From: Bacteroidota bacterium
GTDB lineage: Bacteria; Bacteroidota; Bacteroidia; B-17B0; Aurantibacillaceae
Length of the DNA stretch: 64,000 nucleotides
Direction of reading: 5' to 3'
NCBI GenBank assembly: GCA_016185125.1
Contig: JACPOC010000022.1
Location: 124,001-188,000 of the forward strand
The notes under the pieces were generated by a model. The model worked only from the letters and a program-made list of their open reading frames with translations, was not told the origin of the DNA and made no database searches. Positions 1 through 64,000 of the stretch are shown here, piece by piece (positions within the stretch are counted from its first letter, which is position 1; the number at the start of each line of letters is the position of its first letter). Made by a program: the position numbers and the translations under genes.

Positions 1-2
1 GA

Positions 3-140
3 ATCAGGCCGGTAAATGTTTTTTTGAAAGTGGAAAATGTTCTTCAGGGTTTTGTGGGGAAAAATTACGCTTTTGTACCCGGTTATTATCAAACCGACCG
101 AGCATTCAGATTTGGGATAAGCTGGATGTTTTTTGATTGA
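3..140 (+). CDS. C-terminal end of an outer-membrane beta-barrel receptor (partial)
   Basis: Reading frame 3 is open from the left edge to a TGA at 138-140, giving about 45 residues. The end of the peptide (RFGISWMFFD) alternates polar and hydrophobic residues and closes with aromatic residues, as in the last strand of TonB-dependent receptors and other outer-membrane barrels of Bacteroidota. The rest of the gene is outside the window, so the substrate cannot be told. The other two forward frames look less protein-like. The family call rests only on the terminal strand and is tentative. Confidence 0.5.
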   Translation: MRPVNVFLKVENVLQGFVGKNYAFVPGYYQTDRAFRFGISWMFFD

Positions 141-161
141 TAAATTATTATTTTTTAACGT

Positions 162-635
162 TTAAACATGATGATATTTTTCGCCCTTTATAATAGTAAA
201 AGCCCTGTACAATTGCTCGGTAAAAAACAAGCGAACCATTTGATGTGAAAAGGTCATTTGCGATAAAGCAACCGTTGCATTAGCGCGTTTATAAATCTGC
301 TCATCAAAGCCAAAAGGGCCACCAATCACGAAAAAAAGCTGTTTAACTGATGCGTTTTGCTTTTGTGATATAAATTTGGCGAAGTCAACCGAACTGTATC
401 CTTTCCCTTTTTCATCCAGTAGAACAAGCGTATCTTCCGGCAATAAATGACTTAAAATGAGCTTGGCCTCTGCTGCCTTTTGCTCGCCATGGGAGCGTTG
501 CCGCACTGCCTTTGGCACGTTAATTGTTACAATATTAAAGTCGGTGTAGTTCTTAATTCGTTTGGTATAATTTTCTATGCCTTCGATCAAATAGCTATCC
601 TGAGTTTTATCAATTTGAAGCAAAATTACTTTCAT
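162..635 (-). CDS. rlmH: 23S rRNA (pseudouridine1915-N3)-methyltransferase RlmH
   Basis: RlmH is a small SPOUT-class methyltransferase that uses SAM to methylate pseudouridine 1915 in helix 69 of 23S rRNA in the assembled ribosome. The 157-residue product has the normal family length. It shows the SAM-binding LDEKG at residues 73-77, the knot motif GGPFGF at 105-110, and the diagnostic C-terminal block around residues 131-156 ending in GEKYHH. The ATG at 635 is the only sensible start. It converges with the preceding receptor and is divergent from the DUF4783-nadC unit, whose promoter lies just upstream of it. Assignment is firm. Confidence 0.96.
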   Translation of the reverse strand: MKVILLQIDKTQDSYLIEGIENYTKRIKNYTDFNIVTINVPKAVRQRSHGEQKAAEAKLILSHLLPEDTLVLLDEKGKGYSSVDFAKFISQKQNASVKQLFFVIGGPFGFDEQIYKRANATVALSQMTFSHQMVRLFFTEQLYRAFTIIKGEKYHHV

Positions 636-655
636 ACAATGGGTTTTGAACCATG

Positions 656-684
656 TTGTAAAGATGCAAAAATTATTAACTTTG
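656..684 (+). promoter_or_regulatory. Bacteroidota-type promoter of the DUF4783-nadC unit
   Basis: TTG at 656-658, an 18-base spacer and TAACTTTG at 677-684 match the Bacteroidota sigma-A pattern TTG-N19-TAnnTTTG. The site ends about 10 bases before the ATG at 695, so the leader would be very short, which is common in this phylum. Confidence 0.5.
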
Positions 685-694
685 TAATATCAAA

Positions 695-1069
695 ATGAAA
701 CGAACACTGGGTGTTATTTTTTTGCTTTTTAGTTTTTTATTTTCATCAGCCGATGTTCCTGAAGAAATTGTGGCCGCTTTAAAACAAGGCAAGTCTACCG
801 ATTTGGTAAAACATTTCGGAGAAAAAGTATCCGTAAAGATATCCAATCAAGAAGATGTGTTGAGTAAATCACAAGCGGAAGCTAACATCAAATATTTTTT
901 TGATAAACATGCTGTAAAAGCTTTTACTTCTTCGCACATCAGTTCCATGAACAACAGCGCCCAATATATTACCGGAACACTGGAAACCTCAAACGGAAAA
1001 TTCAGGGTTTCTATATTGATCAGAAATAATTTAATTTCTCAATTCAGAATTGAAGACGATAATGAGTAA
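695..1069 (+). CDS. DUF4783 family secreted protein
   Basis: The 124-residue protein starts with a cleavable signal peptide (hydrophobic residues about 5-18) and matches the DUF4783 family known from Bacteroidota, whose members are small exported proteins of the NTF2-like size class. The conserved region spans the mature protein (about 22-120). No catalytic residues can be named. Its last codons overlap the probable nadC start at 1062, so the two genes are translationally coupled, but this gives no functional link to NAD synthesis. Function is unknown. Confidence 0.72.
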   Translation: MKRTLGVIFLLFSFLFSSADVPEEIVAALKQGKSTDLVKHFGEKVSVKISNQEDVLSKSQAEANIKYFFDKHAVKAFTSSHISSMNNSAQYITGTLETSNGKFRVSILIRNNLISQFRIEDDNE

Positions 1070-1934
1070 TTACGTTTCGTTGCATAATAAGAATTTCAAC
1101 TTCCGTCAATTTATAATTAAAGCTTTTAAAGAAGATGTGGGCGATGGCGATCACACCTCTGCCGCCACCATCCCTTCTAATCATAAAGGCTGGATGCAGC
1201 TGCTAATTAAAGAAGATGGAATTATTGCCGGTGTGGAAGCCGCAGAAATTATTTTTAAATTAATTGATAAGAAAATAAAATTTAAAGGTGTTTTTAAAGA
1301 TGGCGATAAAGTAAAAAAAGGCCAGGTTGCATTTATTGTACACGGTAACACCCGGAAATTATTAACCGCTGAACGACTTATTCTAAATGTGATGCAGCGC
1401 ATGAGCGGTATTGCTTCAAAAACGGCAGCTCTGCAGTCGTTATGCAAAGGCACTAAAGCAAAAGTGATTGATACGCGTAAAACCACTCCCGGTTTTCGTT
1501 TTTTTGAAAAATGGGCGGTTGTAATTGGCGGAGGTTCTAATCACCGTTACGGTTTGTATGATATGATTCTGATAAAAGATAACCATATTGATTTTGCCGG
1601 AGGAATAACAGAAGCTATTGACGCGTCTAATTTATACCTTAAAAAGAAGCGAAAAAAACTAAATATTGAAGTAGAAACCCGCAGTATTGAAGATGTTCAA
1701 AAAGTGGTACAGCACGGCGGAGTACAACGCATCATGCTGGATAATTATTCTCCGGAAAATACATTGGAAGCTGTAAAATTGATCAATAAAAAATTTGAGG
1801 TTGAATCATCCGGAGGTATTACTGAAAAAAACATTGCTAACTATGCCAAATGCGGTGTGGATTTTATTTCTATCGGGGCTTTGACCCATCATATAAAAAG
1901 TCTGGACTTGAGCCTGAAGGCGATGAAGGAGTGA
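1062..1934 (+). CDS. nadC: Nicotinate-nucleotide pyrophosphorylase (carboxylating)
   Basis: NadC converts quinolinate and PRPP to nicotinate mononucleotide, CO2 and pyrophosphate in de novo NAD synthesis. Visible motifs include GDGDHTS near residue 28, DTRKTTPGFR at about 137-146, NHRYGL at 160-165, KDNH at 172-175, the EVETRS strand, MLDNYSP and the C-terminal SSGGI and GALTHH segments, which together form the type II phosphoribosyltransferase active site. Length is about 290 residues, as usual. I chose ATG 1062, which overlaps the upstream stop, over an in-frame TTG at 1050. It ends in TGA. nadA and nadB are not in the window. Confidence 0.95.
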   Translation: MSNYVSLHNKNFNFRQFIIKAFKEDVGDGDHTSAATIPSNHKGWMQLLIKEDGIIAGVEAAEIIFKLIDKKIKFKGVFKDGDKVKKGQVAFIVHGNTRKLLTAERLILNVMQRMSGIASKTAALQSLCKGTKAKVIDTRKTTPGFRFFEKWAVVIGGGSNHRYGLYDMILIKDNHIDFAGGITEAIDASNLYLKKKRKKLNIEVETRSIEDVQKVVQHGGVQRIMLDNYSPENTLEAVKLINKKFEVESSGGITEKNIANYAKCGVDFISIGALTHHIKSLDLSLKAMKE

Positions 1935-1938
1935 GTTT

Positions 1939-3042
1939 CTAAAATTCAACAGCCCTTTTAACTTTTGTGGCCGTTGAAAAAATCTCCAAATATTTCTCCT
2001 TATTTGCTTCAACAGAATATTTTTCGATAACGGTTATTCTTCCGTTTTTTCCTAATCTTTCACGAAGCTCTTTGTTTTCGATAAGTTTACATAAAGCATC
2101 AAACCATTCTTGGTCGTTATTCGCTAATAAACCGTTTACATTATTTTCAATAATAGTGGCGTTAACTCCAACGTTACTCATTACCGTTGCAACTTCGCAG
2201 GCCATGTATGAAAGTCCTTTTAGTCCGCACTTACCTTTTGTCCACTCATCGTTTATCAAAGGCATAATACCAATGTCAAATGTGTTTAATTGAGCCACTT
2301 CGGTGTTTTCGCTCCAGGAAATGGCTTCAATAGTTAACTCAGAGTTTTTATAATTGGAATCTCCAATAATTTTAAAATGAATTTTGTGTTTATATTTTTC
2401 TTTTACGCGTTTTAAAACAGGCAGCAAGGATTGGAAATGTTTAATGGTACTGATACTCCCGCTCCAACCTATGTTAATCACTTCTTTATTTCTGAGTTGA
2501 GGTTTGGGAGCATGAATATCGGTATCTATTGTCGTGGGAATAATTACCGTGTTCTTATTTACGGTTTTTGCTTTATCGGCTAAATAGCTATTGCCCGCAA
2601 TTATTATGCTGGCATAAGAAATTGTATTAAAAAATTTTGATGGTTTCTTTATCCAGGCCCATTTTTTATTAGCGGGACTTGTATCCTCGAGCCAGATGCT
2701 ATCGTCAAAATCAAATATTACTTTTGCTCCCGATTCAAATGCTTTTTTTTCAAAGTATGAAGTTCCTAAAAACAAGGCCTCGCGTTGTATAAAAATAATA
2801 TCGAAATTTTTAAAACGTTTAGCGTCTTTAAATCGGGTAATTAATGTAGTGAAAAGTATAGGAATTTTCTTTAGAGTGTTTCCATTTGAATAGAAAATTC
2901 TATCATTTGTTTCATTTAATAAAGGTGACCAAGTAAAATGAAAGCCTTTTTTTTCAAGAAAAGGAATATACTGTTCAAAGCGGTAACGCTGACTAGGTGA
3001 GCGTTTGGGGCGATGCGCGCAAAGTATTAATACGTTTGGCAT
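1939..3042 (-). CDS. Glycosyltransferase, GT-B fold (family 4-like)
   Basis: The 367-residue protein has the GT-B layout. The N-terminal half carries the early LCAHRPKRSPSQRYR block and the DFDDSIW segment near residue 112. The C-terminal half has an NIGWSGS-type strand near 190 and a GLKGLSYMACEVATV block near 275, followed by EN..GLLA and an LGKNGR helix. The last elements fit the nucleotide-sugar-binding region of family 4 enzymes. It probably transfers a sugar to a surface polysaccharide or lipid at the inner face of the membrane. Donor and acceptor cannot be told. It converges with nadC with only four bases between them, and lies downstream of the AAA+ gene on the same strand. Confidence 0.8.
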   Translation of the reverse strand: MPNVLILCAHRPKRSPSQRYRFEQYIPFLEKKGFHFTWSPLLNETNDRIFYSNGNTLKKIPILFTTLITRFKDAKRFKNFDIIFIQREALFLGTSYFEKKAFESGAKVIFDFDDSIWLEDTSPANKKWAWIKKPSKFFNTISYASIIIAGNSYLADKAKTVNKNTVIIPTTIDTDIHAPKPQLRNKEVINIGWSGSISTIKHFQSLLPVLKRVKEKYKHKIHFKIIGDSNYKNSELTIEAISWSENTEVAQLNTFDIGIMPLINDEWTKGKCGLKGLSYMACEVATVMSNVGVNATIIENNVNGLLANNDQEWFDALCKLIENKELRERLGKNGRITVIEKYSVEANKEKYLEIFSTATKVKRAVEF

Positions 3043-3088
3043 TAATCAAATTGTCAACATAACAAAAATTGTTCTACATTACGCGCGC

Positions 3089-5713
3089 TCATTCCTGTCC
3101 GAACTTAAAGCCTAATGTAGCGCGGCTTCCTGTACTCTCAACCAATAAATGTTTTACATCCTCCAGTACTAATTGTGCAAGATCTTCTTTTTTACGTTTA
3201 TCGGAAGGCATAGAGGCTAATCGTAAATTTTGCTTCATCACTACATCGCCAACAATTTGCCGGGCAGTGCGCGCGTTACCAAAAAATGCGTCGCGGTTTT
3301 CATATAAATTAGTAAGGTAAGCTTTAAGATGCGTTTCAGCTTCAGGTGTAGCGCTTAGACTTTCTTTATGCAAAAGATTCTTAGTTATTTGCCAAAGTTG
3401 TTCGGGGTTGTAATCCTGAAACACAAAAGTTTTATCAAAACGCGATTTAAAGCCCGGATTACTTTCAATAAACACGTGAATGTTTTCGGTATATCCCGCC
3501 ACGATCACGCCAAATTTTCCACGCTGATCTTCCATACGTTTTAAAATAACCTGAATGGCTTCCTGTCCAAAATCATTAGAAGAACCTTTGTTGGCAAGTG
3601 CGTAGGCTTCATCAATAAATAAAATACCGCCCATTGCATCTTCCACAACTCCGGCAGTTTTAGTGGCGGTTTGCCCCACGTAACCGGCAACTAATCCTTC
3701 ACGGTCTACTTCCACCACATGGCCTCGTTCTAAAACACCAAGTGCTTTATAAATTTTTGCAATGATGCGAGCCAAAGTGGTTTTACCTGTTCCGGGATTA
3801 CCTGTAAATACTGAATGCAAAGAAAATTTGTTCACCACATCTTTACCGGTTTCATTGTAAAAACGAATAAGCTTAACTAACTCCTGAACATCTTGTTTTA
3901 TTTTTTCCATTCCAACAAGATCATTCAGTTCTGCTAAAGCATCATTGAGTTGTTTTTCGTTGATAGAAAGTTTTAGTTTTTTCTTTTGTTCAGTTAAGAA
4001 AACCTGTTCAAGATCTTCCAGAGTAATTGTTGAAATATCTTCATTGGTAAGAGCTGCCAGATCGGTTGATTTCATTAAGCGCAAACCCATATCCTGTTTT
4101 GCTTCATCCACCACAGCGTTCACAAAACGTGCATTACCAAAATTCTCATCGCGTTTACGATAAGCCTCTGTTAACTGCTCTTTTAAATAGGCATCGGCTT
4201 CGGGTGAAAAAGTAATTTGTTTGTTTTTAGCGGAGTACATGGCAATCTCATACAATTCCTCCGGCATATAATCGTCAAAATGAAAATATTGCGCAAAGCG
4301 TGATTTTAAACCGGGATTGCTTTCTATAAAATGATTGATTTGCTTTGGGTAACCTGCGCCAATAATAGCAATATCTCCGGGGCCATCGCTCATTTCCTTT
4401 AACAGGATCTCAATCACTTCTTTACCAAAATCTTTACTGTCATCATCGGATCTTGCCAATGAATAAGCCTCATCAATAAATAGAATGCCGCCGCGGGCAC
4501 TGTCTATCATTTTTTTGGTTTTAGGCGCTGTTTGCCCGATGTACTCACCCACTAAAGCCGCACGGTCAACTTCCACCACATGGCCTTTTGAAAGAAGACC
4601 CATTTGATGATAAATTTTACCAAGCATTTTTACGATGGTAGTTTTACCTGTTCCCGGATTGCCGGTAAACATGCTGTGCAAAGCGAGTTTTTCTGAATCA
4701 ATAAAACCTTTTTCCTTTCGAAGTTTGGTAAAATTTAAATAAGTTATATTTTCTCTGATAGATTTTTTTACGTTCTCAAGTCCGATAAGAGCGTTTAGTT
4801 CTGCTAAAAGTTCTTCTAATGTTTTTGGGTTTTTAGAATCATCTACTTTAGCGGCGCTTGAGGATGAAGAGCTGCCAACCGACACGGCCTGCTCAATGGT
4901 TTTAATAATTGGGGTTTCACCTTCCTCGGCTGTAGGGCCGCATTCAAAGGTAGCGGCTGCTACTAATACATCGTTAAACACAACCTCTACTAAGTATTTA
5001 TCATCTGTCCAAATTCCGCCACTATCGCTTCCCCAGGCTTTTTCAAAGGTGTAAGTATAATCTACTTTGTTGGAATCAACAAAACCGGTTTGCGATAAAG
5101 AAGCTTTTGGCTGACCTGCATCATCATAAAAATTAATAAAAATTTCGTAGTGATAATCCAGATTACTAAGATTTTTAAATTTTACTTCGGCCCATACATA
5201 CTTCGTTTCTGATTTGCTAAAGGTTTTAAGATATTTCCGATTACGTTCCTGCCAACCGTTAGAGTGACTGTCATATAATTTAATGTGTTCAATTTCCATA
5301 TAAGGATTGGAAACGTTAGTAACCAAGCCCACTTCGTTAACATGATAAACCTGCTCTCCTATAAAAACATCATCCACATAAGCCATCCATTTGTAACTTC
5401 CTTTTTTCCAAAAGCCGCCTTTGGTTTCAACGCCCCAACCATCGCGTAAATAATAGATGTTATCATCTTTTTTAACGGTAATGGCTACTTCCCTGTTGCA
5501 AAATTCTTCTTTGCCTTTAAGATCAAAGCATTTTAAATTTACTTTCGCGGTCCAGTCTTCTTCATCAAAAAGTTTGTTGTAAATAGCAAGTTCTACGCGT
5601 ATATAATCAATTTCATCTTTATCAAAGCAGGTGCGGTACCGTTTAAGGTTGTTAACCATCCATTCATTATTACAAAAAGTTTGTAACGACTTAAATTTAA
5701 ATCTCTTCTCCAT
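3089..5713 (-). CDS. Tandem CbxX/SpoVK-type AAA+ ATPase with two N-terminal beta domains
   Basis: The 874-residue protein has four parts. Residues about 15-127 and 135-258 are two related beta-rich repeats, each with a W-G-x(n)-GG-x-W region and a final V..G.....-type strand. A Ser-rich linker (280-287) follows. AAA+ module 1 has Walker A GNPGTGKT at 351-358, Walker B LFIDEA at 411-416 and SNPGLKSRF near 465. Module 2 has Walker A at 638-645, ILFIDEA at 697-703 and SNPGFKSRF. Both ATPase sites look intact. The AAA modules belong to the CbxX/CfqX/SpoVK group, which remodel protein complexes. There is no Rubisco here, so a CbbX role is unlikely. No signal peptide or membrane segment is present, so it is probably cytosolic. 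Substrate unknown. Confidence 0.85.
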   Translation of the reverse strand: MEKRFKFKSLQTFCNNEWMVNNLKRYRTCFDKDEIDYIRVELAIYNKLFDEEDWTAKVNLKCFDLKGKEEFCNREVAITVKKDDNIYYLRDGWGVETKGGFWKKGSYKWMAYVDDVFIGEQVYHVNEVGLVTNVSNPYMEIEHIKLYDSHSNGWQERNRKYLKTFSKSETKYVWAEVKFKNLSNLDYHYEIFINFYDDAGQPKASLSQTGFVDSNKVDYTYTFEKAWGSDSGGIWTDDKYLVEVVFNDVLVAAATFECGPTAEEGETPIIKTIEQAVSVGSSSSSSAAKVDDSKNPKTLEELLAELNALIGLENVKKSIRENITYLNFTKLRKEKGFIDSEKLALHSMFTGNPGTGKTTIVKMLGKIYHQMGLLSKGHVVEVDRAALVGEYIGQTAPKTKKMIDSARGGILFIDEAYSLARSDDDSKDFGKEVIEILLKEMSDGPGDIAIIGAGYPKQINHFIESNPGLKSRFAQYFHFDDYMPEELYEIAMYSAKNKQITFSPEADAYLKEQLTEAYRKRDENFGNARFVNAVVDEAKQDMGLRLMKSTDLAALTNEDISTITLEDLEQVFLTEQKKKLKLSINEKQLNDALAELNDLVGMEKIKQDVQELVKLIRFYNETGKDVVNKFSLHSVFTGNPGTGKTTLARIIAKIYKALGVLERGHVVEVDREGLVAGYVGQTATKTAGVVEDAMGGILFIDEAYALANKGSSNDFGQEAIQVILKRMEDQRGKFGVIVAGYTENIHVFIESNPGFKSRFDKTFVFQDYNPEQLWQITKNLLHKESLSATPEAETHLKAYLTNLYENRDAFFGNARTARQIVGDVVMKQNLRLASMPSDKRKKEDLAQLVLEDVKHLLVESTGSRATLGFKFGQE

Positions 5714-5807
5714 GTATCTTTATTAATTATATAAATTTAAAAATTCTATTCATCATTTTAAAATTTTTTCTTAGGCTTATTCCTTATTTTAACACTAATT
5801 TTGTTTC

Positions 5808-6374
5808 ATGGTTTTTGATATAATTGAAATTTTAAAAGTATCGATGGTTTTATTCGCCGTCATTGATATTATAGGTTCTATACCCGTAATAATTGCTTTG
5901 AAAGAAAGAACAGGATCTATTGATGCTTTAAAGGCATCCTGGGTTTCCTTAGGCATAATGATTGTATTTCTCTTTGTGGGGAATTCTATTCTCGATATAA
6001 TCGGTATTTCTATTGGTGATTTTGCCATTGCAGGATCTATTTTAATATTTATTGTTGCATTTGAAATGATTTTAGGGATTCAAATAAACAAGGATACGAT
6101 GCCAAATTCAGCCTCCGTAGTACCGCTTGCTTTTCCATTAATTGCGGGAACCGGTACACTTACTACCTTACTTTCTATCAGGGCAGAGTATAATATTCTG
6201 TCAATCATTATTGCAATTATTTTAAATGTAATTGTTGTTTACTTTGTGTTACGTTATCTTAATCTTGTTGAAAAATTTTTGGGGCCAAGTGGTATTGCTA
6301 TTCTTAAAAAAGTGTTTGGTATTATACTTTTAGCTTTAGCAATTAAATTATTCAGGAAGTACACAGGGCTGTAA
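5808..6374 (+). CDS. MarC family integral membrane protein
   Basis: The 188-residue protein is almost wholly hydrophobic, with about six predicted transmembrane helices. It begins with the conserved FAVIDIIGSIPVIIALKE helix and contains PLAFPLIAGTGTLTT near residue 105, both signatures of the MarC/UPF0056 family. Family members sit in the inner membrane and have no secure function; the old link to multiple antibiotic resistance was withdrawn. A TAATTTTG box at 5796-5803 lies almost against the ATG, so transcription may start at or after the annotated codon. It is transcribed divergently from the AAA+ gene. Confidence 0.88.
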   Translation: MVFDIIEILKVSMVLFAVIDIIGSIPVIIALKERTGSIDALKASWVSLGIMIVFLFVGNSILDIIGISIGDFAIAGSILIFIVAFEMILGIQINKDTMPNSASVVPLAFPLIAGTGTLTTLLSIRAEYNILSIIIAIILNVIVVYFVLRYLNLVEKFLGPSGIAILKKVFGIILLALAIKLFRKYTGL

Positions 6375-6440
6375 AACCATATGTATATAAGTTTTTAAAT
6401 CAATGTTTTTTTTGCACCTTTGCGCCTCTATAAATTACTT

Positions 6441-7874
6441 ATGAAGCGTGTAAAAATTAAAGAACTCTTAAAAACTTCTCCTCAAAATCAAGAAGTATTA
6501 GTAAAAGGATGGGTGCGTACTTTTCGCAATAATCAATTCATTGCCCTTAACGATGGCAGCACCAATAACAATCTGCAAATAGTTGTGGACTTTAATAATA
6601 CCTCTGAGGAAATTTTAAAAAGAATTACAACAGGAGCATCATTAAGTATTACAGGAACGCTTATTGCCTCGCAAGGTAAAGGGCAAACAGTAGAAGTATC
6701 GGCAAAAAAAATTGAAATTTTAGGCGACAGTGATGCAGAAAAATTTCCTTTACAGCCTAAAAAACACAGTCTTGAATTTTTACGTGAAATTGCGCATTTA
6801 CGTTTTCGTACCAATACTTTTGGTGCCATTTTTCGTGTAAGAAATAATTTAGCTTTTGCCATTCATAAATTCTTTAACGAAAAAGGATTCGTTTACATTA
6901 ATACGCCCATTATTACTTCCAGCGATGCGGAAGGTGCAGGAGAAATGTTTCACGTTACCAATTTTGATATTGCTAACCCTCCAAAAACTGAAACAGGCGA
7001 AGTGGATTACAAGCAGGATTTTTTTGGTAAAGCAACTAATCTAACGGTTTCGGGGCAGCTTGAAGGCGAGCTGGCGGCCATGGCATTTAGCGATATTTAT
7101 ACTTTCGGTCCAACTTTTCGTGCGGAGAACAGCAATACGGCACGCCACCTTGCAGAATTCTGGATGATTGAGCCGGAAATGGCTTTTTATGATCTGAATG
7201 ACAACATGGATTTGGCTGAGGAAATGATGAAATATGTTATGAAGTATGCCATGGAACACAATGCTGAAGATCTTGAGTTTTTAAGTCAGCGTTTATTCGA
7301 GGAGGAGAAACAAAAGCCTCAGAACGAACGAAGTGAAATGAGACTTATTGAAAAATTGAATTTTTGCATTGAGAATAATTTTGAGCGCGTTACTTATACA
7401 GAGGCCATTGATATTTTGAGAGAAAGCAATCATAACAAAAAGAAAAAATTTAATTATTTGGTTAATGAATGGGGGGTTGATCTTCAGAGTGAGCATGAGC
7501 GTTATCTGGTAGAAAAGCATTTTAAAAAGCCTGTTATTTTAACGGACTATCCTAAAAATATAAAAGCGTTTTACATGCGCCAAAACGATGACGGTAAAAC
7601 TGTACGAGCAATGGATATTTTATTTCCCGGAATTGGCGAAATGGTTGGAGGTAGCCAACGGGAAGAACGTTTGGATAAGCTGGAAACACGCATGAAGGAA
7701 ATGAATATTCCCACACAAGACCTTTCTTGGTATTTGGATACAAGAAGATTTGGCACTTGTCCGCATGCCGGATTTGGCCTTGGTTTTGAACGCTTGGTAT
7801 TATTTGTAACAGGAATGACCAACATTCGCGATGTGATTGCTTTTCCGCGAACACCAAAAAGTTGTGAGTTTTAA
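6441..7874 (+). CDS. asnS: Asparagine--tRNA ligase
   Basis: This class II aminoacyl-tRNA synthetase charges tRNA-Asn with asparagine. An N-terminal OB-fold for the anticodon ([19 protein letters not shown], about 20-40) is followed by the catalytic core: [16 protein letters not shown] (motif 1/2 region), [21 protein letters not shown] (split by the motif 2 loop) and [10 protein letters not shown] (motif 3) near the C-terminus. The insert and the S-T-R pattern fit AsnRS rather than AspRS. The ATG at 6441 gives 477 residues, the usual length. An upstream in-frame TTG at 6420 is not needed. Assignment is firm. Confidence 0.96.
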
Positions 7875-7987
7875 ATTGCTAATTCTATAGTTTAATAAAG
7901 GATGTTTTTTTAGGAAGAGGGTGCTGTAGGGTATCTGTGGCATAAACTTTGAACACATATAGTAACGAGTACAAATTCGTTTAAAAA

Positions 7988-8491
7988 ATGAAAAAAATAA
8001 TCTCTTTATCTTTAGTAGCATTTACCCTTTTAAGCAGTTGCGTTAGTAATTCTTTTAAAAACCAACGCTACACAAAATTTGGCCATGCTTCAAACACTAA
8101 TAAAAATGCAAACCAAAAAAATGTCAAGGAATTTCAATTAGTCAAAGAGTCTGTATCAAATAATGAAGTTACGGAAAACACCAAGCAAGAAAATCCACTA
8201 ATTTGCTCTGCTTCCCCTAAAGTTCCGCAGGTTGCGATAAAGGCTCAACCTAAAACTTTAAGCCTGTTTAATAAGATAAATGTTGAAACGGTTAAACGTA
8301 GCTTTACTACTTTTACAGAACCCGCTCTTCAAAAATCTGATAATCAAAAAACAGAAGTTAAATCTAAAAAATCATTTAAAGAAAAAGTTGAATCCGCTAA
8401 ACGAATTATAGGCACGGTACTTAAAATTGTATTGTTTTCTATTATTTTAGCAATTGTTGTGGGAATAATTATTTTAGTACTTATAACATAA
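7988..8491 (+). CDS. Putative lipoprotein with a C-terminal membrane segment
   Basis: The 167-residue protein starts with a lipoprotein signal peptide whose lipobox (LLSSC) puts the acylated Cys at about residue 18. The middle is polar, rich in Asn and Lys, and low in complexity. Residues about 137-165 form one strong hydrophobic helix at the very C-terminus. Similar short lipoproteins with a C-terminal helix occur in Bacteroidota with no known role. It stands alone between asnS and the convergent recF. Function is not recognised. Confidence 0.6.
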   Translation: MKKIISLSLVAFTLLSSCVSNSFKNQRYTKFGHASNTNKNANQKNVKEFQLVKESVSNNEVTENTKQENPLICSASPKVPQVAIKAQPKTLSLFNKINVETVKRSFTTFTEPALQKSDNQKTEVKSKKSFKEKVESAKRIIGTVLKIVLFSIILAIVVGIIILVLIT

Positions 8492-8515
8492 GTGGGGAAT
8501 TAAATACCCACTTTT
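8490..8515. terminator. Shared terminator hairpin between the lipoprotein gene and recF
   Basis: AAGTGGG (8490-8496) pairs with CCCACTT (8507-8513) around a 10-base loop, followed by Ts on the plus strand. The hairpin starts inside the stop codon of the lipoprotein gene and lies just before the end of convergent recF. It can serve the plus-strand gene, and less well recF. Confidence 0.5.
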
Positions 8516-8521
8516 CCCTGT

Positions 8522-9625
8522 TTAAAAATGCTGCACAAACCCTTCATCTACTAAAAAAATTTTGTGTTCAACTTGCATTTCGTTCAGTAATTTGTTCATT
8601 CTTTCAGGGTGCGTATCCGTTATAAATACTTGCCCGAAGGATTGGCCGCTTACCATTTCAATTAATTTTGTAAAGCGTTCTTCGTCCAGCTTATCGTAAA
8701 TATCATCCAGCAGCAAAAGCGGTTTGGTGTTTTTTTGATCCTTAATAAATTCAAATTGAGCTAATTTAAGTGCTAATAAATAAGATTTTTGCTGCCCCTG
8801 CGAAGCGAATTTTTTTAAACTGAAACCCTCAATTGCAAACTCAAGATCATCTTTATGCGGACCAATGGTTGTATAGTGTAAAACCCGGTCTCTGGTAAGC
8901 GAAGTTAGTAAGGCGGTTTTAAATTCTTTTTCTCCTAAACTGTTTAAATAATTTAAAGTTACTTCTTCTTTGCTGTTGCTTATAAACTGATAATGTTTAT
9001 TGAATAATGGGATAAATTGTTTTAAAAAATCGGCACGTATTTGCAAAATTCCTTTTCCGTGAAGGATCAATTGCTCGTCCCATATTTCCAGGGTTTCCGA
9101 ATCAAAGGTTCGTGTTTCATGAAAGTTTTTAAGAAGCGCGTTGCGTTGTTTTAAAACATGGTTATAGGAGATCAACTTATCAAGATATACTTTATCGTAT
9201 TGCGAAATTATTCCGTCTAAAAATTTTCTCCTTACTTCGCTGCTTTCATTTATTAACTCCGCATCGCTTGGCGAGATCATCACCAACGGAAACTGCCCGA
9301 TATGTTCGCTCAAACGCTCATATTCTTTTTTATTCTTTTTAAATATTTTTTTCTGATTGCGTTTTATCCCGCAGTAAACTTCTATCTCTTCACCAAATTT
9401 ATCAAAGTAAGCCTGCAGCACAAAAAATGCTTCATGGTGTTTTATATTCTGACTGTCGATGGAATTAAAAAAACTTTTGCAAAACGAAAGATAATAAATA
9501 GCATCAAGCAAATTTGTTTTACCCATGCCATTATTGCCCACAAAACAATTCAGCTTTTTAGAGAATTTTTCCTCAAAAGAAGCGTAATTTTTAAAATTTA
9601 TGAGCGATAATTGCTTTAAATACAT
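8522..9625 (-). CDS. recF: DNA replication and repair protein RecF
   Basis: RecF is an SMC-like ABC ATPase that, with RecO and RecR, helps load RecA at single-strand gaps. The protein shows Walker A GNNGMGKT at residues 30-37, an ABC signature in ASQGQQKS near residue 280 and Walker B LLLLDDIYDKLD near 305. The opening strand LKQLSLINFKNY is typical of RecF. I chose ATG 9625 (367 residues) over a TTG four codons upstream. dnaA and dnaN are absent, so it lies apart from the classic dnaA-dnaN-recF cluster. The divergent neighbour is the TPR-ribH pair. Confidence 0.95.
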   Translation of the reverse strand: MYLKQLSLINFKNYASFEEKFSKKLNCFVGNNGMGKTNLLDAIYYLSFCKSFFNSIDSQNIKHHEAFFVLQAYFDKFGEEIEVYCGIKRNQKKIFKKNKKEYERLSEHIGQFPLVMISPSDAELINESSEVRRKFLDGIISQYDKVYLDKLISYNHVLKQRNALLKNFHETRTFDSETLEIWDEQLILHGKGILQIRADFLKQFIPLFNKHYQFISNSKEEVTLNYLNSLGEKEFKTALLTSLTRDRVLHYTTIGPHKDDLEFAIEGFSLKKFASQGQQKSYLLALKLAQFEFIKDQKNTKPLLLLDDIYDKLDEERFTKLIEMVSGQSFGQVFITDTHPERMNKLLNEMQVEHKIFLVDEGFVQHF

Positions 9626-9729
9626 GAATTCAGGCAAAAATACGCTTATTTTACCCTGAAAAGGGCTGCGAAAAAAATTTTCAGTTTTAATTAAAAATGG
9701 CTATCTTCGCCCACTAATTTTGTTAAGAA

Positions 9730-10497
9730 ATGTCTGATTTAAAAGAAGAACAAACGGTTGAGAATAACGAATTGGATCAACATGTAAATGATGCTACGGA
9801 GTCAACCCCAACTCCAAAGCCAATTGATCCTAATTTAACAGGAATTCAGTTGTTTTTTGAGAAAAATAAAAAAGCCATCACCTATGTTGGAGGCGCTTTG
9901 GCCGCTATTGTGGTAATCTTCAGCTTTTATAAGTTTTATTATTTGCCTGAGCAGGAAAAAGAAGCTGCTAATGAAATTTTTTGGGCACAGCTTTATTTTG
10001 AAGCCGATAGTTTTAACTTGGCATTAAAAGGTAATGTTACGGTAATGGCTCCCGAAGGTCAAAAAATAATGAAGGGTTTTGAAACCATTGCTGATGAATA
10101 TAGCATAACAAAATCAGGAAGCCTTGCTAATTATTGCGCGGGAATTTGTTATTTGCGCACCGGTAAATTTGAGCAGGCCATTGAGTTTTTACAAAAGTAC
10201 GATGGTGATGATAATATAATAGCTCCTATTGCAATTGGCGCTATTGGCGATTGTAACATGGAACTTAACCGTGTGGACGATGCCGTAAAATATTATCTAA
10301 AAGCTGCCGATAAAAGCACCAATACATTTACTACTCCTGTTTATTTAAAGAAGGCCGGTTTTGCTTATGAATTGAAAGGTAATTATTCTGAAGCTTTAAA
10401 TATTTATGAGCGAATTAAAAAAGAATACGGTAAAAGCAACGAAGGTAAAGAAATTGAAAAAGATATTGCTAAGGTAAAAGCCTTGGGAAATATTTAA
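9730..10497 (+). CDS. Membrane-anchored TPR protein (YfgM-like)
   Basis: The 255-residue protein has an acidic, cytosolic N-terminus (1-50), one transmembrane helix at about 52-72, and a C-terminal region of three to four tetratricopeptide-like helix pairs (about 125-250, such as CAGICYLRTGKFEQAIEFLQ). This layout matches YfgM-type proteins, which act near the SecYEG translocon, and the TPR proteins often found before ribH in Bacteroidota. A TATCTTCG box at 9702-9709 may be its -7 element. A hairpin with a T-run separates it from ribH. The exact role is unknown. Confidence 0.7.
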   Translation: MSDLKEEQTVENNELDQHVNDATESTPTPKPIDPNLTGIQLFFEKNKKAITYVGGALAAIVVIFSFYKFYYLPEQEKEAANEIFWAQLYFEADSFNLALKGNVTVMAPEGQKIMKGFETIADEYSITKSGSLANYCAGICYLRTGKFEQAIEFLQKYDGDDNIIAPIAIGAIGDCNMELNRVDDAVKYYLKAADKSTNTFTTPVYLKKAGFAYELKGNYSEALNIYERIKKEYGKSNEGKEIEKDIAKVKALGNI

Positions 10498-10517
10498 AAA
10501 ATATTAATCATTAAAAG

Positions 10518-10543
10518 TCCCGCCCTTAAGCGGGATTTTTTTT
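10518..10543 (+). terminator. Intrinsic terminator-like hairpin between the TPR gene and ribH
   Basis: TCCCGC (10518-10523), loop CCTTAA, GCGGGA (10530-10535) and eight Ts (10536-10543) form a textbook terminator. Only 10 bases separate it from the ribH ATG, so ribH depends on read-through or on a promoter lying within the hairpin region. Confidence 0.75.
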
Positions 10544-10553
10544 AGCCATAAAT

Positions 10554-11042
10554 ATGAGCAGTGTAAATAATAATTTATCCGTTGTTAAAGGCTCTGCAGT
10601 TGCCGATGCTTCTGATTATGCCTTCGGGATTGTGTGGGCCGAGTGGAACGAAGAAATTACTTCTGCCTTGCGTGAGGGAGCTTATAAAACCCTTATCGAA
10701 AACGGTGTTTTGCCTGAAAACATAACTGTTAAAGCAGTGCCCGGCAGTTTTGAATTAACCCTTGGGGCGCAATGGATGGCAGAGTACGCCGATGTGGACG
10801 CCGTGATTTGCATTGGCTGTGTTATACAAGGTGAAACAAAGCATTTTGATTTTATTTGCAGCGCCGTAGCGCAGGGTATAACAGAGCTTAACCGTGAGTT
10901 TGGAATCCCTTTTATTTTTGGTGTTTTAACGCCAAATAATCAAGGGCAGGCTATTGACAGGGCAGGTGGGAAGCACGGCAATAAAGGCGTAGAAGCAGCC
11001 ATTACCGCCATTAAAATGCTTCAATTGGAAGAGTCGTTTTAA
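10554..11042 (+). CDS. ribH: 6,7-dimethyl-8-ribityllumazine synthase
   Basis: RibH condenses 5-amino-6-ribitylamino-uracil with 3,4-dihydroxy-2-butanone 4-phosphate, the step before riboflavin. The 162-residue length fits. Diagnostic segments are the [11 protein letters not shown] strand-helix near residue 62, the [17 protein letters not shown] block near 90 (with the catalytic His in KHFDF), [17 protein letters not shown] near 122 and the NKGVEAA helix. In Bacteroidota ribH commonly follows a TPR gene, as here. No FMN riboswitch is visible upstream. Assignment is firm. Confidence 0.96.
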
Positions 11043-11055
11043 TTGTTTATATTTA
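11025..11055 (+). promoter_or_regulatory. Candidate promoter of the cobalamin riboswitch transcript
   Basis: TTG at 11025-11027 (inside the end of ribH), a 20-base spacer and TATATTTA at 11048-11055 resemble the Bacteroidota pattern. Transcription would begin close to the 5' strand of riboswitch stem P1 (11056), which supports the call. The spacer is at the long end. Confidence 0.4.
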
Positions 11056-11191
11056 GTTTAAGAAGCAAAGAAGCTATAAAAAGGAATTCTGTGAAAATCA
11101 GAAGCTGTCGCGCAACCGTTAGGAACAACAAGTTCTAAGCCGGGATACTTTTCTTAAACGTAAAAAAAAATATGCCTCGCGATACAGGGCA
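11056..11191 (+). ncRNA. Cobalamin (B12) riboswitch
   Basis: The aptamer closes with a 9-bp P1: GTTTAAGAA (11056-11064) pairs with TTCTTAAAC (11151-11159). The core contains GGAATTCTGTGAAAATC and the GCTGTCGCGCAAC segment (11104-11116), and a B12 box AAGCCGGGATAC at 11137-11148. Downstream, TGCCT (11173-11177) and AGGGCA (11186-11191) form a hairpin whose loop holds CGCGA (11178-11182), the exact complement of TCGCG (11108-11112). This could form the kissing-loop contact seen in this riboswitch class. It lies in the leader of the surface protein gene starting at 11241 and should repress it when cobalamin is plentiful. The exact edges are inferred. Confidence 0.85.
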
Positions 11192-11240
11192 GCTCTTGAA
11201 AAATAATTTAATTTTTTTAAGCAAAAGTATCATTTTAAAA

Positions 11241-12221
11241 ATGAAGCAATTATTATTAATAATGGGTTTTCTTCCTTTGATGGGAAAAGCTCAATTTCAC
11301 CCCGCTGCCGGAGTGGCCGGAACTTCTGCTATAAAAAAAGACAGTTCTATTATTGTTAACTGGGCTGTTTCCTGCAAAGTTGTACGCGGACCCCAGGATA
11401 TCAGTAATCCCGGCGCAGGATATGCTAATGTGGGCGATAGCAGCAAAGCTACCGGAGCAGCAGATGTTTCATCGGTGGTAAGTTTGGGCGACGGCGGAAG
11501 TGCAACGCTTACCTTTCAAACGCCCATTAAAAATTTAGCGGGTTTTGATTTTTGCGTGTTTGAAAATTCATTTGATCCCGGCTTTCTGGAATTAGCTTTT
11601 GTGGAAGTAAGCAGTGATGGAATTAATTTCACAAGATTTCCTGCCACTTCTAATCTGCAATTTACTGTGCAAATTGGCCCGTTCGACACCAGCAGCGATC
11701 CTTCCAAATTAAATAATCTGGCGGGCAAATATATTGGCGGTTACGGCGTTCCCTTTGATTTGCAGGAACTTAATGGAGTTGCAGGTTTAAATATAAATGC
11801 CATCACCCACGTTAAAATTATTGATGCGGTAGGTTGTATCCAAAACCAATACGCTACTTATGATAAAAATAATAATAAGATTAACGATCCCTGGGCCACG
11901 CCCTATGGCTCAAGCGGTTTTGATCTGGATGCGGTTGGCGTCATCAATCAAATTCCGGTTTCGGTAATGGAACAAACTGCTTTAACAAATTTGGTAAGTA
12001 TTATAAATACCGGAGGGAGCGATGAGCTTATTGTAAATAATTTTTCGGGTGATAATTTACATGTAAAAATTTATAATGCAAGCGGCCAGGAAATTACCGA
12101 TGAAATTATTGAAAAAGGATTCAACACACTTTCCTTACACCCTTTTTGCGCGGGTATTTATTTTGTGAAAATAAGTTCCGGCTCTTCTTTTTTTACAAAG
12201 AAAATAGTTAAGATTAATTAA
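11241..12221 (+). CDS. B12-riboswitch-controlled T9SS cell-surface protein
   Basis: From ATG 11241 the product is 326 residues: a signal peptide (1-18), a beta-rich body, and a T9SS type A sorting domain (about 245-326) with VKIYNASGQ, a G-x-N-T-L-S-L strand, AGIYFVKI and a basic end KKIVKIN. The body contains GPQDISNPG, LGDGGSATLTF, FENSFDPGFLELAFVEVSSDG and GFDLDAVGVIN. These motifs fit a family of Bacteroidota surface proteins that recur beside B12-uptake genes under cobalamin riboswitches. The protein should be exported and anchored at the cell surface. With its riboswitch this suggests corrinoid capture, but binding is inference. No BtuB-type receptor gene is adjacent. An earlier ATG at 11172 lies in the riboswitch hairpin and is unlikely. 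Confidence 0.75.
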   Translation: MKQLLLIMGFLPLMGKAQFHPAAGVAGTSAIKKDSSIIVNWAVSCKVVRGPQDISNPGAGYANVGDSSKATGAADVSSVVSLGDGGSATLTFQTPIKNLAGFDFCVFENSFDPGFLELAFVEVSSDGINFTRFPATSNLQFTVQIGPFDTSSDPSKLNNLAGKYIGGYGVPFDLQELNGVAGLNINAITHVKIIDAVGCIQNQYATYDKNNNKINDPWATPYGSSGFDLDAVGVINQIPVSVMEQTALTNLVSIINTGGSDELIVNNFSGDNLHVKIYNASGQEITDEIIEKGFNTLSLHPFCAGIYFVKISSGSSFFTKKIVKIN

Positions 12222-12362
12222 TTTTTAGCTTTCATAATTTTTGGGTTTTTATCAGTCCTAAAAATACCCTTTTCGGCTATTGAAAAGGGGTGAATACCGA
12301 ATTAACCTGCCGGCCGGCACTGTAACACGCTAATTTTACACAAAATTAAAATCATCAGAAAC

Positions 12363-13013
12363 ATGAAAACCAAATTTATTTTACCGGCAGCATTGTTAGC
12401 TTCAGCTTTGGCCTTTACTAATGTAAGTGCACAAACAGTGCAAGCAACAAAGAAAAAAGCAAATACACAAACTGAGAAAGTTGATAAAACAAAAACTCCA
12501 AAGGGAACCGAAACTTCAAAAGGAAATGACGAATGTTTTATGGATAAGTATTTTGCTTTACAGGCAACGTACCCTGCTTTAAAAAATTTATACGGTAATT
12601 TTGCCGCTTCAAAATACAGTCAGGAAAAATTTATTGAGCGTTATAATCAAATCAAGGCTTCTTCGCCAAAATTAGCGGATGCTTATGGAGATTACGCGGG
12701 TTCAGAATATTCTTTAGATGAGTTTACAAAAAGATATTATGAAATAAAGGATACTTACCCAAAATTAACCGACCATTTTGGAGATTATGCGGGTTCAAAA
12801 AATTCTTTAACCGAATTTATTAAACGTCATAATGAGATTAAAGATTCTTCACCTGATCTTAGCGCTGTATACGGACAGTATGCCGCATCTGATGTTAGTT
12901 TAAAAGATTTTACCGCTCGTTATTACGCCGTTAAAGACAGCAAAACAGGAATGAAAGATTGTTATGGCGAATATGCCGGTTCAAACAAAAAGCTTGCTAA
13001 AGAAGCAAAATAA
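12363..13013 (+). CDS. Secreted protein with 31-residue tandem repeats
   Basis: The 216-residue product has a signal peptide (1-23, cut after SAQ), a Lys/Thr-rich linker (28-55) and four and a half repeats of exactly 31 residues at about 69-99, 100-130, 131-161, 162-192 and 193-210. Each unit follows the pattern S/T-x-P-x-L-x(3)-YG-x-YAGS-x(2)-SL-x-EF-x-K-R-Y-x-E-I-K-D, probably helical. A single Cys lies before the repeats (58) and one in the last (200). I do not recognise the family. The export signal points to the periplasm or surface. It stands alone between two hairpins, and its upstream region holds a 12-base GC palindrome at 12308-12319. Confidence 0.65.
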   Translation: MKTKFILPAALLASALAFTNVSAQTVQATKKKANTQTEKVDKTKTPKGTETSKGNDECFMDKYFALQATYPALKNLYGNFAASKYSQEKFIERYNQIKASSPKLADAYGDYAGSEYSLDEFTKRYYEIKDTYPKLTDHFGDYAGSKNSLTEFIKRHNEIKDSSPDLSAVYGQYAASDVSLKDFTARYYAVKDSKTGMKDCYGEYAGSNKKLAKEAK

Positions 13014-13194
13014 ATTTGTTGAGTTTTATACCATCACGCAATATAAAACCGTGCAATAAACTTGTTCTTTTTCATTTATACTTCTTCAAAAAATAGTTCC
13101 GTAGCTTTGGCTATGCAACAATTTTTTTCATTGTCTAAATAAAAAATTACTTTGTTTCTTTGGCCTGTTTTATATCGAGTAATGGTATTAAAAT

Positions 13195-13222
13195 AAAGAC
13201 CGTCTAATGGCGGTCTTTTTTT
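13195..13222. terminator. Bidirectional terminator hairpin
   Basis: AAAGACCG (13195-13202) pairs with CGGTCTTT (13211-13218) with an 8-base loop and Ts to 13222. On the minus strand the same stem is followed by a less pure T/A run. It sits between the repeat-protein gene and the convergent debranching enzyme gene, but is 180 bases beyond the first and may also end a short RNA starting near 13110. Confidence 0.65.
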
Positions 13223-13264
13223 ATGACCTTAATTTTTTGGTTTAGAAAAGATAAGAATACCATT

Positions 13265-15226
13265 TTAGATTTCAAGATCTGCTTTAATAATGAGTAATAT
13301 CAGGTTAGATACCGACCAAGCCTGATTCATGCAGCCTTTACCCGATCGTGGGTTTAACCCATCAAATACTTCGGAGATTCCGTGAAGGCATTCATCGTGA
13401 TAAAAATGATCTTTAATAAGCCTTAGATTTTCCTCCACATCGCGTTTAGCTCTGTTTGAATAATTATGCACTTTTAAATAAGCGGTAAAATATTCGGGCA
13501 TTAAAAATGGCCACACGGTACCCTGATGATAGGCGGCATCACGCAACCAAACATCTCCCGAATATTCGGCTTTAAATTGCGGATGGTTAGGATCTAAAGT
13601 GCGAAGGCCGTAATCTGTTAAAAGATATTGATTCACCTTATCCACCACAAGTTTTTCTTTTTGAACAGGTAAAAGGGAATAAGGTAAACTTACGGCATAA
13701 ATTTGGTTGGGTCGTATGGCATTGTCAATAGTACCATCTTCAGTTACCAAATCATTCAGGTAGCCTTCGTTGTTCCAAAAACTATCTTCAAAATTGTTTT
13801 CTATTTTATAAGCAATGGCTTTTACGGTTTCGTTGGGTTTAAAACCTAAGCGAGTAAAAATGTACGAATGAATTTTAAGTGCGTTATACCACAAAGCGTT
13901 AATTTCTACCGGGCAACCCATGCGTGGAGTAAATACATAATCATTAATGCGCGCATCCATCCACGAAAGAGGTAAGCCGTGAGTTCCTCCGCATAAAAAT
14001 CCTTTATCGGTAACATGAATGTTATGTTTGGTGCCAATAACATGATGGTGAATTATCTCCGTTAATTTATCGTGCACCATGTTTAAAAAATGGGTGTCTT
14101 TAAAAGCCCGGTCGTATTCATAAACCGCTATAAAAAGCCAGAGCGTGGCATCCATGGTATGATATTCCGGTTCGTCGGTTTCATAATCTGCAAAACGATT
14201 TGGAATAATTCCTTGATTTAATACATTTAAAAAAGTGATGATTACGGAGCGCGCTTCCTTTTGCCTGCCGGTAGCTATGCACAAGCCGCGTAAGGCTATC
14301 ATTGAATCGCGACCCCAATCTGTAAACCAATGATATCCGGCAATGATGGAATAATTTTGTGTTGATTTTCTGTGAACAATAAACTGATCGGCGGTAATTA
14401 AAAGGTCGGCCAAAAATTCGTTATGAATTTCGGGAGGCACCAGCGATTTTAAGCGTTCAATCTCTTTGTGTTTAAGTTCTTTGGGATCTTCTTGTAATTT
14501 ATCGGGGTCAAGAGAAAAGATGACATGCATGGTTTCTCCGGGCTTAAGATCGTATTCAACGCTTCCGGTGCTGTAAATATCTTCCAAAAAATCTTGCCCT
14601 CTTTGTTTTTCGATGCTGTATAAAATGTTTTTATTCCAATGCGGCTGAGCTATAAACGTGCCTTTGGTATGTTTAAAATATAAAGGCTGGGCACCTGCAT
14701 AAGCATAAATAGCGTGATTATTTCCGTTGTCTTTTACTAAATATTGGTAATCATGTTCTTCGTGCAAAAGCGCATGGTAATCGCGCACAGCGTACAATGG
14801 ATTTAAACGAAGGCGGAATGAAATACTGGAAGCATTGGTGTATTCTACCACAGTGGTATTGGAATTATAAACCATAAAAATAGTTTTAGATAATTCGGCT
14901 TCGCCTGCTCTGAACAAGGTGGTGGGCAGAGGAACTCTTGTAAAACCTTTAATATGATAATAACCTTCGGGATAAACAGCATCCAGATACTGGTTAGTGC
15001 TGAGCATGGTTTCTATATGATTACAAAGGATGGTTTCTTCTACCTTGCAAACCATTAATTTTCTTTCGGTTGGAGGGTTAAGCGCGGCCACCAGCAAACC
15101 ATGATACCGGCGCGTGTTGGTACCAATAACGGTTGAGGAGGCGTATCCACCAATGCCGTTGGTAACTATCCACTCCTTGGTTAAGGCGTTTTGATGATCG
15201 GGGATTTTATCGTGAGTTATGCGCAC
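13265..15226 (-). CDS. Glycogen debranching enzyme (amylo-alpha-1,6-glucosidase family)
   Basis: The 653-residue protein has the bacterial debranching layout: an N-terminal beta domain (GDE_N, about 15-220, with NGIGGYASSTVIGTNTRRYHGLL) and a C-terminal (alpha/alpha)6 barrel (GDE_C, about 270-650). The barrel carries WFTDWGRDSMIALRGL and WLRDAAYHQGTVWPFLMPEY, the segments that hold the catalytic acids. It hydrolyses alpha-1,6 branch points in glycogen or related glucans, probably in the cytosol, since no signal peptide is seen. The start is GTG (15224-15226); I see no ATG that keeps the conserved N-terminus. It is the last gene of the minus-strand run that begins near 20380, though 274 bases separate it from the FKBP gene. 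Confidence 0.9.
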   Translation of the reverse strand: MRITHDKIPDHQNALTKEWIVTNGIGGYASSTVIGTNTRRYHGLLVAALNPPTERKLMVCKVEETILCNHIETMLSTNQYLDAVYPEGYYHIKGFTRVPLPTTLFRAGEAELSKTIFMVYNSNTTVVEYTNASSISFRLRLNPLYAVRDYHALLHEEHDYQYLVKDNGNNHAIYAYAGAQPLYFKHTKGTFIAQPHWNKNILYSIEKQRGQDFLEDIYSTGSVEYDLKPGETMHVIFSLDPDKLQEDPKELKHKEIERLKSLVPPEIHNEFLADLLITADQFIVHRKSTQNYSIIAGYHWFTDWGRDSMIALRGLCIATGRQKEARSVIITFLNVLNQGIIPNRFADYETDEPEYHTMDATLWLFIAVYEYDRAFKDTHFLNMVHDKLTEIIHHHVIGTKHNIHVTDKGFLCGGTHGLPLSWMDARINDYVFTPRMGCPVEINALWYNALKIHSYIFTRLGFKPNETVKAIAYKIENNFEDSFWNNEGYLNDLVTEDGTIDNAIRPNQIYAVSLPYSLLPVQKEKLVVDKVNQYLLTDYGLRTLDPNHPQFKAEYSGDVWLRDAAYHQGTVWPFLMPEYFTAYLKVHNYSNRAKRDVEENLRLIKDHFYHDECLHGISEVFDGLNPRSGKGCMNQAWSVSNLILLIIKADLEI

Positions 15227-15500
15227 TTAATATCTACGATTAAAAATATGAGCCAAGTTAATAAGCACAAATTTATTGGTTATTATTTTATTTACATGGG
15301 GTGAAGCTTGTAAATTAAATTATTTAAAATATGTGGATATGGGGAATACACTCCCCGAAATTTTAGGCTTAGGTTTTTTTGGATGGTTTAAGGCAGAAGT
15401 TTTAAAAAATATGTATTAAGGGCTAAAAATAGTTTGCAATATATTGATAATCAGTATAATAGATAATAAAACAACGAAACGCCTTATTTTCCCGAAAAAG

Positions 15501-16013
15501 TTAATGATGATGCCCGCCCGGACCGTGTACATGTCCGTGTTCCAATTCTTCTTTGGACGCATTGCGAATATCCAAAACTTCTCCTATAAAATGCAAGTCG
15601 TAACCGGCCAGTGGATGATTAAAATCCATTTCTACAAAGGAATCGGTAATTTGAAGCACCCGTCCCACGAGTTGATTTCCTTCAGCATCATTCATTTCAA
15701 TGTCTTCTCCTACAATTACGCGGGCATCATCAAACTTACCGTCAACCATAAAAGCGGTTTTATCTACCTTTACTAAATAATCTTTCTCAAAAGAGCCATA
15801 ACCATTTTTTGCTGTTACTTTAAAATCAAACTTATCACCTTTTTGTTTGGAAGCTAAATTAGTTTCAAAATCAGGCAGCACTCCTCCGTACCCGAATAAA
15901 AATGCGAATGGCCTGTCGGTAGTTGTTTGCTCAATTAATTCTTCGGGGCCATTATCTTTACTTGCGGTTAAATTATAACTCACCGATACTACTTTATCCT
16001 CTGTAATCTGCAT
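15501..16013 (-). CDS. SlyD-like FKBP-type peptidyl-prolyl cis-trans isomerase
   Basis: The 170-residue protein has the SlyD arrangement: an FKBP domain (about 1-70 and 120-150) with an inserted IF chaperone loop (about 70-120), and a His-rich tail ending in HGHVHGPGGHHH, which can bind nickel or other metals. The FLFGYGGVLPDFE segment near residue 53 and the MDFNHPLAGYDLHF motif near 130 are typical. It catalyses prolyl isomerisation and acts as a folding helper in the cytosol. It lies 37 bases downstream of cdaA on the same strand and may be co-transcribed with it. Confidence 0.92.
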   Translation of the reverse strand: MQITEDKVVSVSYNLTASKDNGPEELIEQTTTDRPFAFLFGYGGVLPDFETNLASKQKGDKFDFKVTAKNGYGSFEKDYLVKVDKTAFMVDGKFDDARVIVGEDIEMNDAEGNQLVGRVLQITDSFVEMDFNHPLAGYDLHFIGEVLDIRNASKEELEHGHVHGPGGHHH

Positions 16014-16049
16014 TTTTATTTTTTTATAAAATTAAGGTTTAATTTATTT

Positions 16050-16856
16050 TTAAGAAAGTTTTAAATTATTTTCTAGTAGAAATTTCAGTTTTTCCTTGCT
16101 TAGTGAAGCATTTATTTCCCCGCCCAGGGTTAGTGAAATGGCTCCGGTTTGTTCACTCACGGTAATGGCCAAAGCATCGGTATTTTCGGTTATACCTACT
16201 GCGGCTCTATGGCGTAAACCAAAATGGGCCGGAAAATTTTCTTTTTCGGTTACGGGTAACACGCAGCGCGCGGCTACAAGGCGGTTATCTTTAATTATTA
16301 CCGCCCCGTCGTGCAAGGGCGAGTTTTTGTAAAAAATATTTTCGAGCATGCGGGAAGAAAGTGCCGAATCAATGGCATCGCCGGTATTGATGAAAAATTT
16401 GAGGTCGGTTTTGCGTTCAATAATAATTAACGCGCCGGTTTTTGTGGCACTCATATTGACGCAGGCTTCCGTTACAGATTCAATATCTAAAAAAACAACA
16501 TTAGAAACAGCCGAAGTAAGGTTGAGTTTAAAAATATGTTTCCATTTTACGTTTTTTATGAATTCATTAGATCCAATAAACAGTAAAAATTTTCGGATTT
16601 CTTGTTGAAACACGATCATCACTACAATTACCCCCACATTTACAAACTTGCCGAGTATGGAGGATAATAATTTTAATTCAAAAGCTTTAATAAAAATATA
16701 AGCCACATATATTAATGCCAAGCCAATAAAAATATTAATAGCCGAAGTGCCTTTAACAAGGTTGTAGGCAATAAATAAAATGATGGCTACCAGAAATACA
16801 TCAATAGCATCAGTAATGCCAAAGGAAATAAAGTATATTAAATTTAGAGTGTTCAC
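16050..16856 (-). CDS. cdaA: Diadenylate cyclase CdaA
   Basis: CdaA makes cyclic di-AMP from two ATP at the inner membrane. The 268-residue protein has three N-terminal transmembrane helices (about 8-32, 36-58, 62-85) and a DAC (DisA_N) domain (about 95-265) with the catalytic DGAVII motif near 182 and LRHRAAVGITE near 210. The start codon is GTG at 16854-16856, which overlaps the ppx stop by four bases (GTGA), so the two genes are translationally coupled. This joins c-di-AMP synthesis to the polyphosphate genes in one transcript. Confidence 0.95.
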   Translation of the reverse strand: MNTLNLIYFISFGITDAIDVFLVAIILFIAYNLVKGTSAINIFIGLALIYVAYIFIKAFELKLLSSILGKFVNVGVIVVMIVFQQEIRKFLLFIGSNEFIKNVKWKHIFKLNLTSAVSNVVFLDIESVTEACVNMSATKTGALIIIERKTDLKFFINTGDAIDSALSSRMLENIFYKNSPLHDGAVIIKDNRLVAARCVLPVTEKENFPAHFGLRHRAAVGITENTDALAITVSEQTGAISLTLGGEINASLSKEKLKFLLENNLKLS

Positions 16857-17749
16857 GACGATTTTGTTTGCGTGATCATGTGCTTGTCATACATGTCATG
16901 TACTAAGCCGTCAGAGAGGCCTATTTGGGGAACAAATATTTTTTCAATATCGGCGTTCTTCATAACATTTAAAAATATTTTAGCTGCAGGAACAATTACG
17001 TCGGCGCGGTCAGGCTTTAATTCAAGTCTTTCAATTCTTTCCTGATAGGTATAAGAGGAGAGCATTTCATAAATGCCTTTTAGTCGGTCGTAACTTAAAT
17101 GCTTGGTTTCTTTTTTACCACTCATTTTAAATATTTTATTGATGTTGCCTCCTGAGCCAATAGCAAATAAGGGATGAACTCCAAATGTGTTTTTTTTCAG
17201 CCAGGCCTTCATATCATCCCATTCGGTTTTAATTACTTTATCTAACAGCATGCGCACGGTGCCTATGTTAAAGGATTTGGCGGCTATTACTTTATTATCA
17301 AAATATAAAGTAAGTTCGGTGCTTCCTCCGCCTACGTCAATATAAAGGTAAGCGTGTTTTGGGTTAACAAGATCTTCAATATGGTTAGAAAAAACCAATG
17401 CGGCTTCAATTTTACCATCAATTATCTCCACAGTAATTTTAGCCTCGTTTTTAACGCGTTCAATAATCTCGGCTCCGTTAGAAGCGTCGCGCATGGCACT
17501 GGTGGCCACAGCCCTGAAACTCTGCACACCATAAGCCATTATAAGTTCATGAAATCCTTTTAAAGCAGTAATTAATTTATTTGCTTTTTCATCAGATATT
17601 TTGCCGCTAGTAAATACATCTTCGCCCAGGCGTACGGGCATGCGGATAAGTTCTTCTTTATTAAAGTGAGGTTTTCCGTTTACAGTATACACCCTGCAAA
17701 AAAGCAGTCTTATTGCATTACTTCCAATATCAATTGCGGCAAAAACCAT
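16853..17749 (-). CDS. ppx: Ppx/GppA-family exopolyphosphatase
   Basis: The 298-residue protein is a single Ppx/GppA domain of the ASKHA fold, the short form without the C-terminal HD domain. ATP/polyphosphate-binding motifs are visible: AAIDIGSNAIRLL at the N-terminus, VATSAMRDASNG near 85, IDVGGGSTELTLY near 138 and AIGSGGNINKI near 197. It should release phosphate from polyphosphate chains, or act on pppGpp. Its ATG lies three bases after the ppk1 stop and its TGA overlaps the cdaA GTG. The pairing with ppk1 favours the polyphosphatase role. Confidence 0.92.
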   Translation of the reverse strand: MVFAAIDIGSNAIRLLFCRVYTVNGKPHFNKEELIRMPVRLGEDVFTSGKISDEKANKLITALKGFHELIMAYGVQSFRAVATSAMRDASNGAEIIERVKNEAKITVEIIDGKIEAALVFSNHIEDLVNPKHAYLYIDVGGGSTELTLYFDNKVIAAKSFNIGTVRMLLDKVIKTEWDDMKAWLKKNTFGVHPLFAIGSGGNINKIFKMSGKKETKHLSYDRLKGIYEMLSSYTYQERIERLELKPDRADVIVPAAKIFLNVMKNADIEKIFVPQIGLSDGLVHDMYDKHMITQTKSS

Positions 17750-17752
17750 AGG

Positions 17753-19861
17753 TTATTTTTTAATTATTTTTTGTTGACTAAGTTTTAAATAGTTCTCGTT
17801 ATCTTTTTGCAGATAATTATAAACCGCATCTTGCACGCGTACTTTCTTTTCTCCCGGCTTTGCTTTTTTATAATGATTTTCCTGCTTGCGGTCAATGATT
17901 CTTACTTTGGTATTACCTGAAAGTTGTATCTCAATAATATCCTTAATTTGTTTTCTTAACTCTTCGCTGTAAATGGGCACAGCTACTTCGCTGCGGCTAT
18001 CCAAATTACGGCTCATCCAATCGGCCGATGAAAGGTATATTTTTTCCTGGCCATTATTATAAAATATAAATACACGCGTATGTTCAAGATATTTATCTAC
18101 AATACTGTAAGCTTTTATATTATCGCTCCACCCTTCATAATCTGTTACCAGAGAGCAAATTCCTCTGATAATAAGTGTGATTTTAACTCCGGCTTTGCTT
18201 GCTTCATACAACTTTTCAATCATTTCCTTATCAACAAGGCTGTTCATTTTTAAAGTAATAGCGGCCTTCTTTTTCTTTTTTGCAAATTGTATTTCTTTAT
18301 TAATGAGTGCTATTAATTCGAGGCGCATAAAAAATGGCGCTACCAAAAGATCTTTAAATTGAAATACTTTAAAATTGTTTTCGTAAAAATCAAATACCTT
18401 ACTCAGGTCGTCTGAAATTAATTTGTTGGCGGTTAGCAGTGAAAAATCGGTGTAAATGCGCGCGGTTTTTTCATTAAAATTGCCCGTGCCAATGTGCGAG
18501 TAATTACAAATTTTGCCACTTTCTCGGGTGGTGATTAAAATTAATTTAGAATGCACTTTAAGACCTGGTACACCGTAAATTACTTTAGCGCCTTCTTCCT
18601 GAAGTTTGTTTGCCCAGTAAATATTATTTTCTTCATCAAACCGAGCCTGCAATTCAACCAGCACCGAAACTTTTTTTCCGTTTTTTACTGCGTTAATAAG
18701 CGCATTGGCAATTTTAGAGGAATCGGCTGCCACACGGTACAATGTAATTTTAATGCTCTCTACTGTTGGATCAATGGATGCTTCGCGCAGTAAATGTATA
18801 ATATGATTGTAAGTATGGTAGGGATAATGCAAAAGAATATCGCGCTCTTTAATGGCTTTAAGAGTAGTAAAAGGATTTTTAATTAAATATTTATGTTTTA
18901 AGGCAGGCGGATGATTGTAAACCAGATCTTTTTCCCCTGGATTAGGGAAATTCATAAAGTCTTTAAAATTATGATAACGTCCTCCGGGAATAGCATTGTC
19001 CTTTTTTGACATCCCCAACTTTTTCATAATATACTTAAGCATATCGTTAGGCATGGCTACATCGTAAACAAAGCGAACAGGCAGGCCTTGTTTTCGTGCT
19101 TTTACGCTTTTTGATATTTTTTCAATCATACTCTTGCTTACATCGTTATCCATTTCCAACTCAGCGTCTCGAGTAAGTTTTATGTTGTAAGCTTCTACAG
19201 TTCTATAACCAAAAACATCAAAGATCTGATCGGTGTTAAAGCGGATAACATCGTCCAGTAGAATAATATAATTTTTTTTACCTTGCTTGGGAAGCACTAC
19301 AAAGCGTGAAGTTATTTTGGAAGGGATTTCAATAAGAGCGAATTTGTTTTTTTGCTTAGATAAAATGGATTCCAGTTTTAAATAAAGATAGCTTGCTTTG
19401 TCCTTCATGTAAGGAAAAGGTTTACTGTCATCTATCATTACCGGAAATAAATTGGAAACAACTTCGTGACTGAAATAGTCTCTTACAAAATTCTGTTGAG
19501 TGGGACTTAATTCTTTTTCGTTGGTTAAAAATAAATTACTGGCAGCAAGTTCTTTTATTAATTCCTGATAAATATCTTCAAATCTGTTTTGCTGAGCTAT
19601 TACCCTTCTTTGTAACAACGTCAAAAGTTCTTTAGGATCTTCCCCATAAACGGCAATTGCCTTTTTTCCTAATCGCGATAAGCGACGTACGGTTGCTACA
19701 CGCACCCTGTAAAACTCATCACGGTTGTTGCTAAATATGCCAAGAAACTTTAAACGTTCTATAAGGGGCGTGGTTTTATCAGCGGCTTCCTGCAGTACAC
19801 GTTCGTTAAACGAAAGCCAGCTAATTTCTCTGTTAATATAGGGTGTTGCCTTTTTCTTCAT
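17753..19861 (-). CDS. ppk1: Polyphosphate kinase 1
   Basis: Ppk1 moves the gamma phosphate of ATP onto polyphosphate chains, reversibly. The 702-residue length fits. The N domain starts with YINREISWLSFNERVLQEA, a signature of the family. Two PLD-like catalytic domains follow. The phosphorylated His lies in GLKVHSKLILI near residue 436, followed by HIGTGNFNEKTARIYTDFSL, and the second domain carries YLSSADWMSRNLDSRSEVAVP near 640. It is the first large gene of the polyphosphate/c-di-AMP block, 12 bases downstream of the sixA-like gene. Confidence 0.96.
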   Translation of the reverse strand: MKKKATPYINREISWLSFNERVLQEAADKTTPLIERLKFLGIFSNNRDEFYRVRVATVRRLSRLGKKAIAVYGEDPKELLTLLQRRVIAQQNRFEDIYQELIKELAASNLFLTNEKELSPTQQNFVRDYFSHEVVSNLFPVMIDDSKPFPYMKDKASYLYLKLESILSKQKNKFALIEIPSKITSRFVVLPKQGKKNYIILLDDVIRFNTDQIFDVFGYRTVEAYNIKLTRDAELEMDNDVSKSMIEKISKSVKARKQGLPVRFVYDVAMPNDMLKYIMKKLGMSKKDNAIPGGRYHNFKDFMNFPNPGEKDLVYNHPPALKHKYLIKNPFTTLKAIKERDILLHYPYHTYNHIIHLLREASIDPTVESIKITLYRVAADSSKIANALINAVKNGKKVSVLVELQARFDEENNIYWANKLQEEGAKVIYGVPGLKVHSKLILITTRESGKICNYSHIGTGNFNEKTARIYTDFSLLTANKLISDDLSKVFDFYENNFKVFQFKDLLVAPFFMRLELIALINKEIQFAKKKKKAAITLKMNSLVDKEMIEKLYEASKAGVKITLIIRGICSLVTDYEGWSDNIKAYSIVDKYLEHTRVFIFYNNGQEKIYLSSADWMSRNLDSRSEVAVPIYSEELRKQIKDIIEIQLSGNTKVRIIDRKQENHYKKAKPGEKKVRVQDAVYNYLQKDNENYLKLSQQKIIKK

Positions 19862-19873
19862 TATCCCACAAAT

Positions 19874-20380
19874 CTACTCTTCATTTTTAAAATTCTTAGG
19901 AAATTGATAAAAAGAAAGTTCTCCCTTTACCGAACTAACTTCTCGCCAATCGTTTACAGAAAACTTTATGCCTATAATTCCGCAGGTTGGGATGTTATCG
20001 ATAAAAAATTCGTTTATTAATTTGTTGCAGCTTTCGGTAACTGTTGGGTTATGACTAAATACTGCCAATGTGTTTATTGCCGCAGGCTGCTGCTGAAGTA
20101 CAGAAAGAAAATTGTTGTAAGTGCATTCGTAAATAGTTTTATCAAGCATAAAGTTATTCATATCAAAATTTATCGTTCTTGCAAAAATAAGCGCTGTATT
20201 TAAGGCTCGTGTAGCAGTACTCGATAAAATTTTATCAGGCATAGGCACGTTTTTAAGGAACCACTGACTCATAAAATAGGCATCGTTATAGCCTCTTTCG
20301 TTTAATGGTCTGTCAATGTCTTTTAAAAACTGAGTTCCCCAATCGCTTTTGGCATGCCGTATCAAATATAATTGTTTCAT
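19874..20380 (-). CDS. SixA-like histidine phosphatase
   Basis: The 168-residue protein begins with YLIRHAKSDWG, the RHG-type motif of the histidine phosphatase (phosphoglycerate-mutase-like) superfamily, where the His near residue 8 takes the phosphate. The second catalytic His is in VFSHNPTVTE near 110, and STATRAL near 55 supplies a conserved Arg. Short length and the RHAKS form fit the SixA branch, which removes phosphate from phosphohistidine proteins. Substrate here is unknown. Placement just before ppk1 suggests a link to phosphate metabolism, but this is inference. Confidence 0.85.
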   Translation of the reverse strand: MKQLYLIRHAKSDWGTQFLKDIDRPLNERGYNDAYFMSQWFLKNVPMPDKILSSTATRALNTALIFARTINFDMNNFMLDKTIYECTYNNFLSVLQQQPAAINTLAVFSHNPTVTESCNKLINEFFIDNIPTCGIIGIKFSVNDWREVSSVKGELSFYQFPKNFKNEE

Positions 20381-20524
20381 TGGTTAGTATCCACGATATG
20401 GATTGTTTGTATCTTTAATTTTATGGTGAAGATACGAAGGATTATTAGCTGTTATTAATGTTTGAAAAGTAGACCCAAATAAAAAAAATAAAAACAATAG
20501 TTTTACATAAAATAATGCTTTGTT

Positions 20525-21745
20525 ATGAGCAATAATTCAACAGTTAAGTGCCCAAGTTGTAATCATGAGTTTCAGATAGGAAATGCCTTGGCTCTGGAAA
20601 TAGAAAGTGAGATTAAAGGAAGATATTTGAAGCGTTTTAACGAAGACAAGCAAAAACTGGAAGCCGAAAAGGCTCTTCTTGTGCAACAATCAGAGCATCT
20701 TAAAATGCAGTCTGAGAATCAGGAACGCGTTATTTCTGATAAATTAAAGCTGGCTAAACAGCAATTAGAGCAGGAAGCCATTAAAAAAGCTGCCGATGAA
20801 ATGCAGATTCAAATGGATTTGCTTAATAAGGAAATAAGGGAGAAATCGCAAAAACTTAAAGAAAGTCAAACAAAAGAACTTGAACTTTTATATAAAGAGA
20901 AGCAATTAAAGGAAAAAGAGGAAACTTTTAAACTAGAATTTGAAAAGCAATTACTGGAACGGCAGAAGGAAATAGAAGAAAAGGTTAAAAAAACTGAAGG
21001 CGAGCGTTCGGATATGAAGATAAAAGAGCTTGAAAAAAAGCTTAGCGATCAGGTAGAACAGCTTGAACTGATGCGCCGTAAAGCGGAACAAGGCAGCATG
21101 CAGCTGCAGGGCGAAGTTCTGGAACTTGCGCTGGAAGATTTACTCCGATCTTCTTATCCTTTTGATAAGGTGGAAGAGGTTGCAAAGGGAATAAAAGGTG
21201 CTGATTGCATTCATCATGTTAGAAATCATCTGGCTCAGCCCTGCGGAAAAATTATTTATGAAAGCAAGCGTACGAAAGCTTTTGCTGGAGATTGGATTGA
21301 CAAGCTCAAAACGGATATGCGTTCGCAACAGGCCGATTTAGCAATACTAGTAACCGAAACTTTGCCCAAAGAAATGGATTCGTTCGGATTTAAAGACGGC
21401 GTGTGGATTTGTAAATTCTCTGACATTAAAGCTTTGTCTTTTATTTTGAGGGACAGTTTAATTAAAATCAACACCGCAGTAGTAAGTCAGGAAAATAAAA
21501 CCGACAAAGCGCAACTAATTTATTCTTATGTTACCGGTATAGAATTCAGGCAAAACATTGAAGCCATACTCGAAGGATGGCTGGCTTTAAAAGACGGCAT
21601 TACGCGCGAAAAAATACAGATGGAGAAAATTTGGAAGGAACGCGAAAAGCAAATTGATAAAACCTTAACCAATACAGCTCAGTTTTACGGATCCATAAAA
21701 GGTATTGCCGGAAATGCCTTAGGGGATATTAAACTCCTTGAATAA
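20525..21745 (+). CDS. DUF2130 coiled-coil protein with a nuclease-like core
   Basis: The 406-residue protein has an N-terminal zinc-knuckle-like CPSCNHEF (9-16), a long coiled coil (about 30-195, Glu/Lys/Gln rich) and a DUF2130 domain (about 200-390). The domain shows an acidic helix ELALEDLL, then GADCIHHV and KIIYESKRTKAF, which read like the E, D and E-x-K positions of a PD-(D/E)XK nuclease fold. The nuclease link is my inference. It resembles a chromatin- or DNA-associated filament protein, but the family has no settled function. It is monocistronic. Confidence 0.82.
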   Translation: MSNNSTVKCPSCNHEFQIGNALALEIESEIKGRYLKRFNEDKQKLEAEKALLVQQSEHLKMQSENQERVISDKLKLAKQQLEQEAIKKAADEMQIQMDLLNKEIREKSQKLKESQTKELELLYKEKQLKEKEETFKLEFEKQLLERQKEIEEKVKKTEGERSDMKIKELEKKLSDQVEQLELMRRKAEQGSMQLQGEVLELALEDLLRSSYPFDKVEEVAKGIKGADCIHHVRNHLAQPCGKIIYESKRTKAFAGDWIDKLKTDMRSQQADLAILVTETLPKEMDSFGFKDGVWICKFSDIKALSFILRDSLIKINTAVVSQENKTDKAQLIYSYVTGIEFRQNIEAILEGWLALKDGITREKIQMEKIWKEREKQIDKTLTNTAQFYGSIKGIAGNALGDIKLLE

Positions 21746-22108
21746 AATGACTATAGGATAAAAATGAGGTTTTTGTTAGCGGCATCTTTGCGAGGGGATT
21801 TTCTCCGGAAGCAATCTTTTCAGTTTAAAAAGGGCACGCAGATAACGTTGGTAAAGCAGTTTAAATGATTCGTGAAGAGCCGGCGTTGGTTGTGAATTGC
21901 TTCATGATAATGTTAGCAAGTACGGGTTCTCCGCGTTAGGGATGGAGGCATTTGTTTGAGCTCTTTTATGTTTGTCCAGCAAGGCAAACATAAAAAGCGA
22001 GTGCCGAGAGCCCGGCCCTTGCGCTTGACAAAAAAATCTGGCGCAAGGGAAACGCCCAAAATTCGTTTATTTTTATGCCTTAATAATTGTTGTAATTTTG
22101 GAGCTCTT
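21746..22108 (+). other. 363-base intergenic region with structured element
   Basis: No convincing gene is present. The right half can fold strongly. GCGTT (21933-21937) can pair with AACGC (22051-22055), GGG (21939-21941) with CCC (22011-22013) and GGCA with TGCC. TTTTATGTTTG (21964-21974) pairs with CAAACATAAAA (21985-21995). CCCTTGCGC (22016-22024) pairs with GCGCAAGGG (22041-22049). I recall similar GGGATGGAGGCA...TGCCGAGAGCCC elements between genes of other Bacteroidota, but cannot name a family. It ends about 50 bases before the CocE ATG. The left half (21746-21925) shows nothing clear. Confidence 0.55.
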
Positions 22109-23980
22109 ATGAAAACACTTTTTACCATCTTTTTTCTAAGCGCTGTGGCCTTAAACGCGCAAACCATTGACAGTACTTGGATGGTTACCAATTACAACAA
22201 GCAGGAAGTAATGATACCCATGCGCGATGGTAAAAAATTATTTACCGCTATTTATTCGCCTAAGATTAAAGGTGGCAAACATCCTATATTGATGATGCGC
22301 ACGCCTTACTCGGTAGCGCCTTATGGCAAAGCCTTTAGTTCGCGAATTTACGGAGGGCATTGGGCTAATTATTTAAAAGAAAATTACATTATTGTGATGC
22401 AGGATGTACGCGGACGTTACATGAGCGAAGGCGATTTTGTGGATGTAAGGCCCTTTATAGAAAACAAAAAAAATAAAACAGATATCGATGAAGCAAGCGA
22501 TACGTACGACGCAGTAGATTGGCTGATAAAAAATGTGGCGGATAACAATGGCAATGTTGGCTTTTTTGGAATTTCTTACCCCGGCTTTTACAGCACCATG
22601 GCTGCGCTCAGCAATCACCCGGCGGTAAAGGCGGTTAGTCCGCAAGCCCCGGTAACAGAATGGTTTTTGGGAGATGATTTTCATCACAACGGCGCTTTTG
22701 CCTTGATGGATGGCTTTCAGTTTTATTACAGTTTTGGTGTACCGCGCCCTAAGCCGGTAACTAATTATGGCAACGATTTTAATTTTCCTACAAAAGATAA
22801 TTACGATTTTTATTTGAAACAAGGGGCTTTAAAAAACTACAGAAAATACATGGGCGATAGCATTAAATTTTGGAACGACTTGATGGATCACCCGAACTAC
22901 GATGAATTCTGGAAAGCGCGCGACGCCCGAAGAGCTTGTAAAAACATTAAGCCCGCCATGCTGGTGGTTGGCGGAACCTTTGACGCGGAAGATTGTTACG
23001 GCGCTTGGAATTTATACAAGGCTATTGAAAAGCAAAGCGCAGCTACTAATAATAAATTGGTAATGGGGCCTTGGTTTCATGGCGGATGGAGCAGGGGAGA
23101 TGGTAGTTATCTGGGAAACGTTAGGTTCGGGGCAAAAACGGCTAAGTATTATCAGGAAGAAATTGAATTGCCTTTTTTTAATTATTATTTAAAGGGGAAA
23201 GGCGATGTGGCAAAAATTGCTGAAGCTACCGTGTTTTTTACGGGAGAAAATAACTGGAAAAAAATGGAAAGCTGGCCGCCTGCTAAAATGGAATTTGAAA
23301 CAATTTATTTTAGCGATGATCAAAAACTTTCATTTAGCAAACCCAATTCAAATTCATCCTTTACAAAATACATCAGCGATCCTAAAAAACCGGTTCCTTA
23401 CACCGAAGATGTTCATCTGCGCCGCACGCGTGAATACATGAGTGATGATCAGCGCTTTGCCGCCAGAAGAACGGATGTTTTGGTGTTTGATACCGGTATT
23501 TTAAATGAAGATCTTACGCTGGCGGGGCCTGTAATTGCCGATTTAAAAGTGAGTTTATCTACTTCCGATGCTGATTTTGTAGTGAAGTTGATTGATGTTT
23601 TCCCTGATAATTTTAAATATGACACTTCTTATTGTTGCAAAGGGAATGAAAGAGTAGAAATGGCGGGTTATCAGATGTTGGTTCGGGGAGAAATAATGCG
23701 CGGGAAATTCAGGAACAGTTTTGAAAAACCGGAGGCTTTTACTCCCAACAAAACCGAAACCGTGAAATTTGAATTGCCGGATGTAGCACATACTTTTAAA
23801 AAAGGACATAAGTTAATGATCCAGATACAAAGTTCGTGGTTTCCGGTGTTTGACAGAAATCCGCAGCAATTTGTGGATATTTATAAATGCGATGATAAAG
23901 ATTTTGTTCCAAGTGAAATAAAAATATTTCATCAGGCAGACGCGGCGTCATCGGTTCAGTTGCCGGTGTTGAGGAAGTAG
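22109..23980 (+). CDS. Secreted CocE/NonD family hydrolase
   Basis: From ATG 22109 the product is 623 residues with a signal peptide (1-19, cut after LNA). It has an alpha/beta hydrolase domain (about 30-370) with the nucleophile in GISYPG near residue 153, the Asp in GGTFDAEDCYGAW near 292, and the His in GPWFHGGW near 326. A cap region lies between, and a C-terminal jelly-roll (about 390-620) with DTGILNEDLTLAGPV and HKLMIQIQSSWFP. CocE-like enzymes are X-Pro dipeptidyl-peptidases or acyl/ester hydrolases. The substrate here is unknown. A longer frame to 21956 runs through the structured intergenic element and is not convincing. Confidence 0.9.
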   Translation: MKTLFTIFFLSAVALNAQTIDSTWMVTNYNKQEVMIPMRDGKKLFTAIYSPKIKGGKHPILMMRTPYSVAPYGKAFSSRIYGGHWANYLKENYIIVMQDVRGRYMSEGDFVDVRPFIENKKNKTDIDEASDTYDAVDWLIKNVADNNGNVGFFGISYPGFYSTMAALSNHPAVKAVSPQAPVTEWFLGDDFHHNGAFALMDGFQFYYSFGVPRPKPVTNYGNDFNFPTKDNYDFYLKQGALKNYRKYMGDSIKFWNDLMDHPNYDEFWKARDARRACKNIKPAMLVVGGTFDAEDCYGAWNLYKAIEKQSAATNNKLVMGPWFHGGWSRGDGSYLGNVRFGAKTAKYYQEEIELPFFNYYLKGKGDVAKIAEATVFFTGENNWKKMESWPPAKMEFETIYFSDDQKLSFSKPNSNSSFTKYISDPKKPVPYTEDVHLRRTREYMSDDQRFAARRTDVLVFDTGILNEDLTLAGPVIADLKVSLSTSDADFVVKLIDVFPDNFKYDTSYCCKGNERVEMAGYQMLVRGEIMRGKFRNSFEKPEAFTPNKTETVKFELPDVAHTFKKGHKLMIQIQSSWFPVFDRNPQQFVDIYKCDDKDFVPSEIKIFHQADAASSVQLPVLRK

Positions 23981-24067
23981 TTTTTTTATGAACGAGACCA
24001 ATCCCGCAATCGTTATGCGCAGTAATAAAACTATTTTTGAGGAGCGCGCTTCAGCACAGTTAATTGT

Positions 24068-25054
24068 TTAAAGCACATTATACTCTGCCAAAAAAACCAC
24101 CAGGGCGCAAAATAATAAAAGGGTTAAAATAGTATTCGCAATTTTTATTTGCTTAAGCGAAAATAAAAAATCTCCTATAAAAATACTTAAGGGCAAAGCG
24201 TAGGTTAAAATAATGCCTGAAGTGTTGGAGCCTCCCGAAAAAAATCCGAAGATGGACATAAAGGCAAACCATAATAAAAATGATTTTGTTCTTTGTTTTT
24301 TTACCGTGTTGCCAAAACCGTTAATAATGTTTGAAAAAAGCGATAAAATAAACAACACCGTTAACAGAAGAGATAGCGGCACATAATATTCGCTAAAAGA
24401 AGGCAATTTGAGCGAGTTAAAAAACAATTGCGCGGCCTTTATAAAATACCATTGATTAAAGTCGCTCAGATAAGCAACACATTCAAAGAGCATAAGCGGC
24501 GAAGCAAAGCCAAGCAAGGCCACAAGCCATTCGCGCCAATAAAACGGACGTAAAATAAGGAGGGTAATAAAAAAGAGAGGAAAATTAATAATGCTAGATA
24601 TACTGATAAACGAAGATACGGATAGCCAAAAAGCGGCTACATAAATTTGATTTAATGAATTTTCTTCACGGTAGGTTTTAAGCAACTTATAAACCGCGTA
24701 AAGCACAAATACATTGGTAAATATTTGGGGGCTTAACTGAAAGGGATTAAGGCAGGCTACACTTAAAAGCATAAAAATAAAAACCGGGAAATAATTTTGT
24801 TTTTCAACCACTTCTTGTTTTACGGCTATAAAGCTTATAATAATAGCTCCCAAAGCAATAAATGAATAATTAAGAGCGACAATCAGAAACTTGCTTTGGA
24901 TTTTATTGGCATAGAAGTTATAAAAGAGGTTTGGGTAATTATTAAATTCAATACCCTTGAACGAAAAACAAGAAGTTAAAGCGCATATAAATAAAAATGC
25001 GCCTAAAAAGGCAATTCCGCCTCTGATACCTTTATTAAGTACACTTGCGAACAA
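24068..25054 (-). CDS. Polytopic membrane protein, DUF6427-like
   Basis: The 328-residue protein has about nine to ten hydrophobic helices and little else. A central PFQLSPQIFTNVFVLYAVYKLL segment and an RPFYWREWLVALLGFASP segment near residue 172 match what I recall of DUF6427, a Bacteroidota family of unknown role. The start is a TTG (25052-25054), since no ATG gives a complete first helix. It is divergent from the small membrane-protein gene at 25115, a pairing that fits a DUF6427/DUF6341 neighbourhood. Confidence 0.65.
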   Translation of the reverse strand: MFASVLNKGIRGGIAFLGAFLFICALTSCFSFKGIEFNNYPNLFYNFYANKIQSKFLIVALNYSFIALGAIIISFIAVKQEVVEKQNYFPVFIFMLLSVACLNPFQLSPQIFTNVFVLYAVYKLLKTYREENSLNQIYVAAFWLSVSSFISISSIINFPLFFITLLILRPFYWREWLVALLGFASPLMLFECVAYLSDFNQWYFIKAAQLFFNSLKLPSFSEYYVPLSLLLTVLFILSLFSNIINGFGNTVKKQRTKSFLLWFAFMSIFGFFSGGSNTSGIILTYALPLSIFIGDFLFSLKQIKIANTILTLLLFCALVVFLAEYNVL

Positions 25055-25114
25055 ATTTTTTTGTATCTAAAATATTCCTATTTTTGTTGCCGTAAACTTA
25101 CTAATTTAATACTT

Positions 25115-25327
25115 ATGAATTCTTTACTAATAAGCTTAATGGTTACTTGGACGGATATTTTCGAAGGCATTGGATGTTTTTTTCAATGGATTTTTAAAGG
25201 AATGCGGGTTTTCGGGCAGGTTCCTAATGTTATAATCTGGATTCTTATTATTGGTATTTTAACATATTGGTGTATGCGCTTGGCTCGTTACAAAAAAGAG
25301 GCGCATCGCAACGGCACCATTGAATAA
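25115..25327 (+). CDS. Small membrane protein, DUF6341-like
   Basis: From ATG 25115 the product is 70 residues: an amphipathic start with WTDIFEGIGCFFQWIFKGMR, one firm transmembrane helix (about 35-55) and a basic tail. Size, helix position and the FEGI...F pattern resemble the DUF6341 family of Bacteroidota. Function unknown. A possible -7 box TATTTTTG lies at 25079-25086, with a short spacer to TTG at 25061. An in-frame TTG start at 25061 would add residues encoded by the promoter region and is less likely. Confidence 0.6.
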   Translation: MNSLLISLMVTWTDIFEGIGCFFQWIFKGMRVFGQVPNVIIWILIIGILTYWCMRLARYKKEAHRNGTIE

Positions 25328-25392
25328 AAAGGAGTTAAAGAAATTTCTGATTTTTCGTCGTTATCGAAGATGTTAAGGTTTACAGGAAGCGT

Positions 25393-25884
25393 TTATCCGC
25401 CCACTAATTTTCGTTTTTTATTGAGCTCTAATCGCCTAAATTTAAGAGAAAAATATAAACTTGTGCCACACAAAGCCGCGAAAGTCAAAGGTATAGTGTT
25501 CACCCACCACAGTTTGCGCTTAAACCCCATAGCTAGCAGCATTGAACTTTCCAACATTAATAACAATGTAACACCAAACCTAAGATCATTTTTCACCCGC
25601 TTTCTTTTTATTTTTTGCATTTCACCGTAATTTAAGGGGAGTGCATTTTTAGTCGTATCCCGACAGGCAGTTTCTATAATTTTCAAAAATGTTTTATCGC
25701 TGATGGCTTTAGATTGGTACTTAAATTCAAGGTTGTGAAGTGATACCCCGTCCACAAGGCCGTGGTTTTTTGTTTTTATAATGGATGGTTTTAAAGAATC
25801 AATTAAGCCATTTGCAAATTTTATAAAGCGAATGTTTTTTTTGTATTCATAAAATACATATCCATTAGGTTTTTTATATTTCAC
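25393..25884 (-). pseudogene. 3' part of a frameshifted exported protein gene
   Basis: The 163-residue open frame begins at GTG 25884 with KYKKPNGYVFYEYKK and continues with a FANGLIDS segment. It has one or two hydrophobic helices (about 105-150) and a basic tail. Its start reads like the middle of a well-known Bacteroidota protein type, in which a signal peptide is followed by D-x-(I/L)-x-L-x-x-G ... E-I-x-x-x-x-I-K-Y-K-K ... N-G-x-V-Y. The missing first part is present just upstream in another frame (25889-26026). The break is around 25889-25892, where GATT may stand for an original GATATT. Function of the family is unknown. Confidence 0.6.
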
Positions 25885-25888
25885 GTAT

Positions 25889-26026
25889 TTAATCTTTATT
25901 ACTAATCTCTTTGATAATTACTATTTCCCTAAAGCCGGAGGTGAGAAACAGAGTGTCTTGAGATAATAATTTTACAGAACAAAAAATTAAAAATACAACA
26001 GCGGTTAAATTTTTAAAGCGAATCAT
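25889..26026 (-). pseudogene. 5' part (signal peptide) of the same frameshifted gene
   Basis: ATG 26026 opens a 45-codon frame that ends with TAA at 25891-25889. It encodes a clear signal peptide (about 1-22, ending LLSQ) and then DTLFLTSG and EISNKD. Joining it after EISNKD to the next frame, with two bases restored, gives I-K-Y-V-K-Y-K-K-P-N-G, the expected continuation. I therefore treat both parts as one broken gene of about 210 codons. Confidence 0.55.
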
Positions 26027-26053
26027 AATAATTTAAGTCAAATAAAAAAAAAT

Positions 26054-27196
26054 TTATAAACCATTAATTATTTCTGCTGCTTTTTCAAGAGTTTCATCTT
26101 TCTTAGCGAAGCAAAAGCGGAGCAGTTTATTGTCGGTTTTGGCGGTATAAAAAACGGAAAGAGGCACCGAAGCAAGTTTTTTTTCTTTTGTTAAATGTAT
26201 GGCAAAGTCAGTATCTTTTTCATCACTTATTTTTTTATAATTTAGTAATTGAAAATAAGTTCCTGCGCATGGTTCAATAGTAAAACGGGAAGATGAAATA
26301 AGTTTCTGAAAAAGGTCGCGTTTTTGCTGATAAAAATATTTTAATTGCAGGTAAGTGGATTGATCTGCCAAAAAATCGGCAAGAGCTAATTGAAAAGGAT
26401 GGTTAACCGCAAAAACCAAAAACTGGTGTACTTTACGAAATTCGGCCATTAATTCTTTTGGTCCCGCCACATACCCTATTTTCCAACCGGTTGTATGTAC
26501 AGTTTTACCAAAGGAAGATACGATGAGAGATTGCTCACTTAATTCTTTAAAACGCGCCACACTCTGATGCGGTTTTTCATCAAAGGCCATGTGTTCATAT
26601 ACCTCGTCGCTCAGCACAATAATATTTTTACCTTTTACACAATTTTCAAGTTCTGTTAAATCTGCATGAGTTAAAACAGTAGCGCTTGGATTGTGGGGAG
26701 AGTTTATAATAATCATCCTTGTTTTATCACTTATTTTATTTTTTACCTTTTGCCAGTTAATAAAAAAACCCGGGTAGCTGAGTTCTACAGCTATTGGAAT
26801 GCCGCCATGCACCTCAATAGCAGGCATATAACAGTCGTAAGCCGGTTCAAAAACAATTACCTCATCTTCTTTATTAATAAACGCGGCAATGCTTGTATAA
26901 ATACCTTGCGTGGCACCGGCGGTAACAGTAATTTCTGAATCTGGAGAGTAAGAACGATCATAACAAGTTTCCAAGATCTCTGCAATTCGCTCACGAAGCT
27001 GAATTACTCCTTGCATAGGCGCGTACTGATTAAACCCCGCTTTCATGTGTTGTTGGGTCATTTGCAGTAATACCGGGGAGCATTCAAAATCAGGAAATCC
27101 TTGCGATAAATTAATAGCTTGGTGTTGGCGCGCCAATAAACTCATGGTAGAAAAAATTGTAGTGCCTATATTTGGTAATTTACTGTGTATCTGCAT
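26054..27196 (-). CDS. PLP-dependent methionine/aromatic aminotransferase (class I/II)
   Basis: The 380-residue protein is a fold-type I aminotransferase. It has NLSQGFPDFE near residue 30, the AGATQGIYTS segment near 92, NSPHNPSATV near 165, a VLSDEVYEHM strand near 198 and the PLP lysine in SSFGKTVHTTGWKIGYVAGP near 230. The sequence resembles YbdL-type methionine aminotransferase and kynurenine aminotransferase-like enzymes, which act on methionine, glutamine or aromatic residues with 2-oxo acids. Substrate choice cannot be settled by eye. It is a single gene, divergent from tRNA-Cys. Confidence 0.9.
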   Translation of the reverse strand: MQIHSKLPNIGTTIFSTMSLLARQHQAINLSQGFPDFECSPVLLQMTQQHMKAGFNQYAPMQGVIQLRERIAEILETCYDRSYSPDSEITVTAGATQGIYTSIAAFINKEDEVIVFEPAYDCYMPAIEVHGGIPIAVELSYPGFFINWQKVKNKISDKTRMIIINSPHNPSATVLTHADLTELENCVKGKNIIVLSDEVYEHMAFDEKPHQSVARFKELSEQSLIVSSFGKTVHTTGWKIGYVAGPKELMAEFRKVHQFLVFAVNHPFQLALADFLADQSTYLQLKYFYQQKRDLFQKLISSSRFTIEPCAGTYFQLLNYKKISDEKDTDFAIHLTKEKKLASVPLSVFYTAKTDNKLLRFCFAKKDETLEKAAEIINGL

Positions 27197-27326
27197 AATG
27201 AAAATTGATTAATATTATGCCAAGATGCGAAAAATTTTGTATTTTTGCTACCCTATTAGAAGTTGGATTTAGAAAAGGAGATAATTTAAATCTTAAAATG
27301 ACAAATCTTAATTCTAAAATTTGAAA

Positions 27327-27397
27327 GGTCCTGTGGCCGAGTGGTTAGGCTCAGCTCTGCAAAAGCTGCTACTCCAGTTCGAACCTGGACGGGACCT
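27327..27397 (+). tRNA. tRNA-Cys (anticodon GCA)
   Basis: The cloverleaf is complete. The acceptor is GGTCCTG (27327-27333) with CGGGACC (27390-27396). The anticodon arm is CAGCT-CTGCAAA-AGCTG with GCA as the anticodon. The T arm is CCAG-GTTCGAA type (CCAGTTCGAACCTGG). The base after the acceptor is T, the U73 identity element of tRNA-Cys. CCA is not encoded. A terminator follows at 27444. A TATTTTTG box at 27240-27247 may be its -7 element, though no TTG sits at the right distance. Confidence 0.93.
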
Positions 27398-27443
27398 CAA
27401 AAAATGACTGCTAATGATTTCGTATTGTAGTAAACAGTAACAG

Positions 27444-27474
27444 AAGCCTCCCTAAATAGGAGGCTTTTTTGTTT
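27444..27474 (+). terminator. Intrinsic terminator after tRNA-Cys
   Basis: AAGCCTCC (27444-27451) pairs with GGAGGCTT (27459-27466), with loop CTAAATA and a T-run. It lies 47 bases after the tRNA. Confidence 0.8.
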
Positions 27475-27599
27475 TAGAGGTCACATATAGTTAAAACGCG
27501 ATATTCACTACCCCAACATATTATCGCAACTAACTGCAAAGTCAATGGAATCTACAAAAGTTCAGGATGGCTATTCCAAAGATTAATTTTAAAATTCCT

Positions 27600-28190
27600 T
27601 TAAGAATTTCTTGATTTTAATTTGTTTGAAACATCGGCTAAAGAATAACCTTTTTCGGTGAGAAGGATCATGTAATGATAAATGAGATCGGCGGCCTCAC
27701 AAAGAAATAATTCGTTATTATTATCTTTTGCTTCAATCACCAGTTCAACAGCTTCTTCTCCTACCTTTTGCGCAATTTTATTAATCCCTTTACTAAACAA
27801 TTGCGAGGTATAAGAATGGGGCGAGGGAGTTTTTTTTCGTTGTTCAATAATATCCTGTAATTGAAATAAAAATTCAGATTCATTCTTTTCATTAAAGCAA
27901 GTATCAGCTCCGGTATGGCAAACCGCACCTTCGGGTTTAGCTTTTATCAATAATGTATCCTTGTCGCAATCCGCTAAAATCTCTATCACGTTCAAAAAAT
28001 TTCCACTCTCTTCGCCTTTTGTCCACAATCTTTTTTTGCTTCTGCTGTAAAAAGTTACTTTATTAATTGCTTTTGTTTTTGCAAAAGCCTCGTTATTCAT
28101 AAAGCCAAGCATTAATACTTTTCCTGTTACTGAATCCTGAATGATAGCAGGCATCAAGCTATCTGCATATTTTGAAAAATCTAATGTCAT
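27600..28190 (-). CDS. hisIE: Bifunctional phosphoribosyl-AMP cyclohydrolase / phosphoribosyl-ATP pyrophosphatase
   Basis: HisIE carries out the second and third steps of histidine synthesis. The N-terminal HisI domain (about 1-100) has VLMLGFMN, TKGEESGNFL and the metal-binding DCDKDTLLIKA and GAVCHTGADTCF. The C-terminal HisE domain (about 105-196) has GINKIAQKVGEEAVELVIEAK and EAADLIYHYMILL. Length of 196 residues is normal for the fusion. It is the last gene of the his operon, 63 bases after hisF, and I see no clear terminator behind it. Confidence 0.95.
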   Translation of the reverse strand: MTLDFSKYADSLMPAIIQDSVTGKVLMLGFMNNEAFAKTKAINKVTFYSRSKKRLWTKGEESGNFLNVIEILADCDKDTLLIKAKPEGAVCHTGADTCFNEKNESEFLFQLQDIIEQRKKTPSPHSYTSQLFSKGINKIAQKVGEEAVELVIEAKDNNNELFLCEAADLIYHYMILLTEKGYSLADVSNKLKSRNS

Positions 28191-28253
28191 ATTTATTGTT
28201 TTAGTTTGTTATAAAATGTCCGGTGCTCCCTTGGGGTTTGAGTACATGATATA

Positions 28254-29009
28254 TCATAATCTGATCTCTATGTTTTTAATTTTTAATTGCTTTTTAAGAT
28301 CGCCGATCTTGATTTCATTGTAATGAAAAACACTTGCCGCCAATGCCGCATCAGCGCCGCCCTTTAAGAATACCTCTTCGAAATGCTTTATACTTCCGGC
28401 TCCGCCACTAGCAATAACGGGCACATGCACGCTTTCTGAAACAAGTTTTGTAATATCGCAGGCAAAACCGTTTTTTGTTCCATCGTTATTCATGGAGGTT
28501 AATAAAATTTCACCTGCGCCTAAATCTACACTTTGTCTGATCCATTCCAGCGCTTTTTTTCCTGTGTTTAATCTTCCGCCGTTTAAATAAACAAACCAAT
28601 CATCATTTTCAAATTTTATATCCACCGCTAATACCACGCACTGGTTGCCGAAGCGTTGCGCAATATCTTTAATCAATCGAGGATTATTAAATGCTGCACT
28701 GTTGATGGAAACTTTATCGGCTCCTGCATTTAATAATATTGAAACATCGTATACAGAATTAACCCCACCTCCTACTGTAAAAGGAATATTGATGTTTTTA
28801 GCCACATCTAAAACAAGTTGGGTTAATGTTTTTCTTTTTTCATTGGTGGCCGAAATATCAAGAAACACTAATTCATCCGCGCCTTCTTTGCAATATCGCA
28901 TTGCTAATTCAACAGGGTCTCCGGCATCTTTGATATTTTCAAAATGGATTCCCTTCACGGTGCGTCCGTCTTTTATATCCAGACATGGAATAATGCGTTT
29001 AGTAAGCAT
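28254..29009 (-). CDS. hisF: Imidazole glycerol phosphate synthase, cyclase subunit
   Basis: HisF is the (beta/alpha)8 barrel that cyclises PRFAR with ammonia supplied by HisH, giving IGP and AICAR. The 251-residue sequence starts with [18 protein letters not shown], which holds the catalytic Asp, and shows [18 protein letters not shown], the second catalytic Asp in [12 protein letters not shown] near 176, and [13 protein letters not shown]. Its ATG lies 11 bases inside the end of hisA, so translation is coupled. Confidence 0.97.
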
Positions 29010-29742
29010 ACTGCATGAATTGTTTTAGCTCTGATAATGTAATTTTATTTTCATAGATGGCTTTGCCGATAATTGCACCTGAGCATCCAATATCCTGAAG
29101 TGCATAAATATCTTTTATGGCACTAACACCTCCACTGGCAATCAAGTTAAGTTGAGGAAATTCAAAAATAATTTTTTTATATAATTCAAGCGAAGGTCCC
29201 TGCAACATTCCGTCTTTGCTGATGTCGGTGCAAAAAGTCTGTTTAAGTCCTTGTAAAACGTTTGATTTTAAAAAATCGAGGATGGTGAGATCGGTTGTTT
29301 CCGTCCACCCGGCAACTGCTATCAGTTCTTCTTTTACATCCGCGCCTAAAATTATTTTTGCCGCACTATACTTGTTTAACCAGGAATAAAAAAGCTCTGG
29401 ATCTTTAGCGGCGATGCTGCCAATGGCTAACATGTTTGCGCCGGCATTAAATACAGATTCTATATTTTTTTCAGTTTTAATACCTCCGCCAAAATCTATT
29501 ACCAATTTGGTTTTGCTGGCAATGGACTCTAAAACTTTTAAATTTACAGGTTCTCCTTTTTTTGCACCGTCTAAGTCAACCAAATGAAGACGTTTGATAT
29601 CGTTGTCTTCATACTCCATCGCAACATCTAAAGGCGATTCATTATAAATGGTTTTGCGCTCGTAATCACCTTGTGAGAGCCGAACACATTTACCACCAAT
29701 AAGATCTATTGCCGGAATTATTTCAAATCTATTTTTGTTCAT
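28999..29742 (-). CDS. hisA: ProFAR isomerase HisA
   Basis: HisA opens the ribose ring of ProFAR to make PRFAR. The 247-residue barrel shows [19 protein letters not shown] with the catalytic Asp near residue 12, [21 protein letters not shown], the second catalytic Asp in [13 protein letters not shown] near 170, and [11 protein letters not shown]. It overlaps hisH by four bases (ATGA) and hisF by eleven. It lies between its two functional partners in the usual order. Confidence 0.97.
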
Positions 29743-30323
29743 TTTAATTCAATAAAATTTTTGAGTACTTGTTCTCCTACCGTTCCTGATTTTTCGGGAT
29801 GAAATTGAACTCCGTAAAAATTGTTTTTATTTATGGCTGAACTAAAAGGCACAATATAGTCGGTGGTACTGATCGTGGAACCGCAAGATTCGAGATAATA
29901 TCCATGAACAAAATAAAAATAAGAGTTTTCATTCACGTTTTTAAATAAGGGCAATTTAAGATCGTAAACAGTATTCCACCCGATTTGAGGGATTTTCAAA
30001 TCACCTTTAAATTTTTTCACGTTCGCGTCAATAATATTTAAGCAGGAAGTGTTTCCTTCTTCTGAATGCTTGCAGAGTAATTGCATGCCAAGACAGATCC
30101 CTAGAACCGGTTGTTGAAGTTTCTTGATCAATGTATCAAGATTATTTGTTTTAAGAAAATTCATGGCTGTGCTCGCTTCTCCCACGCCCGGAAAAATGAC
30201 TTTATCGGCGTTCGTAATTTGCTCTGCGTTATCGGTAATGAGTGGCGAAACTCCCAGTCTTTCCAATGCAAAGGAAACAGAACGCGCATTGCCTGCATTA
30301 TATTTTATGATTACAATTTTCAT
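29739..30323 (-). CDS. hisH: Imidazole glycerol phosphate synthase, glutaminase subunit
   Basis: HisH is a class I glutamine amidotransferase that feeds ammonia to HisF. The triad is visible: Cys in GICLGMQLLC near residue 78, and His and Glu in VQFHPEKSG near 175. IIKYNAGNARS at the N-terminus and PGVGEAS near 50 are also typical. Length is 194 residues. Its ATG directly abuts the hisB stop and its end overlaps hisA. Confidence 0.97.
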   Translation of the reverse strand: MKIVIIKYNAGNARSVSFALERLGVSPLITDNAEQITNADKVIFPGVGEASTAMNFLKTNNLDTLIKKLQQPVLGICLGMQLLCKHSEEGNTSCLNIIDANVKKFKGDLKIPQIGWNTVYDLKLPLFKNVNENSYFYFVHGYYLESCGSTISTTDYIVPFSSAINKNNFYGVQFHPEKSGTVGEQVLKNFIELK

Positions 30324-31427
30324 TTAAAGTATTCCTTTTGTACTAGGTAATTCGTTGTTGTATACGTCTCTTTTCAAAGCAAACTTAATTGCTTTTGCAA
30401 ACGCTTTAAAAATAGCTTCTATTTTATGGTGTTCGTTCACACCTTCCGCTTTAATATTCAAATTGCATTTGCAGGCATCGCTGAATGATTTAAAAAAGTG
30501 GTAGAACATTTCAGTGGGCATATCACCTACCTTTTCGCGTTTAAATTCCGCGCGCCATTCGATCCAATTCCGTCCCCCGAAATCAATAGCTACCTGAGCG
30601 AGACAATCATCCATAGGTAAACAAAAGCCATACCGCTCAATTCCTTTTTTATTTCCTAGCGCCTTTAAAAAAGCTTCACCCAATGCTATTCCGGTATCTT
30701 CTATGGTGTGGTGTTCATCAATGTGAAGATCGCCATTCGCTTTAATTATTAAGTCAATGTTTCCGTGGCGGGATAATTGTTCGAGCATGTGATTAAAAAA
30801 GTTTAATCCTGTTTTGATTTCTGATTTTCCCGTGCCATCAAGATTCAGTTTTATTATAATATCCGTTTCATTTGTTTTTCTTGAATGACTTGAAATTCTT
30901 GATGGAAGCTTAATATAATTGTATATCTCTTCCCAGGAATTGGTGATCAGATTTATATTTTTATCTGCCTGAGTCTTATCTTCTTTAATGAGGATAGAAC
31001 CGCATTTTAAATTTTCGGCCAGCTTAACATCTGTTTGCCTATCGCCAATTACAAATGAATTCTTCAGGTCATATTGATCGGATAAATAATCTTGTAATAA
31101 ACCAAGATTAGGTTTTCTGGTGTTCATATTTTCAGATTCAAAACTTTTGTCAATACAAATTTTAGAAAATTTTATTCCTTCATTTTCAAGAGCCTTAATA
31201 ATAAAATTTTGTACCGGCCAAAAAGTATCTTCCGGGAAGGAATCAGTGCCGAGTCCATCCTGATTGGTAACCATCACCAATTCGTAATCAAGTTCCTTTG
31301 CAATTCTTCCGAGCCAGGTAAATACACCGGGAAGAAATTCCAATACATCAAAACTATCTACCTGAAAAGTAACAGGAGGCTCTTTAACTAAAGTGCCGTC
31401 TCTGTCAATAAATAATACTTTCTTCAT
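30324..31427 (-). CDS. hisB: Bifunctional histidinol-phosphatase / imidazoleglycerol-phosphate dehydratase
   Basis: The 367-residue fusion carries an N-terminal HAD phosphatase (about 1-165) with DRDGTLV at residues 8-14, VTNQDGLG and [10 protein letters not shown], and a C-terminal IGP dehydratase (about 175-367). The dehydratase has [17 protein letters not shown], the [14 protein letters not shown] region and [15 protein letters not shown], whose His and Glu residues bind manganese. In the enterobacterial enzyme a Cys-rich loop before RKP binds zinc. Here the same place (about 108-126) has no Cys cluster, so the loop is metal-free. Both catalytic domains otherwise look intact. Confidence 0.95.
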
Positions 31428-31431
31428 GGAA

Positions 31432-32481
31432 TTAATATTTTTTTAATAACGAAATGAGTTGCTGATTCTGTTCCGAAGTTCCAATGGTTATTCTCAGGCA
31501 GCCATCACATAATTGAACCTTGCTGCGATTACGTACAACCATATTATTCGCGATGAGATAATTGTATATTTTATCTGGTTCTGTTGTTTTTACCAATAAG
31601 AAGTTGGCCTCGCTCGGATATATTTTAATAATGCAGGAAATAGTGGAGAGTGCGTCCGCTATTTTTTTCCTTTCTGCAACAATGGTCTTTATCATCGTAT
31701 TTATTTCTTCCACTTTATCCAAAGCATTCATGGCCTCAGTTTGCGAGGCGCTGTTGATATTATACGGTGGTTTTATTTTATTAAAAATGTCAATAATATC
31801 TTTTGAGGCAAAGGCCATTCCAATTCTTAAACCTGCAAGGCCCCAGGCTTTGGAAAGTGTTTGTAATATAACCAAGTTTGGATAATTGAGTAATTCGGGA
31901 ACAAGGCTGTTATAAGACGCAAAATTAATATACGCCTCATCAATTACCACAATGCCATTAAAATTTTCGAGTATGGTTTTAATGGAGGCCCATTTAACGC
32001 CGTTACCTGTTGGATTATTCGGACAGCAAACAAAAAATAATTTAGAGTTTTTATTAATTGATTTTAAAATCTGTTTGGTATCCAACTGAAACTCTTCCGC
32101 GGTTAAAGGAACCTTGACAATTTGAACGTCGTTAATATTGGCCGAAACTTCATACATGCCATAGGTAGGCGGACAAATAATCGCATTGTCCACACCCGGA
32201 TTACAAAAGGCGCGGAATAAAATATCAATCGCTTCATCGCTACCATTACCAATAAAAATATTTTTTACCGGTATGCCCTTAACCTTACTTATTTTTTCTT
32301 TTAAGTCAAGTTGCAAAGGATCAGGGTAACGGTTGTAATTTACCCCAAGTGTAGAACCGAATGGATTTTCATTCGCATCAAAAAAAACACCTTCTTTTCC
32401 TTTATACTCATCTCGTGCTGATGAATAAGGCTTGAGTTCTTTGATGTTTTTTCTTAACAGAGTATCTAATTCAAATTGCAT
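31432..32481 (-). CDS. hisC: Histidinol-phosphate aminotransferase
   Basis: HisC transfers an amino group from glutamate to imidazole acetol phosphate. The 349-residue PLP enzyme shows [10 protein letters not shown] near residue 33, [14 protein letters not shown] near 75, [10 protein letters not shown] near 150, [10 protein letters not shown] near 176 and the PLP lysine in [17 protein letters not shown] near 205. Length and order in the operon (between hisD and hisB) fit. There are three bases between the hisD stop and its ATG. Confidence 0.95.
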
Positions 32482-32484
32482 ACA

Positions 32485-33762
32485 TTATTTTTTAAGTCTG
32501 ATGGTAACAGCATTTTTGTGCGCGTGCAAACCTTCTGCTTCCGCCAATAGTTCAATAGCCGAACCAATTTTGCGAATGCCTTTCTTGCTTATTTCCTGGA
32601 AAGTTATTTTTTTTACAAAGCTATCCAATGACACGCCACTATAAGCTTTTGCATGTCCGTTTGTAGGAAGGGTATGGTTAGTTCCTGAAGCGTAATCACC
32701 CGCGCTTTCGCAGGAAAAATTTCCCAGGAAAACAGAGCCCGCATTAATTACCTGTCCGGAAAATTTCTTATAATCTTTACAGGCCATAATCAAATGTTCG
32801 GGTGCGTAATCATTCAGAAGTTGCATTCCCTGATCAAGATCTTTTACCAAAATGGCTCGGCTGTTAGTTAATGCTTTTGCTGCAATATCTTTTCGGGGAA
32901 GTTTTTTTATTTGTAAGTTGATCTCTGAAATTACTTTTTTGATCGTTTGTTCATCATCACTCACCAGAATAACCTGACTATCTGCACCGTGTTCGGCCTG
33001 TGATAAAAGATCGGCGGCAACATACGAAGGAATGCAGGAATCGTCAGCGATAACCGCAACTTCAGAAGGTCCGGCGGGCATGTCAATAGCAATTCCTTCT
33101 TTAGTTATTAATTGTTTGGCGCAGGTTACAAATTGATTACCCGGCCCGAATATTTTAAAAACTTTAGGAATGCTTTCTGTGCCGTATGCCATGGCGGCAA
33201 TAGCCTGTGCGCCCCCCACTTTGTATATTTTTGTAACACCTACCAATGTGGCGGCATATAAAATAGCAGGGTCAATTTTTCCTTTTTTTCCGGGAGGTGT
33301 ACATAAAATAATTTCTTTACATCCGGCTAATTTTGCGGGAACTCCTAACATGAGGACAGTTGAGAACAGGGGTGCCGAGCCTCCGGGAATATATAAACCA
33401 ATTTTTTCTATGCCTACTGATTTTCTCCAACAAAGCACGCCTTTTGTAGTTTCTATTTGCGTACTTGTTTCTTTTTGTGCCGAATGGAATTTCTCAATAT
33501 TCTTTTTCGCAAGCTGCATGGCTTTTCTTAATTCTTTTGAAATTAAGTTTTTAGCTTCAGAAATTTCTTTTGTTGTTACCAAAAACGAATCCAGCTTTAT
33601 TTTATCAAATTTCAAAGAATACTTTTTCAACGCAGAATCGCCTGATTTTTTTACATCTCTTAAAATCTGCTCAACTGTTTTCTCAAGTGCAGCAGATTCT
33701 AACAGCGGCCGCTTTAGCAAACCGCCGGTATATTTTTTATCAGAGTAGTTTAATAGTTTCAT
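32485..33762 (-). CDS. hisD: Histidinol dehydrogenase
   Basis: HisD oxidises histidinol to histidine in two NAD-dependent steps with a zinc ion. The 425-residue protein shows YIPGGSAPLFSTVLM near 128, DMPAGPSEVAVIAD near 228, LLSQAEHGADSQVILV near 250 with the zinc ligands Gln and His, the YAPEHL segment near 317 and the SAGDYASGTNHTLPT block near 350. The start ATG abuts the hisG stop. A long open frame on the opposite strand is a shadow. Confidence 0.96.
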   Translation of the reverse strand: MKLLNYSDKKYTGGLLKRPLLESAALEKTVEQILRDVKKSGDSALKKYSLKFDKIKLDSFLVTTKEISEAKNLISKELRKAMQLAKKNIEKFHSAQKETSTQIETTKGVLCWRKSVGIEKIGLYIPGGSAPLFSTVLMLGVPAKLAGCKEIILCTPPGKKGKIDPAILYAATLVGVTKIYKVGGAQAIAAMAYGTESIPKVFKIFGPGNQFVTCAKQLITKEGIAIDMPAGPSEVAVIADDSCIPSYVAADLLSQAEHGADSQVILVSDDEQTIKKVISEINLQIKKLPRKDIAAKALTNSRAILVKDLDQGMQLLNDYAPEHLIMACKDYKKFSGQVINAGSVFLGNFSCESAGDYASGTNHTLPTNGHAKAYSGVSLDSFVKKITFQEISKKGIRKIGSAIELLAEAEGLHAHKNAVTIRLKK

Positions 33763-34617
33763 TTACAAAATCATTTTTTCGATGGGTACCACTAATATTC
33801 CCTGTGCACCGTTCGCTTTTAATTTTTCAATAATTTCCCAGAACTGATCTTCCTGTAAGACAGAATGAACAGAACTCCAGCCTTTTGTTGCCAAAGGCAG
33901 GATGGTTGGACTTTTCATACCGGGTAATATCTTGCAAATTGCATCCAGTTTATTATCAGGCGCATTTAATAAAATGTATTTGTTGTGACGTGCGCTTTTG
34001 AGCGACTGAATTCTGAAAAGCAATTTATCTAAAATCTCATTTTTTTGCTTACCAAGATTCTTATGTGAAATAAGAACAGCTTCTGATTTTAATATAACTT
34101 CTACTTCCTTTAAACCATTAGTTAATAAGGTGCTGCCCGAACTCACGAGGTCACAAATGGCATCCGCCAATCCGATGCCCGGAGCAATTTCAACGCTGCC
34201 ACTTATTTCATGAATTTCCGCATTTATCTTTTGCTTTTTTAAGTAGCTTGATAAAATGTTTGAGTAAGAGGTTGCAATTCTGAGGCCATTAATATCTTTA
34301 ATGCTTTTGTATTTTTTGTCTTTGGGAAGAGCTAAGGATAAACGACATTTACCGAATCCCAATTTATTTACCGTTTTCACCTGTTTATTCTTTTCAAGCA
34401 GAACATTTTCGCCTACAATTCCAATATCTGCAACTCCATCTTCCACGTATTGAGGGATATCGTCATCGCGCAAAAAAAAGATTTCGAGCGGAAAGTTGTT
34501 AGCTTCGGCTTTTAGTTTGTTTAAACTGTTGTTAATGTCAATGCCGCAGTCTTTAAGCAACTTAAGAGACTCTTCACTGAGTCGGCCTGATTTTTGTATA
34601 GCAATTCTTAGTTTCAT
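33763..34617 (-). CDS. hisG: ATP phosphoribosyltransferase (long form)
   Basis: HisG starts histidine synthesis by joining ATP and PRPP and is the step under feedback control. The protein from ATG 34617 is 284 residues, the long form with a C-terminal ACT-like regulatory domain (about 210-284, with GMKSPTILPLA and GILVVPIEKMIL). The catalytic part has IAIQKSGRLSEESL, FLRDDDIPQYVEDGVADIGIVG near 55, and the PRPP-binding ISGSVEIAPGIGLADAICDLVSSGSTL region near 150, quoted in parts. An upstream in-frame TTG at 34653 is less likely. It is the first structural gene behind the leader peptide and attenuator. Confidence 0.96.
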   Translation of the reverse strand: MKLRIAIQKSGRLSEESLKLLKDCGIDINNSLNKLKAEANNFPLEIFFLRDDDIPQYVEDGVADIGIVGENVLLEKNKQVKTVNKLGFGKCRLSLALPKDKKYKSIKDINGLRIATSYSNILSSYLKKQKINAEIHEISGSVEIAPGIGLADAICDLVSSGSTLLTNGLKEVEVILKSEAVLISHKNLGKQKNEILDKLLFRIQSLKSARHNKYILLNAPDNKLDAICKILPGMKSPTILPLATKGWSSVHSVLQEDQFWEIIEKLKANGAQGILVVPIEKMIL

Positions 34618-34665
34618 TTTCTTTATTGAATATTTATTTTTTTGCGAGTTCAAATGCTTAAAAAC

Positions 34666-34695
34666 AAAAAAGGCCTACCGTGTGGTAAGCCCTTT
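34666..34695 (-). terminator. Attenuator terminator of the his operon
   Basis: On the minus strand GGCTTACC (about 34691-34684) pairs with GGTAGGCC (34679-34672) with loop ACAC, followed by six Ts. The same upstream arm can pair instead with GGTAGGTC at the end of the leader-peptide gene (near 34728-34721), which gives an antiterminator. It lies between hisL and hisG. Confidence 0.85.
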
Positions 34696-34716
34696 AATAT
34701 AGTTAATACACTATCA

Positions 34717-34767
34717 TTACGACCTACCGTTTGAAGTATTATAATGATGGTGTAATTGATTTTTCAT
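34717..34767 (-). CDS. hisL: His operon leader peptide (MKNQLHHHYNTSNGRS)
   Basis: A 16-codon frame from ATG 34767 to TAA 34719-34717 encodes a peptide with three consecutive His codons (CAC CAT CAT). When charged tRNA-His is scarce, ribosomes should stall at these codons and let the GGTAGGTC segment at the end of the leader gene pair with the terminator arm, so transcription continues into hisG. The NTSNGRS tail is a consequence of this pairing sequence. Position, His run and alternative hairpins make the call firm, although the frame is short. Confidence 0.85.
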   Translation of the reverse strand: MKNQLHHHYNTSNGRS

Positions 34768-34771
34768 GCTG

Positions 34772-34800
34772 TAAATATATACATTATTTTTAACCTGCAA
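34772..34800 (-). promoter_or_regulatory. Candidate his operon promoter
   Basis: On the minus strand TTG (34800-34798), an 18-base spacer and TATATTTA (about 34779-34772) resemble the Bacteroidota promoter. It lies between the hppD stop and the leader peptide. It would start transcription at or next to the leader ATG, so the leader may be leaderless or the true start slightly different. Confidence 0.4.
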
Positions 34801-34809
34801 ATAAATCGA

Positions 34810-35970
34810 TTAAAGTGTACCTCTTAAGGCCTGCTCTCTTTCAATAGATTCAAATAAGGCCTTAAAGTTACCGGCACCAAAACCTTTAGCTCCCATTCGC
34901 TGAATTATTTCATAGAACAGAGTAGGGCGGTCTTCCACCGGCTTGGTAAAGATCTGTAACAAATATCCTTCTTCATCAGCATCTACAAGAATTGAAAGTC
35001 TTTGAAGCTCTTTTATATCTTCTTTCATAACATCCATGTGAACGCCTAGTCTCCTTGGGATGTCATCATAATACGCTTGCGGCGGCGGCGGTAAAAACTC
35101 CACGCCACGCTCCCTCAATTCCTTTACTGTTTTAATGATGTCGTCTGTAGCCAAAGCCAAATGCTGAACTCCGGCTCCTTCATAAAAATCAATATACTCT
35201 TCTATCTGTGATTTCTTTTTTCCTTCCGCCGGTTCATTGATAGGAAATTTAATGCGTCCGTTTCCGTTACTCATTACTTTACTCATCAAAGCAGAGTATT
35301 CTGTTGTAATTTGTTTATCATCAAAACTTAAAAAATTAACAAAGCCCATTACCTCTTCATACCATTTAACGGTGGCATTCATTTGGTTCCAGCCCACGTT
35401 GCCTACCATGTGATCAATAAACTTCAGGCCTACCGAAGCAGGGTTATAATCACTTTTCCATTCTTTAAATCCGGGTAAAAATGTTCCTTTATAGTTTTTA
35501 CGTTCTACAAACATGTGAACGGTTTCGCCATAGGTGAATATTCCGGATCGCACTACTTCACCGTGTTCATCTTTTTCAACGGTAGGTTCCATAAAAGGTT
35601 TGGCGCCACGCTTCACCGTTTCTTCAAAGGCCTTGCGAGCATCTTCTACCCAAAGAGCGATGACTTTTACTCCGTCGCCGTGTTTTTTTACATGCTCCCC
35701 AATTGGAGAATCGCTCGTAAGAGCCGTGGTTAATACAATTCGAATCTTATCTTGTTTTAAAACGTAAGAAGTTCTATCCCTTAACCCGGTTTCTAATCCA
35801 GCATAGGCGTATGACTGATAACCAAATGCGGTTTTGTAATAATGCGCGGATTGCTTCGCGTTACCTACATAAAACTCCACATAATCGGTTCCTAATAATG
35901 GAAGAAAGTCCTGAGCTCCTTCAAAGATCTTCTCTAAACCGTACTCTACATTTTTTACTTCTTTTGCCAT
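34810..35970 (-). CDS. hppD: 4-hydroxyphenylpyruvate dioxygenase
   Basis: HppD turns 4-hydroxyphenylpyruvate into homogentisate with O2 and Fe(II), in tyrosine catabolism. The 386-residue protein has two vicinal-oxygen-chelate halves. The iron ligands are visible in FIDHMVGNVG (His, near 187), VQHLALATDD (His, near 270) and LFYEIIQRMG (Glu, near 350), and the C-terminal gate helix GAKGFGAGNFKALFESIE is conserved. A homogentisate dioxygenase gene is not in the window. It is transcribed away from the his operon direction start, with the his promoter just behind its stop. Confidence 0.96.
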   Translation of the reverse strand: MAKEVKNVEYGLEKIFEGAQDFLPLLGTDYVEFYVGNAKQSAHYYKTAFGYQSYAYAGLETGLRDRTSYVLKQDKIRIVLTTALTSDSPIGEHVKKHGDGVKVIALWVEDARKAFEETVKRGAKPFMEPTVEKDEHGEVVRSGIFTYGETVHMFVERKNYKGTFLPGFKEWKSDYNPASVGLKFIDHMVGNVGWNQMNATVKWYEEVMGFVNFLSFDDKQITTEYSALMSKVMSNGNGRIKFPINEPAEGKKKSQIEEYIDFYEGAGVQHLALATDDIIKTVKELRERGVEFLPPPPQAYYDDIPRRLGVHMDVMKEDIKELQRLSILVDADEEGYLLQIFTKPVEDRPTLFYEIIQRMGAKGFGAGNFKALFESIEREQALRGTL

Positions 35971-36116
35971 AATTAATTTTTGACTTAATGATTTTTATAT
36001 TTGTTGAATTAAGGAGGATCAATATAGAATTCTTTCTACTAAAACTCTAAATAATACTCCGGCTATCGAATGCGGGCGTGTGATCTTTTTCAAAAATATT
36101 CGTTTATCAAATTTAA

Positions 36117-36530
36117 TTAATTCAGGCGGAAAAAGAAAAAGAAAACTGCGCCTGCCACCCAGTTTTTATTTACGTTTTTATAATAACCGATAGTTGTATA
36201 ATTCTGATTTTGAATGCTCCCGTCTTTTTTTACATAACCAATGGTTGCATAATTCTGATTTTGAATAGTTCCGTCTTCTTTGATGTAGCCAATGGTTCCG
36301 TAATTTGGATTTTGCACCGAGCCATCCGCTTTAATGTATCCTATGGTTCCGTAATTTTCGTTTTGCACGGTTCCATCTTTTTTAATGTAGCCCATGGTGC
36401 CGTAATTTTGATTTTGAATAGTTCCATCTTCTTTGATATAACCAACCGTTCCGTAATTGGCGTTCTGGATTGTTTGCGAAAAGCCGCCAACACAAATAAA
36501 AATTGATAGAATAAAAAGTAATTGTTTCAT
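36117..36530 (-). CDS. Secreted 17-residue-repeat (5-fold beta-flower type) protein
   Basis: The 137-residue product has a signal peptide (1-18, cut after GFS) and then six repeats of 17 residues with the pattern N-x-N-Y-G-T-x-G-Y-I-K-x-D-G-(T/S)-(I/V)-Q, followed by a short hydrophobic end. The last repeat is worn. The pattern fits the beta-flower group of small repeat proteins, known mainly by structure and lacking a function. At DNA level it gives a 51-base tandem repeat. It is transcribed in the same direction as rimO, 12 bases downstream of it. Confidence 0.7.
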   Translation of the reverse strand: MKQLLFILSIFICVGGFSQTIQNANYGTVGYIKEDGTIQNQNYGTMGYIKKDGTVQNENYGTIGYIKADGSVQNPNYGTIGYIKEDGTIQNQNYATIGYVKKDGSIQNQNYTTIGYYKNVNKNWVAGAVFFFFFRLN

Positions 36531-36542
36531 GTTATGTTTGTT

Positions 36543-37856
36543 TTAAATTATTTTACCGTATAGATCAAAGTCTGTCGCTGTATCAATTTTCACATTCGCA
36601 AAATCGCCAATACGCGCGTAGTTGTTTTCCGTTGCCTGAACCAAAACCTCATTGTCAACATCCGGACTATCAAATTCGGTTCTTCCAACAAAATAGCCGC
36701 CTTCTTTGCGATCAAAAAGCACTTTATATTCTTGCCCTATTTTTTTCTGATTCATTGAAAAAGAAATTTCCTGTTGAACAGCCATTACCGCATCGGCACG
36801 TTTCTTTTTTATCTTTTCAGAAACATCATCCTTTAAAAGATAAGCGTGTGTATTTTCTTCGTGTGAGTAAGTGAAAATCCCCAAACGGTCGAACTTAGTA
36901 TCAGAAACCCATTGCAGCATTTCTTCATGATCTTTTTCTGTTTCGCCGGGGTAGCCAGCTATTAAAGTAGTACGAATAGCGATCTCCGGAATTTTATCTC
37001 TGATCTGATTAACCACATCAATTGTTTTCTGTTTGGTAATGCCCCGGCGCATACTTTTAAGCATGTTATCGCTGATGTGCTGTAAAGGCATATCCAAGTA
37101 ATTACACACGTTGGTTTTTGATTTCATCACATCCAATACTTCCATAGGGAAGCCGCTTGGAAAAGCGTAATGCAAACGAATCCAATCAATGCCGTTTACA
37201 TCGCTCACTCTGTTTATTAGATCCGCTAATTCTCTTTTTTTATAAATATCCAGGCCGTAATACGTAAGGTCTTGAGCAATGAACAATAATTCTTTTGTTC
37301 CGTTTGTTGCTAATTTTTTTGCGCGGTTAACCAATTCTTCTTTTGCAACGGAAATATGTGTGCCTCTCATTAAAGGAATGGCGCAGAAGCTGCAGGGTCT
37401 GTCGCAACCCTCACTGATTTTAAAATACGCGTAATGATTTGGCGTGGTAAGTAAACGCTCGCCAACCAACTCGTGTTTATAATCAGCTTTTAAGGTTTTT
37501 AAAATTTTTGGTAATTCTCGGGTGCCAAAATACGCATCCACCAAAGGAATTTCTTTTTCAAGATCGGCTTTATAACGTTCGCTCAAACAGCCTGTTACAT
37601 ACAACTTTTCAATAGAGCCTTCTCTTTTAGCCTGCGCATAACGTAAAATAGTATCAATGCTTTCTTGTTTTGCGTTTTCAACAAAGCCGCAGGTATTAAT
37701 AATTACAATGTTATGATCGTCGCTTTTGCTTTCGTGCTCTACCGCAAAATTGTTGGCTTTTAACTGACCCATCAGCACTTCGCTATCCACCAGATTTTTA
37801 CTGCAACCAAGTGTTACAACATTTACTTTATTTTTTCGGAGAGTACGGGTTTTCAT
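36543..37856 (-). CDS. rimO: Ribosomal protein uS12 methylthiotransferase RimO
   Basis: RimO adds a methylthio group to Asp in ribosomal protein S12. The 437-residue radical-SAM enzyme has the UPF0004 domain with VTLGCSKNLVDSE (about 13-25, first Cys), TCGFVENAKQESI and VTGCLSERY, which bind the auxiliary cluster. The radical-SAM motif EGCDRPCSFCAIPLMRG lies near 147-163, and a TRAM domain ends the protein. The CSKNLVDSE form and the S12-type middle separate it from MiaB. Confidence 0.95.
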   Translation of the reverse strand: MKTRTLRKNKVNVVTLGCSKNLVDSEVLMGQLKANNFAVEHESKSDDHNIVIINTCGFVENAKQESIDTILRYAQAKREGSIEKLYVTGCLSERYKADLEKEIPLVDAYFGTRELPKILKTLKADYKHELVGERLLTTPNHYAYFKISEGCDRPCSFCAIPLMRGTHISVAKEELVNRAKKLATNGTKELLFIAQDLTYYGLDIYKKRELADLINRVSDVNGIDWIRLHYAFPSGFPMEVLDVMKSKTNVCNYLDMPLQHISDNMLKSMRRGITKQKTIDVVNQIRDKIPEIAIRTTLIAGYPGETEKDHEEMLQWVSDTKFDRLGIFTYSHEENTHAYLLKDDVSEKIKKKRADAVMAVQQEISFSMNQKKIGQEYKVLFDRKEGGYFVGRTEFDSPDVDNEVLVQATENNYARIGDFANVKIDTATDFDLYGKII

Positions 37857-37959
37857 TAAATTATTTTCGGTGTAGCGTGTAAATACTTATCTTCGGCGCA
37901 TTAAAACTTATGCTAAAACTTTATAAATAGTTTTACAAAGATACCCATTAACACGGCTT

Positions 37960-38976
37960 ATGCTAAAATTTTTTAGAGATTATAAACGATTTTTATTGCC
38001 TCTTTACCTGTTAAACGGGTTGCTGCTTGTTGGCATAATCGGCTATGTAACAATAGAAAATTATTCGGTTTTTGATGCCTTTTACATGACTGTAATTACC
38101 ATTGCTACTGTGGGTTACGGCGAAATACATCCGCTTGGGGTGGCCGGACGAACATTTACCGCCTTTTTAATTATAACAAGTTTTGCTACATTTGCCTATG
38201 CTGTTAGTGCTATTACACGCTTTGTGACGGATGGTGAATTTAACAGATTTTTTAAAAATAAACGAGTGAATGCAGCGATAGAAAAATTACATGAGCACGT
38301 AATTATTTGTGGATATGGGCGTAATGGAAGGCAGGCCGCTCAGGTTTTTAAAAAGCATGACAGACGTTTTGTGGTGATAGATCTGGACGAGAAATTAACT
38401 ACTTCAATTACTCATAAATTTTCTGATCTGGTTTTGGCCGGAGATGCTACGCAGGATGAAATTTTAATGGAAGCGGGTATTATGAGGGCTAGTGCTTTGA
38501 TTACCACCTTGCCGGAGGACGCCGATAATCTTTTTATTGTGTTAACGGCTCGTTATTTAAACCCTACTTTAAATATTATTTCGCGGGCCAGTGATGATGG
38601 AAGTGATACCAAGCTTAAAATTGCTGGTGCAGATAATGTGATAATGCCGGATAAAGTAGGCGGGGCGCACATGGCCAGTCTTATTTTGAAGCCAGATGTG
38701 ATGGAGTTTATTGATCAGATAACTGTGCAGGGGGGAGACAGCATTAACCTGGAAGAAATTACTTTTGATAAGATCACGGATAATTTAAAAAACAAAACGC
38801 TCAAAGATTTGGAAATCCGTAATAAAAGCGGTGCCAACATTATTGGCTTTAAAACGGCGGGCGGAGATTACGTCGTTAATCCGAGCGCAGATACCCAGGT
38901 GATCCCACATTCTAAAATATTTGTGTTGGGCACTCCCGAACAGATAAAATCCCTTAAAACTATTTTGTTGGAGTAA
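37960..38976 (+). CDS. Two-TM potassium channel with RCK (TrkA-N/C) domain
   Basis: The 338-residue protein has two transmembrane helices (about 11-33 and 69-88) flanking a pore loop with the selectivity filter TVGYGE near 50-55. A cytosolic RCK part follows: a Rossmann TrkA-N domain (about 108-230, HVIICGYGRNGRQAA) and a TrkA-C domain (about 250-338). It should form a tetrameric K+ channel gated by a ligand bound by the RCK ring. NAD, Ca2+ and c-di-AMP are possible from the family, so a link to cdaA is conceivable but only inference. It is monocistronic and converges with priA. Confidence 0.92.
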   Translation: MLKFFRDYKRFLLPLYLLNGLLLVGIIGYVTIENYSVFDAFYMTVITIATVGYGEIHPLGVAGRTFTAFLIITSFATFAYAVSAITRFVTDGEFNRFFKNKRVNAAIEKLHEHVIICGYGRNGRQAAQVFKKHDRRFVVIDLDEKLTTSITHKFSDLVLAGDATQDEILMEAGIMRASALITTLPEDADNLFIVLTARYLNPTLNIISRASDDGSDTKLKIAGADNVIMPDKVGGAHMASLILKPDVMEFIDQITVQGGDSINLEEITFDKITDNLKNKTLKDLEIRNKSGANIIGFKTAGGDYVVNPSADTQVIPHSKIFVLGTPEQIKSLKTILLE

Positions 38977-38988
38977 AAGAGTTTTTCC

Positions 38989-41499
38989 TTAAACCGGATC
39001 CACATCTATCTGAATTTTAAAATTCCATTTTTTGTATTTGTTGTGGAGGTTGATAATGGCTTCGTTAATTTTTGCTCTTATGTTTGCCGCTGCTTCCTTT
39101 CGGTTTGTTTTTATAAGCAGGCATTTATAATATTTGTTTTTTATCTTAGGTACGAGAGGGAATTCGGGACCCAATATTGTATTCCCAAAATGCGGTTTCA
39201 ACAGCATCAATAGTTCATGAGAAAGATGGTTCACTTCGTTCAAATCTTTGCTTACTACGCTTAATTCCATTAGCCTTGAAAAAGGCGGATAGTTGTATTG
39301 TTGGCGCTCGACGAGAATATCCTTGTAAAAATTTTCGAGTTGATTACTAATAACGTTTTCAATAACAATATGCTTGGGCTGCGAGGTTTGAATAAACACT
39401 TTTCCTTTCTGCGAGCTCCTTCCGGCACGGCCCCTCACCTGGGTAATGAGCTGAAATGCTTTTTCAAAAGCACGGAAATCGGGAAAGTTGAGAATAGAAT
39501 CGGCATTTAAAATACCAACCACAGTTACGTTATTAAAATCGAGACCTTTGGTTACCATTTGGGTGCCAATAAGAATATCTATGTGTCCGCTTTCAAAATC
39601 GTCAATTAATTGTTTGTAAGCATATTTGCTTCTGGTACTGTCTAAATCCATTCGCGCTATTTTCGCCTGCGGAAAAAGTATTTCAATATCTTCTTCAATT
39701 TTTTCGGTGCCTAATCCTTTAAAGTGAAGTTGTGAACTTCCGCAAGCCGAGCAGGTTTTTGGAGGGGAAACTGTGTAGCCGCAATAATGGCAGGTGAGTT
39801 TTTCTTTTTGCTTATGGTAAATTAAGGAAACATCGCATTGAATGCAATGCGGCACGTGTGCGCATTGTTTGCATTCGGTATAAGGTGCAAAACCCCTTCT
39901 GTTCTGAAACAAAATAACCTGTTCTTTTTTCCTGAGCGCTGCTTCTATTCCTAAAAACAAGGGTGGCGTTAAACAAGCTTTCATTTGATTGCTTTGCTCA
40001 AAAAATTTCATGTCACAAACTTCCACATCGGTTCCGCCCCCTTTTACAAATTGATTTTGTAAGCGAACGATGGAAAACTTTTTTTGGTCTGCGTTATAAA
40101 AAGATTCAAGAGCGGGAGTGGCACTTCCCATCACCACATTTGCCTTGTGAAGAGCGGCCAGATAAAGCGCGGCATCACGGGCATTATAGCGCGGAGTAGG
40201 ATCGTGCTGTTTGAAAGAGCTGTCGTGCTCTTCATCAATTATTATTAATCCTAAATTATTAAAGGGAAGAAACAAAGAAGATCGCGCGCCAAGAACTATT
40301 TTGTATTTATTTTTTTCTTTAGAAATTGTACCATCGACCTTAACATCGGGATTTAATATGTTGTTCCAAATCTCTACGCGTTCGTTCTCACTAAAACGGG
40401 AATGATAAACACCTACCAATTCTCCAAACACCGCGCGTAATCGGGTAATGAGTTGGGTAGTTAAAGCAATTTCAGGAATCAGAAATAAAACTTCTTTTCC
40501 TTTGGCAAGCGCGTCAATAATCAGTTGAATGTAGATTTCGGTTTTGCCGCTGCCTGTTACTCCATGAAGTAACACCGGTTTGTTTTCATTGAATTCGTTT
40601 TTTATTTCGTTGTAGGATTGTTGCTGCTGACTGCTTAATTGTTTGTTTTTAGAATTGCTTTTCTCAAAAAGTAAACGGCCTGTTTCAAATTGCTCTTCAT
40701 GTAAAATATTTTTTTTAATAAGCGATGTTAGCGCTCCATTCTCTGTTTTTTTTAATATTTCAGATTTCCTGATCCAAATATTGGTTTTCGTTTCGCCTGT
40801 TTTGGATAAGTGTAAAAAATACAAAAGAGCTTCGGCTTGTTTAAAAGCTCTTTTCTCCAATTGATCTAAAAGGTCGCGAAGTTTGTTTTCATTGTTGAAT
40901 TCTTCATTCAGTTTTAAGTAAGAAATTAATTTGGGTTTATACTTATCTTTTATTTCTTCATAAATAACAATGGCGTTTTTTTTGAGAAGGTTATTAATCA
41001 GAGGATGCGCTGATTTGATACCCAATAATGAGGCGAGTTCATCAAAACCCAAATTATCAGAGGCTTGTAAAGCGTCGATAATAGCATGTTCTCTTTCCGA
41101 AAAAAAAGAATGATCGAGTTCTTCCAAATTAAATTCAGGATTTAATTGTATGTGCGAAGTGCTGCTGAGCTTTAAGCCGGAGGGTAAAGCAGCGGTCATC
41201 ACATCGCCGGGATTAGCGCAGTAATAAAATGCAAGCCAATCCCAGAATTTTATCTGAAGATCGGTCACAACAGGTGCATCATCCAAAATGGCTTCCAGAT
41301 ATTTGGCTTCATAGCCCTCCGGAGCTTGTTCATGAATTCGATAAATTATTCCTGTATAAATTCTTGATTTGCCGAATTGCACCAGCACCCTTTTTCCTAT
41401 TTGTAATTGTTCGTTAAATTCATAAGGCACGCGATAGGTGTACTTATTAGGAACTCCTAAAGGAACAATTACATCTGTAAAAAAAGTTTGTTTTTGCAT
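38989..41499 (-). CDS. priA: Primosomal replication restart helicase PriA
   Basis: PriA recognises stalled forks and reloads the replisome. The 836-residue protein has an N-terminal DNA-binding domain (about 1-110), helicase motifs GVTGSGKTEIYIQ (Walker A, near 316), DEEHD (near 425) and GSATPALES. A zinc-binding region follows with paired Cys motifs CKQCAHVPHCIQC and CHYCGYTVSPPKTCSACG (near 545-595). The helicase C-terminal part includes GRAGRSSQKGKV. Length is somewhat greater than usual. Its start overlaps the ZIP gene stop by one base. Confidence 0.96.
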   Translation of the reverse strand: MQKQTFFTDVIVPLGVPNKYTYRVPYEFNEQLQIGKRVLVQFGKSRIYTGIIYRIHEQAPEGYEAKYLEAILDDAPVVTDLQIKFWDWLAFYYCANPGDVMTAALPSGLKLSSTSHIQLNPEFNLEELDHSFFSEREHAIIDALQASDNLGFDELASLLGIKSAHPLINNLLKKNAIVIYEEIKDKYKPKLISYLKLNEEFNNENKLRDLLDQLEKRAFKQAEALLYFLHLSKTGETKTNIWIRKSEILKKTENGALTSLIKKNILHEEQFETGRLLFEKSNSKNKQLSSQQQQSYNEIKNEFNENKPVLLHGVTGSGKTEIYIQLIIDALAKGKEVLFLIPEIALTTQLITRLRAVFGELVGVYHSRFSENERVEIWNNILNPDVKVDGTISKEKNKYKIVLGARSSLFLPFNNLGLIIIDEEHDSSFKQHDPTPRYNARDAALYLAALHKANVVMGSATPALESFYNADQKKFSIVRLQNQFVKGGGTDVEVCDMKFFEQSNQMKACLTPPLFLGIEAALRKKEQVILFQNRRGFAPYTECKQCAHVPHCIQCDVSLIYHKQKEKLTCHYCGYTVSPPKTCSACGSSQLHFKGLGTEKIEEDIEILFPQAKIARMDLDSTRSKYAYKQLIDDFESGHIDILIGTQMVTKGLDFNNVTVVGILNADSILNFPDFRAFEKAFQLITQVRGRAGRSSQKGKVFIQTSQPKHIVIENVISNQLENFYKDILVERQQYNYPPFSRLMELSVVSKDLNEVNHLSHELLMLLKPHFGNTILGPEFPLVPKIKNKYYKCLLIKTNRKEAAANIRAKINEAIINLHNKYKKWNFKIQIDVDPV

Positions 41500-42263
41500 T
41501 AACTTATTACGTATGCCATTACAATTCCGCTGATCATCATTACAATTTTTGCAATGTTGTATTTGTGCTGTTCGCTTGTTTCAAAAAGTATGGCCGTGGA
41601 GATTTGAAGAAAAATGCCGATAACTATTGCAAAGACCATGGCACTATACGTGTGATAATGGTGCAGACCAAATGTTTGTAAGATGTAGCTGAATAAATAA
41701 CCCAAAGGCGTCATTAACGAAAAGCCAATTAATAAAAGTAAAATGCTTAAGGGTTTTGTTTTATGTTCTTTTAATAATAAAACAAAAGCGATTGAAATAG
41801 GAATATTGTGCATAGCCAAACCGTAAATGAGCTGATGATTAATCGGGGACGAACTTGCTACTTCCGCATTTAAATTATAAATGGGGAGGCCTTCTAAAAA
41901 GGAATGTAACATTAAGCCAATAACAATGCCATAGGGTAAATGATTGTGACACTCTTTGCTGTGTAAGTGTACATGGCCATGCTCTATGCCGGTGCTAAAG
42001 GTATCCATTGCCAATTGCAGACAAAACCCTAAAACAATAAATAAGCCGGTTGTTTTTACACTAATTGCAATTTGCTTGGCGCCATGAAGCCCTTGTCCGA
42101 ATGCTTCGGGTAAAAGATGAATGATGGAAACAGCAAAGAGATAAGCGGCGCTGAACGAAAGCAATAATCGTAAACTGATTGGGTTAATATTTGCTTTAAG
42201 CGCAATCAGGCCCGATACTAATATGGGGGCTGCCAAAGCTATTATGGCGATTGTTGAATTCAA
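41499..42263 (-). CDS. ZIP family metal transporter
   Basis: The 254-residue protein has about eight hydrophobic helices and the two metal-site motifs of ZIP proteins. In helix IV HSFLEGLPIYN (near 130) and in helix V HNIPISIAFVLLL (near 162). A His-rich loop (HGHVHLHSKECHNH, near 95-110) lies before helix IV. It should import zinc or another divalent metal. The start is a TTG, one base after the methyltransferase stop. Its stop shares a base with the priA ATG, so three genes are tightly coupled. Confidence 0.88.
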   Translation of the reverse strand: MNSTIAIIALAAPILVSGLIALKANINPISLRLLLSFSAAYLFAVSIIHLLPEAFGQGLHGAKQIAISVKTTGLFIVLGFCLQLAMDTFSTGIEHGHVHLHSKECHNHLPYGIVIGLMLHSFLEGLPIYNLNAEVASSSPINHQLIYGLAMHNIPISIAFVLLLKEHKTKPLSILLLLIGFSLMTPLGYLFSYILQTFGLHHYHTYSAMVFAIVIGIFLQISTAILFETSEQHKYNIAKIVMMISGIVMAYVIS

Positions 42264-42264
42264 T

Positions 42265-42996
42265 TTATTTTTTAAAAATTAAAATTAATCTTTCTGATTC
42301 ATCTGCATTAAAAGGTTCTAGGGAATAATTGCCGAAAACATTTTGCAGCTTTAAATTACTTTTTTCCGCGAACTTTTCAAAGTCGTTCAGCTGAAGCAAG
42401 GAAACGGTTTCTGTAAAAGTGTGTTGCTGCGAATTGGCTTCGAATGCAATTTTTTTCCGAATTACATTATCAATAATTTCTTTATTAATATGAAAGGTGA
42501 TACCTTCTCTTTGCTCGGTATATTCGGAAACGCAAGTTTTCTTAACTTTTTCGGAATTAAAAAAATCTACCACAAATAAGCCTCCGGGTTTAAGCGCGGA
42601 ATGCACATTGGAAAAGACGGTAAAGTTGTCTTTGTAGTTATCAAAATAGCCAATGCTTGTAAAGAGATTTACTACGCAATCAAAATAGTTGATACGAAAG
42701 GTCCTTCGCATATCGTGAATAAAAAAATCGACATTGGTTTCGTTTTGCTCTATTGCCTCTTTGATACTGTTTTTTGAAAGATCGGTGCCCGTTACCTTAA
42801 ATCCTTTTTTAGCGAAGGCTATGGTGTGCCTGCCTTTTCCACAGGCCAGATCCCAAACACGGGCCGAAGGAGCCAAGTGCAAATGTTCGCATAAGCCATT
42901 TATAAAGTGCCCAGCTTCGTTGTCATCTCTTTTATTATACAGCAGGTGATAATACTTTGAGTTAAACCAGTCTTTAAACCAAAAGTCGCTATTCAT
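42265..42996 (-). CDS. Class I SAM-dependent methyltransferase
   Basis: The 243-residue protein has the Rossmann methyltransferase core. The SAM motif I is ARVWDLACGKGRHTIAFA (near 40-57), an acidic loop VTGTDLSKNSI follows, and an FDCVVNLFTSIGYF segment lies near 112. LKPGGLFVVDFFNSE near 138 is the usual motif III. It is of the short-chain type acting on small molecules, lipids or cofactors; the substrate is unknown. It is first in a possible methyltransferase-ZIP-priA unit. Confidence 0.85.
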   Translation of the reverse strand: MNSDFWFKDWFNSKYYHLLYNKRDDNEAGHFINGLCEHLHLAPSARVWDLACGKGRHTIAFAKKGFKVTGTDLSKNSIKEAIEQNETNVDFFIHDMRRTFRINYFDCVVNLFTSIGYFDNYKDNFTVFSNVHSALKPGGLFVVDFFNSEKVKKTCVSEYTEQREGITFHINKEIIDNVIRKKIAFEANSQQHTFTETVSLLQLNDFEKFAEKSNLKLQNVFGNYSLEPFNADESERLILIFKK

Positions 42997-43032
42997 TGTG
43001 TAAAATTAATAAAATTGAGAGGTTTGATCCTT

Positions 43033-43905
43033 TTAAATTTCCTTATAATTTTTGTTTTCACCCGCCCTCCAGCCTGTTAATTTCTCAAGGAAAAAAAGAA
43101 GTTTGTTTTTAAGACTAAGTTTCGCTTTAGACTTATCATAAATAAAAGTCCATTGGGCGTTTTTTATGCGTGGCAGCATAATCTGGGGATGAGCCTGCGT
43201 GAATTCTTCCAGAAGATCAATGTTGTTGTAATCAAAGTCTGTTACAGCTGGAATGTTTTTTTTCATCCACTCATCATCATGCCACATTTTATGAAAACTT
43301 TGTTGTTTTGCTTGCTGAGCCCTTGGTGGTTTAACCCAACCATAATGATAAATAGAGGCATGTATTCGCTTCACTTTTAATTTGGTGTTATCTCGAAATC
43401 TAAACCCCTGCGCATCTTTATACGAGCGGATGTTTTTATTATTTCTGATAATTCTGATCTCGCGGGCGTACCATCTTCTTCCTGCGCCCACATAATTGTA
43501 TTGGCCATAAAAATGTTTGTAATCAAAGAGTAGTCCGTCCACGCTGGAGTTTTGAAAATGTTGTAGGGCAGCAATTTTTATTTTTTCAAGATCTTGCTCA
43601 TGTACGCATTCATCGCTTTGAATGTAAAAACACCAATCGTATTCCATAGGGATAAGATCAAAAATTTTATTCGTTTCATTTGACAGCACTAGTCCGCCAA
43701 CTCGAAACTCATCGTTCCAAACGGTATCAATTATTTTTATTTTATCAGAAGCAATTGATTCGATGAGTTTCCTTGTATCGTCGTCACTCTTTCCAACACC
43801 AACATAAAAAGCGTCGCATATTGGAAGTATAGAATTGATGGCTTCAATTACGGGATAATCGTATTTAATTGCGTTTCGTATAATGGTAAATCCTGCGAGC
43901 TTCAT
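43033..43905 (-). CDS. Glycosyltransferase family 2-like protein
   Basis: The 290-residue protein has a GT-A-type start (GFTIIRNAIKYDYPVIEAINS), SDDDTRKLIESI, and an acidic metal site in WCFYIQSDECVH near 92-103. The second half includes RRWYAREIRIIRNN and a basic tail. This resembles GT2-like enzymes of lipopolysaccharide or surface-glycan synthesis. Donor and acceptor cannot be told. It lies nine bases after tamL on the same strand, and 36 bases before the methyltransferase. Confidence 0.78.
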   Translation of the reverse strand: MKLAGFTIIRNAIKYDYPVIEAINSILPICDAFYVGVGKSDDDTRKLIESIASDKIKIIDTVWNDEFRVGGLVLSNETNKIFDLIPMEYDWCFYIQSDECVHEQDLEKIKIAALQHFQNSSVDGLLFDYKHFYGQYNYVGAGRRWYAREIRIIRNNKNIRSYKDAQGFRFRDNTKLKVKRIHASIYHYGWVKPPRAQQAKQQSFHKMWHDDEWMKKNIPAVTDFDYNNIDLLEEFTQAHPQIMLPRIKNAQWTFIYDKSKAKLSLKNKLLFFLEKLTGWRAGENKNYKEI

Positions 43906-43914
43906 GTAAGTATT

Positions 43915-46428
43915 TTAAAAAGGATAACCGATGCCAAAGTTGGTAACAATTTGTTTCCAAGGTTGTTTATCAAAGGTCCAGCGGTTTTCAGGATCATATT
44001 TAGGATCGCGTAAAGGTACGGCTAAATCAACACGAAGTACAAAAAAGCTAAGATCCCAACGGATTCCCATTCCGCCGCCAATGGCAATTTGTTTATAGAA
44101 TTCGTCTACAATAAATTCGGCGCGTGGTTTATTTTCATCTTTATCAAGTCGCCAGATGTTTCCGGCATCCGCAAAAATAGCTCCGTTAAATGATTTGATA
44201 ATATGAAAGCGGTATTCAAAATTACCTTCCAAAAGTATATCGCCAATTTTATCGTAGCGGGTGTTGTTTCCTTCCTCGGGCCTGTAACCTCCTGGCCCCA
44301 AAGTTCTCGCCCGCCAGGCTCTTACACTGTTAGGCCCGCCGCTAAAAAAACTTTGTTCATAAGGTAGTACTTTAAGATTGGCCAGCGGTTTGCCTATGCC
44401 TCCGGCTAAACGATATACTACGCGACTTTTTTTGCGAATAGGAATATAAATTCTATAATCAATATCTGCTCTTAAAAACTGCGCAAAGGGAATTCCCATA
44501 ATTAAAAATCGCCCTAAAGAATCACGTGGCCTTCCACTGGAAATGAAATATTGGCGAAGGATATTGCCGGATGATTGTAAATTTAAGTGAACATAACTAA
44601 CGGTTCGCTTACTTGTATTTGTGTTTTCTTTGGAAATATACGTAACGCCATATTTGCTTATGGTTGTAATGTGATCTTGAAAAGAATTACGAAGAAAAGC
44701 ATCGTTAAAGGTGGTTAAAGAATTACTAAAGGTGGATGTGAGTTTGGCTCTCACAAGGTATGCCTGAAAGGGAACGAGCTCATGTTTAAGCCGGTTATCG
44801 AAAGTTTTAAAGTTAAACCCGTAGTTAATATCTGTTATCACTCTGCTGAATTCGGGACGAGCCTGATAATTAATCGATGATTTAACGAATGTACGCGGCG
44901 ACATTTCTTTTTTAAAGGGCAATAAAGAAAATGGAAAAAAGGCGCGGGGAACCGAAAAGGTTGCCTCCGGGCCAAACTGTATTGTATTAAAGGTTTTTTG
45001 AAGTTGGTTAATATTGGGGTCTTTTTTTTCGTTAAATTGCTGTTGAGCTATAAATGCTCCGTGGAGCTTTAGTTCCACCAACTCCCCACCTTTAAAAAAA
45101 TTTTTATTCTGAAATACAAGACTGCCATCCACGCCCAAATTACCTGAAGTGTTTATTCCCTCCGTTTCCGCGGTAATGGATTGTTTAATCAAAGGAACGC
45201 ACACGATGTAACAATCCAAACGGCTATTACTGTTTAAGCTTTTTAAAAATTGAATGCTTACCGTTCTAAAAATTCCTAAACCTAATAAAGCTTTGTAAGT
45301 AATTTCAGCGGTGTCGCTGCGAAATAACTGGTTTTTATGAATATCAACATTGTTATAAAGAATGGAAGGCCTGTAGGCAATGGGTTTATTTAATAAAAAG
45401 ATGACATCACTTTTTGGTGTGATAAGCGTGTCTTTAAATGGAATCTCTCTTAAATTTCCGGCAACGGCTTCTGTAATCAAGTACACGTTTTCAATTTTGT
45501 ATTTAGTATGGTTAACATATACCAGAGAGTCGTTATTTGAACTGTATGGCTGCGCGAATTTCTTAAGTAATATTTTTACGGATACGGAACGGCTGTTAAA
45601 ATTCGAATCAATATCGTATTTTATAAATGCATTTTGAAAATAAAAGTATCCGTTATTTAAGGCGTGGTTGGTTATTCGTAACCTCTCTTCCTGAAATTTT
45701 TCAGTGGTGTAAACCATGCCTCTTTTTAAAAGTGTATGAATAGTGTCTTGCAATATGAGTTCACCCAGCTTAGGGTCATCCAATTGGTAGGTAATGCTAT
45801 TTATTACATAAGGTAATTTGGGTATTAAGTAGTAGTTTACAAAGGCTTTTTTGTTTTTGAGGTCAAGGGTAATACTGTCTGTAACCGCATTGTTAAAAAA
45901 TCCTTTGCTGAATAAAAATTTTGAAAGTTGATCTCTTGTTTGTTCGGTAAGTGCTGAATCGAGAATTACCGGTGCTTCTCCAATATCCCGCAAACTTTCT
46001 AATAAAGTAAAACTTTCTTTATCTTTTAATTTAGGAAGCCGCGGTTTTTTTCCCTTTTTCTCTCGTTTGGCATTAATTTCTTCAAAGCGTTTAACTTTAT
46101 CGGCGTTACGCTTATCGTATTTTAAATTCCTTTTTTCTTTTTTCCTTTTTATTTTCTCTTCATCAAAAATATTATACCACCAAACGTAAAAATGAATAGA
46201 TCGAAATAGTTTACGATTTGGTTTTTGTCGTACAAAAGCTTCGAATTCCTGTTTTTCAATTTTTGTTTCTTTTGTATTAAGTATCTCAGCTTTTTCAAGA
46301 AGATACATATCGGATGGAATTTTTTTTGTAACGTTACATGAAAATAAAAAGAAGGTTCCTAAACTAAAAAATAGAAAACGTCTTTTTTTTGAGCGCGAAA
46401 AAATCGATATTTTAGATAAAAAATTCAA
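43915..46428 (-). CDS. tamL: Translocation and assembly module lipoprotein TamL (BamA/TamA-like)
   Basis: The 837-residue protein starts with a lipoprotein signal peptide (lipobox LFSC, Cys near 31), then a basic coil, POTRA-like domains (about 170-390) and a C-terminal Omp85 barrel (about 430-837) ending GIGYPF. In the barrel SFFSGGPNSVRAWRARTLGPGGY matches the conserved Omp85 loop, quoted in part. In Bacteroidota this lipidated TamA homologue (TamL) works with TamB in outer-membrane assembly. TamB is not adjacent here. The start codon appears to be TTG at 46428; the next ATG would cut off the signal peptide. It is divergent from the RNA methyltransferase. Confidence 0.85.
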   Translation of the reverse strand: MNFLSKISIFSRSKKRRFLFFSLGTFFLFSCNVTKKIPSDMYLLEKAEILNTKETKIEKQEFEAFVRQKPNRKLFRSIHFYVWWYNIFDEEKIKRKKEKRNLKYDKRNADKVKRFEEINAKREKKGKKPRLPKLKDKESFTLLESLRDIGEAPVILDSALTEQTRDQLSKFLFSKGFFNNAVTDSITLDLKNKKAFVNYYLIPKLPYVINSITYQLDDPKLGELILQDTIHTLLKRGMVYTTEKFQEERLRITNHALNNGYFYFQNAFIKYDIDSNFNSRSVSVKILLKKFAQPYSSNNDSLVYVNHTKYKIENVYLITEAVAGNLREIPFKDTLITPKSDVIFLLNKPIAYRPSILYNNVDIHKNQLFRSDTAEITYKALLGLGIFRTVSIQFLKSLNSNSRLDCYIVCVPLIKQSITAETEGINTSGNLGVDGSLVFQNKNFFKGGELVELKLHGAFIAQQQFNEKKDPNINQLQKTFNTIQFGPEATFSVPRAFFPFSLLPFKKEMSPRTFVKSSINYQARPEFSRVITDINYGFNFKTFDNRLKHELVPFQAYLVRAKLTSTFSNSLTTFNDAFLRNSFQDHITTISKYGVTYISKENTNTSKRTVSYVHLNLQSSGNILRQYFISSGRPRDSLGRFLIMGIPFAQFLRADIDYRIYIPIRKKSRVVYRLAGGIGKPLANLKVLPYEQSFFSGGPNSVRAWRARTLGPGGYRPEEGNNTRYDKIGDILLEGNFEYRFHIIKSFNGAIFADAGNIWRLDKDENKPRAEFIVDEFYKQIAIGGGMGIRWDLSFFVLRVDLAVPLRDPKYDPENRWTFDKQPWKQIVTNFGIGYPF

Positions 46429-46467
46429 AAACTACTTAATAAATTGCACTAATTTAGGCTAAATATT

Positions 46468-47229
46468 ATGATTAGTAAAAATCAAATTAAGCAAATACAA
46501 GCTCTTCACCAAAAAAAGTTCAGAGATATAAATTCTTTATTTTTGGCAGAAGGAATTAAAACGGTACTTGAGCTAATCACAGTAAATGCTGCATTAATTA
46601 AAGAGTTATTTTGCACTTCTGATTTTGCGAAAACAAATGAGCATTTTTTAAGCCAACACAAAATAAACTATATTGAAATTTCAGACACAGATCTTGGGCA
46701 AATAAGTACTTTATCCACTCCCAATAAAGTGATTGCTGTTTGTTATTATTTCCCCAAAAATTTAGCGGTACACGATTTTAAAAAGTATTTTTCTATTTAC
46801 TTGGATGATATACGCGATCCGGGAAATTTCGGTACCATCATTCGTTTGGCCGATTGGTATGGCATTTCAACTATTTTCTGCTCCCCAACCAGTTGCGATC
46901 TTTATAACCCTAAAGTAATTCAAGCTACTATGGGCGCTTTTAATCGCGTTCACATTCAATATGCATTATTAAAGGATGTGATTGAAAGCAACCATCCGGG
47001 TAAAATTTATGGCGCTGTTTTAAAAGGGCTAAATGTTTATAAAGAAAAACTGAGCAATGGTTTAATAGTTATTGGTAACGAAGCAAATGGAATTACTAAG
47101 GAAAACCTGAAATTTATAACACATCCAATAACTATTCCTTCACACGGCACCAATGGTTCCGAATCTCTCAACGCAGCCATGGCAACCGGAATTATAACTT
47201 CAGAATTTTTTCGTCAATTGAACTATTAG
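46468..47229 (+). CDS. TrmH/SpoU-family RNA 2'-O-methyltransferase
   Basis: The 253-residue protein has an N-terminal substrate-binding domain (about 1-90, IKQIQALHQKKFRDINSLFLAEG) and a SPOUT catalytic domain (about 105-253). The knot motifs are LDDIRDPGNFGTIIRLADWYG near 112, quoted in two parts as LDDIRDPGNFG and TIIRLADW, GNEANGI near 200, and PSHGTNGSESLNAAMATGI near 228. It should methylate a ribose in rRNA or tRNA; the target base is not predictable. It converges with a DUF1573 gene after three bases. Confidence 0.9.
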   Translation: MISKNQIKQIQALHQKKFRDINSLFLAEGIKTVLELITVNAALIKELFCTSDFAKTNEHFLSQHKINYIEISDTDLGQISTLSTPNKVIAVCYYFPKNLAVHDFKKYFSIYLDDIRDPGNFGTIIRLADWYGISTIFCSPTSCDLYNPKVIQATMGAFNRVHIQYALLKDVIESNHPGKIYGAVLKGLNVYKEKLSNGLIVIGNEANGITKENLKFITHPITIPSHGTNGSESLNAAMATGIITSEFFRQLNY

Positions 47230-47232
47230 AAT

Positions 47233-47601
47233 TTATTTTGTAAGAACTATACCTTTATAACGTAATTTTTGAGGACTTGAAGGGTCGTTGCTTATCAAAT
47301 TAACAGTTCGGTCTTGTCTGTCATAAACCGTTTTTGTGTCAAAAATAATTAGCACCGTGGCTTTTTGTCCGTGAGCAATGGGTTGTTTCGGAAAGTCAAC
47401 GGTAGTACAGGAGCAAGAAATCTCACAATCAGTAATTATTAAAGGTGATTTACCCGCATTTGTTATTTCATACTCAACTTTAACTACATCCCCTTTTTTC
47501 ACCAAGCCGAAATTTTTTTTGGCATCCTTTATCTGCATTTTTGCTTGCGAATAAACCGTGAAAAATGAAAGGATGCTGAAAAGAACAAGCAGAGATCGCA
47601 T
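47233..47601 (-). CDS. DUF1573 exported protein (copy 1)
   Basis: The 122-residue protein has a signal peptide (1-19, cut after VYS or SQA) and one Ig-like DUF1573 domain. FGLVKKGDVVKVEYEITNAGKSPLIIT is followed by the Cys motif CEISCSC and a final NLISNDPSSPQKLRYKG strand, quoted in part. Such domains are widespread secreted beta-sandwiches of Bacteroidota with no settled function. It is the shortest of three tandem paralogues here. Confidence 0.82.
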   Translation of the reverse strand: MRSLLVLFSILSFFTVYSQAKMQIKDAKKNFGLVKKGDVVKVEYEITNAGKSPLIITDCEISCSCTTVDFPKQPIAHGQKATVLIIFDTKTVYDRQDRTVNLISNDPSSPQKLRYKGIVLTK

Positions 47602-47625
47602 TATAATCTAAAGTTTGTAAAAGCA

Positions 47626-47653
47626 AAAATCCCGCTATTAGTAACGGGATTTT
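47626..47653 (-). terminator. Terminator after DUF1573 copy 2
   Basis: AAAATCCCG and CGGGATTTT form a 9-bp stem with a 10-base loop. Read on the minus strand it is followed by TTTTTGCTTTT, so it should end transcription of the gene at 47672-48112 and separate it from copy 1. Confidence 0.7.
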
Positions 47654-47671
47654 CAGAAGTTGAATTTATTT

Positions 47672-48112
47672 TTAATTGCCCGCGCCCGATGCGGGTTTAG
47701 ATTTAATCTCACCTTTAATTCTAATTTTCACTGTACTTAATTTTGAATTAGACGAAACCGTTACGTTTTTTTCAAAACGACCTTCGCGCTTGGTATCGTA
47801 CTTCACTTTAATTACACCGCTTTTGCCCGGCAATATCGGTTCTTGCGGCCAACCCGGTTTTCCGTCGATAGTTGTAGCGGTACATCCGCATTCGCCAGTA
47901 ACAGCGGTAACTGTTAAAGGAGTTTTACCAACGTTTGTAAATTTAAATTCACGAATTCCGTTTGCATCGTAGTCAATACTTCCGTAATCAATTACTTCAC
48001 TTTCAAATTTAATTTCAGGCGCGTTAGGATCAGGATTTGGTATAACTGATTGAGCGAAAGAATTTAAATTCAAACCTATAAATGCTATTAACAAAGAAAA
48101 AAACTTTTTCAT
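47672..48112 (-). CDS. DUF1573 exported protein (copy 2)
   Basis: The 146-residue product has a signal peptide (1-20, cut after SFA) and a DUF1573 domain with DYGSIDYDANGIREFKFTNVG and the motif GECGCT near 78. An ILPGKSGVIKVKYDT strand and NVTVSSNSK loop follow. It is closely related to copy 3 (shared KFxNxGKxPLxxT and GCT). Function unknown. A terminator follows it. Confidence 0.85.
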   Translation of the reverse strand: MKKFFSLLIAFIGLNLNSFAQSVIPNPDPNAPEIKFESEVIDYGSIDYDANGIREFKFTNVGKTPLTVTAVTGECGCTATTIDGKPGWPQEPILPGKSGVIKVKYDTKREGRFEKNVTVSSNSKLSTVKIRIKGEIKSKPASGAGN

Positions 48113-48177
48113 TTTATATTTATATTAGTTAAACAATAGCTGCAAACCAAGTGCCAGAAATATTGTTATATTAAAAA

Positions 48178-48684
48178 TTAACCTTTTTTCTCAGTTGGCG
48201 CGCCTTGAGGAGTTTTATTCTCCGGAAAAGCAACATCAACAGGCTTAGCGTCTATATTCCCTTTAATAGTTAAAGTAACTGTTCCGCTTTTTGCGTTAGA
48301 GTTTACAGTAACTGTTTTATAAATACCACCCACACGCTGGGTATCGTATTTCACTTTAATCTCACCGCTTTTACCCGGAAGAATTGGTTCTTTAGGGCAT
48401 TGAGGCACGGTGCACCCGCAACTTCCCATACAATTAGTAATAACCAATGGCTCTTTACCATTATTTACAAATTTAAAAACGCATTCGCCGTTATCTCCTT
48501 GCTTAATGTTTCCGTAATCATGAACCATTTTATCCATCTTAATATCCGCTAAACTTGCAGGGGCTGCAGTAGCGGTTGTGGCGGCGCCATGGTTATGGCC
48601 ATCATTTGCGCCGTGATTTTCTTGGGCAAATGTTAATGAAGTTAAACCTGCAATCAATCCGAGGGTAAAAAATAACTTTTTCAT
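48178..48684 (-). CDS. DUF1573 exported protein (copy 3)
   Basis: The 168-residue product has a signal peptide (1-20, cut after TFA), a short His-rich stretch (ENHGANDGHNHG, about 22-33) and an Ala/Thr linker. The DUF1573 domain (about 50-150) has HDYGNIKQGDNGECVF, the Cys-rich MGSCGCTVPQCP near 90 and a LPGKSGEIKVKYDTQR strand. The His-rich start and extra Cys residues are unlike the other two copies and could bind a metal. It precedes copy 2 by 65 bases and is probably co-transcribed with it. Confidence 0.85.
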   Translation of the reverse strand: MKKLFFTLGLIAGLTSLTFAQENHGANDGHNHGAATTATAAPASLADIKMDKMVHDYGNIKQGDNGECVFKFVNNGKEPLVITNCMGSCGCTVPQCPKEPILPGKSGEIKVKYDTQRVGGIYKTVTVNSNAKSGTVTLTIKGNIDAKPVDVAFPENKTPQGAPTEKKG

Positions 48685-48799
48685 AGTAGTGTTTTTTTAA
48701 GTGTTGTTTGTTTATTACGAATACCGTGCCATAAAGATATAACTTACATGGATTTGTTTGCGTATTTTTGCGAAATTTAACAATATATATTGGATCAAC

Positions 48800-51436
48800 A
48801 TGGAGATAGCTAAGACCTACAACCCGCGTGAAGCTGAAAATAAATGGTATCCGCACTGGATAAAACATAATTTTTTTAAATCTATTCCTGATCACCGAAC
48901 TCCTTATACCATTGTTATTCCTCCTCCAAATGTTACCGGTGTGCTGCACATGGGGCACATGTTAAATAATACTATACAAGATGTTTTAATCAGAAGAGCA
49001 CGAATGCTGGGCTTTAACGCGTGCTGGGTTCCGGGTACTGATCATGCCAGTATAGCAACTGAGGCAAAAGTGGTTGCGCTCTTAAAGGAAAAAGGAATTA
49101 AAAAAACTGATCTCAGTCGCGATGAATTTTTAAAGCATGCTTGGGATTGGAAAGATAAATATGGCGGAATAATTTTAGAGCAGTTAAAGCAATTAGGCGC
49201 AAGTTGCGATTGGGATCGCACACGCTTTACTATGGAGGAAGATTTGAGTGAAGCGGTAATTGATGTTTTTATTGATCTTTATAACAAAGGTAAAATTTAC
49301 AGAGGCGTACGTATGGTTAACTGGGATCCTCAGGGATTAACCGCGGTAAGTGATGAAGAAGTTATTCACAAGGAAACAAACAGCAAACTCGTTTATGTAA
49401 AATATTTAATCGAAGGCTCTGATGAATATATAACGGTGGCCACCACGCGCCCTGAAACCATAATGGGTGATACTGCCGTTTGTGTGCATCCGGAAGATGA
49501 ACGTTATCAGCATTTAAAAGGAAAAAATTGCATTGTGCCCATTGTTAGCAGAAGCGTGCCCATTATTTTTGATGATTACATTGATAAGGAATTTGGAACA
49601 GGAGCATTAAAAGTTACCCCCGCGCATGATATTAACGATTTTAATTTAGGGCAAAAACACAAGCTTCCTGTTATTGATGCTTTAACCGCAGATGGTAAAA
49701 TAAGTGAAGCTGCCGGTGCTTATGTGGGCATGGACAGATTCGCTTGCCGTAAGCAAATTATTAAAGATTTGCAGGAAAACGGATTAATTACAAAAATCGA
49801 AGAAATTAAAAATAAAGTCGGGCACAGCGAAAGAACCGATGCGGTAATTGAACCCAAATTATCGATGCAATGGTTTTTAAAAATGAGCGAAGTAAGTAAG
49901 CCCGCTTTAGATGCTGTTTTAAATAACGAAGTAAAGCTAATTCCTGAAAAGTTTGTAAATACTTACAAGCATTGGATGGAAAACGTTCACGACTGGTGCA
50001 TTAGTCGTCAGTTATGGTGGGGACAGCGTATCCCGGCCTGGTACGACGATAAAGGAAATACAGTTGTTGCCAAAACTCTTGAACAAGCTATAGAATTATT
50101 AAAAACTAAAAATTCATCACTCAACACTAACCATGTTAAGCAGGATGAAGATGTGTTAGACACTTGGTTTTCTTCATGGCTCTGGCCTTTAACGGTTTTT
50201 GATCCTAAAGTGATAAAAAACGGATGGGATAATGCCAATGCCGACCTTAAATATTACTATCCAACAAACGATCTTGTTACCGCACCTGAAATTTTATTTT
50301 TTTGGGTTGCCCGCATGATTATTGCCGGTAAAGAATACACAGGATTAAAACCTTTTGAAAATGTGTATTTAACGGGTATTGTTCGTGATAAACTCGGAAG
50401 GAAAATGAGCAAAAGCTTAGGTAATTCACCCGACCCTCTTGAACTGATTAATAAATACGGTGCCGACGGAGTTCGTGTGGGTATGTTATTGTGTTCTCCT
50501 GCCGGAAATGATTTGATGTTTGATGAAAGTTATTGCGAGCAGGGCAGAAATTTCGCGAATAAAGTGTGGAATGCTTTTCGTTTGGTCAAAGGTTTTGAAG
50601 TTGGTAACGGTTCGCAGCCTGCCTCTTCAAAAGCAGCTATTTTATGGTTCGAAAATAAATTAATGGAGCAGGTTGAGATCATCAACGATCATTATTCAAA
50701 ATACCGGATGAGTGATGCGTTAATGAGTACTTACAAATTAGTTTGGGACGATTTTTGCGCTTGGTATCTCGAAGCAATTAAACCCGAGTTTATCGATGGA
50801 AAGCCTCAGCCTCTTGATAAAATAACGCAGCAAGCCACTATTTATTTTCTTGAGCAACTCTTAAAAATAATGCACCCTTGGATGCCATTTATAACAGAAG
50901 AGATCTGGCATTTATTAAAGGAGCGTTCCGATATGGATTGCATTATTGTTGCTTCATGGCCAAAAATAAAGGCAGGTGATGTTAACATTGTTAAAGAGTT
51001 TGAGGTCGTTAAAGAATTGGTGACACAGATTCGCGGGCTGAGACAGCAAAAGCAAATTTCCCCCAAAGAAAAGTTAGAAGTATTTAAAAAGGCGGAAGTG
51101 GCACACGCCAGCTTTGACGAGGTGGTTGTAAAACTTGCCAATTTATCGGCATTTAATTACACTAAAAATAAAGTCGACGGTGCTGTTGCGTTTATGATCC
51201 TGTCGACAGAATTTTTTGTGCCGCTAGGGAATAACATTAACGCTGACGAAGAAAAAAGCAGATTGAATAAAGAACTGGATTACAATAAAGGCTTCTTAAA
51301 ATCTGTACAAATTAAACTCTCAAATGAAAAGTTTGTTGCAAACGCAAAGCCCGAACTTTTAGCTTTAGAAAGAAAGAAAGAGAGCGATGCTTTAAACAAA
51401 ATAGCTTCTCTTGAGGAACAATTGAAAAATCTATAA
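48800..51436 (+). CDS. valS: Valine--tRNA ligase
   Basis: This class I synthetase charges tRNA-Val. The product is 878 residues from ATG 48800. The HIGH motif appears as LHMGHMLN near residue 43, the editing (CP1) domain holds [19 protein letters not shown] near 215, KMSKSLGN lies near 535, the anticodon-binding domain near 620-740, and a C-terminal coiled coil (about 810-878) completes the protein. [15 protein letters not shown] near 400 is also typical. An in-frame codon at 48758 is upstream of the natural start. A TATTTTTG box at 48763-48770 may be the -7 element. Confidence 0.96.
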
Positions 51437-51736
51437 TTTTACAATTTTTTTATGCTTTTTAATCGTACAAAAAGGGCTATTCATGCGTATTTATAGTTTA
51501 TTCATCGTCTAATTTATTTATAGTGATTCGCTTTATTCATTTAGGTTTAGGAAATTTACGTAAGTTAAAGATTTTAATTTTTCAATCTGATTACCGTTTT
51601 GTGTCGTATGTTAAATAAAGGCAGAGGAGAAATTTATAGTATCGTATAAATTAAATACGTGAATAAAATCCTATTCTCATTTAAAATTTTTTGTTAATTG
51701 AATATCTTTATTATCTTTAGGTCTCTTCAAAAAAGC
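51437..51736. other. 300-base AT-rich intergenic region
   Basis: No gene is supported between valS and the sensor gene. The sequence is strongly AT-rich with no long hairpin. Apart from the candidate promoter at 51691-51719, I see nothing in it. Confidence 0.5.
51691..51719 (+). promoter_or_regulatory. Candidate promoter of the propeller sensor gene
   Basis: TTG at 51691-51693, an 18-base spacer and TATCTTTA at 51712-51719 match the Bacteroidota pattern except for the last base. It sits 18 bases before the chosen ATG 51737, which also argues against a start at 51698. Confidence 0.45.
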
Positions 51737-54700
51737 ATGTTCAAATTTTATTTTATTTTAGTTACTTTTTTGTTTCTTTTTGCTTGTAAAAATTCAAATA
51801 AACAAAAGGCAAAAGTAGTAATAAACACTGATTCGTTGGCTGATGTTTCTGTCGCTTCAAAACCTATTATTGTTATCCATAGGGCAAAAGTTCAGTATAC
51901 GGATGCTTTAAAGCCGCTTTCTGTTAAGTCGAGCCAGCCAAGAGTTTTTCCCGCAAACGCAAATATAATTCCTTTAGAAGGTGAACTTACATCAAGCAAT
52001 ATTCCGGCCAATCTAAGAATGGTCACTCCCGGAAAAGATACATTTTTATTACCTGTAAGTATTCCTCTTAAAATTAAAAACGTTCCCAGTAAGCAGCCTG
52101 TTTCTGTTTCCGCTTTGCCGCCCAGGTTTAAAGACGCCTCTGTGTCCGATATTCAATATCTCGACGTTGATCAGGGCATGAGTTCATCTTTTATAAAAAG
52201 TGTTTTAACCGATAAATCCGGTAATCTTTGGTTTGGTACAAATGGCGGAGGCGTTAGTCGTTATGATGGCCGGTCGTTTGAGCATTTTACTGAAAAGAAT
52301 GGATTAAGTAATAATAAAGTGCTAACTATTTTTCAGGACTCTAAAGGTTCATTATGGTTTGGAACTGAAGGCGGCGGTGTTTGTTGCTATAACGGCGATA
52401 ATTTTTTATGGATTACTGACGAGGAAGGCCTGGGAAACAACACGGTTTTAGCTGTTTGTGAAGATAAATCGGGCAACATGTGGTTTGGCACAAATGGCAA
52501 TGGTGTTTATAAATACGATGGAAAAAATTTAACCGCTTATACTGAAAAAGAAGGATTAAGTAATGGCAGTGTAAGAAGCATCATTGAGGATAGTAAAGGC
52601 AATATGTGGTTTGGCACAACAGGCTCAGGCGTGTGTAAATTTGATGGCGTATCTTTTACTTATTTTGGAGAAAATGAAGGATTAAACAGCACCATAATAC
52701 ATTCAATTATTGAAGCCAAGGACGGAAAACTTTATTTTGCAACCGAAGATGGCGGAGTTAATATTTACGATGGTAAAACCATTAAATACATAACAGTAAA
52801 AAAAGGGTTAAGCAGTAATTGTGTGGTGTCTCTTCACGAAGATAAACTGGGCAACATTTGGATAGGAACTTACGACAGTGGCTTGTGTAAATATAACGGC
52901 CAGGAGATTTCTGTTTTTTCAACTAAGCAGGGATTAACTAATAATTATATTCTTGCCATGAGCGAGGATAATTCAGGAAGCCTTTGGTTAGGAACTCTTG
53001 GCGGTGGTGTATGCCGTTTCAATAACGGATCGTTTTCGCATTACACCGAAAAAGAAGGCATTGGAAGCAACACCGTACGCTGCATAACAGCCGATAAAAA
53101 CGGCAATTTGTGGCTGGGCACATTTGGCGATGGCGCTATTTATTATAATGGCAGCAGTTTTGCGCATTATTCAGAAACTGAAGGAATGCCAAGCGCAAGG
53201 ATAAAAGCATCACTTGTTAACGGAGATCATGTTTGGTTTGGAACAGAAGAAAACGGCGCTGTGCGTTTCGATGGAAAAACATTTGAGCGGTTTACTAAAG
53301 ATCAGGGCTTAAACAGTAATTATATTTTAAGCATGTGTCGGGATAAAGATGGGCGCATTTGGTTTGGCACCGATGAAGGAGGAGTTTGTTTTTATAACGG
53401 CAAGCAGTTTGTTTCACTTATTGATGAAGACGGATTAAGTAATGGTATTATTCCTTCTATTATTCAAGATCGATCAGGAAATATGTGGTTTGCTACCGAC
53501 GGCAACGGCGTATGTTGCTACAACGGCAAGTTTTTAAAATGGTATAACAAAAGAACAGGTCTTTGCAGTAATGTAATTAAAGTAATGTATCAGGATAAAG
53601 CAGGTAACATTTGGTTTGGAAGCGATGGAAATGGCATCAGTGTTTTAAAAGCCTCCAGCATAAATACAAATAAACCTGAATTTGAAAACGTATCAGAAAA
53701 AAATGGTTTAAGCAATAACCTCATTCGTTCAATTGCTCAGGATACTATCGGCAATATGTGGATAGCAACCGAAGCCGGTTTAAATTATCTGATAAATAAG
53801 CCCGGTAAAAAGGACGTGCACATCTACACTTCGGCCGATGGATTAAAAGCGAATAATTTTTTCTATACTTCATTTATTGATAAAAACAATACTATCTGGT
53901 GGGGCAATGGCAAAGCCCTTACTAATCTTAACTTAAATAATTATAAATTACCGCACAATGTTCCCTTAATTCAACTGAGTGGTTTAATACTTGAACAAAC
54001 TTTTATAGATTTTCATTCACTTCGCGATACTTTAAAAACAGGCGCACACGTTCAGGTTGGCGAAAAAGATAAAAAAGATTTGAATGGCGTAGAGTTCTCG
54101 GGTGTCGAAAATTTTTATAATTATCCCCTTAATCTCAGCTTGCCATACAATATTAATCACCTCGAATTTCAATTCAGCGCCATTGATTGGGCCGCGGCCG
54201 ATAAAATTCAGTATCAATATAAGCTCGCCGGGAGCGACGTGGGATGGAGCCCTTTGAGTAAGGATAATAAAGCTTCTTACAATAATTTACCCCATGGCAA
54301 GTACACGTTTTATGTAAAAGCCATTGGCGTTGCCGGAATATGGAGTAAAACGTTTGAATATCCTTTTACCATTCGCGCGCCATGGTATCTTACCTTTTGG
54401 GCTTACGCGCTTTATCTGATTGCTTTTATTGGGATTGTTGTTGGCTTTAATAAAATAAGGACCCGTGCATTAAAGGAACGCCAATATGAACTCGAGCAAA
54501 CAGTAGCCGAACGCACGGCGGAAGTGGTGGAGCAAAAAGAATTGATAGAAGAAAAACAAAAAGAAATTGTTGACAGTATCAACTACGCTAAACGCATTCA
54601 AACGGCTATGCTGGCCAGCGAACAGCTGTTTAATAAAAACCTGCCTAATTATTTTTTATTATTTGAACCCAAAGATATTGTAAGCGGCGATTTTTACTGA
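51737..54700 (+). pseudogene. Two-propeller sensor of a SpoIIE-type phosphatase, cut by an in-frame TGA
   Basis: From ATG 51737 the protein begins with a lipobox-like signal sequence (FLFACK, Cys near 17). Some 13-14 ligand-binding propeller repeats of about 42 residues follow (about 150-670), each with a (W/L)FGT-x-G-x-G-V-x-x-Y-x-G core, enough for two seven-bladed propellers. A Y_Y_Y domain (about 790-890), one transmembrane helix (about 900-920) and a coiled coil (925-965) come next. The frame reaches DIVSGDFY and stops at TGA 54698-54700, where the family has Trp. The SpoIIE/PP2C catalytic part continues in the same frame. The intact protein would sense a periplasmic ligand and control a cytosolic phosphatase. 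Confidence 0.8.
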
Positions 54701-55336
54701 GCCTCTCAAATAGCGGGCGGAAAATTTGTGTTAGTAACAGGCGATAGCACCGGACATGGTGTGCCGGGGGCTATGATGTGCATGCTGAATATTTCCTGTA
54801 TAAATGAAGCGGTAAACGAGCGTAAATACACAAGCCCTGCCGCTATTTTAAATCATGCCCGTCAGCGAATTATTTCTTCTTTATCGGAAGATGGAAGCGA
54901 AGAAGGCGGAAAGGATGGAATGGATTGCAGCGTTACTATTTTTGATATTAAGAACAAAAAACTCTCCTTTGCCGCGGCCAATAATCCGGTGTGGATTGTT
55001 CGGGAAAACAAAGCGGGCGGGCAGCATGAATTGATTGTTTTAAAAGCCGATAGAATGCCGGTGGGCAAACATTCGCGCGACAACATTGCATTCACCGAAC
55101 AAACTTTTGATTTGTTGCCGGGCGATATGGTGTATGCTTTAACCGATGGTTACTGCGACCAGTTTGGCGGACCAAGACAAAAAAAGTTTACTTACCGCAG
55201 GTTAAAAGAGATTCTGGTAGATATTTCACAACAATCACCAAAAGAGCAAAAAGCATTTTTACTGCGCACCTTTGAAAAATGGCGGGGCACTCAGGAGCAG
55301 GTAGATGACGTTTTAATTATTGGGGTGAGGATCTAG
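54701..55336 (+). pseudogene. SpoIIE/PP2C phosphatase domain downstream of the TGA
   Basis: The same frame continues without another stop to TAG 55334-55336 (211 codons). It starts ASQIAGGKFVLVTGDSTGHGVPGAMM, the usual continuation of DIVSGDFYW, and carries GKDGMDCSV, FAAANNPVW, ALTDGYCDQFGG and a final VDDVLIIGVRI, the PP2C/SpoIIE metal-binding and core strands. A separate start near 54728 would lose the first metal-binding strand. Read-through, an error or a real nonsense mutation are all possible. Confidence 0.75.
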
Positions 55337-55348
55337 AGATGAGCAGGT

Positions 55349-55395
55349 TTTTTAAAAATGAAGAATTACTCTAAAACAATCTTGCTGTTAAAGAC
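55349..55395 (-). pseudogene. Tail remnant of a T9SS protein gene
   Basis: Read on the minus strand, the sequence encodes VFNSKIVLE and a TAA (55368-55366), followed by TTCTTCATTTTTAAAAA. The end of the T9SS gene at 59729 reads SKIIIE, TAA and TTCTTCATTTTAAAAA. The two are alike over about 35 bases. I take this as a leftover of a T9SS C-terminal domain. It is too short for certainty. Confidence 0.35.
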
Positions 55396-55880
55396 TAGTT
55401 GCCCGTTTTCTCTTTCTGTTTTTTATCTTTACGGGTTCCTATACCATAACCTACACCAGTGCCCACCGCACCACCAATTATGCCACCTACAATGGCGCCT
55501 TTTCCTTTGTTTTTACTTGTAGCCGCCCCGGTAACTGCACCCGCAACTACCCCGGCACCACCGCCTATAATTGCTCCTTTTTTAGCATTACTCATTTTTT
55601 TCTTTTTCGAATCGCCGGAAGAATTCTCGTTTGTGTTATTACCTCCGTTAGCTTCTGCCGTGGAAGTGCCTTGATTTACGACCTTATTTTTACGCGAAGC
55701 TTTTTTTTCATCCGCACGTACTGCGTTCATAGAATCAATAGTTCTTTGTTTGGCCAAGGCAACAGTGTTAACCATGTTAACTGAATCCAATACAGTCTCT
55801 TTTGCTTCTTCAGCTGCTTTTTTAGAATCACCGCAAGATACCATTGCTAACAACAGGCTTAAAGTTAAATAATTTTTCAT
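55395..55880 (-). CDS. Glycine-zipper lipoprotein
   Basis: The 161-residue product has a lipobox (AMVSC, Cys near 16), a helical Glu/Lys/Ala region (20-65), a low-complexity Asn/Lys stretch (66-98) and a glycine-zipper pair (about 102-150: KGAIIGGGAGVVAGAVTGA and KGAIVGGIIGGAVGTGVGYGIG, cited in part) followed by a basic tail. Glycine-zipper lipoproteins usually sit in the outer membrane with the hairpin in the lipid. Function is unknown. It is the last gene of the minus-strand run that begins with the sigma gene. Confidence 0.7.
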   Translation of the reverse strand: MKNYLTLSLLLAMVSCGDSKKAAEEAKETVLDSVNMVNTVALAKQRTIDSMNAVRADEKKASRKNKVVNQGTSTAEANGGNNTNENSSGDSKKKKMSNAKKGAIIGGGAGVVAGAVTGAATSKNKGKGAIVGGIIGGAVGTGVGYGIGTRKDKKQKEKTGN

Positions 55881-55903
55881 GGTGTGTGTTTTTTGATTTA
55901 TTT

Positions 55904-56179
55904 TTATTTTAAATTTTCTTTCGTTAAAAATACCTCTTTATTTACTATTCTTAATGTTTTACACAAACGGTTGGTGGCATTAATAAAAATGGTTCTTTGC
56001 CTTTCCGCCGTAACCCCTGTTAGGGGAATTAATTCTTCAAAGGTTTTGTTGTTTAACAAAACTTCTTTTAAAATAATTTGCTCCAACTTGGTTAATGAAT
56101 TGCTTCCTAATGGCAGTACGCTCATTAATAATTTCTGTACACTTTTATTTAATATATTTTCTTTATAATTCATTTCCAT
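55904..56179 (-). CDS. Small helix-turn-helix protein, sigma region 4-like
   Basis: The 91-residue protein has no signal peptide. Residues about 29-78 read LTKLEQIILKEVLL..NKTFEELIPLTGVTAERQRTIF..AT.RLCKTL, with the layout of a sigma-70 region 4 helix-turn-helix (acidic first helix, TxxER turn, Arg/Thr recognition helix, RL..L end). It has no region 2, so it is not a full sigma factor. It could be an orphan DNA-binding regulator of the neighbouring envelope genes. I do not recognise a named family. Confidence 0.55.
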   Translation of the reverse strand: MEMNYKENILNKSVQKLLMSVLPLGSNSLTKLEQIILKEVLLNNKTFEELIPLTGVTAERQRTIFINATNRLCKTLRIVNKEVFLTKENLK

Positions 56180-56227
56180 ATAAATTTTATAATTGGGTAT
56201 GAATTAACCAAATGCTCAATTTAAAAC

Positions 56228-56614
56228 TTAGGAAACCCCATTATTACCCTTAAATTTATAGTACATTGTTTTTACATAGGTTTGACTAAGAATTAAGTAA
56301 CGTTTGGTTTCGTAAATAATAATGGGGGAGTGTTTTTGTATTTTTTCCAATAACACAATATGTTTTTTAGATTCTAAAATAAAATCTACAATTAATAAAA
56401 CACAAAAACCTATCATCACGGAAATGATCATTTCAATCATATTATAGTTTTCAGAATTTAAAACAGTTTTTTCGGCAGTTAAACCCCATAAATTTTCTGC
56501 ATTTTTTTTATCAAAAAAGGTTGCGGTTAAGCGTGATGCCCATAAGCCCATTATAAAGCCCATAAAGCGACTGATCCCTTGATTAATAATATGTTTTATA
56601 ATCTTCTTTTTCAT
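56228..56614 (-). CDS. Small membrane protein of unknown function
   Basis: The 128-residue product has a basic N-terminus, one weak hydrophobic segment (about 15-30) and one strong helix (about 62-82), then a basic, aromatic tail. No family is recognised. It is preceded by the barrel gene at 9 bases and followed by the helix-turn-helix gene at about 50 bases on the same strand, so it is probably part of one transcript. Confidence 0.55.
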   Translation of the reverse strand: MKKKIIKHIINQGISRFMGFIMGLWASRLTATFFDKKNAENLWGLTAEKTVLNSENYNMIEMIISVMIGFCVLLIVDFILESKKHIVLLEKIQKHSPIIIYETKRYLILSQTYVKTMYYKFKGNNGVS

Positions 56615-56623
56615 AATCGTTTT

Positions 56624-57214
56624 TTATTTGAGAATATACCTGAAAGAAAGGCTTCCATCAATAAAGCTGTCGCCGCCGCCCACAAAATCAAAATAAGGTA
56701 GTAGATCAACTCCCAATGTAAAAGGTATTTTATCAAATTTATATTCCAAACCAAAAATTCCTATTACGCCGATGGTCATTACTGTTCGGTTTTGATAGTA
56801 GGGATCACCTTCATGATCCCATCTATAATAATAGCCATTATAAAATCCTAAGCGCCCGCCAACACCGTATTCAAGCGCGAGGTTAGACACCCCAAATATT
56901 GGTGCCGTATGTAATTCGTACAAAGCCGCTAGTGATAAGCCGCGCCATCTTGAGCCGATAATGCCTTCGATAGCAGATTTACTTCCTATAAAATGTTTAA
57001 CAGATAATCCGGAGGTAAATCCTCCCCGCAAGCCAATACCCGTTTTATAACTATAGCCGCTGCCTGATGAACCTGAGAAAGAACCGCTGTGGCTTTCCTT
57101 TTTATCTTTCTTTTTTTCCTTGTCATCAAATATCCCTTGCGCTTTAGCGTTACACATTGAACCTAACACAAGCAAAATAACAGATATTGCAATTAGCGAT
57201 TTAATTGTCTTCAT
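56624..57214 (-). CDS. Small outer-membrane beta-barrel protein
   Basis: The 196-residue product has a signal peptide (1-25, cut after AKA), a Lys/Asp/Ser-rich linker (30-52) and about eight amphipathic strands (from YKTGIGLRGGF to GSLSFRYILK) with aromatic girdles and a C-terminal aromatic/Lys end. It resembles the small barrels of Bacteroidota, whose role is unknown. It lies between the lipoprotein and the small membrane-protein gene on the same strand. Confidence 0.65.
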   Translation of the reverse strand: MKTIKSLIAISVILLVLGSMCNAKAQGIFDDKEKKKDKKESHSGSFSGSSGSGYSYKTGIGLRGGFTSGLSVKHFIGSKSAIEGIIGSRWRGLSLAALYELHTAPIFGVSNLALEYGVGGRLGFYNGYYYRWDHEGDPYYQNRTVMTIGVIGIFGLEYKFDKIPFTLGVDLLPYFDFVGGGDSFIDGSLSFRYILK

Positions 57215-57242
57215 AGTTTATATTTTTTAGTGAATTAGTAAT

Positions 57243-57800
57243 TTATTTGTTGTTCACCCAATATGGTCTATCGGTTATTAACCAACCCCGTTTGGAATTA
57301 ACACATTCGCCAATTTTTATTTTGTATTTATTATTATTGTGTACAAAATAAACATCAACCGCTGCCATTTGTAAATTATCTTTTTTATTGATGCTGTATT
57401 CAGCGTGATCGAATTTAGCATCCTTCCATACAACATTTTCTTTCAAGGCGCTGTTAAATACCTGGTCAAATCCTGTTTTAGAAGAGATCATTATTTTTTT
57501 TACTGTTTCGCCCATTTTTGCCTCCAGTTGTTTTTTCTTTTCAGCAGGGCCATTATACTTTTGCGCTATCTCTTCCACATCATCGCGTAGGGGTAACAGG
57601 TTGGTAAATTTTTCGAAAGAGTTTTGTTTTAAACAAAGAATAACCGAAGCTCCTAATTTATCAAGGGTTTCATTCGAAATATCCGTTATGGACTCTAATT
57701 CACTTACTTCGGTAATTGAATTAACAGAAGTGATTTCATGTTCTTTTTCATGATTACAGGAAAAAAGAAAGAGGGCGCTTAATAGTAGCAATTGTTTCAT
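57243..57800 (-). CDS. Lipoprotein of unknown function
   Basis: The 185-residue product has a lipobox (FLFSC, Cys near 15) and an acidic mature start that can be sorted to the outer membrane. A helical part with FTNLLPLRDDVEEIAQKY (about 68-85) and a beta part with VDVYFVHNNNKYKIKIGEC and RGWLITDRPYWV near the end follow. Segments 140-180 resemble small NTF2-like or SnoaL-like lipoproteins only in outline. No family is recognised. It is separated from fecR by 225 bases in which I see nothing. Confidence 0.6.
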   Translation of the reverse strand: MKQLLLLSALFLFSCNHEKEHEITSVNSITEVSELESITDISNETLDKLGASVILCLKQNSFEKFTNLLPLRDDVEEIAQKYNGPAEKKKQLEAKMGETVKKIMISSKTGFDQVFNSALKENVVWKDAKFDHAEYSINKKDNLQMAAVDVYFVHNNNKYKIKIGECVNSKRGWLITDRPYWVNNK

Positions 57801-58025
57801 GTTTAGATATTTATTGTTTTAATTGTTATATGGAATACGCCATACATCATTTGTGTTGGTTGGATAGATACATGGTTATTTCTTAATTTATTTTTGACTC
57901 ATTAGTTTGTTAAGTTGGGCACAGACTCTGGGTATGTTTTCAAGTTCAGGATCATTATAGTTTTTATTTTTGTTTGAGCAACGCTATTATAAAAATATGT
58001 TTTTCTCTAACAGATTTCGTAATTT

Positions 58026-58877
58026 CTATTTTTTCCGCAAGCCTCTTTTAATTTTATTTACCGCATTGTTTAATTCTTTTTCAATATCTGAACCTTTGCC
58101 AAAACGTTTCCACCAGAAATTTTTATTTTTATTTTTTTCTCTTTTGTAGTTTTTATCTTTTTTATGAAACTGAGCCTTATCGTCCGCCTGTAGTTTAATG
58201 GCTAAAGCCGGAGGGGAATTCTGTTCACTAAAGGCAACCTTTCCTTCAAACACAACTAACTCCACATGCTCATCTTCCTCATTAGCCTTTACATTAAACG
58301 TAGTGCCCAATACACGTACCTGCATGCCACCTGCATACACAATAAAGGGTTTCCCGGTTTTGCGCACTTCAAAATACCCCTCGCCCTTTAAATATGTCAT
58401 TCGGGCAGTATCTGCAAATTGTTTTGCATACAACACTTCCGAATTTTTATTTAAAACCACTTTGCTGCTATCCGGCAAATAAAATACAGCCGCACTATCC
58501 GCGGTTTTAAAAGCAAGCAGCTCTAATTTTTGTGCAGAGGCGCCCTCTTTAAACCAAACTTGCTTTAACACAAAAGCCAACAGTACTATGCTTATAAGTA
58601 CGGCGGCCATCTTTGCTACCCTAATCAAAGGAAACGAGATTATTTTTGCCGAATGCTGAGTTGTTATATTTGTTTTAAGTTTTTCCCATTCAGCAACCAT
58701 ATCGGGAGTGTACTCTGGATACAGGTTTCCCGAATGTATCCAGATTTTTTCAAACTCCTTAAATGTTTTTTGATTGTCATTTGAAAAATTTACCCATGAA
58801 TCAAATTCAATTGCTTCCTTGGCGCTAAGCTCGCCCGAAAGTTTTTTTACAATAAGATTCAGTTGTAATTCGTTCAT
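58026..58877 (-). CDS. FecR-family anti-sigma factor, short form
   Basis: The 283-residue protein has a cytosolic N-terminal anti-sigma part (about 1-80), one transmembrane helix (about 88-107) and a periplasmic FecR domain (about 120-240) with FYLPDSSKVVLNKNSEV, YLKGEGYFEVRKTGKPFIVYAGG and VRVLGTTFNVKANEED, cited in parts. The DUF4974/STN-like C-terminal domain usual in Bacteroidota FecR is missing. In its place is a Lys/Asn-rich basic tail (about 243-283). It should bind and control the sigma factor encoded upstream. No SusC/FecA-type receptor gene is adjacent. Confidence 0.85.
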   Translation of the reverse strand: MNELQLNLIVKKLSGELSAKEAIEFDSWVNFSNDNQKTFKEFEKIWIHSGNLYPEYTPDMVAEWEKLKTNITTQHSAKIISFPLIRVAKMAAVLISIVLLAFVLKQVWFKEGASAQKLELLAFKTADSAAVFYLPDSSKVVLNKNSEVLYAKQFADTARMTYLKGEGYFEVRKTGKPFIVYAGGMQVRVLGTTFNVKANEEDEHVELVVFEGKVAFSEQNSPPALAIKLQADDKAQFHKKDKNYKREKNKNKNFWWKRFGKGSDIEKELNNAVNKIKRGLRKK

Positions 58878-59015
58878 AAATTGTGCCTATATTAATACGA
58901 CAGTTGAAAAAGCGTTTACCACTACCCGTACTGTAATTTATTTTTACCTAAAGGGCATAAAGCGCTGTAAAACAATTAGTTAAATTGTATTTACTAATAA
59001 TTTAATAGTTAGGAA

Positions 59016-59585
59016 TCAGGAAAGAAAATGCAGCAGAGTTGTTAATCCGCCGGAAATAGAAATAATAAAAAATTCTTTTGAAAGATAGGGCTTTAGGCTT
59101 GCACGCATACTGGAAAGTGCTTTAACCATTTGATTTTCTACCGTGTTTACTGAAATGTTGAGTTGTTCGGCAATTTGTTTATAGCGCAACCCCTCGTATC
59201 GGTTAAGAATAAAAATGGCGCGGCATTTAGGAGGCAATCTTAACAAGGTACGCTCAATAAGGGCTTCCAGTTCTTTAACACGAATGTTTTCCGGGATATT
59301 GTTTTGAGAAGACCAGGTTGTGGCCTTTATCTCATTCACAAAACGTAAATGTTGTTTTTTGCCTTCTATAAAATTAAAACTGGCATTAGCGGTGGATTTA
59401 TAAAGATAGCCCTCAAGAGATGTTTTTATATTAAGATCATTTCTTTTATTCCAAAGCTTAAGAAAAACATTTTGAACAATATCCATTGCCGAATCTTGAT
59501 CCTGCGTTATTCTGTAAGCAGTATTGCATAATTTCTTATGGTTAGCTTTAAAAATCTCTTCATATTCTATTAAGGAAAGTGTCAT
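59016..59585 (-). CDS. ECF RNA polymerase sigma-70 factor
   Basis: From ATG 59585 the product is 189 residues: sigma region 2 (about 20-85, with YRITQDQDSAMDIVQNVFLKLW, cited in part), a linker, and region 4 (about 120-165, LPPKCRAIFILNRYEGLRYKQIAEQLNIS with the helix-turn-helix, cited in part). A hydrophobic segment IISISGGLTTLLHFLS ends the protein, as in many Bacteroidota ECF factors. Region 3 is absent, as expected. A divergent-looking leader with a TTG-N20-TACCTTCG promoter sits directly before it. It is co-directional with fecR, 138 bases downstream. Confidence 0.9.
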   Translation of the reverse strand: MTLSLIEYEEIFKANHKKLCNTAYRITQDQDSAMDIVQNVFLKLWNKRNDLNIKTSLEGYLYKSTANASFNFIEGKKQHLRFVNEIKATTWSSQNNIPENIRVKELEALIERTLLRLPPKCRAIFILNRYEGLRYKQIAEQLNISVNTVENQMVKALSSMRASLKPYLSKEFFIISISGGLTTLLHFLS

Positions 59586-59593
59586 TTCAAATA

Positions 59594-59624
59594 CGAAGGT
59601 ATACTTTTTGAGAAATAAATGCAA
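59594..59624 (-). promoter_or_regulatory. Candidate promoter of the ECF sigma gene
   Basis: On the minus strand TTG (59624-59622), a 20-base spacer and TACCTTCG (59601-59594) resemble the Bacteroidota pattern. It ends nine bases before the ATG at 59585. This also makes a longer frame from 59624 unlikely. Confidence 0.35.
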
Positions 59625-59728
59625 TGAATAAAAAACGGATTTACTGTGCGAGTTCTTTTAAGAAATTATCTTTATTATTAGGAGACTTTCGAGAACCTCA
59701 AGCCATATTGGCTTTTTAAAATGAAGAA

Positions 59729-61333
59729 TTACTCTATAATAATTTTGCTAACTTCACTCGCGCTACCCGTATTAATCTGCACAAAATAAATCCCCTTTGG
59801 GTATTGGCTTATATTTAAGGTTTCGTTAAAGGTAGTACCTTGGTTAATAATGCTTTTGGTATAAATTAATTGTCCTAATATATTTTCAATTCTTAATTCT
59901 ACTTTTTTAATTCTTGAACTACTTTGTATTGTAATAATGTCACCTGTGGGATTGGGATAAAGAGTAAATAGTTGAACTAAATTTTTTAAGTCAGATAATC
60001 CCACAACTTCTGTGGCTTGGGTGACCATAGTAACAAACATTTCACCATAATTGTTTTCATCATAAATAAAATTTCCGAAACCTACTTTTCCCGCCACATC
60101 ACCGGTAATAAAAATCTTGTCTCCGTTTATTGCTATTGAATTAGCACCTGCCCCTGTAAAACCCGATGTACCAGTGAGATTAATTGAGTTTTGTATCCAT
60201 TTTAAATTATAATTTTTGTCATACTTTGCAACAAACATCATTTTTTTGGTGGTATTAAAAATTTGTCCTCCGAAATCGACAGTATCGTTTATTCCCCCTG
60301 CTATATAAATATACTGGCCGGCACATTTTATTTCTTGAAAATAATAAGCGTTTTTGGTGGCCTTATACCACTGGAGCGCGCCGTTTTGATCAAGCTTTAT
60401 GGTTGCGCCTCCATATTGATTTAAAGAAATACCATCAAATGATAAGGAATATGTATCGATAACTAGCATATAAAGCTCCGTCCCTTCCGCATTAGTTGCA
60501 AGGCTTTTTATTGCAGGGCTACCTGCCAGTCCGTACCTATTAAAAATTTTAGCCCAAAGTAAATTTTTATCAGTACCGTATTTGCATACAAAATCGTTAC
60601 CGCTATTTCCTTTTAACTTAAAGGGATTGCCTGTAGATGCACTTATTACTACTGAATCGCAGAAGGAGCCGGATACATAACAGTTTCCAAGAGAGTCCAG
60701 GTTCAAGGCTGTGCCATAAGAATATTTAAGCCCGTCTGTTTGCGCGCGCCATTGGCAGATATTATTTTCATCGAAATTAGCAAGAAAAAAACCGTTTTTA
60801 TCAAAGGCTATATTATCAAGGGTTGTAGGATAAGCCCATCCTATGGAACCTATAAGCCAGTAACCGCCTTCCGGCGCGCATTTTATGGCTTTAGGGCCAA
60901 CTAATGATAAGCTACGCGCAAACACGCAATACCCCACAGAATTGTATTTAACTATATATCCCGTACCGTATTGGGAATTACTAACAAGTGTTTGTCCGCT
61001 AAAAGTAGCCGATACTAAATATCTTCCGGCTGCGTAAATATTTCCATTTTTATCAATATCGCAGTAAATATCCAAAACTCCTTCTAAAGTATCTGTCCAT
61101 AATAATCCCCCAATTGAGGAATATTTGGATAAAAAAGATCCGTTGGGATTCGATGCGCCGTGATCGGAATTTCGACAAACACCTGCTACATATACATTGC
61201 CTTGATTGTCATTGCCTACCCAAGTTCCTTGAGTATGTTGTGAATACTGGGCGGAATTGAACCAGTCAAAGGTCTGAGCTTGTCCGAAGTAGCCGAAAAA
61301 AATGCATAAAGTATAAAGCGTTGTTTTTTTCAT
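59729..61333 (-). CDS. T9SS-exported beta-propeller-like protein
   Basis: The 534-residue product has a signal peptide (1-19, cut after GQA). A long part made of repeated units (about 30-430) of the type G-N-x-Y-V-A-G ... F-x-x-x-x-L ... (F/Y)-x-x-K-Y follows, as in SBBP/beta-propeller proteins. The T9SS sorting domain (about 455-534) has LYPNPTGDIITI, VELRIENILGQLIYT and PKGIYFVQINTG, ending SKIIIE. It should be secreted and attached or released at the cell surface. The ligand is unknown. Bracketed by the sigma gene and the divergent glycoside hydrolase. Confidence 0.82.
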   Translation of the reverse strand: MKKTTLYTLCIFFGYFGQAQTFDWFNSAQYSQHTQGTWVGNDNQGNVYVAGVCRNSDHGASNPNGSFLSKYSSIGGLLWTDTLEGVLDIYCDIDKNGNIYAAGRYLVSATFSGQTLVSNSQYGTGYIVKYNSVGYCVFARSLSLVGPKAIKCAPEGGYWLIGSIGWAYPTTLDNIAFDKNGFFLANFDENNICQWRAQTDGLKYSYGTALNLDSLGNCYVSGSFCDSVVISASTGNPFKLKGNSGNDFVCKYGTDKNLLWAKIFNRYGLAGSPAIKSLATNAEGTELYMLVIDTYSLSFDGISLNQYGGATIKLDQNGALQWYKATKNAYYFQEIKCAGQYIYIAGGINDTVDFGGQIFNTTKKMMFVAKYDKNYNLKWIQNSINLTGTSGFTGAGANSIAINGDKIFITGDVAGKVGFGNFIYDENNYGEMFVTMVTQATEVVGLSDLKNLVQLFTLYPNPTGDIITIQSSSRIKKVELRIENILGQLIYTKSIINQGTTFNETLNISQYPKGIYFVQINTGSASEVSKIIIE

Positions 61334-61383
61334 CTATTCGTGTTTAAAATAAAATAAGTATAAAATTATGCCATGACAATATT

Positions 61384-61413
61384 TTGCTGTTAACAATTTT
61401 TCACATATCTTTG
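61384..61413 (+). promoter_or_regulatory. Promoter of the glycoside hydrolase gene
   Basis: TTG at 61384-61386, a 19-base spacer and TATCTTTG at 61406-61413 are an exact match to TTG-N19-TAnnTTTG. It lies 28 bases before the ATG at 61442. Confidence 0.65.
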
Positions 61414-61441
61414 ATTTCAAATACTCAAATATATAAATTTT

Positions 61442-61972
61442 ATGAACAATTTGAAAAAACTAATTTTCTTCAGTATTTTTTTATGCATCGTGCAATTTAA
61501 ATGCTTTGCACAAAACACAATCAATTCCTTAACTTTTGGACAAAATTTTTGGTTTATTAATTTAAAAACCACCCAAGTTGATATAAATTATTTAGATGCT
61601 TATCTGCCTGATATTATCGCAAGCGGGGTAACCAGTGTAAGGATTGGTGGCATTGATGTTAATTGGTATTTTAACAAACTCTCCGCAAGCAATTCTTCTT
61701 TATTAAAAACCTTAATCAAAAAAATAAGAACCGCCAAACCTGGAATGGAAATTCTTGTTCAGGTTGGTTATGATCCTTTTTCCAATTCTAGTATATCGAC
61801 CCAAGCTAGTGCTGCCGCATTAGTCGTACAAGATTTGAATACGAGTTCTGATACCGATCACCACGTTACTTATTGGATGATGAACCCGATGGAAAGTATG
61901 ACCCGGCCAAACCATTTGATTGGGGGTTTGGTTATGACTCTCCAACAGCGGGTGTATCTGCAGCTTCTATAA
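61442..61972 (+). pseudogene. 5' part of a frameshifted secreted glycoside hydrolase
   Basis: ATG 61442 opens a 176-codon frame with a signal peptide (1-24, cut after CFA) and the first half of a (beta/alpha)8 glycosidase of clan GH-A type: LPDIIASGVTSVRIGG near 57 and GMEILVQVGYDPF near 101. The match holds until TYW near residue 144, after which the frame turns to unrelated text and stops at 61970-61972. The true continuation (EPDGKYDP...) is in another frame from 61882. Confidence 0.75.
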
Positions 61973-64000
61973 GAAATTACATTGTTCCATTTTCACAGCA
62001 AATGAAAATGGTTACCAGTTCTGTACCAATTAAAATAATAGGCCCTGAATTGACGCAGTATTATACTACCTATCAAGTTTATAATGATTTGACAGACGTG
62101 ACAAAACCAGCATGTAATATCCTACCATATATTGATATATTTTCTCTGCACCTATATCCATTTGGCAACCAGAATAAACCTCAAACCAATTTTGATGTTC
62201 CTGCATTAAGAGATAATGTAATCCAATATTTAAGTGGTATACCATCCCCGGCGCAGTTTGCAAATCTACAAAATACCAACCCTTACAGAAATGTATTATC
62301 TGAAATAAGAACCAGATTGAATAATAATGGCGGTTCCGCTGTTGAAATTGCTATCACAGAAGCAAATATCTGCCATATGAATGATGTCCCGGGAGATAAT
62401 GGCACGACTTCACTTAATAATTTAACAGTAGGTGCGGATGACTTGTTAACTGGCACGGGCGCAAACAGTTTTATTGCTGGCCAGTTTTGGGCTGAATTTA
62501 TGACAGAGAGCATGAGGGCGAATAACCCCATGGGTACAAATGCCAAATTAAAATTTCTTAATTTCTGGAGTATAAAAGAGGGTGCGGGTCCAAATTATGA
62601 AGGAAATATTGGTTACTTGAATAATGATCCAAATAAATTTGGAGGGGTAGGTGGAAAGAAACCTACCTATTGGCATTTTCAATTAATGGCTCAGAACTTT
62701 AATGGCACATTTTTCGAAAATACGTTTACAACTAATAATCAGAAATTAAAAGCCTATGCTTATCAAAACTCCACTGAAATAGGCGTACTTTTAATGAATC
62801 AATATGAAACAGCACCACCTTTATACGGCCATAATTTTAATATAAGTTTTGATAATGGAACTACCGCAGGAAACGCTTCTGCTCCTTTTCAAGTAAACTT
62901 AGACATGGCTATAGCTAACTCATACAATTGTTATATTAAAACAGAATCAACAGTTTTATTAAAGTTCAATGCCACCACCGGAGATTTAATAAGCCGTACC
63001 GAATACAACATTGAAGATGCCGGTAACAACGTAGGGCCAAAAACATGGATACCCTCAGGTGCTCCCGACGCTTATATAAGAGACACGCCATCAGATGATG
63101 GCAATATGCCTTCTCAGGGAGCTCCGTGGCATCTGGTAGAAGGCAAGGACGTTTGGGTAAGAAATAGTCCGGATCAACTAATTCAATCAACGCCAACACA
63201 AAGATTTGCTAATGAACACGCTCATCAAAGTATAAATTGGATTAATAATACTCATTGGCAAACCCAGGCCAATCGTCCTCGTATTTATGTAAAAGTTCGC
63301 AACCGTGGCTGTTCCCCGGTTAATGGAAGAGTACGTTTATATTATAACAAAGCCGGTTTAAATGACACTTGGCCCACAAATTGGAAACAGATTTATGACG
63401 GAGATCCTAATGGAGATGGTGTTGAAGACTTCGTTAGTCCCGCGCACGATGTAAGCCTACAGGCCGGCGAAGAAACAGTTTTAGAAGTTATATGGAACAA
63501 TACCGCAGACCCAGCAGAATTCTTTCAACCTTTTGGCACCACAAACCAATGGTGTTTGTTGGCGCGTTTTGGCGATGGCAACGATCCCATAATAACTACT
63601 GGCTCTTCTGCAGAGCAGACAAATGTACCGGCAGTTACTAACGCTCAATTGCAGAATAATATTGTACAAAAAAATGTTATATTTGTTCCTCCCCCTGCTA
63701 ACAATCATTGCTTTCCTGTAAATTTTGGCAATGTTTCTACTACAACAACGTACATTAATAAATTAGAGTTGGTTGATGATGCAAATCAGGATTTTGTAGG
63801 AAAAGAAACCGATGTTTTTGTAGATTTAGGAGAAACGATTTATAATGCCTGGGTCTTAGGTGGTAAAATGGGAAGCGGAATTGTAGACGGCGCATCAAAA
63901 TATTTACACGTTTCCCCTTCAGGAAATACCCATAGTCATGCCGCACTTGGCTTAGACCGTAAGCCTTATCAAATTAAGGTTACCAATAAAAACGCCTATC
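61882..64000 (+). pseudogene. 3' part of the frameshifted glycoside hydrolase, running off the window
   Basis: From GAA 61882 an open frame runs unbroken to the right edge. It begins EPDGKYDPAK, so the catalytic N-E-P motif of clan GH-A enzymes is split by the frameshift. The likely nucleophile Glu is in AITEANICH (near 62355), and KFLNFWSIKEG near 62553 follows. After about 62970 come beta-rich domains, such as RPRIYVKVRNRGCSPVNG near 63272 (CARDB-like). A T9SS tail would be expected beyond the window. The reaction is hydrolysis of a polysaccharide; the family cannot be fixed. An original of about 7 more bases (or 1 mod 3) would restore the frame. Confidence 0.72.

Follow-up and report, generated by a model that had tools for sequence, protein, structure and literature searches.

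Two CbbX/SpoVK-type motors joined to a two-sandwich head in part of the Bacteroidota: a probable protein-remodelling ATPase

What does a protein with two AAA+ motors and a beta-rich N-terminal head act upon, and do its gene neighbours reveal its partner? The question is raised by a gene at positions 3089-5713 of the window, the 64,000-nucleotide stretch of a Bacteroidota contig analysed here. A first-pass annotation of this DNA had given these coordinates correctly without naming the strand, which is minus. The gene has 874 codons and an ATG start, and a plus-strand reading across 3089-5713 is full of stops. The features are as follows.

3089..5713, minus strand: whole gene, in the order beta domain 1, beta domain 2, linker, AAA+ module 1, AAA+ module 2 (874 aa)
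5321..5713, minus strand: beta domain 1, residues 1-131 (44-sequence alignment and structure model)
4928..5314, minus strand: beta domain 2, residues 134-262 (alignments and model of the domain alone)
4820..4927, minus strand: linker of low conservation, residues 263-298 (homologue alignment)
3998..4819, minus strand: AAA+ module 1 with AAA_lid_6, residues 299-572 (Pfam, NCBIfam, solved-structure alignment)
4637..4663, minus strand: Walker A of module 1, GNPGTGKTT, residues 351-359 (homologue alignment)
4541..4543, minus strand: Y391, aligned to the CbbX pore-loop-1 tyrosine Y114 (alignment to 3syk)
4463..4486, minus strand: Walker B of module 1, ILFIDEAY, residues 410-417 (homologue alignment)
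3116..3976, minus strand: AAA+ module 2 with AAA_lid_6, residues 580-866 (Pfam, NCBIfam, solved-structure alignment)
3776..3802, minus strand: Walker A of module 2, GNPGTGKTT, residues 638-646 (homologue alignment)
3680..3682, minus strand: Y678, aligned to the CbbX pore-loop-1 tyrosine Y114 (alignment to 3syk)
3602..3625, minus strand: Walker B of module 2, ILFIDEAY, residues 697-704 (homologue alignment)
1939..3042, minus strand: group 1 glycosyltransferase gene, 46 bp downstream of the AAA+ gene on the same strand

Pfam detected AAA twice and AAA_lid_6 twice in the gene product. Both modules had been credited with intact Walker A and B sites, and this reading held: GxPGTGKT, DEAY, the sensor-1 GY and the sensor-2 arginine motif GN[AG]R (GNAR or GNGR) were found in each module in all 112 distinct complete homologues. 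The GY of the sensor-1 region is described as a feature of the SpoVK/CbbX/EccA clade in the cited part of PMC10659427. An N-x-G-x-x-S-R motif, with its arginine six residues past the asparagine, is also conserved in both modules. The nearest solved relatives of the modules by sequence were CbbX (E 6e-60 and 8e-54) and EccA1. The CbbX tyrosine to which Y391 and Y678 align, Y114 as counted along the 3syk chain, acts as a pore-loop-1 residue according to the portion of PMC5437159 cited here, and an aromatic residue occupied this position in all 112 homologues for module 1 and, for module 2, in no fewer than 102 of them. For comparison of loci we used a set of 128, made of the window, 79 of the 80 best matches in genome contigs and 48 picked class- or phylum-level matches; one locus (L122) was dropped, no matching frame having been found, and some genomes contributed to both sets of matches, so that the 128 loci are not all independent. 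The protein measured 854-921 aa at 120 of them, the eight shorter loci including some on truncated contigs and one (L203) whose protein has a single motor. The protein is a probable protein-remodelling motor.

The proposal that the N-terminal region consists of two copies of one beta domain was borne out by profile-profile comparison (probability 97.1%, E 6e-11), with a score of 66.4 against a maximum of 21.3 among 40 column-shuffled controls. By pairwise BLASTP the copies shared 22% identity over 110 columns (E 1e-5). The W-G and G-G-x-W patterns reported earlier were likewise recovered, as W93-G94, W227-G228, G99, G233 and W102 were invariant and W235 nearly invariant in the 44-sequence alignment. 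The linker that follows had a mean identity of 25%, and none of its 36 columns was conserved at 95%. The most conserved loops sit at different places in the two copies, NKLFDEEDW (46-54) in beta domain 1 and YDDAGQPK (196-203) in beta domain 2, the latter one loop further along the sandwich; the copies are therefore probably not interchangeable. The structure prediction and fold search that the first-pass annotation had proposed for the head gave confident models of two beta sandwiches resembling Ig domains and carbohydrate modules (pLDDT 94.6 for beta domain 2 modelled alone). Foldseek and VIA matched these models to a scatter of many unrelated Ig-like domains, so that no ligand can be read from the fold. 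No Pfam family was assigned to the head domains in the 44 members scanned, and neither the single sequence nor the 44-row profile of the head matched a PDB sequence at E 10. The protein joins two CbbX/SpoVK-type motors to a two-sandwich head, an architecture found in part of the Bacteroidota.

An RbmA-like FnIII assignment of the head (PF22021) was tried by sequence and rejected. The best E-value was 0.087, in two of 44 members and below the curated cut-off. Across 296 genomes of the phylum no PF22021 match rose above the cut-off and five fell below it, the control being found in none of 14 genomes; three loci inspected by eye (L239, L240, L243) showed no resemblance to the head.

The head could serve to read glycans in the cytosol, as does the carbohydrate-binding domain of the O-antigen exporter ATPase Wzt, in which case the motor would handle clients that bear glycans or synthesise glycolipids. 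Wzm-Wzt chains came first in the Foldseek list for beta domain 2 alone (E 2.5e-5), and the Wzt domain scored Z 9.6-10.4 against that domain and Z 9.7-10.4 against beta domain 1 taken from the two-domain model. However, it was tied within one Z unit, or beaten, by a cycloisomaltooligosaccharide glucanotransferase (Z 11.3), GH2 Ig-like domains and the AlkC Ig-like domain, UNC119 and PDE6D also stood near the top of the Foldseek list for beta domain 2, and no Wzt family appeared among the 19 Pfam families listed at E 1 for the 44 members. We consider this explanation unlikely. Two-domain homologues of the head with an apparent signal peptide, judged by eye, also exist, and may be counted on the side of a glycan reader.

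We followed the head through the genomes of the window's class, Bacteroidia, where it was present in 89 of 395 genomes and 52 of 197 sampled genera, so that the double-motor protein occurs in about a quarter of the genera sampled. Within the genus of the window, 13 of 37 genomes gave no long match to the protein, nine of these being at least 90% complete, although the genomes are drafts and some absences may be gaps. Part of the genus thus seems able to do without the protein. In the module tree, AAA1 paired with AAA1 of another class of the phylum (support 100/96) and AAA2 with AAA2 of that class (support 100/99). The partners there are unnamed proteins of about 1300 aa with the order TPR-like-beta-AAA-AAA-AAA, which carry an added third motor; in 49 loci examined, the single beta domain was detected in 29, and Pfam TPR matches in the TPR-like region were below cut-off in both proteins scanned. 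Two beta-AAA-AAA proteins of the same class had their second module on a very long branch outside the AAA2 group. A random spread without conserved partners had been named in advance as evidence against a remodelling system. In the window's class no conserved partner was found, but the spread is patchy rather than random: the architecture is kept and the module order is common with another class.

The neighbourhood offered little that was constant. Under stricter clustering, no gene cluster lay within five genes of the AAA+ gene at more than 20 of the 128 loci. MarC was found at 16 loci, in divergent orientation and confined to close relatives, and a small channel-like gene (named by eye or BLAST cluster) at 10 loci of close relatives alone. 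GroEL lay within six genes at a single locus (L186, five genes away), and a few loci gave weak ABC-ATPase matches; GroEL, the epimerase-like gene mentioned below and most transporter genes were named by eye or BLAST cluster. The Rubisco large subunit (PF00016) and the phage-sheath gene were both absent from the window's genome (99.9% complete), the controls being found in 5 and 3 of 14 genomes respectively, in line with the earlier remark that no Rubisco or contractile-injection partner is at hand. The neighbouring genes in the window resemble housekeeping genes by sequence (four were scanned with Pfam). Promoter-like sites numbered 12 against 12.5 in shuffles, and terminator-like sites five against 3.1, none of them in the gap that separates the AAA+ and glycosyltransferase genes. 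Since no neighbour was found conserved, the idea of a multi-gene system is unsupported in the window's lineage.

The gene directly downstream raises the possibility that the protein is a SpoVK-like chaperone of a cell-envelope glycosyltransferase, by analogy with SpoVK, which activates the glycosyltransferase MurG (cited part of PMC10659427). With loose single-linkage clustering of 81 loci, a glycosyltransferase-like cluster appeared at 26, always on the strand of the AAA+ gene, and 19 loci fell in an epimerase-like cluster; an epimerase-like gene recognised by eye occupied position -1 in 15 loci and lay within five genes in 17, in a set of loci different from that of the glycosyltransferases. 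However, both clusters split under stricter limits. Counting the window, a glycosyltransferase of its type was then left at 15 of 128 loci, all with heads at least 60% identical to that of the window, and the remaining loci had unrelated neighbours instead. The adjacency looks like inherited local synteny. We do not count the glycosyltransferase as a component of a conserved system and give the chaperone explanation rather little credence.

A different neighbourhood was seen in the other class, where ABC ATPase and PF16949 permease genes occupied positions +1 and +2 on the same strand at 24 of 49 loci, divided between two families that differ in their upstream flanks (Pfam names of the transporter genes checked on L236 and L237). 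In one of these two families GroES-GroEL often lay upstream. This operon provides a concrete first hypothesis on a partner, and the protein of the window might by extension belong to an ABC-exporter machine. However, PF16949 was absent from all 60 relatives of the window, its own genome included (the control being found in just 1 of 14 named genomes), and no permease relative, nor DUF2807, lay within six genes at the 128 loci of the window's class. In the other class the permease occurred without an AAA match in 116 genomes and the AAA match without a permease in 37 of 77, with an odds ratio of co-occurrence of 1.8 (p 0.02, uncorrected for descent). Membership of such an exporter machine is thus very improbable for the window's protein. 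A broader and still improbable scenario, which we rate somewhat above it, would make one or more Ig-like readers and two CbbX-type rings the ancestral state of a Bacteroidota machine spanning both classes. On the cytosolic side of the membrane, the reader would bind a client linked to cell-surface glycan or glycolipid; the motor would then pass this client to an exporter that is still adjacent in the other class (ABC ATPase and PF16949) and was separated, then lost or replaced, in the window's class.

It is equally improbable that the protein is an IteA/IetA-type anti-phage ATPase: the matches to the IetA model (69.5 bits) and the IteA model (NF042959, 57.7 bits) are weak, the latter against a cut-off of 510 bits, the neighbours are housekeeping-like, the two neighbours scanned had no PADLOC match at E 0.01, and the inheritance pattern (class spread and module tree) speaks against it. 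The least probable explanation is the name that an automatic pipeline could assign, stage V sporulation protein K and nothing more. The whole protein did score 517.6 bits with TIGR02881 against a cut-off of 422.95, but only because the scores of two modules add, neither module alone (278.4 and 251.2 bits) reaching the cut-off. SpoVK moreover carries its own short N-terminal domain and was found in sporulating Firmicutes only, according to the cited part of PMC10659427. Such a summed score means that the protein can be hidden under a wrong name. The cut-offs of the CbbX model (TIGR02880, 452.5 bits against 459.25) and the EccA model (TIGR03922, 433.1 against 466.65) were not reached by the whole protein; per module, 1 and 2 respectively, the scores were 278 and 251 bits for SpoVK, 246 and 217 for CbbX, and 236 and 206 for EccA.

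The reading that we favour, and hold to be reasonably likely, places the protein in the SpoVK/CbbX/EccA-like AAA+ clade as a dedicated remodelling ATPase that works without proteolysis and whose head would recruit a client. The first-pass annotation had stated that CbxX/SpoVK proteins usually carry little else than their motors; this does not agree with the cited part of PMC10659427, where N-terminal domains of the clade include TPRs, beta-helix, beta-prism and helicase domains and are thought to recruit substrates. Its suggestion of an adaptor-like beta head fits that published rule. The same passages describe the characterised members as chaperones of narrow scope, working on one target or within one context, and state that no associations with peptidases were found. 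On this model the protein would form a two-tiered hexamer hydrolysing ATP in both rings, with the two Ig-like sandwiches on the entry side selecting the client; aromatic pore loops would grip a flexible segment of the client, which would be pulled without a partnered protease. The gene for the client probably lies at another site in the genome. Our literature searches returned no paper that we recognised as dealing with this two-motor, sandwich-head family. Few studies have dealt with this clade; a double-motor member that is conserved and has a defined, confidently modelled head is a tractable protein for the discovery of a new client.

Several known systems resemble the protein in part. RbmA, a biofilm scaffolding protein of V. 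cholerae, was the best Foldseek match of the two-domain head model (E 7e-9), but the TM-score over both domains was low (0.28) and the PF22021 match was no better than noted above. RbmA is not known to have a motor. The Wzt carbohydrate-binding domain is a sandwich of similar size on a cytosolic ATPase, with a Z of about 10 for both head domains; that ATPase, however, is ABC and not AAA+, and there is no sequence-family match to the head. Each module aligns over its whole length with CbbX, the red-type Rubisco activase, pore-loop-1 tyrosine included, but CbbX has one module and no beta head, and the window's genome lacks the Rubisco large subunit. SpoVK provides the best NCBIfam model for each module and shares the clade signatures, whereas its model of 261 positions covers one module and its N-terminal domain is short (cited part of PMC10659427). 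EccA, of type VII secretion, also combines an N-terminal recruiting region with a CbbX-like module, and the solved EccA1 module aligns; its N-terminus is made of TPRs and a beta-helix before one module (same source), in contrast to the two Ig-like domains and two modules seen here. The TPR-like-beta-AAA-AAA-AAA proteins of the other class differ by their TPR-like region, single beta domain, third motor and, in 24 of 49 loci, downstream ABC transporter, but in the tree their AAA1 and AAA2 modules join the corresponding modules of the window's family.

The protein is encoded by the gene listed below, an open frame read from the sequence.

5713 to 3089, minus strand: AAA+ gene, 874 codons

Pfam analysis of the product revealed two AAA and two AAA_lid_6 domains, and all NCBIfam matches listed (25 of 77) fell within its motor part. 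The top NCBIfam model was SpoVK (TIGR02881), with 517.6 bits for a cut-off of 422.95; the CbbX (452.5) and EccA (433.1) models both remained under their own cut-offs. When each module was analyzed alone, the SpoVK model gave 278.4 and 251.2 bits. The curated whole-protein cut-off was therefore reached solely by adding up the two modules, and "stage V sporulation protein K" would be a duplication artefact as a name, one that other double-motor proteins of this type are at risk of receiving. The first-pass annotation had proposed that both ATP sites are intact. This was borne out, as GxPGTGKT and DEAY were present in both modules of 112 out of 112 distinct homologues, together with the sensor-1 GY and sensor-2 GN[AG]R motifs. 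These homologues come from the 120 of 128 loci of the window's class at which the protein is 854-921 residues long. The arginine-finger motif NPGxxSR showed one exception among the 112, NTGxxSR in module 1. The module order and the intact motifs are established directly.

We then considered the N-terminal head, which had been described as a duplicated beta domain. Residues 1-133 and 134-269 share 22% identity (BLASTP, E 1e-5), and comparison of beta1 and beta2 profiles, each built from 14 homologues, gave a probability of 97.1% and an E value of 6e-11 over 121 columns (hhalign). The profile score of 66.4, against 8.1 to 21.3 for 40 column-shuffled controls, confirmed the duplication. AlphaFold2 predicted residues 1-285 with a mean pLDDT of 89.2, and beta domain 2 alone with 94.6; in these models each domain has eight strands and no long helix. 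None of 44 members gave a Pfam family covering the head domains, only scattered weak matches, and no PDB chain matched the head by sequence at E 10. With the two-domain model, Foldseek ranked RbmA first (E 7e-9, TM 0.28). The top VIA scores (Z 10 to 11) were common to a glucanotransferase domain, GH2 Ig-like domains, the Wzt carbohydrate-binding domain and AlkC. We read the predicted fold as Ig-like, or carbohydrate-module-like; the match list does not reveal a ligand.

Mean identity of the 112 homologues to the window protein was 51% for beta1, 47% for beta2, 25% for the linker, 68% for AAA1 and 63% for AAA2. In the alignments, the NKLFDEEDW loop of beta1 is nearly invariant; the conserved loop of beta2, YDDAGQPK, lies one loop further along with respect to the modelled strands. 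Since the conserved loops are at different places, we infer that the two domains present different surfaces.

The beta domain was also found in other architectures. A beta-domain pair follows an apparent signal peptide in two 278-residue proteins, and a larger protein of 661 residues, likewise with an apparent signal sequence, carries a beta domain:

L233, 9475-10311: beta-domain pair, 278 residues
L234, 8526-9362: beta-domain pair, 278 residues
L235, 8113-10098: beta domain, 661 residues

The head domain, which makes up part or all of these proteins, thus seems to occur outside the cytoplasm too, the signal peptides being judged by eye. One locus (L203) encodes the pair ahead of a single motor (598 residues), another (L236) one beta domain ahead of two motors, and proteins of about 1300 residues have a TPR-like region followed by one beta domain and then three motors. 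At L104 the gene is present in two adjacent copies of 884 and 1119 residues. One single-motor relative (L038, genome G055; 351 residues) lacks the beta head and instead has an N-terminus that resembles a membrane anchor by eye; in its AAA part it shares 50% identity with module 2.

The proteins with one beta domain ahead of two motors, and those with three motors, belong to another class of Bacteroidota, where both kinds together are represented by 49 loci: 9 from the phylum search and 40 chosen from 77 genomes with an AAA match. Domain calls were B-A-A-A at 26 loci, A-A-A (beta domain undetected at the threshold used) at 20 and B-A-A at 3. In a tree of 72 modules from 19 proteins of the window's class and 12 of the other class, midpoint-rooted for drawing only, the first modules of the two classes grouped together (support 100/96), as did their second modules (100/99). 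Third modules fell outside. In the two-motor proteins of the other class (2 rows), module 2 formed a very long branch that does not join AAA2. The module order common to both classes is directly observed, and this grouping suggests that a beta-AAA1-AAA2 core predates their split; early transfer between the classes may instead account for it.

The family is patchy, as its counts indicate. A match above 600 residues was present in 28 of the 60 nearest genomes (a cruder tally of 57 takes in other AAA proteins) and in 24 of 37 genomes of the same genus, the window's included; 9 of these 37 are at least 90% complete and have no such match. The head profile matched 89 of 395 genomes and 52 of 197 genera of the window's class, one match being weak and in a 1150-residue frame, and 26 of 395 genomes at phylum level (E 0.01), many with other architectures. 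In the contig collection genome_contigs 411 encoding stretches matched, the best 80 of which were retained.

The gene-neighbourhood check found no conserved partner in the window's class: no neighbour cluster within five genes recurred at more than 20 of the 128 loci. With looser clustering of 81 loci, glycosyltransferase-like genes appeared at 26. Genes corresponding to the glycosyltransferase downstream of the window gene (Pfam group 1) were present at 15 of 128 loci, counting the window, and the heads encoded there are all at least 60% identical to the window's. At 10 loci close to the window's, the gene immediately downstream, within a few bases, encodes a predicted membrane protein that is small (about 114 aa) and looks channel-like by eye; the window itself lacks it.

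L069, L072-L074, L076, L077, L080, L081, L083, L111: loci with the channel-like gene

Elsewhere in the window, one gene is interrupted by an in-frame stop at 54698-54700, the frame being unchanged beyond it, and is either a pseudogene or affected by a sequencing error.

51698-55336: beta-propeller sensor with SpoIIE-type phosphatase region (by eye), split by the stop

In the other class, an ABC ATPase gene at +1 and a membrane protein gene at +2 (ABC_tran and PF16949 by Pfam, scanned at L236 and L237) lie on the AAA-gene strand at 24 of 49 loci, the AAA-to-ABC gap being at most 61 bp in 21 of them.

L230, L232, L236, L237, L274, L277, L280, L281, L284, L286: loci with the transporter genes, part 1
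L288-L291, L293-L298, L303, L305, L312, L313: loci with the transporter genes, part 2

The AAA genes at these loci encode TPR-like-beta-AAAx3 (or beta-AAAx2) proteins, and GroES-GroEL is often upstream in one family. The upstream flanks differ between the two families into which the 24 loci fall by a manual count, f38 (15) and f56 (9), with a divergent DUF2807-cluster gene at 15/15 loci of f38 and GroEL at 6/9 of f56 (GroEL at 11 and GroES at 10 of all 49), indicating that the AAA-transporter pairing outlasted a change of flank. The set is possibly an undescribed motor-plus-exporter operon. The permease occurred in 156 of 391 genomes of this class, 40 of the 77 with an AAA match and 116 without (Fisher p 0.02, uncorrected for descent); the presence of each without the other counts against a strict partnership. 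All 60 genomes near the window lacked PF16949, so the transporter is not a partner of the window protein.

In the most likely mechanism, the two AAA modules would form a two-tier ring with the head at its entrance, and the motor would pull on a client encoded elsewhere in the genome. A literature search of partial coverage recognised no paper on the double-motor architecture. By sequence, the solved structures most similar to the modules are CbbX, with E 5.7e-60 against module 1 and 8.2e-54 against module 2, and EccA1. In PMC5437159, changing the pore loop 1 tyrosine of CbbX to alanine is reported to retain ATPase and abolish activase function. This tyrosine pairs with Y391 and Y678 of the window protein in alignments along which positions were counted by hand. 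Both the clade and its motor are already known, as is the idea of combining variable heads with a constant motor; what appears new is this particular head, for which Pfam has no family.
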